Source of the DNA: a virus
Reading direction: 5' to 3' (one strand)
Length of the DNA: 25,351 nt
Virus record (IMG/VR): IMGVR_UViG_3300037245_000922
Coordinates: 1 to 25,351 of that record
Of this stretch, positions 1-25,351 are shown one piece after another. Each line of letters begins with the position of its first letter. The stretch's first letter is position 1. The position numbers and the translations under genes were made by a program. Below the pieces are notes generated by a model. The model ran no database searches. It saw nothing but the letters and a program-made list of their open reading frames with translations, and was not told the origin of the DNA.

Positions 1-1645
1 CCCTTTCAAGTCGTCTTTTCAACAAGCGGGAGTGGATTTGATCGTCTATCTTGGCGTTATCGGAAGCTGCTTTCTTTATAGCATCCCCTGCCTTTTTGGC
101 AAAGTCTTCTATCGTCTTTATGGCACCGGAATAGAACTTAATCAATGTGCTTCCGGCGGCTTCCAATCCAGCTTCTGCTGCCGCCTTACTATCGGCGTGA
201 ATCTTGCGTATTGTGTTCTCGCCCTTAGCAACCTCAGCAACATACTGCAATACACTTTGCTGGGCTTTTGCATATGTTTCCTCAACCAACTGTTGGTGTT
301 TCGCGTCAGCCTCCGCCATAATCTCGTTAGCCTTTCGAGTTCTCTCCTTGGATTCTCGAAGGGTGTTTTCAGCTTTTGTTCCATCGAAGGCTGCGGCAAC
401 AAGTGCTTTTCCTATGTTTTTAGCACCACTGACGATATCCGCAACACCACTTGTGAACCAAGCAAGGAACGGAATGAAAACACCAGCGACTTCCAACACA
501 GAGTTCTTCAGCTCTTGCATACTTTGCGTCAACAGGTGTGCATCCGTAGCACTGTATTGCTCCCATGCTTCTGTGGCTGCCGTAGTGGCCTTGGCCATTT
601 CTTTCATGGTGTCTGCCATGGTTCTTCCATCATCGTTCAAGATGCCCATGACACCAACGATTGCGCGCACGCGACGGAACAACTTCGCCATCTCAGCGTC
701 GTTGCCTCCGACTTCTTCTGAAAGCTTCTTCAAGACGTTCGTTAGCCCGCCAAATGTTTCGATGGCTTGCTTACCGTCTTCTACGCCCCACTTATGGAAG
801 ATGGCGACCATGGCCTCGGTCGGCTTGATGATCTTCTGAACAACTGCACGAAGCTGAGTGATGGCCGCATCTGCTCGAACACCTTGTCGAGTCATAACTG
901 CGATAGAAGACGCAGTCTCTTCCCACGTAATACCCATCTTCGCGGTAAGGGGAGTCACACGACCAATTATGTTCGCCATGTCGCTCAAACGCAGACGGCC
1001 TAACTCAACCGTCTTGAACAGGGTACCAGCCACATGCTCGGCGTCACGAGACGCCAGACCATAACTGTTCATAACAGACGAAATTGCGTTCACCGCGTCT
1101 TTGGTCTCACCGTGTGTGACGATGGCCAGCTTTTCAGCTTTCTCCAGAATGGTCACAGCATCAGCAGCTTCAACAACTTGGTTCGACAATACTTGGTACA
1201 GACCTTCGGCTACGTCAGCAGCACTTTTGCCGATGGACGAAGACAAGTCCAGAACAGACCGTGCAATCTCGTCATTTGACTGCGCGAGGTCACCACCGAT
1301 GGTTTGGATTTCAGCTATAGCAAGCTGAAATTCTACCGCGTCGCCCACAGCGGCCTTGAATGCCGCACCTATTCGTTGAATAGCTCCGACGATGGTTTGA
1401 GAAACCATTTGACGCGCCATCGTTTTCCACGACAGTGTAAGCTCCTCAGTCCTCTTCTTGGTTTTGTCAAGACTCTTGCTGACCTTGCCGAGATATGTGT
1501 CAACAGAGCCGCTGCTCCTGGCCCCTCCACCACGAGCTGCCTTCCCCATCTCAGTGTTAAGTTCAGCGAACTTGTTCTTGAGTTGGGAAAGTGTCTTCAA
1601 GGCTCCAGCAGCAGAGAAGCCAAGTTTTTGTGTGATGTCAGGCAT
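1..1645 (-). CDS. Phage tail tape measure protein, N-terminal part (runs off window)
   Basis: An open frame starts at the ATG at 1645 and stays open to the left edge, giving about 548 residues without a stop. The start has GAGG a few bases upstream. The N-terminus (MPDITQKLGFSAAG, then a charged helix) leads into a segment typical of the TP901-type tape measure core: VEFQLAIAEIQTIGGDL, then repeated 'SSSIGKSAADVAEGLYQVLS', 'AISSVMNSYGLAS', 'LGRLRLSDMANIIGRVTPL' and 'EETASSIAVMTRQGV' motifs. Around residues 430-460 there is a hydrophobic stretch (VAGVFIPFLAWFTSGVADIV), followed by long charged helices. Tape measure proteins set tail length and are ejected with the DNA. It lies directly after tail tube, chaperone and gp10-like genes, as expected for a siphovirus-like tail module. 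The C-terminal part, which often carries lytic domains, is not in the window. Confidence 0.9.
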   Translation of the reverse strand, partial: MPDITQKLGFSAAGALKTLSQLKNKFAELNTEMGKAARGGGARSSGSVDTYLGKVSKSLDKTKKRTEELTLSWKTMARQMVSQTIVGAIQRIGAAFKAAVGDAVEFQLAIAEIQTIGGDLAQSNDEIARSVLDLSSSIGKSAADVAEGLYQVLSNQVVEAADAVTILEKAEKLAIVTHGETKDAVNAISSVMNSYGLASRDAEHVAGTLFKTVELGRLRLSDMANIIGRVTPLTAKMGITWEETASSIAVMTRQGVRADAAITQLRAVVQKIIKPTEAMVAIFHKWGVEDGKQAIETFGGLTNVLKKLSEEVGGNDAEMAKLFRRVRAIVGVMGILNDDGRTMADTMKEMAKATTAATEAWEQYSATDAHLLTQSMQELKNSVLEVAGVFIPFLAWFTSGVADIVSGAKNIGKALVAAAFDGTKAENTLRESKERTRKANEIMAEADAKHQQLVEETYAKAQQSVLQYVAEVAKGENTIRKIHADSKAAAEAGLEAAGSTLIKFYSGAIKTIEDFAKKAGDAIKKAASDNAKIDDQIHSRLLKRRLER

Positions 1646-1647
1646 GA

Positions 1648-2145
1648 CTAACCTCGTAAGTGTTTATATGGGTTGGGGAACTTGTACTTGGATGCCACTT
1701 TCTCCCAGGCAACGGCCCCGCGAACCTGAAAGAAGTAAGGTGTGAACCGGACATTGGTGCTCCAAGGTTTCGGATATGGTCCGATGACGGCCGAATTGTA
1801 TTCGTTGTAGATCAGATGGCGAAGAGAAGTCTTATAGATGAAGCCAATGAATCCGTTCTGCTTATTCTCTATGACACCTGACCCCTGATCGCGCGATCTC
1901 CCATATGCTACCCCGTTATTGAAACCCCTTGTTGGTCCAATTGGAACTGAGGTTCCAAGGTCACGGGCCAACTTCTGAAAAGTTGCCCGTGAAGCGCCTG
2001 AGAATGTTGGGATAGGAGATCCTTTTATCACCGAGTCTAACCACGCACGACCAGCCAAACGGTTTATCTTTCGCATGGATTCCAGAAGCTCTTTCTTAGC
2101 AGCTTCGTAATTGAAGGTGAGAGGTTTCAAACCGGTTACACCCAT
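1648..2145 (-). CDS. HK97 gp10-like tail completion / minor tail protein
   Basis: A 165-residue protein if started at the ATG at 2145, which has TGGAG seven bases upstream. A GTG one codon earlier (2148) is the alternative. Its start overlaps the TGA that ends the proposed frameshift extension, suggesting translational coupling. The sequence is a small basic alpha/beta protein: an N-terminal helical part (KKELLESMRKINRLAGRAWLDSVI), a central Gly/Arg-rich loop region, then 'IYKTSLRHLIYNEYNSAVIGPYPKPW' and 'TPYFFQVRGAVAWEKVASKY'. The 'YNEY' and 'R..PYF' pattern and the size resemble the gp10-like tail completion group that contacts the tail tube end. Placement between the chaperone and the tape measure is slightly unusual, since such genes usually precede the tail tube. 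The call rests on size, context and pattern only. Confidence 0.5.
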   Translation of the reverse strand: MGVTGLKPLTFNYEAAKKELLESMRKINRLAGRAWLDSVIKGSPIPTFSGASRATFQKLARDLGTSVPIGPTRGFNNGVAYGRSRDQGSGVIENKQNGFIGFIYKTSLRHLIYNEYNSAVIGPYPKPWSTNVRFTPYFFQVRGAVAWEKVASKYKFPNPYKHLRG

Positions 2146-2366
2146 CACTTGACTCCAGCAAAAGATTTCTTTTCTGTTATCCGCATGTGTTCAGAAGTCT
2201 GATGGTAGGCTATCAAGCTTGCTTGAATCATCACGTTCAATGTGTCCCAACAGACTTGACTCTTGTTGACTACACCAGGGGGCATTATGCTAAAGCGTTC
2301 ACACGCCGACCAAATGGTGAAATCAGGAGTCCTGTGACTCGGCCAGAGGACTTTCCGAACTACTCC
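2145..2366 (-). CDS. -1 frameshift extension of the tail assembly chaperone (gpGT-like C-terminus)
   Basis: Downstream of the chaperone stop codon, the -1 frame is open without interruption from the G-rich slip site to a TGA at 2147-2145, adding 73 residues (GVVRKVLWPSHRTPDFTIWS..., ending ...ITEKKSFAGVK). No good ribosome binding site precedes the only early internal ATG (about 2285), so access by frameshifting fits better than independent initiation. In lambda-like and many other siphophages the gene between tail tube and tape measure makes a short product and a rarer frameshifted long product, both chaperones for the tape measure. The long product here would be about 222 residues. The extension could instead be a small separate gene (about 46 residues from the internal ATG). 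That it is translated is inferred. Confidence 0.55.
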   Translation of the reverse strand, partial: GVVRKVLWPSHRTPDFTIWSACERFSIMPPGVVNKSQVCWDTLNVMIQASLIAYHQTSEHMRITEKKSFAGVK

Positions 2367-2812
2367 CCCTGACCAAGTAGAAAAGAATCAAGGGCCTCTT
2401 TGATCTTGCTCTCGTCCAGGGCATTTGCGACCATAACGGTGTTGATGATGCGGTTGGTCTCGACTTCAGAGAGTCCGGCTTTCTGCAACTCTTTGTCCCA
2501 ACCTTTCCAGGTCAGGTACTTGTCCATATCGACGGTTTCCCATTCGATGTTGCTGTCTTCAATGGATCGAAGAATCATAAAAGCTAGTCTGGCTTCTTCT
2601 CGGATTTCAAGTTGCTTTCGGTACCCATCGTCTTTGTAGTCGTGCTTGAAACCATCCTTAGTGCGGACGCCCGGAGCAATGGGCTCTGGTACCATTTTCT
2701 CGAACTCTTCGTTGACTGAAACCGACTTCGCTCGGATAATTAGGTTTTCGCCCATTCGAGGAAGAACAAGGATCTCAACACATGGCTTAACAGTTACTCC
2801 GCCGATCTTCAT
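2360..2812 (-). CDS. Phage tail assembly chaperone, short form
   Basis: A 150-residue acidic protein starting at the ATG at 2812, with GGAG eight bases upstream. The first about 45 residues are beta-like (GGVTVKPCVEILVLPR..NLIIRAKSVS), followed by a mostly helical part (YRKQLEIREEARLAFMILRSIED, then GLSEVETNRIINTVMVANALDESKIKEALDSFLLGQGE). The 'sE..rI...v..an.ld...ie.a...Fl.g' pattern is typical of tail assembly chaperones in Gram-negative siphophages. It lies between the tail tube gene and the tape measure, the canonical place. The C-terminus ends at a G-rich run followed by an open -1 frame (see the extension entry). It would bind and keep soluble the tape measure during tail assembly. The functional call is from position and pattern. 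Confidence 0.7.
   Translation of the reverse strand: MKIGGVTVKPCVEILVLPRMGENLIIRAKSVSVNEEFEKMVPEPIAPGVRTKDGFKHDYKDDGYRKQLEIREEARLAFMILRSIEDSNIEWETVDMDKYLTWKGWDKELQKAGLSEVETNRIINTVMVANALDESKIKEALDSFLLGQGE
2364..2371 (-). promoter_or_regulatory. Candidate -1 slippery site
   Basis: Read on the minus strand this is CAG GGG GAG just before the TAG stop of the chaperone. With GGG in the P site, slipping back one base re-pairs perfectly with GGG, and the next codon becomes GGA in the long open -1 frame. It is not the classical X-XXY-YYZ heptamer, because the A-site codon GAG does not re-pair well as GGA. The G run itself is seen; slippage is inferred. Confidence 0.4.
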
Positions 2813-2852
2813 TTCGTTTTCTCCAGTAGTGAGGCTATTAGGGAAGAGGTGC

Positions 2853-2883
2853 CAGTAGTGGGGCTAGTGGAGCCCCACTACTG
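2853..2883 (-). other. Strong RNA hairpin between tail tube and chaperone genes
   Basis: A perfect 13-bp inverted repeat (CAGTAGTGGGGCT on one arm) with a 5-base loop fills most of the gap between the tail tube stop (2892) and the chaperone start (2812). No U-tract follows on the minus strand, so it is not a standard terminator. It may protect the 3' end of the tube message, be a processing site, or attenuate expression of the chaperone relative to the tube. A 15-base near copy of one arm region (2823-2837 against 2852-2866, one mismatch) lies just beside it, so the hairpin may have arisen by local duplication. Confidence 0.6.
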
Positions 2884-2891
2884 ACTATTGA

Positions 2892-3647
2892 TCAACACTC
2901 GTCGTCAGTCGAGCGCGATACGGTTGGGTCGCTCACGTTGCAACGTCCGGAGACGGCAATCGTAGCTTCGCCCATGTCATAGTCCAAAGACTCATAGCGG
3001 AATTCGACGAACTTCACGTCTTCGTCTTCATCCGTTCCGCAAGGCACACAATGCTTCGCGAGGATGTCGATGCAGTATGGCTCACAGAGGTCGTCCGAGG
3101 TGGAAACCCACTCAGACGCTTCGCCCTGTCGCTTCAGAGCATCGATCGGGGTGATGTCGCCACCACTCTCGGACTTGATGTAGTCATAGACAAACTCCAA
3201 GTTCATCTCAACTGGCTGCTCGTCGCCTTCCTTGACAGTGTCAAGGTCGCCACGATCACGCAGGTACTCGTACTCTTTGGTCTCAGACCAAGTCAGATTT
3301 CCTTCTCCGACTTTCACTTCGATCCGCTGGTAGATGAACGTGACTGCGCCTTCAGCGTTGCCGCTGTTGTACGTGCCAGGGCCAACTGCAGGAGTGATCG
3401 TTACGCAAGTGGTTGGGCTTGTCGAGACAGGCTCGCGGGCCGTCACGGTATGAACCGTGTTGGCCGTCTCGCCTGAGAGGTATAGTCTCGCGCCCACTGG
3501 GACGAGATCTGTTTCATCGGTGTTCAACACAAGTGTCTCAACATTGATGGTCGTGGCGGCGTTCGCCGAATTAGCGGACAAATTGCCCGTTCCGGCCAGA
3601 CCGTCCTGGACGTAAATGGTTACGTCACGCATTTCGATACGTGCCAT
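2892..3647 (-). CDS. Major tail tube protein (candidate)
   Basis: A 251-residue protein starting MARIEMRDVTIYVQDG at the ATG at 3647, with AGGAG about nine bases upstream. The centre contains 'IEVKVGEGNLTWSETKEYEYLRDRGDLDTVKEGDEQPVEMNLEFVYDYI', a pattern seen in tail tube proteins where a beta-barrel strand is followed by a loop and a long strand. The N-terminal third (residues 15-105) looks like an inserted, Thr/Ala-rich beta region. The C-terminal part has five cysteines (residues 187-209 and 235-251 contain Cys-Glu-Pro-Tyr-Cys, Cys-Val-Pro-Cys and a final Cys), which might bind metal or form disulfides. Its place just upstream of the chaperone fits the tube. The 123-base gap before it holds a small GC-rich inverted repeat (CCGCC/GGCGG) and two copies of GTCGCGCGGA, with no convincing gene. 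Confidence 0.65.
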   Translation of the reverse strand: MARIEMRDVTIYVQDGLAGTGNLSANSANAATTINVETLVLNTDETDLVPVGARLYLSGETANTVHTVTAREPVSTSPTTCVTITPAVGPGTYNSGNAEGAVTFIYQRIEVKVGEGNLTWSETKEYEYLRDRGDLDTVKEGDEQPVEMNLEFVYDYIKSESGGDITPIDALKRQGEASEWVSTSDDLCEPYCIDILAKHCVPCGTDEDEDVKFVEFRYESLDYDMGEATIAVSGRCNVSDPTVSRSTDDEC

Positions 3648-3770
3648 TGTTTAATCTCCTAAGAGGTTGATTGTTACAAGTTGCCGGTCCGCGCGACCAG
3701 CCTACAACCCGCCAATGGCGGTAGTTCATTCGGCCAGTGCTATCCGCGCGACAGCAATGGCAAAGATGAT

Positions 3771-4259
3771 TTATAACGACGAGCCTGTTATCTCTATATC
3801 AAACAGACCGTCGACTTCTGATTGTCTTAATCTATCAGTCCCATTTATTTGACCGAAATGGAACACCTTGATTGCGTCATATCTCCCGTCCTTCACACGA
3901 AGGCACCCAATCAAACTATCATCATCGTCTGGACCATCACCATACTTGTAGACAGGGATTGGCTCTAGCATCTCAGCGGAGAACACCCCAGCCCATGTGT
4001 GAATCAAGTAGGCGTTAGTGGCAGTCATCTCAAGCAACTCAGTCAGCATGATGTTTATGACAACATCGGCCAGATAGTAGTCCTTGCTGACTTCCTTGAT
4101 AAACGGTCCGGTCACTCGCATTTCTGAATGACTCTGCCTCATGTCGCTGCCTTCCCTCTCGTCGATGCCTTCGACAAAATAAGGGATATTGTTTGCAGCG
4201 GCGATGTCGGCAAAATGCTTGTTCGCCGAGGCAGCTATCCATCTTGGCAGGTTCTTCAT
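3771..4259 (-). CDS. Tail terminator-like / head-tail joining protein (candidate)
   Basis: A 162-residue protein starting MKNLPRWIAASANKHFADIA at the ATG at 4259, overlapping the stop of the upstream gene as ATGA. It begins with an amphipathic helix, then beta segments (MRVTGPFIKEVSKDYYLADVVINIMLTELL; AYLIHTWAGVFSAEMLEPIPVYKY), and ends with GLFDIEITGSSL, a typical terminal strand of virion proteins. Size, alpha/beta make-up and position immediately before the tail tube gene match tail terminator proteins (gpU-like), which cap the tail tube and join it to the head. No specific signature residue is visible, so this is inferred mainly from gene order. A head completion protein is the alternative. 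Confidence 0.45.
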   Translation of the reverse strand: MKNLPRWIAASANKHFADIAAANNIPYFVEGIDEREGSDMRQSHSEMRVTGPFIKEVSKDYYLADVVINIMLTELLEMTATNAYLIHTWAGVFSAEMLEPIPVYKYGDGPDDDDSLIGCLRVKDGRYDAIKVFHFGQINGTDRLRQSEVDGLFDIEITGSSL

Positions 4260-4555
4260 TTGATGGCTTCCCTGGCTTCAAGAATTTGACTGATGGTTGC
4301 CCCGGCACATTCGGCCTTCGTCACAAGCACCACCGTGTCTTCGTGACGGTAGATGCCCGGCTCTAGCTTCTCTTCGCCGGGGTCTTGCAGTTTGTCTTTG
4401 TGCTTCTCGATCTTTTCCAAGATGTCAGGACCGAACTCAAACTCGTCGGTGTCTGCGCTGGTCACCTGACCAGCCTCTGTAAATCCTGTGCGTAGAATAC
4501 CGTTATGAAAAGCAAACCAGTGGGTTTCTTTGTCTGGCATCAAGTCTTTAATCAT
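4256..4555 (-). CDS. Hypothetical small virion-module protein (99 aa)
   Basis: Not recognised. A 99-residue acidic protein (MIKDLMPDKETHWFAFHNGILRTGF...) joined to both neighbours by ATGA overlaps, so it is very likely translated from the same message. The N-terminus is beta-like, the middle is a charged helix (PDILEKIEKHKDKLQDPGEEKL), and the C-terminus reads EDTVVLVTKAECAGATISQILEAREAIK, a strand followed by an amphipathic helix. No signal peptide or membrane segment is seen. Its position between the connector-fusion gene and the tail terminator candidate suggests a role in head-tail joining or neck assembly, but nothing in the sequence proves it. Confidence 0.75.
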   Translation of the reverse strand: MIKDLMPDKETHWFAFHNGILRTGFTEAGQVTSADTDEFEFGPDILEKIEKHKDKLQDPGEEKLEPGIYRHEDTVVLVTKAECAGATISQILEAREAIK

Positions 4556-6390
4556 GCTGCACCCCCGTCAGTGATGATCCAATTGTCACTGGAGACCAAG
4601 TTTGACCTGGCCACCCCGCCTGCCACGTTGTAAGTGGCAGGAGCTGCATTGAAAGTGACTCCGTTTTGGACAGCCTGAGCATCCCAATCGATCAAAATGC
4701 TACTGTAGTTGACCGTGCTAAGATTTGTCCCATTGAAAATGCTGTTCATAATGCCAACACCTGAGATATCCCACAGACCAAGATCCTGATCGAAGCTGGA
4801 GGCGTTCTGGAACATGTTGTTCAGATTGGATAAGCCAGAAGTGTCCCAACCACTAATGTCTTGGTTGAAACTGGAGGCGTTGGTGAACATGGCGTACGCA
4901 GCTGTCACATTTGATGTGTTCCAGGAACTGATGTCTTGATTGAATGGAGAGCTTGAGAACATGGAGAACATGTCTGTGACGTTTATAGTGTTCCAAGTCG
5001 AGAGGTCTTGGTCGAAGGCACTAGCGAGATTGAACATCGAACCCATGTCGATGACATTGTGGGTGTTCCAACTGCTTAGACTCTGATTAAAGGTACCAGA
5101 AGAGTTGAACATCGCGTTCATGTCGATGACATTGGATGTGTTCCAACTGTTTAGACTCTGGTTGAAGACATTACAAGTGCCGAACGCGAGTTTCATATTG
5201 GTGACTTCAGATGTGTCCCAACCACTCACACCTCCATTAAGAAGGTAGCAACCCAAAAAGGCGCTGAATAAATTTGTTGTGCTCGACAAGTTCAGGTTGT
5301 CCGTGGCATTGCACGTCATCTTTTGACAACCGTGGAAATAGTTCCCGTTGTTACCTACTTTCAATACTCCCCAAGAGCTGATGTTAGATAACTTGTTTTT
5401 GTCGCCGCCAGCGTTGAACCGCCAACCCTCCAAGATGCCAGAGATAGCTAGGGTATAATTTCCAGAGGAATTATACGTGTGAGTGACGGTGGCTTCGTTC
5501 CACGTTGTGATGGTGTTATCATTACCATCACCCCAATCGATGTTGAAGTTATAGTTTCCGGTGGACTCCAAGGGGAGTGTTATTTGCAAATTGTTGCTTG
5601 TTCCTGACTCGGAGGTGTTCCAGGTGGAGACGAAGTCGTTCGCCACCAGCTCGTTACCTGCGTTGCCGGTAAAACTGAGAGAGTTGTTGGCTGACACAGG
5701 GATGTCTCCAACAGTGAATCCGGTGGCCACGACACTGAGATTCAGGGACGAGGTTGCTTCTTTTGTGTTGACGTCGGTAGTGTCGTCAGCCAAACCAAGA
5801 AAATTGCTTAGAGATAATACTCGATCAAAGTTTTTATCGGCGGAGTCGGATAAACCTAACGAGTCAGAGAGGCTTACCGGGAGGTGCCTCCCCATGAAAT
5901 AGGTGACGGAGTCGACGAAGCTCGCCAGACTTTGGGCGCCAGCTCGGAGGTCTTGCGCTGGCACCATTCTCTCGACTTCTCTGGCAACTAGCAGCCACGC
6001 AGTGCTCTGCTCAAACTCTTCGATCGATTTGATGTCATAACGCTTGTCATCGTAGACAAGCCAGTCGTCTTGAAGAATCTCCCAGCCAGGAACATCTCGT
6101 CGGTCAATGATGAATGTTCTAGTACCGACGTCAAACGTGCCTCCCTGCACCACTTTCTTGTTTGCTGAGATAACAGATATCGATTGGATGACATCCCTGG
6201 TGAGTCGGTTGGGAAGGACAACAGCCCGGTTAACGTAGACAGAATCCCTGCTGGCAGCCTTCACGCCTGTCTCAAGATTCGTGGTTGTGCTGTTCAGCTT
6301 GTACACCGTGATCGGGCTTCCGTACTCTTTCTTCATCTGATTGATACAGCGTCGAATGAACCTGATCAAGTTGTAATTCAGCTTAGCCAT
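4552..6390 (-). CDS. Head-closure-like domain fused to PKD and BspA-type (DUF285) repeats
   Basis: A 612-residue protein from the ATG at 6390, overlapping the end of the upstream gene by 8 bases. Residues 1-145 look like a phage head-closure/connector protein: basic helical start, then 'TFDVGTRTFIIDRRDVPGWE', 'DDWLVYDDKRYDIKSIEEFEQ' and 'AWLLVAREVE'. Residues 155-240 form a linker with repeated 'LSLSDSLGLSDSADK'-type segments. Residues 240-320 resemble a PKD-like beta-sandwich (IDWGDGNDN, then VTHTYNSSGNYTL). Residues 385-555 hold about six 24-residue repeats of the type 'W(D/N)TSNVTDMxxMF...FNQDLSS', the BspA/DUF285 signature. The end (NWIITDGGAA) is the usual tail of such repeat proteins. 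The connector domain would dock at the neck and the repeats would project as a decoration or adhesin. The domain calls are pattern-based; the docking model is inference. Confidence 0.75.
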   Translation of the reverse strand: MAKLNYNLIRFIRRCINQMKKEYGSPITVYKLNSTTTNLETGVKAASRDSVYVNRAVVLPNRLTRDVIQSISVISANKKVVQGGTFDVGTRTFIIDRRDVPGWEILQDDWLVYDDKRYDIKSIEEFEQSTAWLLVAREVERMVPAQDLRAGAQSLASFVDSVTYFMGRHLPVSLSDSLGLSDSADKNFDRVLSLSNFLGLADDTTDVNTKEATSSLNLSVVATGFTVGDIPVSANNSLSFTGNAGNELVANDFVSTWNTSESGTSNNLQITLPLESTGNYNFNIDWGDGNDNTITTWNEATVTHTYNSSGNYTLAISGILEGWRFNAGGDKNKLSNISSWGVLKVGNNGNYFHGCQKMTCNATDNLNLSSTTNLFSAFLGCYLLNGGVSGWDTSEVTNMKLAFGTCNVFNQSLNSWNTSNVIDMNAMFNSSGTFNQSLSSWNTHNVIDMGSMFNLASAFDQDLSTWNTINVTDMFSMFSSSPFNQDISSWNTSNVTAAYAMFTNASSFNQDISGWDTSGLSNLNNMFQNASSFDQDLGLWDISGVGIMNSIFNGTNLSTVNYSSILIDWDAQAVQNGVTFNAAPATYNVAGGVARSNLVSSDNWIITDGGAA

Positions 6391-6625
6391 CTTTGCGACC
6401 TTGGCAGCCCTGCATAAGGCTGTTCATAATACGAAGTTGTTCGGTGTTTGTGGCAATCACAGCAGTGGATTCTCTCACCAACGCCACCAAAGTTTCTGTG
6501 TTGAACTCTTCCAGATGTTCTACTCGACCTACTAAGGAGTCTTCGCGCTTCCAGTCGCGCCAAATGAAAAACAGAACGATCCCTACAAGAGGGCCAAAAT
6601 CCTTGATGATATCCATGAATTCCAT
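6383..6625 (-). CDS. Small single-span membrane protein with coiled-coil tail (holin- or XhlA-like)
   Basis: An 80-residue protein starting MEFMDIIKDFGPLVGIVLFFIW at 6625, with AAGGA six bases upstream. Residues 5-22 form one hydrophobic segment, followed by the charged 'RDWKREDSL' and a predicted helical/coiled-coil region (LVGRVEHLEEFNTETLVALVRESTAVIATNTEQL). Small phage proteins with this layout are often annotated as holin-like or XhlA-like. It overlaps the connector-fusion gene by 8 bases and sits amid virion genes rather than in a lysis cassette, so a role in the virion or in membrane contact is equally possible. A second, two-span holin-like gene lies at 24.3-24.5 kb. Confidence 0.7.
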   Translation of the reverse strand: MEFMDIIKDFGPLVGIVLFFIWRDWKREDSLVGRVEHLEEFNTETLVALVRESTAVIATNTEQLRIMNSLMQGCQGRKDG

Positions 6626-6636
6626 TGGTCAGTCCT

Positions 6637-7083
6637 TTATTTGGCCCAAACAGTGTTGGGGACGAATGGTGGCGGCGGGTCTTCCAAGGGGTTAATCTGA
6701 AGTTGGGTCTGCACTCCGTTCCACACAATAATCTTGGTATCACGTTCAGGTCCATCTTCCATTCCTGCAATCTTTTCTCGCAGATGAATATCTCGATACA
6801 GCAATGCCAGTACGGTGACCCAGGACTGTAATTGATCTTGTACTACTGGGCTGCGTTGAGCGTCAGCCCACAAATCCGGGAACTTTACTCTCTGGATTTG
6901 TCCAGGGTCATCACTCATTTCCTTTGTGTCGAAGTTGTATGCTTGCAATTCGACTACACCGACAAGAGTGTTGCTGGCGTGGCGACGAACGCCAAAAGCA
7001 GTTATGTACTTGTCAGGATACGTCTTTTCTGCTTTTGCAGACTCGACAATTACATCGTCTGTTTCGATACGTGGAAATGACAT
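6637..7083 (-). CDS. Hypothetical virion-module protein (148 aa)
   Basis: Not recognised. A 148-residue protein starting MSFPRIETDDVIVESAKAEKTY, whose ATG overlaps the TAA of the fibre gene as TAATG. It is mixed alpha/beta, with 'YITAFGVRRHASNTLVGVVELQAYNFD' suggesting beta strands, 'VQDQLQSWVTVLALLYRDIHLREKIAGME' suggesting a long helix, and a Pro-rich end (PLEDPPPPFVPNTVWAK). No signal peptide or transmembrane segment is present. Because it directly follows the long fibre-like gene, it could be a fibre assembly chaperone or an attachment partner, as small genes after phage fibre genes often are. That is an inference from gene order only. Confidence 0.75.
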   Translation of the reverse strand: MSFPRIETDDVIVESAKAEKTYPDKYITAFGVRRHASNTLVGVVELQAYNFDTKEMSDDPGQIQRVKFPDLWADAQRSPVVQDQLQSWVTVLALLYRDIHLREKIAGMEDGPERDTKIIVWNGVQTQLQINPLEDPPPPFVPNTVWAK

Positions 7084-9869
7084 TATGCTGCTGCTCCATT
7101 AACTTGAACTACGTCTAGCATAGCGCTCCACTTAATGTCTCCAAATCCAACAGGTTGAATCACAGTTATGACTATGCTGTTGCCGGTGGTGCCGATGCTA
7201 AAATTAAACCCAGGGTCATCTTCAAAGTCGATTGATAGGGATGGATTTGTTAGCGACGCGTTTGCGATAAGTGCTGGTGAGGCTGTGCCATTTCGTCGGT
7301 AAGCCGCCTTTACCCTATACCCTGCACCATTGCCACCCGATCCAGTTGTGCCCACGATGATTCCAGAGATGTACCAGATTGAGTTGGGTGTCATTATCGG
7401 TAACTTGGCCGATCCATCCAGATACATGGTTCCATTGACGCCACTTGTCGTGGTCCCAGTCAAATGCAATCGGGACCATTGAGCATCACCGTCAACATTG
7501 ATGGACCCGCCAGACCCGGCCAGTTCACCCCAGTGGCTTGCCACTGTGTCCCTACCCATCACAGTACAGTAATCGTCGCTGGACGAGCAGTCACTGCCGC
7601 CAAGGATGGTGCTGTAGTCACCCGTAATCGTGTTACCATCCCCAGCTAGAATAGCACTGCTGATTCCGTTCACCGTGTTATCTGCGCCCAGCAGAACGAT
7701 GCTTGAGTTGTCGGTTGTACCAAACGAGTTGTTACCAGTGTCGAACAGCAATCCGTTCTGTGAGTTCACTGTGAAGGCACGTGTGCCGTCGACCAGTGTA
7801 TACTGAGTGTGGTCGTCGTCGGCCAGCCCACCAAGAGCACCGTGGTCGGTCACGCCACCTCCACCACCTCCACCAACTTGGTTGGAAGGAACCTTGCCTC
7901 GAAGGTCTTCGGTCTGTATGTGGGTCCAGCCGTTGGTGCCCATCTTGAATGTCGAGCGACAGATCAGGAAGGCAGTGCCAGAGTCCAGTGTGAACTCGCG
8001 CGGGAAGTTGTAATCATCGTAGCCGCCAGTGTCAAGCGTGGCGCTCAACTCGCTCGTGTAGTTGCCTGCGGGCAAGTTGATGACCACTCCAGAGCCTTGG
8101 TCGGACTTGTTCTGCACGCCCCAGAAAATCAGACTGAAATATCGGTTGTTGCCGATGGTGTTGCCAGTGGAGTCATCGGTGATGTCAAACAGATTCGATA
8201 CGTGCGTGTAAGGTGCAACGAAGTCGTTGGCTACCAGCAGGATGTTGCCGTTTCCAGTGTCCTTCGCCCCGAAGGTTTGAGGGTGCAACTGAGCAATTAC
8301 GCCAGCAGTCGATTCCCAGTAAATGGTTGAGGCTGCGGGATACGTGAAGTAAGCGTCGTCTTGCCCGTCAGGGTTGACGCCGGAATACCAAGAAGCACCC
8401 AGAGCCAACCGAATCTTGCCAGCGATGTGCGACAAGTGACCTTGACCAACTACGCCCTCGGTATCGGATAGGTGGTCGTTCCAGTTCTGGTTGACGTACG
8501 GTCCACCGTGGTCGTACACGAATTGAGCCGAAGGCACCGCTAAGTAACAAATTTTGATGTGTTCTTCATCTGGCCAAACGCTGTTGCTTGTCAGCAACTT
8601 TGTGCTGAGTGGTATGTAGACCATCGTACCAGCCGGGCTAGTGTCGGTGCCGGGCGTGATGTTGATCGTCTGCGTAGGTGTGCAATCCAGTTGCGTATCA
8701 CCATCGGTGAACTGCATCGTCAGATCGCCGCCACCCGCCTGCTCCAGATAGAGTTGGATGGTGGTGTTGTCTGTCGAGTTGATTGTGGCGTCAAACGTCT
8801 CGCGGGTTGTCCCGTTGAAGAAGTTGCGCTGCGATCGCAGGAGTTCATATCGGTTGCCCGTAGGTTGCCAGCCGTAGAACTGATCGGTTTCAAACGGAAC
8901 CGTGTTGTAGATATTGGACGCCCACTCCAGGTCGTAGATAGGGTCGAGCGATACGAGGATGCTTCCCTCGGTAGCGTGCTGGATGATAACGACGCCGATG
9001 CCTCGGACGTTATCTGGTGCTTCTGGTCTGGGATTTGTATACTCGCCAGCGATAGTGGACAAGTACAATTGGGTATTAGGTGCCCAGTTGGCAGTGTTGA
9101 CATCTCGCATGAGCCCGGCGACGATCATATAACCTTCGTTGCCAGTGTTGATGGTCTCGGTCAGCAGCCCACGAATAAGTGAAGGCACAGGGCTGGGTGC
9201 GCGAGTGGCGTTGCCAGTGGCCACGGTCGGGCGACCATTGCCCACACCCGTGAAGTAAACCGGGGTGCCATTGTTGATCGTGTTGCCAGTGACGTTCTTC
9301 ACCAGGATCAAATGCTCTTGCCCGATCTGCAACTCGACTTCGCTGCCAACCATTCCAAGAGACAAAGTGCCGTCGGCTTCATGCCAGTGGAGTCTTCCAG
9401 TCTGGCGACCGGGGATGTTAGGAGTCAGATCGAAGTCGATGTAATCCAAGTCTGTGATCGCATTGAACGTGGCATTGTTGGAGGTCAGGTTGCCAGTGGT
9501 CACCAAGTTCTCGTCGTCGAAGTTGATGGTGCCGCTGGCGCTCATGATGCTGCCATCAATTACTGCTAGTTCAACGACATCTGCATGATTTGCGCTAAGG
9601 TTCCCAGTGGTGGTGATATGGTCATCTGTGAAGTTCACCGTCCCGGTCAGGCTTGAGATGCTCGGTGTTTGCAGCGCTGTGATGACGGAGAAAAAGTTGG
9701 CCGAGCCAAGGTTCATCGTCACTATGTTGAGCGTGGTATTTAATGTGACATCGAGGTTACCAGTCAGAGTCAGAGTGGCGGTGTCGATCGTGGTGACATC
9801 CAGCGCGTCTACTGGATCAAGCTGCGCGACAATAGAGTCGTCTTGGACTAGCGGCTTGTAGGTTGTCAT
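7083..9869 (-). CDS. Long fibre-like structural protein with repeated beta modules
   Basis: A 928-residue protein joined by ATGA to the upstream gene. Residues 30-140 carry repeats of 'TGNLS/TGTINF' type, typical of fibre shafts. Residues 157-308 contain a module seen in many phage fibres: 'GRLHWHEADGTLSLGM', 'ELQIGQEHLILVKN.TG', 'INNGTPVYFTG', 'QLYLST..GEYT', 'IGVVIIQHATEGSILV'. Residues 315-650 are beta-rich and may form a receptor-binding or carbohydrate-binding domain. A poly-Gly hinge (about residues 669-675) leads into 'DHGALGGLADDDHTQY', a motif common in tail fibres, then 'SSAILAGDGNTITGDYSTILGG' repeats resembling the left-handed rolls of YadA-like head domains, and a beta C-terminus. 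It probably forms a trimeric appendage. Its position directly after head genes leaves open whether it is attached to the head, neck or tail. Confidence 0.8.
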   Translation of the reverse strand: MTTYKPLVQDDSIVAQLDPVDALDVTTIDTATLTLTGNLDVTLNTTLNIVTMNLGSANFFSVITALQTPSISSLTGTVNFTDDHITTTGNLSANHADVVELAVIDGSIMSASGTINFDDENLVTTGNLTSNNATFNAITDLDYIDFDLTPNIPGRQTGRLHWHEADGTLSLGMVGSEVELQIGQEHLILVKNVTGNTINNGTPVYFTGVGNGRPTVATGNATRAPSPVPSLIRGLLTETINTGNEGYMIVAGLMRDVNTANWAPNTQLYLSTIAGEYTNPRPEAPDNVRGIGVVIIQHATEGSILVSLDPIYDLEWASNIYNTVPFETDQFYGWQPTGNRYELLRSQRNFFNGTTRETFDATINSTDNTTIQLYLEQAGGGDLTMQFTDGDTQLDCTPTQTINITPGTDTSPAGTMVYIPLSTKLLTSNSVWPDEEHIKICYLAVPSAQFVYDHGGPYVNQNWNDHLSDTEGVVGQGHLSHIAGKIRLALGASWYSGVNPDGQDDAYFTYPAASTIYWESTAGVIAQLHPQTFGAKDTGNGNILLVANDFVAPYTHVSNLFDITDDSTGNTIGNNRYFSLIFWGVQNKSDQGSGVVINLPAGNYTSELSATLDTGGYDDYNFPREFTLDSGTAFLICRSTFKMGTNGWTHIQTEDLRGKVPSNQVGGGGGGGVTDHGALGGLADDDHTQYTLVDGTRAFTVNSQNGLLFDTGNNSFGTTDNSSIVLLGADNTVNGISSAILAGDGNTITGDYSTILGGSDCSSSDDYCTVMGRDTVASHWGELAGSGGSINVDGDAQWSRLHLTGTTTSGVNGTMYLDGSAKLPIMTPNSIWYISGIIVGTTGSGGNGAGYRVKAAYRRNGTASPALIANASLTNPSLSIDFEDDPGFNFSIGTTGNSIVITVIQPVGFGDIKWSAMLDVVQVNGAAA

Positions 9870-10573
9870 AGCACGACTCCGTCGCTAATCTCTATGTCGA
9901 ACAGGGTCTCGGTGATGGCTCGCCCGACCCGGATGATTATGTGGTTGTCGGTGCTGGGGGCTGTGGTTGTCAGCATACCATCTGTGTCGGACAGGAAGTA
10001 CCATGCTCCGACAGTTAAAGTGGCTGTTCCGGTCACCAGCGACCAGTCTGCTTGATAGACGCTACCCTCGCACAGGACTTCTACGTCTGTTCCGACTGTC
10101 GCGTTGCTATTGGCCAGCCCGACTGGGAATGACTCGATGCTGCCCGCCGAATTGGCTGTTGCCAGATTGGCAGTGTTGCTGGTCGGGATGTAGACCGCCA
10201 TGCCGACATTGATCGTTTCGCCCGCATTCAGCGTGTGGATAGAGGTGTCAGGGTGGTGACCGTCCAGGGACACATGAACGGTGTCTGTCAGGGCCATATT
10301 GTGCGTGGAAACTCTTGGGCGTTCCATATTGGCTGCCGCAGAGTCCACCAGAGCCATTGTGTCGGACCCTGGGTCAGAACCGTGATTCGTGTGGGGTGTG
10401 GCGTCAGAGTCCAGCAGGAGCGTGTTGGAGGCCCCGTGGTTGAAGTCTCCAACCAACGAGACTGTGCTGTCCAACAACAGACCTGAGAAGGTATCTAATC
10501 TCTTCTCAAGGAGCCCTACGCCTCCGTTTAGTGGAACGAAGGGGACTCGCCGGTTGGACATGATGTTGTTCAT
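9866..10573 (-). CDS. Virion decoration-like protein with shared beta module (235 aa)
   Basis: Starts at the ATG at 10573 (MNNIMSNRRVPFVPLNGGVG) as an ATGA overlap with the upstream 95-residue gene. Residues 25-110 contain three to four short repeats around 'LLLDS', 'MALVDS' and 'MALTDTVHVS', resembling repeated strands separated by His/Asp-rich loops. Residues 113-232 form a beta module: 'AGETINVGMAVYIP', 'FPVGLANSNATVGTDVEV', 'YFLSDTDGMLTTTAPS', 'IIRVGRAITETLFDIEI'. A closely similar module makes up most of the 155-residue protein at 18.9-19.3 kb, and a more diverged one lies in the 928-residue fibre. Proximity to the capsid gene suggests a capsid decoration or fibre-base protein. No enzyme motif is seen. 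Confidence 0.7.
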   Translation of the reverse strand: MNNIMSNRRVPFVPLNGGVGLLEKRLDTFSGLLLDSTVSLVGDFNHGASNTLLLDSDATPHTNHGSDPGSDTMALVDSAAANMERPRVSTHNMALTDTVHVSLDGHHPDTSIHTLNAGETINVGMAVYIPTSNTANLATANSAGSIESFPVGLANSNATVGTDVEVLCEGSVYQADWSLVTGTATLTVGAWYFLSDTDGMLTTTAPSTDNHIIIRVGRAITETLFDIEISDGVVL

Positions 10574-10857
10574 TTGTAGGCTGCCAGATTTATTTCAGCA
10601 CCAGAGGATTCTTCGATGAATCGAAGTGCTCGCAGATTGCCAGTATAGAAAATGGTCTCACCAGCGTGGATTCTGATACCCACCGTCGAGGTCGGGTTAA
10701 TCCCGTCGTCTCGGTACCTCACGTTCTGATTCAAGACTTGGATCACGGCCACTCGGCCGTTGCCGATGCTGACGCCTTGTGCGGTGGTAGGGGTCAGTTG
10801 CCGGTAGCCAGCAGGCTCAAGAGTAGCGTCTGCAATAAAGCGGTCGGCGTAGGCCAT
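10570..10857 (-). CDS. Small head-module protein (95 aa)
   Basis: The start is placed at the ATG at 10857 (MAYADRFIADATLEPAGYRQLTPT), which has GGAG six bases upstream. A longer frame reading back to 11001 would run through the terminator and into the capsid gene, and is rejected. The 95-residue product is beta-rich: 'VSIGNGRVAVIQVLNQNVRYRDDGINPTSTVGIRIHAGETIFYTGNLRALRFIEESSGAEINLAAYK'-type strands, with the final 'ALRFIEESSGAEINLAAY' common among small capsid-associated proteins that follow a P22-like coat gene. A decoration or capsid-stabilising role is likely but not proven. It lies immediately after the capsid terminator, so it needs readthrough or its own promoter. Confidence 0.75.
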   Translation of the reverse strand: MAYADRFIADATLEPAGYRQLTPTTAQGVSIGNGRVAVIQVLNQNVRYRDDGINPTSTVGIRIHAGETIFYTGNLRALRFIEESSGAEINLAAYK

Positions 10858-10874
10858 GTGATTCTCCAGAGTGG

Positions 10875-10914
10875 AAAAGAAAAACCGAGGGCGAGGCGGA
10901 AACCCCGCCCTCGG
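10875..10914 (-). terminator. Intrinsic terminator after the major capsid gene
   Basis: On the minus strand, a stem CCGAGGGCG / CGCCCTCGG (10906-10914 with 10885-10893, 9 bp, 12-base loop that can partly pair internally) is followed directly by TTTTTCTTTT. This is a textbook Rho-independent terminator 36 bases downstream of the capsid stop. It would reduce transcription into the downstream decoration and tail genes relative to capsid. Confidence 0.9.
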
Positions 10915-10926
10915 TGCTATCGTGAA

Positions 10927-10944
10927 AACTGGCCAAAGCCAGTT
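10927..10944 (-). other. Short hairpin between capsid stop and terminator
   Basis: AACTGGC pairs with GCCAGTT around a 4-base loop, immediately downstream of the capsid stop codon and upstream of the intrinsic terminator. It may stabilise the capsid mRNA 3' end or act with the terminator. It has only a TTTTC after it. Confidence 0.5.
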
Positions 10945-10949
10945 ATTGC

Positions 10950-12335
10950 TCACGCATACAAAACACAACCCAGGTTGGTGTCCAGCGTTTTCACGCCACA
11001 CAGCATGTCCAAGGTCACAACAGTACCCTGGCTGGAGATGTTGTACTGCATCGCAACTCGCATGGCGAGGTTGTTGTAGCTACCAACGGCAGCTTGCACG
11101 CCCAACGCGCTGGCCGGAAGGGCCAAGGGGCGGCTAACCAAAGCCAAAGCGTCGCGATGGAACGCGAAGCACATCGAGCCCTGCGGGCCTGGGAACGCCA
11201 AGTCAGCAGCGGTTACACCAACTTCAAGCGGACGATCGAGCCACACGATTACGCTCGTGGCCGACACAGAGTCGACTTCGATGATCGTGTAGATCTTTCG
11301 GTCGCCACCAGCATCCGTACCGAAAGCCAACAGTTGGCCAACGAGCGGAAGCAAGGCAGAAGCGATCGTGTTGAGCGTGATGCCCTTGTCGTACTTCGCG
11401 GCGTAAGTTGCGCCAACGACTGCGGGCTCCCAAGCATAACCAACCGCGTTCGCGGAAACGTCGTACTTGTACTCGTCAACCAGGGTAATACCAGTCAAGG
11501 TTCCGGTGATAGCCTTCACTTCGTGAGGCTGACCTTCGCCAGTGAACCAAACGAACGCACCAACCGTAGCAGCCGAAGAGGCTGTGCAGGCTTTGTTGCC
11601 CGTGTCGCCAGCGCTAGCACCAGCGGTGTGGTTCAGGGTCAGAGTGTCGCCACCAGACAGGGCCCGGTAATTGACATTCTGGTCCATATAAGTGTCGAAG
11701 CCGAGGACACGACCGAGTCGAGCTTCCTCAAGAGCCGTTCCGCCATCGCCACGCTTCTCAGCGCTGATGAACAGTTCGGTCTTCAACATTTCGGTCTCAG
11801 CCTGGGGGCTGATCACCAAGTTTCGGCCATTCGGATAGGCCTTGTTGATGTTCATCTTTTCCCGCACGTCAAGAATCCAATCCTTGGCGTTCGCGCTGGA
11901 CATCTCAGACAAGCGACCAACAGCGTTGGTGGCGAACTGCGGAACCTGACCACAGAGAATGCGATCAACCGTGCGAGCCATTTGCATCGCGGCGGGTTCC
12001 ATGTAGTAGCTCACGAGTTCCTTGAACGAGAGGGAAGCCTCTTCGTCCTTGATCGTGAACGTAACGTAGACGTGCTGGTCCAGCGGAACTTGCACATTCG
12101 TGCTAGTCGCGTCCTGGTTCACAACGCTGTCGCTCTGAGCCTTACGCTTGGTGCTGAATTCGCTGGGTCGACGAGTGTTGACCACGTCGCCATAGCTGGC
12201 AACCAACGGCGAGAAGTCACGGTGGACCAAGTTGGCCATAACCATATTCTCTTCGAGGATGGCGAGCGATTCCTGAGCCCACAGCTCGGGGATCAAAGCG
12301 TCGTTGTCGTTAGCATAACACAGGTATAAGTTCAT
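10950..12335 (-). CDS. Major capsid protein, P22 coat protein-like
   Basis: The start is the ATG at 12335, with AAGGAG seven bases upstream; the frame stays open to 12461 but has no such site there. The 461-residue product begins MNLYLCYANDNDALIPELWAQ and continues 'ESLAILEENMVMANLVHRDFSPLVASYGDVVNTRRP', the pattern of P22 gp5-like coat proteins (HK97 fold). 'VQVPLDQHVYVTFTIKDEEASLSFKELVSYYMEPAAMQMAR' is typical of the spine helix region, and 'NGRNLVISPQAETEMLK' and 'LGRVLGFDTYMDQNV' of the P-domain and A-domain. The middle, around residues 230-310, has an inserted beta region (LTLNHTAGASAGDTG..., FTGEGQPHEVKAITGT) comparable in place to an insertion domain. The scaffold gene lies just upstream and a strong terminator just downstream, consistent with high expression. 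Confidence 0.9.
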   Translation of the reverse strand: MNLYLCYANDNDALIPELWAQESLAILEENMVMANLVHRDFSPLVASYGDVVNTRRPSEFSTKRKAQSDSVVNQDATSTNVQVPLDQHVYVTFTIKDEEASLSFKELVSYYMEPAAMQMARTVDRILCGQVPQFATNAVGRLSEMSSANAKDWILDVREKMNINKAYPNGRNLVISPQAETEMLKTELFISAEKRGDGGTALEEARLGRVLGFDTYMDQNVNYRALSGGDTLTLNHTAGASAGDTGNKACTASSAATVGAFVWFTGEGQPHEVKAITGTLTGITLVDEYKYDVSANAVGYAWEPAVVGATYAAKYDKGITLNTIASALLPLVGQLLAFGTDAGGDRKIYTIIEVDSVSATSVIVWLDRPLEVGVTAADLAFPGPQGSMCFAFHRDALALVSRPLALPASALGVQAAVGSYNNLAMRVAMQYNISSQGTVVTLDMLCGVKTLDTNLGCVLYA

Positions 12336-12435
12336 TATGAACTCCTTGAAAGTTTGAGTAAAGGTTTGTTTACCCCCAGGTGCTTCTCGTCTTACATCCC
12401 TGGTTATTGTAAGATGATCCCGGTCTAACCGGTAG

Positions 12436-12467
12436 TTTGACTTGAAGGCGCGGACAATCAAGTCAAA
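12436..12467 (-). other. Hairpin in leader of the capsid gene
   Basis: A perfect 9-bp inverted repeat (TTTGACTTG / CAAGTCAAA, 14-base loop) lies six bases after the scaffold stop codon, in the 137-base gap before the capsid start. The same gap also holds CTTACA/TGTAAG (6 bp) and a CCGG..CCGG element. No U-tract is present. The gap may be a structured 5' leader or an mRNA processing point that lets capsid be expressed more than scaffold. Confidence 0.45.
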
Positions 12468-12472
12468 GAATT

Positions 12473-13312
12473 TCAGCGTCGCGGAGACAACCCTAGTGCT
12501 TCTGGGTTTTCTTTGCGAAGTTTTCTGTACTGCTCTGTCGTCAGGCTGGCATAATCGATTTCGCCAACACCCTGGTTGATAGCACCAGAGCCTGATCCAA
12601 CACCACTCACAACGCCGCTCTTGAAGAGATTGCCATGAACTTTCGGCATCTCTTTCATTCGCTTGACGGCATCGGCTGGCGTCCGCAAGGTGACGATTTC
12701 TTTTCCGGTCTTCTCATCGACGTCGGGGAAGTTGATCATCGTGGTTAATGCGCCATCGACCTCTTTGAGTTCGGTATGCGGCTTTAGCAAGTTGATGATC
12801 TGATGAACATTGTAGACGTCTGGATCGGAGGCGGCGTCTTGCAACGCGCGGTCGACGGATGTATCGCGATACTGTTGTTCCCAGTGGTCGGCTCGATGTG
12901 TAGCGGCATCGAGATCGGTCTTGTACTGTTCCGCAGCTTGCTTGCGGTCATACTCAATCTGTTGTTCTTTGGTTCGCAGACTCTTGCGCAGGTCTTCCAG
13001 CTCGGTGGCAAGTCCGCTGCGTTGCTGCTCGCTAAGATTCCTGTCTTCAGACAGCGTCTGCATCGAGGTCTCAAGTTTGCGAAGTGATTCTTTGTGCTTA
13101 CGATTCTCTTCCGCCATGAATTTGTTCACATCGATCTGAGAGAATTTCTTGTCATCTGCCGCCGCTGCCGCCGCTGCCGCCACTGCCGCCGCGTCTGCCG
13201 CTACCACGTCTGCCGCTGCTGCTGCTGCCACCACTGCCGCTGTCGCTGCATCACCTTCGCCTTCACCGTCAAAACAAAGGATCGAGAGATAATGCTTGGG
13301 ATACCAGTTCAT
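12473..13312 (-). CDS. Capsid scaffolding protein (candidate)
   Basis: A 279-residue protein starting MNWYPKHYLSILCFDGEGEG at 13312, with an AAAGG site nearby. Residues 15-25 are Gly/Asp/Glu-rich, and residues 21-52 are almost entirely Ala and Val with a few Asp and Thr. Residues 55-155 form a long highly charged coiled coil (KKFSQIDVNKFMAEENRKHKESLRKLE...RTKEQQIEYDRKQAAEQYK). Residues 160-225 have 'ALQDAASDPDVYNVHQIINLLKP' and 'TPADAVKRMKEMPKVHGNLFKSG', a pattern common at the C-terminal half of phage scaffolds. The end (TTEQYRKLRKENPEALGLSPRR) is a basic helix that could contact the coat. Position directly before the coat gene supports the call. The poly-Ala tract comes from GCN triplet expansion. 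Confidence 0.75.
   Translation of the reverse strand: MNWYPKHYLSILCFDGEGEGDAATAAVVAAAAAADVVAADAAAVAAAAAAAADDKKFSQIDVNKFMAEENRKHKESLRKLETSMQTLSEDRNLSEQQRSGLATELEDLRKSLRTKEQQIEYDRKQAAEQYKTDLDAATHRADHWEQQYRDTSVDRALQDAASDPDVYNVHQIINLLKPHTELKEVDGALTTMINFPDVDEKTGKEIVTLRTPADAVKRMKEMPKVHGNLFKSGVVSGVGSGSGAINQGVGEIDYASLTTEQYRKLRKENPEALGLSPRR
13157..13250 (-). repeat. GCN trinucleotide repeat tract in the scaffold gene
   Basis: On the plus strand this reads as runs of GCC, GCT and GCG-like triplets (e.g. GCCGCCGCTGCC), encoding the Ala/Val-rich segment near the scaffold N-terminus on the minus strand. It is an imperfect triplet repeat and could vary in length between relatives by slippage. Confidence 0.75.
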
Positions 13313-13336
13313 AGTCTGCCTTTCCTGACTCTAAGG

Positions 13337-13873
13337 TCAGTCTGCCCTACTGAGTTTAATGATTCGGCTATCCACGAGGCGTGGCTTCAGCCATCGCCAT
13401 ACGCGAGCCGTTGGAATACCATAGCCGAGGTACTCCGTTGAAGCGCTGTCATCGGCGTAGGTAGTCCGGACAGCGGCATAACCCTGGCGAAGTACGCTCA
13501 GACGCTCAACGGCGTCTTCAGGGTCAAACCCTTCGATAAGTGCGATAGCTATTTCATAGCACGCCCACACAATTTCTCCGGGAACCGTGGTATCTTGACC
13601 ACGGGGAAATTCTAATTCTTGAGTCTGGTCGGCGGCGATAATCTCGTCGCGCGATGGAGTGTTGATCAGCTTCTTAGCATATGGGGTTGTCTGATCATAC
13701 ATGATTTCCCATACAGTGTGCTTGGTGCCTCGATAATTGAGGGCATCAATCAATTGTGTTGCTTCAGTCAACGCCTTCGGTTTGTCGGACGCGACGGCTT
13801 CTGACGATGCGTCGGTATGAAGTAATGAGTCGAAGTATTCGTTTGCGCCTGACACGGACCCGTAGTAGCTCAT
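13337..13873 (-). CDS. Head-tail connector / DnaT-like family protein
   Basis: A 178-residue protein starting MSYYGSVSGANEYFDSLLHTDAS at 13873, overlapping the portal stop as ATGA. The pattern 'yyG.v..AneYf...l....W...a...k..AL..AT..ID.LnyrG.K', here with 'KPKALTEATQLIDALNYRGTKHTVWE', then 'LEFPRGQDTTVPGEIVWACYEIAIALIEGFDPEDAVERL', matches the family often called putative DnaT-like ssDNA-binding protein in phages. That family is a head-tail connector placed after the portal. The family name comes from weak similarity to a replication protein, while the genomic context here points to the neck. The C-terminus (IPTARVWRWLKPRLV) is basic. The family assignment is from the motif pattern. Confidence 0.7.
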   Translation of the reverse strand: MSYYGSVSGANEYFDSLLHTDASSEAVASDKPKALTEATQLIDALNYRGTKHTVWEIMYDQTTPYAKKLINTPSRDEIIAADQTQELEFPRGQDTTVPGEIVWACYEIAIALIEGFDPEDAVERLSVLRQGYAAVRTTYADDSASTEYLGYGIPTARVWRWLKPRLVDSRIIKLSRAD

Positions 13874-15696
13874 TTTGTGCCTTTCTTTAGGTCTTTACCC
13901 TCACCACGGGTTTTGTCCGCGTTCTCGGGATCTGTGTCGGTATCAGTGGCTTTTCCGCGTTCCTTCTTGCCAGAATCCTTGTCTGGGTCAAGGTCGGACA
14001 CACCGCGAGCAGCCGAGTCATTATCGGCTTTGACTTTTTCCTGCGCTTCCATGATTCGTGTGGCTCGATCAATGTGATCGGCGCGAGCCTTGGCAGCTTC
14101 GTCCTCATTGAAGCCAGTGGCTTCAGAACCAGTCTCTTCTCCGCACAGCCCAGCTTCTACCAACGCGATGATTGTATCGGGGTCACTGGTCGTGTAACCG
14201 GCCGAGTCTATTTCGGCGAAGATTGTATCGATGGTTTCAGTGTTGACTTTTCCAGCAAGCAGGGCGGTGACGATGTTCTTCGACAGCTCTTTCTTGACAG
14301 TCTGTCCAGGTACCGTGTACATTAGCTCAGACAATTGAGTAGCTTCCTTCACTCTGTCTTCGTCGTTCTTCAAACTGTAACGGTCTGGGTACTTAACTGT
14401 GGCGATCTTGCGCTTGTTAACGTCTTTGTTCTCGTAGGCAGCCCAGTGAGTTGCCACGTCGCGTTCTGCGCTCTCCAATACAAGGCCGATGAATGACAAA
14501 CCGGCTTCAAGGCCTTGGTCCGACAGCTTCATGGCTTCGGCCGATATTGCCCGTTGCCCCATCTTGTTCTGAACCGCGAGATTTACCAGCTTGCGGATGT
14601 CGTCTTCAAGCTTCTCTTGCAATTTCATCGACGCTTCTAGCGGCTCAGGACTCGGGTGAATGAACGACGGCTTCTCGGCCTTCAAATCATAGGTTCGTCC
14701 ATGGGTCACCCCTGCCCGTGCCTGTTCGCCAGCTTCGCTGTTATCCGAGGTGGTGGTGGTACCGTCGTCGTTCACATTCTGCTGCAAATGACTGGCATTA
14801 GCGTGTGGATCTTTCTGTTCGACGTAGAACGGGAAGTTTGCCTTTAGGGCATACGACACATCGCTCGAACCAAGGTTCAACAACGCCACCTGATGCTTGT
14901 AAACGTCCTTGAGCAAGCTACCGCCGATGTTCAACATCGTAAACGGGATTCTGTCCAGTTCAAGATGAATGATACCATCGCCAGAGGTTGGGTTACCTTG
15001 CAGGTCGAGGATATTATCCTTCTCGTCCATTAGCTTCATTTTAACCATTCCGTCGGCCGGGTCTATCCAGACAAAACGATACCGGGTGTACCCGCCGCTG
15101 GGCAGGTAGGCACCGTGTGCAAATCCGTTGTTGTAGTCGATCCCACGATCACGGAGAAGCAAGGCGGTAAAGTCGCCGGGCTGCTCTGGTTTGGCGACTG
15201 CCCACGAAAGAATGTCTTCGACGCGGTACATATATGTGTATGGTCGCGCGGCCCCTTCATCGGCCATCGTATTGAAGCCAGCCAGCACAGGCATGTCGGT
15301 ATAAACGCCCACGCGACCCATTATCAACAAATCGGTCAACACGTCGATTCCAAGGAATGATTGCATGGACGAACCCTTATTGTCCACCCCTCCGATTTCC
15401 CCACTCGACGCTCGCATGTAGCTGTTGCTTCCGCCGCGTCTCGTAACATCGCGAAGTCGCTGGAAGATAGAGTTACGGATGTCGTTTACCGCCGCCTTAG
15501 CATATGCTGGGATTGGGGTAAAGGACTTGCGAGTCTTAAAGTCTTCGTCTGTTTCCCGGTTACTGAATTTCTTCAAGTTTCTTTGAACGAACCGAGGGCC
15601 ACCATTATAGGTATCTCGCCAATCCCACCAGTACATCTCGTCTTCGATGTATTCTGGGTGCCGGATAGCTGTCAGAAACTTTGATTCTTGCGTCAT
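13870..15696 (-). CDS. Phage portal protein
   Basis: A 608-residue protein starting MTQESKFLTAIRHPEYIEDEMYWWDWRDTYNGG at 15696, with AGGA just upstream. The N-terminal half shows typical portal features: 'SFTPIPAYAKAAVNDIRNSIFQRL', 'FLGIDVLTDLLIMGRVGVYTDMP', 'YTYMYRVEDILSWAV', 'TRYRFVWIDP'. The stem/crown region has 'SPEPLEASMKLQEKLEDDIRKLVNLAVQNK', 'SAEAMKLSDQGLEAGLSFIGLVLESAERDVATHWAAY' and 'TVKYPDRYSLKNDEDRVKEATQLSELM'. The last about 70 residues are a very acidic/basic low-complexity tail (DLDPDKDSGKKERGKATDTDTDPENADKTRG-type). The portal dodecamer sits at one capsid vertex, and is where the terminase docks and DNA passes. It lies nine bases after the large terminase gene, the usual order. 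Confidence 0.85.
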   Translation of the reverse strand: MTQESKFLTAIRHPEYIEDEMYWWDWRDTYNGGPRFVQRNLKKFSNRETDEDFKTRKSFTPIPAYAKAAVNDIRNSIFQRLRDVTRRGGSNSYMRASSGEIGGVDNKGSSMQSFLGIDVLTDLLIMGRVGVYTDMPVLAGFNTMADEGAARPYTYMYRVEDILSWAVAKPEQPGDFTALLLRDRGIDYNNGFAHGAYLPSGGYTRYRFVWIDPADGMVKMKLMDEKDNILDLQGNPTSGDGIIHLELDRIPFTMLNIGGSLLKDVYKHQVALLNLGSSDVSYALKANFPFYVEQKDPHANASHLQQNVNDDGTTTTSDNSEAGEQARAGVTHGRTYDLKAEKPSFIHPSPEPLEASMKLQEKLEDDIRKLVNLAVQNKMGQRAISAEAMKLSDQGLEAGLSFIGLVLESAERDVATHWAAYENKDVNKRKIATVKYPDRYSLKNDEDRVKEATQLSELMYTVPGQTVKKELSKNIVTALLAGKVNTETIDTIFAEIDSAGYTTSDPDTIIALVEAGLCGEETGSEATGFNEDEAAKARADHIDRATRIMEAQEKVKADNDSAARGVSDLDPDKDSGKKERGKATDTDTDPENADKTRGEGKDLKKGTK

Positions 15697-15704
15697 GGAT
15701 TTTC

Positions 15705-17363
15705 CTACAATACGTTCTCAATGTCACCTGAAACAGCGCCAGTCGCCAGGGGAAGTGCGATCTCCGCGTAATTTAGCGCATGTGAGTAATGGTCAGGTCC
15801 GGTGTTCATGTAGACGGCCTTTGAATTCCCAAGCTCGTCTTTCTCATACGTTCGGACAAGTGATTTGATGTGTTCTTTGAATTCCAAGGAAATGTCAGCA
15901 GGAAGCCTGATCCTGTCTGAATGGAATCTACCCATCGAGGCATCTAGCCAGTTCGTTCTGTCACACGTAACTATTGGGGCTCCTCCATCTTCTTCTGACA
16001 GAGACATTTCTTTGCCGGTTTGACCTCTCCGGTAGCGGCACAGGTAAACAAATCCGGGGAAGCGTCTGGCGAATCGTCGTGCATCGTTGATTTGTGGATC
16101 TGCATCGATTACGCAGGCCTTAACTTGCCACTCACGCATGAGGGGGTCTAGTGAGGTGAAGTCGTCTCCAGGTAGCTTTCCTTCCCATAACAGTTGAGCA
16201 CGGGACGCGGCATTAATGTCTCGGCCAGTCCCTTGCCGGATGTACTCTACCACCACAACATTGTTCATCTTGCCCTGGTCGACGCCCATGACAATTGTTC
16301 TATTGGTCCCGATGTCAGGTCGCATCTCCGCTTTGCGATAATTGCGAACCATCATGTCGATTTCGCTGTCAGTAACTTGGCCACCATCCGGGATATATGG
16401 AAGTCCTAGCTTCGAGTTGTGAAACTCGACCATCGCCGACTCGTCACCAATACCAAGGAAGTGATACTTCGCCAATTCTGCCGGTGATACTGTGTAACTG
16501 TACAACTGGTTGATGTAAAAGCTACGGTGGTCTTCGTCTACATTGGAGACTGTGGTTTCCCACCACGCGTTCTTCAGGTAGTCGGGCTTCAGTTCATGGT
16601 CAAGTTTGTGCTTGCATTCTTTGCACTTTAGAAACGACTTCTTCACATTCGGGTCTGTAACTGTCTCGCCACATATCTCCAAGCAGTCCGGGAACACCAT
16701 TTCAGTTGTGCGTCCGCAGTGCGGGCACTTGAAGAAGAAATGCTCCTGAGTGCCTTGCAGATACAATTTGTGAATTCCCTTCTTTGGAATCTTCGGCGTG
16801 CTCAGGGAGTGAATTGTCTTGTGTATCTGCCCGGACATCCGTTCGAGGGCAAGGTTGATGGCTCGTTGGTTCATTTCATCGACTTCGTCCAGCACCACCA
16901 CGGCCACCGGAATCGACTTTAAGTTGCTGTCGCCGCGCGAACCTCTGATGTACAGGTTGATCCCACCGGCTTGCTTGAGGCCAACAGTGTTCGTGTCGGT
17001 GAACAGATTCTTCAAATAAGGGCTGAACATCAAAGCGGTATTAAAACGTGATTTTGAAAAGTCGCTGGCGTTGACAGCGGTTGGCAGGACATATAAAACG
17101 TCGCGCTTCAAAACATCTACCGTAAAAAATGCTAGGTTGATAGCGACCTCGGTCAAACCCATTTGGGCTGCCTTCATTGTGCTGTTGTTCCCAGCACACG
17201 AGTCTGTGACTCCACGGCACCAGGGATGATACTTGAATGTGTAAGGTCCGGGGAATGGATCTGCCATGACTCGTCGATGCTCTGACCAGCGGCTACAAGT
17301 GTTTAGTGTCCTGGACACCAACCCCGCTTTTAGCATGTCACCGAATTCACCGAGCATTCCCAT
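15705..17363 (-). CDS. terL: Terminase large subunit, GpA-like
   Basis: A 552-residue ATPase-nuclease that cuts and packages phage DNA, docking on the portal. Residues 61-73 (STMKAAQMGLTEV) are the variant Walker A of the lambda GpA-type terminase family, which lacks the usual GKT. Residues 153-162 (VAVVVLDEVD) are Walker B with the catalytic Glu. Two Cys pairs (CPHC near 213 and CKEC near 247) form a zinc-ribbon-like insertion often seen in this family. The C-terminal nuclease has Asp362 (MGVDQG), Asp420/Asp422 (VIDAD) and a late Asp524/His525/His528 cluster (DHYSHALNY). Length is near that of family members, somewhat shorter than lambda gpA. The start at 17363 has only a weak AAGAGA site; a second ATG lies two codons in. 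Confidence 0.92.
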   Translation of the reverse strand: MGMLGEFGDMLKAGLVSRTLNTCSRWSEHRRVMADPFPGPYTFKYHPWCRGVTDSCAGNNSTMKAAQMGLTEVAINLAFFTVDVLKRDVLYVLPTAVNASDFSKSRFNTALMFSPYLKNLFTDTNTVGLKQAGGINLYIRGSRGDSNLKSIPVAVVVLDEVDEMNQRAINLALERMSGQIHKTIHSLSTPKIPKKGIHKLYLQGTQEHFFFKCPHCGRTTEMVFPDCLEICGETVTDPNVKKSFLKCKECKHKLDHELKPDYLKNAWWETTVSNVDEDHRSFYINQLYSYTVSPAELAKYHFLGIGDESAMVEFHNSKLGLPYIPDGGQVTDSEIDMMVRNYRKAEMRPDIGTNRTIVMGVDQGKMNNVVVVEYIRQGTGRDINAASRAQLLWEGKLPGDDFTSLDPLMREWQVKACVIDADPQINDARRFARRFPGFVYLCRYRRGQTGKEMSLSEEDGGAPIVTCDRTNWLDASMGRFHSDRIRLPADISLEFKEHIKSLVRTYEKDELGNSKAVYMNTGPDHYSHALNYAEIALPLATGAVSGDIENVL

Positions 17364-17372
17364 CAGAGTCTC

Positions 17373-17807
17373 TTACAGTTCGAGTACCTTGCCCATGTCC
17401 ATCTTGGCCTTGTAGTCTTCGGGAAGTGCTTCCGAGTTGTCTCGCACGTCGATGACGGGCTCATGCTTCTCGGCGATTTCCTTCTTGACCCTGCCGCGCT
17501 CCTTCGCTTCCTTCATTTTCCGCTTGGCGTCTTTCTCTTGATCTTTCTTCAAGTCGGCTTCTTGCTTCTCGATCTCCATCTTTTTGCAATGGTCAGAGGC
17601 TTCCAGCAAACCCCATTTCTTTGACCAGAGTTTGATAGGGGCCAGAGACTCGAATTTCCCACGACCGCGATCTTTGATCGGTTCGATGGCAACTTCTTCG
17701 CACTCAGGAACTTCCAGTTCGCCTAGCGCGCACTGTACAACGACGGCGTCACCTGGCTTGCAGAGACAGCGGATTAGCAGGCGAGGCCAGGGATTAGGAA
17801 TCTTCAT
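17373..17807 (-). CDS. Hypothetical lysine/glutamate-rich protein preceding the terminase
   Basis: Not recognised. The ATG at 17807 (MKIPNPWPRLLIRCLCKPGDAVVVQ) is preferred because AAAAGG lies about six bases upstream; a TTG at 17825 is in frame. The 144-residue product has a short beta-like N-terminal part (residues 10-50, with GDAVVVQCALGELEVPECEEVAIEPI), then 'SLAPIKLWSKKWGLLEASDH', then a very highly charged helix (residues 78-120, KKMEIEKQEADLKKDQEKDAKRKMKEAKERG) and an acidic end. It lies nine bases upstream of the large terminase, where a small terminase is often found, but no helix-turn-helix is obvious. The small-terminase role is therefore only a possibility. It overlaps the preceding small membrane gene by 14 bases. 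Confidence 0.7.
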   Translation of the reverse strand: MKIPNPWPRLLIRCLCKPGDAVVVQCALGELEVPECEEVAIEPIKDRGRGKFESLAPIKLWSKKWGLLEASDHCKKMEIEKQEADLKKDQEKDAKRKMKEAKERGRVKKEIAEKHEPVIDVRDNSEALPEDYKAKMDMGKVLEL

Positions 17808-18123
17808 TGTTTTCCTTTTCGTCAAGGAGTAATGGGGCGATTGTGATGATGAACTGAAGGATGGCAGGCCAGTTGGCTTTGAACCAATCCCAAATGTTTG
17901 CCCAGACTGACTTCCAGTCCGCCATGGCCATCAAGTTGTCCCTACTTTCATAGGGATTGAGGCGTGCTTCGCGGATCTTCGCGTCGAGTTGACGAAGACC
18001 CGATTCCGTGCTCAGGACGAACGCGGCTTTGTCGTAATCTTCGACACTGATTCTGCCTGCTCGCTCGTCGCGTCGCAGTTGTCGGGTGGCTCGTCTCTTT
18101 AGCTTACGGAGTCTTCGGTTCAT
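17794..18123 (-). CDS. Small protein with C-terminal membrane segment (109 aa)
   Basis: The ATG at 18123 overlaps the stop of the preceding 47-residue gene as ATGA. The first 25 residues are extremely basic (MNRRLRKLKRRATRQLRRDERAG), followed by a helical middle part (DYDKAAFVLSTESGLRQLDAKIREARLN), then 'ADWKSVWANIWDWFKANWPAILQFIITIAPLLL', a Trp-rich amphipathic segment leading into a single hydrophobic span (residues 86-100), and an acidic tail. It is a tail-anchored membrane protein by appearance. The role is unknown; membrane remodelling, a lysis accessory or superinfection exclusion are all conceivable. No family was recognised. Confidence 0.75.
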   Translation of the reverse strand: MNRRLRKLKRRATRQLRRDERAGRISVEDYDKAAFVLSTESGLRQLDAKIREARLNPYESRDNLMAMADWKSVWANIWDWFKANWPAILQFIITIAPLLLDEKENNEDS

Positions 18124-18263
18124 TTGTTTCTCGCTTGTGAGGCGCGGATCGCGCGAGCTTGTTTAGCGGCTTTCGCCTTGGCATCCTTGCCCGTATAACA
18201 CTTCCCTGAGTCACCGTATTTGAATCCGGATTTACCATCTTTGGTGCAAGTCTTAATCGGCAT
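18120..18263 (-). CDS. Small basic Cys-containing phage protein (47 aa)
   Basis: The start is set at the ATG at 18263 (MPIKTCTKDGKSGFKYGDSGKCYTG), inside a longer frame that reads to 18317 through the preceding gene. The product has the compact pattern 'C..dGK.G.kyG.sGKCYtg', with two Cys residues 16 residues apart, followed by a lysine/alanine-rich helix (AKAKAAKQARAIRASQARNK). Proteins of this form are widespread as small ORFs in phages of diverse hosts, but no function is established to my knowledge. The basic helix could bind nucleic acid. It overlaps the upstream membrane-protein gene by 11 bases and the downstream gene by an ATGA. Confidence 0.75.
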   Translation of the reverse strand: MPIKTCTKDGKSGFKYGDSGKCYTGKDAKAKAAKQARAIRASQARNK

Positions 18264-18513
18264 CGGAGGCCTCGTCGAGTTCTCGGTACACCTTGAGGAC
18301 AATAAGCATAAACACATTGGCGATAGCTAGTGTCAGGAAGTAATGTCCAATCCCGCTGTAAAGGTAAATAGCCCCTACCCAAAATGACAAGCAAATTGGG
18401 CAGTAAAGCAGGTCAAAGTTCAACTTATTGCGTATTGGAGATAACAGCTTGCTCTCTGAGATAAAGGTGGAAAGGATGGCCACTGTTGCGGCGTGCTCCA
18501 ACAGCTCAAACAT
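18253..18513 (-). CDS. DUF1360-like small membrane protein
   Basis: An 86-residue protein starting MFELLEHAATVAILSTFISESKLLSPIRNKL at 18513. Two hydrophobic segments lie around residues 8-20 (weak) and 43-72 (strong, SFWVGAIYLYSGIGHYFLTLAIANVFMLIVL), with the central motif 'LLYCPICLSFWVGA', a Cys-Pro-x-Cys followed by a Trp, characteristic of the DUF1360 group found in phages and bacteria. The molecular role of that group is not known to me. It is followed by an overlapping 47-residue gene and preceded by a short gap from a beta-type virion gene. Membrane location is inferred from hydrophobicity. Confidence 0.75.
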   Translation of the reverse strand: MFELLEHAATVAILSTFISESKLLSPIRNKLNFDLLYCPICLSFWVGAIYLYSGIGHYFLTLAIANVFMLIVLKVYRELDEASDAD

Positions 18514-18534
18514 CCCATTCTTCCTTCCAGTCGA

Positions 18535-18864
18535 TCATTTGACTCGTATCCATTCTGCGGCAATGTAAACTAAGGTCACAGCCTCGTCGGCTTTCAACTT
18601 TAGCTTCTTGGCGATGTTGCCTTTATCCTCCAAGTCGATGTTGTCCCCGGTGAGGATAATCACGTCACCTTCGTCGCCTCCGAGGATATTCTTGACTTTC
18701 TTCGAGCCACCGTCTATAAAGTGGCTAAGTGTTCGCGTCAGTGTCACAGTGTCGCTCGTGACAATTACGGGCTCGGATGGTCCGATGTTAAGCCGCAAGA
18801 TTTGCACTTTCTCGTCTTCTGCGGCTTCAAGCTGCCCGCTCCGTACAACTAATGGTTGTTTCAC
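18535..18864 (-). CDS. Small fibre-type beta protein (109 aa)
   Basis: The ATG at 18864 overlaps the preceding stop as ATGA. The N-terminus (MKQPLVVRSGQLEAAEDEKVQIL) resembles the 'SGQLEqLqsGD' start common in phage fibre or decoration proteins, and parallels the N-terminus of the next protein upstream (PIVLTNGQLEQLQSGDHIDL). The C-terminal 50 residues 'GDEGDVIILTGDNIDLEDKGNIAKKLKLKADEAVTLVYIAAEWIRVK' follow the repeated strand pattern 'gd.iil.GdnI.l.d.gNi......l...d.v.L.y....W.ev', familiar from fibre tips and small head fibres. It is probably a virion surface protein encoded in tandem with the 155-residue beta-module protein. Which virion part it decorates cannot be read from the sequence. 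Confidence 0.7.
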   Translation of the reverse strand: MKQPLVVRSGQLEAAEDEKVQILRLNIGPSEPVIVTSDTVTLTRTLSHFIDGGSKKVKNILGGDEGDVIILTGDNIDLEDKGNIAKKLKLKADEAVTLVYIAAEWIRVK

Positions 18865-19328
18865 AGCTTTATAGGTTGTGCGACTTCAATCTCCAGTTCC
18901 GTGGCGGACAGTGCGTGCCCAACTCGAAGAACGAAGTCACCCGCGACTGATGGCGCGGTTGTGGTCAATTCGCCCGCCGTGGCCTCGCTTAGGAAATAGT
19001 CAGCTCCCTCGGTGAGACCGCCTGTCTGCCCAGTGACTGCATCCCATTGGCCGGTCGTGGCGATCAAGATACCATCGGCTTGTACTTCTACTGGCCCTGC
19101 ATCCGGGGCGGTGATGTCCACCACGAGCCCTGCGACTCGTACGGTGTTCTGCGCGTCGGCTTGAGCCTCGGTGGCATTTCCGCCACTCACGTAGACTGCT
19201 GTGCCGATTACGAGCGTACCTCCCGTGTTGTTGTTCTTTGTCGTGCTGTTGGACAGATCAATGTGATCGCCAGACTGCAATTGTTCAAGTTGACCGTTCG
19301 TAAGAACAATAGGTTTCTTCTTTGCCAC
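18861..19328 (-). CDS. Decoration-like protein made of the shared beta module (155 aa)
   Basis: Starts at the GTG at 19328 (MAKKKPIVLTNGQLEQLQSGD), with GAGGTG five bases upstream. Residues 1-25 are the 'NGQLEqLqSGD' lead-in, and residues 33-152 form the beta module also seen at the C-terminus of the 235-residue protein near 10 kb: 'GGTLVIGTAVYVSGG', 'VRVAGLVVDITAPDAGPVEVQADG', 'YFLSEATAGELTTTAPS', 'FVLRVGHALSATELEIEV'. Both share 'YFLS...G.LTTTAPS......RVG.A' at the same spacing. It is probably a virion surface or fibre-base protein. It sits in a cluster of small beta-type proteins between the lysis-like genes and the terminase. Confidence 0.75.
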   Translation of the reverse strand: MAKKKPIVLTNGQLEQLQSGDHIDLSNSTTKNNNTGGTLVIGTAVYVSGGNATEAQADAQNTVRVAGLVVDITAPDAGPVEVQADGILIATTGQWDAVTGQTGGLTEGADYFLSEATAGELTTTAPSVAGDFVLRVGHALSATELEIEVAQPIKL

Positions 19329-19340
19329 GATTCACCTCTG

Positions 19341-19574
19341 TTATATATCCCATTCCTTCTTCCAGTCGCTTGTTTTGTGCGGCTTGGCGGCCTTGCGGCC
19401 TTTCATGATTATGGAAAAGTCATCACCATACTTGATATAGTATTGTGAGTTATCGAACTCAATGATCGTGTCGTCGTCTGTGTCGATGGTTGTGTCGAGT
19501 ATGACATGCAGTTCGTCGTCCGACTTGCGGAAGATGGCGAGTAGTGGCTTATGGTCTTTGAGTTTCAGCTTCAT
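19341..19574 (-). CDS. Hypothetical small acidic beta protein (77 aa)
   Basis: Not recognised. The start is placed at the ATG at 19574 (MKLKLKDHKPLLAIFRKSDDELHVIL), which overlaps the LRR gene stop as ATGA; an in-frame ATG at 19589 would lie inside the LRR gene. The product alternates short hydrophobic strands with acidic loops (DTTIDTDDDTIIEFDNSQYYIKYGDDFSIIMKG) and ends with a basic/Trp segment (KPHKTSDWKKEWDI). It could be a small beta-barrel chaperone or partner for the LRR protein upstream, given the tight coupling, but no function can be read directly. Confidence 0.7.
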   Translation of the reverse strand: MKLKLKDHKPLLAIFRKSDDELHVILDTTIDTDDDTIIEFDNSQYYIKYGDDFSIIMKGRKAAKPHKTSDWKKEWDI

Positions 19575-20650
19575 CGTAGCACCGTCCATCCTTTGCCGAC
19601 CAAGTTAGAGATGGCAGTGTTGGCCGACCCGCTGCGACTGGCGTCCTGTCCAGGTGCTCCGTTCAGTCGGTAATCAACATATCCGTTGCTTGTGCCACAG
19701 CCATCGAGAGCGATTAACATGTCGTCGATCGGCGTGGCCGTCATCACGTTGCTGCGAGTGTCGAGGTATATGAGGCTGGTCCACTGAGGGTGAATCACGA
19801 TGTCTAGTCCGTTGAAATTCTTCTCTACGGACAGCAATTCAAGGGATGTCCACTCGGGGTGTGTGACAAATGTGTCAAGATTGTGATAAGAGGCTCGCAA
19901 GTCCTCAAGAGCTACCCACTCGGGGTGAGTTTCTATTTCTGTCAGTGAGGCATTATTGCTGCCATTGTTGAATTTAATGTAGGTGCATTTGGTCCAAGTG
20001 TTGGCGGTGTTGACGCTTCCCCACGAACAATAACCAGCGTCCAAAAACTCAAGATCGGGCCACGCTTTACCATCAAACGCTACCATTGAGGTGTTGTGAT
20101 CTAACTGAAAATCCTTCAGCTTTGGCCAGTCGTGATAATCAATGTCTGGTAATGAGTCAGTTCGCTGACTGTGGACATAGAACTCAGTCAGGTCGGGCCA
20201 CTCGTGTGTCTGGAATGATTTCAGGTCACAAGAATTGACTCTAATCAAGTTTATTGACGTCCACTCTTCAAACGTGTCGATTGACTCCAAGTAAATGTTG
20301 GCATCCAGTTTAAGGTCTGCCAAGTTGGACCACCTCTTCCCCTTCAACTTGAATTCAGTAACGCTCTGGTTGCGGCATGTGAAAGCTGTCAGAATTGCTG
20401 TCAGCTTTTGTGTGATGGTGCCACCGTTGGAGCTGTTCCATGTGATAGTTGGATTGTGACCGACATGGATTGTCACGTTGCCGGTGTCCAGGTCGATGGC
20501 TTTCCATGTCGATTGCGAAGAGTCCGCAAACGCAGTGGACGGAATGATGGAAGACTGGTTGTTCGTGACGGTGATCGAGCCGAATACCCCGTTCTGTGGG
20601 ACAAATCGGCGTCCTCGATCATTCATGTCAGCTCTGCGTGTCATAGCCAT
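19571..20650 (-). CDS. Leucine-rich-repeat-like virion or adhesion protein
   Basis: The preferred start is the ATG at 20650 (MAMTRRADMNDRGRRFVPQNG), with AAGGA ten bases upstream; a TTG at 20680 gives ten more residues. After a beta-like region (about residues 20-95), residues 95-320 hold roughly ten irregular repeats of 20-24 residues with the core 'W..L..L......L..f..H.EW', e.g. 'THPEWTSLELLSVEKNFNGL', 'IHPQWTSLIYLDTRSN', 'HEWPDLTEFYVHSQ', 'HDWPKLKDFQLDH'. The regularly placed Trp and the phase resemble leucine-rich repeats with Trp at one conserved position. The end (NTAISNLVGKGWTVLR) is like the closing segment of BspA-type repeat proteins. No signal peptide is seen. Position among small beta-type virion genes suggests a surface-exposed virion protein for host contact. 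Confidence 0.65.
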   Translation of the reverse strand: MAMTRRADMNDRGRRFVPQNGVFGSITVTNNQSSIIPSTAFADSSQSTWKAIDLDTGNVTIHVGHNPTITWNSSNGGTITQKLTAILTAFTCRNQSVTEFKLKGKRWSNLADLKLDANIYLESIDTFEEWTSINLIRVNSCDLKSFQTHEWPDLTEFYVHSQRTDSLPDIDYHDWPKLKDFQLDHNTSMVAFDGKAWPDLEFLDAGYCSWGSVNTANTWTKCTYIKFNNGSNNASLTEIETHPEWVALEDLRASYHNLDTFVTHPEWTSLELLSVEKNFNGLDIVIHPQWTSLIYLDTRSNVMTATPIDDMLIALDGCGTSNGYVDYRLNGAPGQDASRSGSANTAISNLVGKGWTVLR

Positions 20651-20672
20651 GACTTGAGCGTCCTTGCTAGAG

Positions 20673-20996
20673 TTAGACAATCAACCAGTGAATGAAGTCG
20701 TTTGCGGTCGCGTTGTTTGCGTAAATCGTTTCTGGGTCTTTTACTGGAAGAAATATCGCGTCCCCCGCTTCGAGCGGGAAGCCACACCCTACACTGGTCT
20801 TGGTGCGACCGACACCTATTGTGCCGATGTAGACAACACCACCGTTGTCTGGATTGGCTTTCAGTTGCACACCCTTCTTTGGCAGAGCATGTGGAACATC
20901 CACTACCTTTGATACGGTGCTGGTTGAAGCAAGATTTGTTGTTCCGTGTTGCAACACATCGGAGGTGTCATTGTATACATCTACTGGCTGTGGCAT
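20673..20996 (-). CDS. Small virion-type protein (107 aa)
   Basis: Starts at the ATG at 20996, which overlaps the TAA of the preceding 50-residue gene as TAATG. The product (MPQPVDVYNDTSDVLQHGTTNLASTSTVSKVV...) contains 'KGVQLKANPDNGGVVYIGTIGVGRTKTSVGCGFPLEAGDAIFLPVKDPETIYANNATANDFIHWLIV'. The pattern 'kGv.lkA.p.N.g.VYIG..gV....g..L.aGd...lpv.d...iya......  .v.wl.v' is common in small phage beta-sandwich proteins located among structural genes. It is likely a virion-associated protein. The LRR gene follows after a 22-base gap. Confidence 0.75.
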   Translation of the reverse strand: MPQPVDVYNDTSDVLQHGTTNLASTSTVSKVVDVPHALPKKGVQLKANPDNGGVVYIGTIGVGRTKTSVGCGFPLEAGDAIFLPVKDPETIYANNATANDFIHWLIV

Positions 20997-21148
20997 TATC
21001 GTCCGACTCCTGCGGCCCAGGCGGTTCCACCGGCTGCTTTGGCTTTCGAGTAAGGTGATTCGATTTTGACCGGCACGGAAGGCGCGCCTTTCTTACCGTC
21101 AGTAGCTGCTGGGGTGGTCGATTTGCCGACCACAAGTTTCTTCACCAT
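20996..21148 (-). CDS. Small hypothetical protein (50 aa)
   Basis: A 50-residue ORF between the thioredoxin gene and the 107-residue gene: starts ATG GTG AAG at 21148 (MVKKLVVGKSTTPAATDGKKG) and ends GGTAWAAGVGR. Its start overlaps the thioredoxin stop and its TAA overlaps the next ATG (TAATG), so it exactly fills the space and is probably translated by coupling. It is basic at the N-terminus and rich in Ala, Gly, Lys and Thr, with no membrane segment. Function unknown; it might be a small virion or nucleic-acid-binding peptide. Confidence 0.6.
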   Translation of the reverse strand: MVKKLVVGKSTTPAATDGKKGAPSVPVKIESPYSKAKAAGGTAWAAGVGR

Positions 21149-21606
21149 AATTTGTTTCCTCTGTCGTAAACGCCTCGGTGCTTGTCGACCACCATTAGGA
21201 TCTTGTCGGAGGTCTGGTAACCGGTGAAGCGTTTTCGCTCACCGCCTTTGTACATTACGATGATCGTTGGGACCACTTTAATGCCCTTCGGGATTTTGTC
21301 GGTGTCGAAGTCCAACACTTGGACCGAGCAGCCGGATGTCAAGAGTGCGTAGAGCTGTTCTTGTTTGAATCGTTGGCAGGGTCCGCACCAGTCTGCGGTG
21401 ACAATGACGATTTGGTAGACATCTCGACCCTCGATAGGTCGATCCATTTGTTCACTATCAAGTAAAGCTCGCTCAGGCGCAACCATGACGGACCCTTGAG
21501 CAAGGTGGTCCGCAGAAGGTTCTTGACTCGCAACCAAAGCTGAATGCGCGACAAATATCGCGAAGCAGATGTAAAGCGTGGTAAACGCATTGAAGGCTCG
21601 TTTCAT
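21142..21606 (-). CDS. Membrane-anchored or exported thioredoxin-like protein
   Basis: The start is placed at the ATG at 21606 (MKRAFNAFTTLYICFAIFVAHSALVASQ), with GGTGAG upstream; a TTG at 21618 is in frame. Residues 1-28 form a basic start plus hydrophobic segment, a signal peptide or membrane anchor. The thioredoxin fold follows: 'VYQIVIVTADWCGPCQRFKQEQL', with the active site WCGPC near residues 73-77, then 'VQVLDFDTDKIPKGIKVVPTIIVMYKGGERKRFTGY', where VVPT carries the cis-proline. All key residues for disulfide redox activity are present. Location outside the cytoplasm is implied by the leader. It lies directly after an exported cysteine peptidase whose active-site Cys and many further Cys could be its substrate. 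Phages do encode thioredoxins, but usually cytoplasmic ones. Confidence 0.85.
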   Translation of the reverse strand: MKRAFNAFTTLYICFAIFVAHSALVASQEPSADHLAQGSVMVAPERALLDSEQMDRPIEGRDVYQIVIVTADWCGPCQRFKQEQLYALLTSGCSVQVLDFDTDKIPKGIKVVPTIIVMYKGGERKRFTGYQTSDKILMVVDKHRGVYDRGNKLW

Positions 21607-21611
21607 ATTTC

Positions 21612-22595
21612 TCACCAAATGATGTAAGGTATTGTCACGCGTGGATACCCGACGTAGGCACTAAGGGCGAATGAGTCGCGTTGTCGCAACATGCTGTCCA
21701 CGGTGCTCTTGTCTATCCAAAACGTGCCAGTGGGTTGATTGTGGCGTGTTGGGCCATAGACCCATTTTGATCCCCAGCTATTGAAGCACAGTGCGCCTTT
21801 TCTAGATGCTCTGTCGTCGAACCCGCCAAAAAGCATACAATGCTTCCATGGTCGTCGTTTCCGCGTCAAAAAGCCCTGAGAATCTCGTTTGATTGGTCTT
21901 CGTGAGTCTCCGAAGCCAACATTCGAGCAAACAACCACGGGGTGGCCATTTGCGATGCAATCACACATATCGGCGTAGGAAGTGCAAATTGCCGTCTTCT
22001 TAACCGGGTGAAGCTTGGTGAGAGGCTCCAATGGGTCGGGACAGCCAGTCCTACCATATTCTTTCGCTTTGTTCGCGCTGTAGTTTGTAAAGTCGTAACC
22101 GCCGGGGTACTCTTGCCTCAAAAGTATGCCATAGCGAGAGATCCACTCGGCTGCCCAGTGTCCTGTGCTCCCGCCGCCGTAACCATCATATCCGCCGACT
22201 TCGATTCTGCTGCCGCCGTAGATCGGCTCTGTAGCTGCCTTGCCCTTCCATAGCTCGGCTTTTCGCTCAACAACGATCTGTATGGCGGTTAGGAAGTCAA
22301 CGCCCAGAGCGAAGCCCTGTGAGACACAATCGGGGGCTCCCTGGTCATGCGGGACATATGCCTTCCCGGTGATTCGCTCGAACGCTTTGTGCAGAAAGAC
22401 AATCTTGCCTTTTCCGCTTCCTTTTATCTCTTCGTTGCAATCAGTGACGTAGGGGTTACGGTGCCGATGAATGAAATCGAGGAGCGAAATGTCATCTCGC
22501 ATCCAGCCAAATTTGCTGGCCGATTTGAAGTCCGCTGAAACAGGTGTCGCGATGGTGGCGACTGCAATGACTTTCAACGCGGTCCTGCGATCCAT
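21612..22595 (-). CDS. Exported papain-like (C1-type) cysteine peptidase
   Basis: A 327-residue protein from the ATG at 22595, with AGGAG seven bases upstream. The N-terminus (MDRRTALKVIAVATIATPVSA) combines twin arginines with a hydrophobic segment and an Ala-x-Ala-like cleavage site, resembling a Tat signal peptide. Papain-type landmarks follow: Gln85 and Cys90 (HDQGAPDCVSQGFALG), His252 (WKHCMLFGGFDD) and Asn272 (CFNSWGSKW), in the right order. The Gln-to-Cys spacing is one residue shorter than in papain. The region between (Trp147 to Leu195, Gly/Tyr-rich) may shape the substrate cleft. It could act in virion maturation, on host envelope protein, or in cell lysis; no amidase or lysozyme gene is visible in the window. 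The peptidase fold is well supported by motifs; the biological role is inference. Confidence 0.8.
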   Translation of the reverse strand: MDRRTALKVIAVATIATPVSADFKSASKFGWMRDDISLLDFIHRHRNPYVTDCNEEIKGSGKGKIVFLHKAFERITGKAYVPHDQGAPDCVSQGFALGVDFLTAIQIVVERKAELWKGKAATEPIYGGSRIEVGGYDGYGGGSTGHWAAEWISRYGILLRQEYPGGYDFTNYSANKAKEYGRTGCPDPLEPLTKLHPVKKTAICTSYADMCDCIANGHPVVVCSNVGFGDSRRPIKRDSQGFLTRKRRPWKHCMLFGGFDDRASRKGALCFNSWGSKWVYGPTRHNQPTGTFWIDKSTVDSMLRQRDSFALSAYVGYPRVTIPYIIW

Positions 22596-22597
22596 GA

Positions 22598-23248
22598 TTA
22601 GCTCCTAAATCCGTCGGCTATCTCCATCCAGACAGCAGCATGTGCTTCTGGCGTTTGTAATTGCATGTTTCCTAGTGCTTTTCCGATCTTCTCCAGAAGT
22701 GGTTGCCACATTTCTAAGTCGTCACCCAACACACTTCTGGTTAGGGTCGCTGTAGCCGATATCCATTCCTCTGGTGTGGGTAGATCGTCTGCGTTGGCTG
22801 CGATGCTCGCAAAGCCGACAGCTAGAACTTCGTTGGCTGGGAGGTTTAGTTGGTGTCGCCAATAAGGTATCCATTCCGCGAGGCTGTTCGTTGTTGGTTC
22901 CGCTAGTGGGCCTTTGACGTGTATGACGTGAGTCACGACGTCAACGGTATCACCTAGGGCACACGCCACAATGAATCGGTAATCTCCGGGCTTGCGAGCC
23001 GAAAAAACAGCCCTCTTGCCGCCGTCGTAGATTTCAAAGTCGTTTGAATCGGGAACCATGATCCAGCGAAAGCTTTCGCCAATCGATTCAGACACATCGA
23101 AACGGGCCAGTTCCCCTACGGTAATAGAGTCGGGGGCAACAAGGACAATCTTCGCTTCTAGCGGTAGTGCCGGTGGGTCCACCGGATCTTGGGCACAGAG
23201 AGAGGCACTGGTCAGCAGTAAGAAGGCAATCGAGGCGAAGAATTTCAT
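22598..23248 (-). CDS. Exported PKD-like domain protein
   Basis: The start is the ATG at 23248 (MKFFASIAFLLLTSASLCAQDPVDPP), a clear Sec signal peptide with likely cleavage after SLCA; AGGA lies nine bases upstream. A frame reading back to 23380 is rejected because it runs through the preceding small gene. The mature protein begins Pro-rich, then has a PKD/Ig-like beta domain (residues 28-110): 'KIVLVAPDSITVGELARFDVSESIGESFRWIMVPDSNDFEIYDGGKRAVFSARKPGDYRFIVACALGDTVDVVTHVIHVKGP'-type strands. Residues 115-216 are helical (AEWIPYWRHQLNLPANEVLAVGFASIAANADDL; MWQPLLEKIGKALGN). Proteins of this layout are, from memory, seen in Planctomycetes and their mobile elements. No catalytic motif is seen. 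It probably acts in the periplasm with the neighbouring peptidase. Confidence 0.75.
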   Translation of the reverse strand: MKFFASIAFLLLTSASLCAQDPVDPPALPLEAKIVLVAPDSITVGELARFDVSESIGESFRWIMVPDSNDFEIYDGGKRAVFSARKPGDYRFIVACALGDTVDVVTHVIHVKGPLAEPTTNSLAEWIPYWRHQLNLPANEVLAVGFASIAANADDLPTPEEWISATATLTRSVLGDDLEMWQPLLEKIGKALGNMQLQTPEAHAAVWMEIADGFRS

Positions 23249-23445
23249 AGAGGCAATCCTAGGTATTGGACCACAGAGCCGGTGAGCGATGTTAGATGGG
23301 CCAGGAGTGTTATGTGTGCCAGTCTGGCGATCTGTAACTCGGCTTGGGTCATTGGTTCTTGAAAAGTTCCGCACATGCACAGGGCTACAGCAGGTTCGTC
23401 AGGCCATTTGTGGTTGCGCCCGCATTTGCAGAAGCTCTCGTTCAC
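23245..23445 (-). CDS. Small Cys-rich hypothetical protein (66 aa)
   Basis: The GTG at 23445 (MNESFCKCGRNHKWPDEPAVALCMCG) overlaps the upstream 50-residue gene stop as GTGA, and its own TGA overlaps the next ATG as ATGA. This double coupling supports it as a real gene. The first 26 residues hold two Cys-x-Cys pairs plus a His (CKCGRNH...CMCG), suggesting a small zinc-binding knuckle. The rest (MTQAELQIARLAHITLLAHLTSLTGSVVQYLGLPL) is an amphipathic to hydrophobic helix that might contact membrane. No family recognised. Confidence 0.6.
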   Translation of the reverse strand: MNESFCKCGRNHKWPDEPAVALCMCGTFQEPMTQAELQIARLAHITLLAHLTSLTGSVVQYLGLPL

Positions 23446-23594
23446 GGCATTTCACATTCGCATGGCATTGCCCACTGAAGCTGCTCGATAAGATTGAGCA
23501 TTGATTGGGCGATCGAGTATTGCTCGTCTCGGATGTACTTCTGAGCAAGGTCCCGAATCATTGCGATGTCGGATTCAATTTGTTCTTTTGTCAT
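23442..23594 (-). CDS. Small helical hypothetical protein (50 aa)
   Basis: A short ORF starting at the ATG at 23594 (MTKEQIESDIAMIRDLAQKYIRDEQY) and ending QWAMPCECEMP, with the stop overlapping the next GTG as GTGA. It lies 17 bases downstream of the tRNA-Tyr 3' end. The product is almost entirely one amphipathic helix with balanced charge (SIAQSMLNLIEQLQWAMP), ending in a Cys-x-Cys. Only a weak GAGAAA site precedes it. Small size and coupling suggest a phage-specific accessory peptide. Function unknown. Confidence 0.6.
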   Translation of the reverse strand: MTKEQIESDIAMIRDLAQKYIRDEQYSIAQSMLNLIEQLQWAMPCECEMP

Positions 23595-23611
23595 TGTGTT
23601 TCTCGTGTTAG

Positions 23612-23694
23612 TGGGCCGAGACGGAGTCGAACCGCCAAGGTTCTGTGAACGACTGGTTTACAGCCAGCGGGGCCTGCCAATGCCCAACCGACCC
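23612..23694 (-). tRNA. tRNA-Tyr (anticodon GUA)
   Basis: Folded by eye on the minus strand. The acceptor stem GGGTCGG pairs with TCGGCCC (with one G-U at each of two positions); D-stem GGGC/GCCC with loop ATTGGCAG; anticodon stem GCTGG/CCAGT with loop CTGTAAA, anticodon GTA; a long variable arm as in bacterial tRNA-Tyr; T-stem GGCGG/CCGTC with loop TTCGACT; discriminator A. No CCA is encoded. The 83-base length and long variable arm fit a class II tRNA-Tyr. Phage tRNAs usually supplement codons common in late genes. Confidence 0.92.
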
Positions 23695-23711
23695 ATTGTT
23701 GTGGCCCGCAA

Positions 23712-23852
23712 TCAGACCAAACTCACCAAACTTTTGATAGACTGTACAGTGGCAAGTATCGCCTCGCGTGCCCCCGCATCGAACTCGACCTGGGTAGTGA
23801 GGTATTTCAGGTCAGCTACTCGGCTGACCACTAAAGCCTGTAGGTCATTCAT
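23712..23852 (-). CDS. Small hypothetical protein between two tRNA genes (46 aa)
   Basis: Starts at the ATG at 23852 (MNDLQALVVSRVADLKYLTTQ), with a strong AAAGGAG about ten bases upstream, and ends SIKSLVSLV. It is a single predicted amphipathic helix pair (VADLKYLTTQVEFDAGAREAILATVQSIKSLVSLV). It fits tightly between tRNA-Tyr and the segment after tRNA-Pro. No family recognised. The good ribosome binding site is the main support that this short frame is translated. Confidence 0.6.
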   Translation of the reverse strand: MNDLQALVVSRVADLKYLTTQVEFDAGAREAILATVQSIKSLVSLV

Positions 23853-23952
23853 TTTCTCTCTTCTCCTTTGCAGAAACTTTAACCGCTGATTTGTCTCGGA
23901 CGCCCCCCAGGCTTTCGCCCTTTGTGGGTGGCTGGTCGTTTAAGAGACGCAC
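23845..23952 (-). CDS. Possible very small ORF (35 aa)
   Basis: A GTG-initiated frame (MRLLNDQPPTKGESLGGVRDKS) whose TGA overlaps the start of the 46-residue gene. Codon and residue make-up look protein-like (ending KVSAKEKRENE), but there is no clear ribosome binding site, and the start lies in a hairpin just after tRNA-Pro. It may instead be untranslated leader carrying the ribosome site of the next gene. Weak call. Confidence 0.3.
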   Translation of the reverse strand: MRLLNDQPPTKGESLGGVRDKSAVKVSAKEKRENE

Positions 23953-23967
23953 CCCACTGCGGTCTCT
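23943..23967 (-). other. Hairpin just downstream of tRNA-Pro
   Basis: On the minus strand AGAGA-C-CGCA pairs with TGCG-TCTCT (9 bp with one bulged C, loop GTGGGG), starting 10 bases after the tRNA-Pro 3' end. No U-tract follows. It may guide tRNA 3' processing. A small GGC-GAAA-GCC hairpin lies about 30 bases further on. Confidence 0.4.
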
Positions 23968-23976
23968 CCGATTAAG

Positions 23977-24051
23977 TCTGGATGGCCCGAATCGAACGGG
24001 GCGACCCCTTGGTCCCAAACCAAGTGCTCTACCTAGCTGAGCTACATCCAG
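23977..24051 (-). tRNA. tRNA-Pro (anticodon UGG)
   Basis: Minus strand: acceptor CTGGATG/CATCCAG fully paired, D-stem GCTC/GAGC with loop AGCTAGGTA, anticodon stem CTTGG/CCAAG with loop TTTGGGA giving anticodon TGG, variable GGGTC, T-arm CCCCG-TTCGATT-CGGGC with one C-C mismatch at the base of the stem, discriminator A, no encoded CCA. The T-stem mismatch is slightly unusual but the fold is otherwise clean. It starts 18 bases downstream of the preceding small gene. Confidence 0.92.
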
Positions 24052-24069
24052 GTGTAGCTCAGTGGCGAA

Positions 24070-24276
24070 CTACTTGGGCATCTCGTGCCGAATCAATGGC
24101 TTCTCGGTGCCGGGCGTCGCGGGGACAGCACCCTTGGAGCTGACTGGCGAGGCGGGCGAACCCTCATTCTCGGGGTTGATCTGACTGCCGGAATCTGCGC
24201 CGACGTTGGCGACTGAACCTTTGGAGCTAACGGCTTGCGTGGGCGTCGGGGTCCATTCGGGTCGAATGTTGTTCAT
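24070..24276 (-). CDS. Small Ser/Pro/Gly-rich protein with internal repeat (68 aa)
   Basis: The ATG at 24276 (MNNIRPEWTPTPTQAVSSKGSV) has AAAGGA about a dozen bases upstream. The product has low complexity, rich in Ser, Pro, Gly, Ala and Asn, with a duplicated 'VSSKG(S/A)V' element (near residues 17 and 46). It has no hydrophobic segment and looks disordered. It lies between a holin-like gene and tRNA-Pro. A linker-like or virion-associated peptide is possible, but function is unknown. The spacing to the ribosome site is longer than usual, so confidence is moderate. Confidence 0.55.
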   Translation of the reverse strand: MNNIRPEWTPTPTQAVSSKGSVANVGADSGSQINPENEGSPASPVSSKGAVPATPGTEKPLIRHEMPK

Positions 24277-24316
24277 GGTAGGGTATTTCCTTTTGCTGCC
24301 AATTTGGCAGGGGTTG

Positions 24317-24505
24317 TTATTTGAGTGGTTTGGTGGTCAGGAATCGGAGGCCGATATTCAGGGCTCCGGATACGGCAACCAGGATGGCCAGGAGGCTTTC
24401 CTGATCAGCGAGCAGCTCGTGACCGACGAGGTAGCCGACTACGCCAGCGACCAATGTGATGGTGTTGACCCAAATCGTTTTTGAAGTCCAGACTGTTTTG
24501 CTCAT
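24317..24505 (-). CDS. Holin-like two-span membrane protein (62 aa)
   Basis: The ATG at 24505 overlaps the stop of the preceding gene as ATGA, with AGGA seven bases upstream. The sequence MSKTVWTSKTIWVNTITLVAGVVGYLVGHELLADQESLLAILVAVSGALNIGLRFLTTKPLK-type layout shows two hydrophobic helices (about residues 12-28 and 38-54), a short acidic turn between them and a basic end. 'W.sKtiW.N..tl.agv.g...gheL' followed by 'N...RF.T.kP' recurs in small phage proteins annotated as holin-like. Class II-type holins have this size and topology and make the membrane lesion for lysis. No endolysin sits beside it. Confidence 0.75.
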   Translation of the reverse strand: MSKTVWTSKTIWVNTITLVAGVVGYLVGHELLADQESLLAILVAVSGALNIGLRFLTTKPLK

Positions 24506-24996
24506 TGGTTTTCCTGTTCAGCGATAATTTCTACAATTTCCAGACCAATTTTCTCGACGATCGCGTCGTGGTCTGAAATGCCCTTCAAATTGGTATCAAT
24601 CATTGTGACAATCTTCTGCGCAATCGACATGATAGCCGACTTGTTCAGCATTTGCCCCAATTTCGTTTCCATCGTGTGGCAGCTTATCACCACCTTCTCG
24701 ATTGTGTTCAAATATCCTTGAATGGACGGCATGGCGGCTACTAGCTCGGCTTCCGATTTGCACATGTTCAGCCTTGTTTCGACCAACACCCGTGCGATCA
24801 TAATCTCCTCGCGGAGGCTCTTCAGCTCGTCCACCTGAAGGTGACGCTCTGCTGGATCTCGCATCCACTTCTGCGTTAGCAGATAGTGTTTGATGATCTT
24901 TTGTGTGCCCCCTTCTGTGTGCCTCTCACAGAACTTCTCGCCGGGAAGGGCGGGTTGTGTGCAAGGGCCAACAGCGGTTGTCCATTTACAGTCCAT
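24502..24996 (-). CDS. Zinc-motif helical protein, candidate terminase small subunit
   Basis: The start is set at the ATG at 24996, with GGGAG six bases upstream; the frame continues upstream to 25113 but through the AT-rich promoter-like region. The 164-residue product begins MDCKWTTAVGPCTQPALPGEKFCERH, with Cys3, Cys12, Cys23 and His26 forming a likely zinc knuckle. The rest is helical: 'DELKSLREEIMIARVLVETRLNMCKSEAELVAAMPSIQGYLNTIEKVVISCHTMETKLGQMLNKSAIMSIAQKIVTMID'-type heptads. A similar long helical core ('slreEI.l.r.lle.rln...  .l......i..l...iekLv.s..klE...g.lldk') occurs in small phage proteins I associate with terminase small subunits or DNA-binding regulators. It is the first gene after the leader region, but over 7 kb from the large subunit. 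The role is uncertain. Confidence 0.65.
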   Translation of the reverse strand: MDCKWTTAVGPCTQPALPGEKFCERHTEGGTQKIIKHYLLTQKWMRDPAERHLQVDELKSLREEIMIARVLVETRLNMCKSEAELVAAMPSIQGYLNTIEKVVISCHTMETKLGQMLNKSAIMSIAQKIVTMIDTNLKGISDHDAIVEKIGLEIVEIIAEQENQ

Positions 24997-25027
24997 GGTT
25001 CTCTCCCTACTACTAATGTATCTGTTT

Positions 25028-25056
25028 TTTATACTTTTGGCGGATAATTGTGACGA
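25028..25056 (-). promoter_or_regulatory. Possible promoter upstream of the first gene
   Basis: On the minus strand TCGTCA (25056-25051), a 17-base spacer and TATAAA (25033-25028) match a sigma70-type layout (four of six and five of six consensus bases), about 30 bases before the start codon at 24996. The -35 hexamer lies within the last of the 9-bp tandem repeats. No transcript evidence is available, and host promoter rules are unknown. Confidence 0.4.
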
Positions 25057-25074
25057 TTGTGACGATTTTGACGA
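25048..25074 (+). repeat. Three tandem 9-bp repeats (TTGTGACGA)
   Basis: Two perfect TTGTGACGA copies are followed by TTTTGACGA, with a looser GATGACG nearby. On the minus strand these read TCGTCACAA and include the possible -35 box of the first gene. Short tandem repeats over a promoter often bind a regulator; iteron-like or packaging-related binding is another possibility. Confidence 0.7.
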
Positions 25075-25124
25075 TAATAATGATGACGCGTCGAAGTTCT
25101 CCAGAATTCGCAAAATAATAAATA

Positions 25125-25210
25125 AATCCCGATCGGCCCGAATCGAGCTTTCCAGGGACGATTCTGGCCAAATAAGGGCGTTCTGCCCGCATTAGTTCCC
25201 GATCGGGATT
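25125..25210. repeat. 12-bp inverted repeat pair (AATCCCGATCGG ... CCGATCGGGATT)
   Basis: Arms at 25125-25136 and 25199-25210 match perfectly as an inverted repeat separated by 62 bases; the right arm contains the 10-bp palindrome CCCGATCGGG. The segment between has no ORF I would support. It could be an operator pair, a cos or pac-related element, or a large stem. Confidence 0.6.
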
Positions 25211-25235
25211 GGCTGTTGCCGGGCCGGAACCCACA

Positions 25236-25314
25236 GGGCTTGGCTGGATTCACACCACCCTGGTCTCCGTGATGCGCACGTACCGATGCCTTACCCGCCG
25301 GGCTTGGCTGGATT
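25236..25314. repeat. 15-bp direct repeat (GGGCTTGGCTGGATT)
   Basis: Perfect copies at 25236-25250 and 25300-25314, 64 bases apart. On the minus strand the flanking bases partly match as well, giving AATCCAGCCAAGCCC followed by similar G-rich sequence. Possibly a small coding duplication (Asn-Pro-Ala-Lys-Pro) or a protein binding site. Confidence 0.6.
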
Positions 25315-25351
25315 GGCGCCTCCGCCGAGTAGCTGGGTGGGCGACTCCGCC

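Follow-up and report, generated by a model that had tools for sequence, protein, structure and literature searches.

A stopper protein with a PKD and BspA repeat arm probably equips the neck of an uncultured tailed phage group with adhesive fibres

Can a ring of the phage neck itself carry fibres? Neck rings are commonly viewed as conserved plumbing, and neck whiskers, spikes and neck-passage proteins (NPS) are known as separate proteins. The stretch of DNA analysed here (the window; 25,351 bases, an IMG/VR record consisting of one metagenome contig) raises the question with a 612-aa open reading frame (ORF) in which a putative stopper is continued by an adhesin-type arm. Related loci from other contigs are designated by L numbers.

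The arm-bearing gene of the window

The ORF runs on the minus strand from 6390 to 4552 in a single frame. A preliminary description of the window had given the right coordinates and had rightly held the frame to be continuous without any frameshift; what needed correction was the strand, since the plus strand across this region is packed with stop codons. The genes are ordered terminase, portal, adaptor Ad1, scaffold, capsid, decoration genes, armed stopper, small gene g99, tail terminator, tail tube, a chaperone-like gene and the start of a likely tape measure gene (Table 1). The position just ahead of the tail terminator satisfies the positional test for a head-closure protein, and a second copy of the stopper gene is absent from the window. 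A programmed frameshift joining a short stopper to a separate arm gene was considered and rejected, because relatives with a short stopper have the tail terminator as their next gene downstream.

Table 1. Coordinates of the features discussed, in window numbering
Feature	Position	Strand	Basis
Anchor, head-closure/stopper (Hc1) domain, residues 1-147	5950..6390	-	PF05521, PHROG161, AF2, Foldseek
Stalk/linker, weak repeats of about 20-22 residues (xxSLxLSDxA...), residues 148-255	5626..5949	-	Autocorrelation
PKD-like domain, residues 256-320 (approximate limits)	5431..5625	-	PKD_4, E 7e-4
BspA/DUF285 knob: N-terminal part, six repeats, C-terminal cap	4552..5430	-	DUF285, E 4.5e-74
g99, 99 aa, 4-nt overlap with arm gene	4256..4555	-	Position
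Tail terminator, short in the window	3771..4259	-	AF2 pLDDT 91.9, Foldseek
Probable capsid cement protein	9866..10573	-	Phage_cement_2, E 2e-5
Head-tail adaptor Ad1, short in the window	13337..13873	-	PHROG477 Ad1, E 4e-11
s98-type small gene, overlaps LRR arm gene	19341..19589	-	Position, homology
Second repeat arm, LRR, on a different N-terminus	19571..20680	-	Homologous to L022/L023 stopper LRR arm

The first approximately 145 residues had been proposed to be a head-closure or connector protein, a proposal that would have fallen had residues 1-150 matched no connector family. On its own, the window sequence gives a Phage_HCP (PF05521) match at residues 27-138 (E 4e-4 for the domain alone) that, at 21.3 bits, is below the Pfam cut-off of 25 bits. 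Among 52 diverse family members, 35 match PHROG 161 (Hc1; best 3.5e-7) and 19 match PF05521 (best 6e-5). An AlphaFold2 model made on the family alignment (a single chain of residues 1-147, neither full-length nor an oligomer) has a mean pLDDT of 79.7, and its top 18 Foldseek matches in the PDB are all phage proteins, almost exclusively stoppers and neck proteins, including those of T1, Pam3, lambda, NF5, T4, XM1 and SPP1. The E value against the T1 stopper is 1.5e-5, followed by lambda, SPP1 and XM1. Head-tail joining proteins were matched in a viral structure library, and a search of PDB sequences with the stopper profile returned chance matches only. With family profile and predicted fold both matching, the proposal stands, and residues 1-147 are, on this basis, a head-closure stopper. 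None of 50,697 phage records matched as a relative of this stopper family, so that it is without a cultured relative. A host in the Planctomycetota was entertained on account of one stopper-bearing MAG contig and rejected, as this is 1 of 392 genomes of the phylum and the contig looks like phage.

Beyond the anchor, the autocorrelation of residues 148-255 peaks at 22 and 20. These stalk repeats had been overlooked and are much clearer in relatives, with a sharp 20-residue period in L127, L114, L145 and L004. The PKD domain described earlier is supported by a match, but only a weak one (residues 271-314) that falls short of the Pfam cut-off; the PKD-like region is conserved in L001, L003, L004 and L007. 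The DUF285 match is well beyond chance and, with repeats of about 25 residues, meets the test for membership. Approximately six BspA-type repeats had been noticed, and six are counted, starting at residues 409, 434, 459, 483, 508 and 533 with a spacing of 25 or 24 (block at residues 409-557, coordinates 4720-5166). The C-terminal cap ends in WIITDGG, and arms homologous to the window BspA arm have 46-57% identity.

Several further genes are of note. Read directly, the cement protein has stalk-like repeats in its N-terminal half, and its N-terminus (RRVPFVPLNG) is like that of the LRR arm protein (RRFVPQNG), perhaps reflecting a shared capsid-binding peptide. Between the capsid and neck genes, a 928-aa protein without a family match (7083-9869, minus strand), whose relatives vary from 447 to 1377 aa, is likely a head fibre. 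At 21142-22595 (minus strand), a papain-type peptidase-like protein with a Tat-like leader adjoins a thioredoxin-like gene, and a similar protein is present in the L082 contig (L176 88-1071). Small Cys-rich, endonuclease-like genes are repeatedly inserted directly before the capsid gene (L001 3905-4738, L012 5525-7391 and L006 1063-1914).

Recurrence of armed stoppers

A protein with stopper, PKD and BspA parts is also found in L003 and L145, independent contigs from other metagenomes. Because they share the architecture, the fusion in the window is, judged from sequence, no assembly error; the outcome named beforehand as fatal, separate parts in relatives with the fusion made in assembly, did not materialise. 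Short-stopper relatives do exist, and in L001, L004 and L007 the BspA module sits on the neighbouring tail terminator.

We compared 114 distinct stoppers drawn from 173 sequence records. Their C-terminal tails are bimodal: nearly all are 14-44 aa long, which is about one stalk unit, versus 259-1592 aa in the 12 stoppers with a complete C-terminal arm. About 90% of the surveyed stoppers are unarmed; since loci were chosen as best matches, 12 of 114 is not an unbiased rate. The complete arms show five knob types, namely BspA (three: window, L003 and L145), DUF6923 propeller (three: L001, L092 and L105), WD40 propeller (two: L041 and L082), LRR (two: L022 and L023, plus a truncated one in L153) and LamG lectin (two: L114 and L127). 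On a stopper tree made from few columns, the armed and unarmed states switch about ten times, one of these switches perhaps being due to a truncated contig (L038). In L009, L039 and L117, a propeller-like arm with its stalk precedes the stopper in the same frame, although translation might begin internally at the stopper. Two other N-terminal extensions were left uncounted: that of L143 looks like an out-of-frame open stretch, and that of L047 has only 83 aa and possibly a wrong start. The stopper of L127 (3252-8480) has 1742 aa and ends in a LamG lectin domain on a long stalk of 20-residue repeats, which alone takes up approximately 1,350 residues.

In the close pair L041/L082, purifying selection acts on all three parts alike, with dN/dS values of 0.12 (anchor), 0.18 (stalk) and 0.17 (knob). 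Among the window, L003 and L145, the arms are 50-56% identical versus 67-73% for the anchors; by this measure, arms evolve faster than anchors in this group. All 12 records that were searched whole (up to 125 kb; seven of them armed, none known to be complete) have a single stopper copy. With a single-copy stopper and no unarmed version visible beside it, each subunit of the ring should bear an arm.

Arms on other neck rings and their partner genes

The gene next to the stopper is identified by its predicted fold as a tail terminator: its model matches the FCWL1 and T1 terminators, T5 p142 and lambda gpU in Foldseek, meeting the fold test, and PHROG gave no convincing match. The PKD and BspA arm of L001, L004 and L007 is at the C-terminus of this protein, and in L004 (2662-5982) the terminator and two tandem PKD+BspA knobs, 67% identical to each other, make one 1106-aa protein. 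L001 combines a propeller on the stopper with BspA on the terminator. Stopper BspA arms are no nearer to one another than to most terminator BspA arms, and hence the module has apparently passed from one neck-ring carrier to another. L014 (8725-14776) and L024 (10983-16905) have three tandem terminator paralogues, one of which bears a 1,500-residue N-terminal lectin arm that in L014 contains DUF2341/LamG domains; such loci possibly give rise to mixed rings in which the arms are sub-stoichiometric. The adaptor is armed as well, with a DUF6923-type propeller joined to its N-terminus by a proline-rich linker in L045, L047, L050, L056 and L057. These five phages are close relatives and perhaps represent a single event. 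All adaptor arms are N-terminal, which fits the adaptor C-terminus being buried in the portal (PMC11445458).

Small genes accompany some of the arms. Immediately after the BspA arm gene, g99 is found in the window, L001, L004 and L007, and one gene further in L145; it is absent from L003, and beyond the BspA-arm phages there is just a weak match in L086. A small gene behind the BspA gene of phage KZY1 was tried as g99 and is not homologous. Behind each of the five complete LRR arm genes found (L022, L023, L024, L091 and the window) lies an s98 homologue, and the window's overlapping pair of LRR arm and s98-type gene recurs on the stopper in L022 and L023. Neither g99 nor s98 has a convincing family match. 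Going by position and by the analogy of tail-fibre assembly genes, g99 is a candidate arm-assembly chaperone and s98 a candidate partner or chaperone of the LRR arm.

Fibres at the neck and what they may do

Stoppers are hexameric in JBD30 (PMC11445458) and 812 (PMC12886913), so that about six arms are expected and not the up to a dozen projections suggested in the preliminary description; terminators likewise form hexamers, and adaptors form dodecamers (PMC12886913; PMC11445458). We propose that the C-terminus of the stopper subunit faces outward and continues into a flexible repeat stalk with a PKD+BspA knob, and that a ring of about six such subunits would lie between the adaptor and the tail terminator. 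Six stalked knobs would then project sideways from the neck, as collar fibres covalently built into the ring. They would most likely bind host-surface glycans or proteins, as auxiliary low-affinity, high-avidity adhesins holding the virion near the cell. Knobs are swapped among phages and from one neck ring to another, with the anchor remaining constant. The fusion architecture is well supported; stoichiometry, outward position, virion presence, ligand and adhesion are inferred. The possibility of a collar fibre, raised at the outset, is still the best reading in light of the stopper anchor, the L003/L145 fusion and the terminator arms, with adhesion not shown. Overall, we consider it likely that the only stopper subunit of this phage carries a stalked knob and makes approximately six covalent collar fibres binding the host surface or its glycans, and the necks of this uncultured group probably bristle with adhesive fibres, whose presence on the virion is inferred. 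With less assurance, we lean towards the broader view that all three neck rings are interchangeable display platforms for a stalk and swappable knob, some with a small partner gene, at the outward terminus, making up a new covalent receptor-binding apparatus.

Related structures are known. The predicted fold and gene position recall the stoppers SPP1 gp16, lambda gpFII and that of T1 (Phage_HCP, Hc1), which have about 105-125 residues and are armless. In phage 812, stopper termini touch external decoration proteins, and the stopper has just a small external beta-sandwich compared with the long arm in the window (PMC12886913). The XM1 collar spike gp40 docks on the rings of stopper gp4 and terminator gp5, two of the kinds of ring that carry arms here, but is a separate 839-aa trimer that docks non-covalently by an Ig-like domain (PMC10457771). 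The NPS of lactococcal 936/TP901-1 phages likewise pair a conserved anchor with variable carbohydrate-binding knobs at the neck, and proteins with swapped modules bind host cells, weakly (PMC6669499); they differ in that the gene is separate and unfused to stopper or terminator, the anchor resembles BppU and some have a coiled-coil. Neither BppU nor fibritin is among the Pfam matches of the window protein at E<=1, which sets it apart from both the NPS and the T4-type whisker; its anchor is the stopper itself. The neck fibres of Anabaena phage A-1(L) (gp82-gp81-gp80) share the order of anchor, repeated beads and distal CBM, but are built from three separate proteins, and a 15-mer ring bears five of these trimeric fibres (PMC10966104). 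Related BspA repeats are contained in 112 records of phages, for the most part of the jumbo or cyanophage kind, in some cases with a PKD-like part and cap; in the two examples examined, the module is on another protein in which no stopper, terminator or adaptor domain was seen. In the literature searched, which left most subscription papers uncovered, we met no description of arms of this kind joined to a stopper, terminator or adaptor. Neck whiskers and phage BspA modules are already known, and the covalent stopper-arm build is, as far as that literature goes, new.

Adhesion by the neck arms is likely but not certain, given that NPS knobs bind cells weakly whereas the A-1(L) CBM failed to bind its host (PMC10966104), and the sequences of the window and its relatives hold no evidence of ligand or host. 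The arms might bind non-host targets such as extracellular matrix, particles or free glycans and so keep the virion where hosts live. LamG, LRR and propeller are general adhesion folds for which this is possible, and jumbo phages have LamG lectins on virion parts (PMC7824862); with no direct evidence for it, and no way to distinguish it from host binding by sequence, we keep this as a possible if unlikely reading. The A-1(L) result also means that neck fibres need not be adhesins at all, and the arms could serve in assembly, as a brace for the neck or as guides when tail fibres attach. T4 fibritin whiskers are thought to act in this way (PMC10966104), and neck decorations may reinforce the neck (PMC12886913). 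We find such a role of the arms rather doubtful, as a brace would not be expected to vary in fold (BspA, LRR, propellers, LamG), to shift among adaptor, stopper and terminator, or to be missing from most surveyed stoppers.

Some phages process structural proteins, and knob removal by cleavage during assembly could happen. The small genes beside BspA and LRR arms might suggest that the arm merely helps folding or assembly for a time and is cleaved or lost on the way to the mature virion. This is very improbable, since the adhesin-type folds of the knobs are whole, C-caps included, and no protease or cleavage motif linked to them was seen. Finally, an artefact (chimeric contig or missed stop) or a separately made arm, conceivable for a single contig whose relatives mostly have a short stopper, is largely refuted and scarcely credible given the fusions shared by L003 and L145 and by L041 and L082, with purifying selection throughout the latter and no stop or frameshift in any fusion.

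If neck rings are indeed display platforms, a virion may have up to two armed rings, as in L001. Adhesive collar fibres would also mean that short "connector" annotations can conceal adhesins, and their defined knobs offer a way to test what neck whiskers do, which is debated. The repeated use of neck rings as fibre anchors would point to a second evolvable adhesion site in these phages, away from the tail tip.
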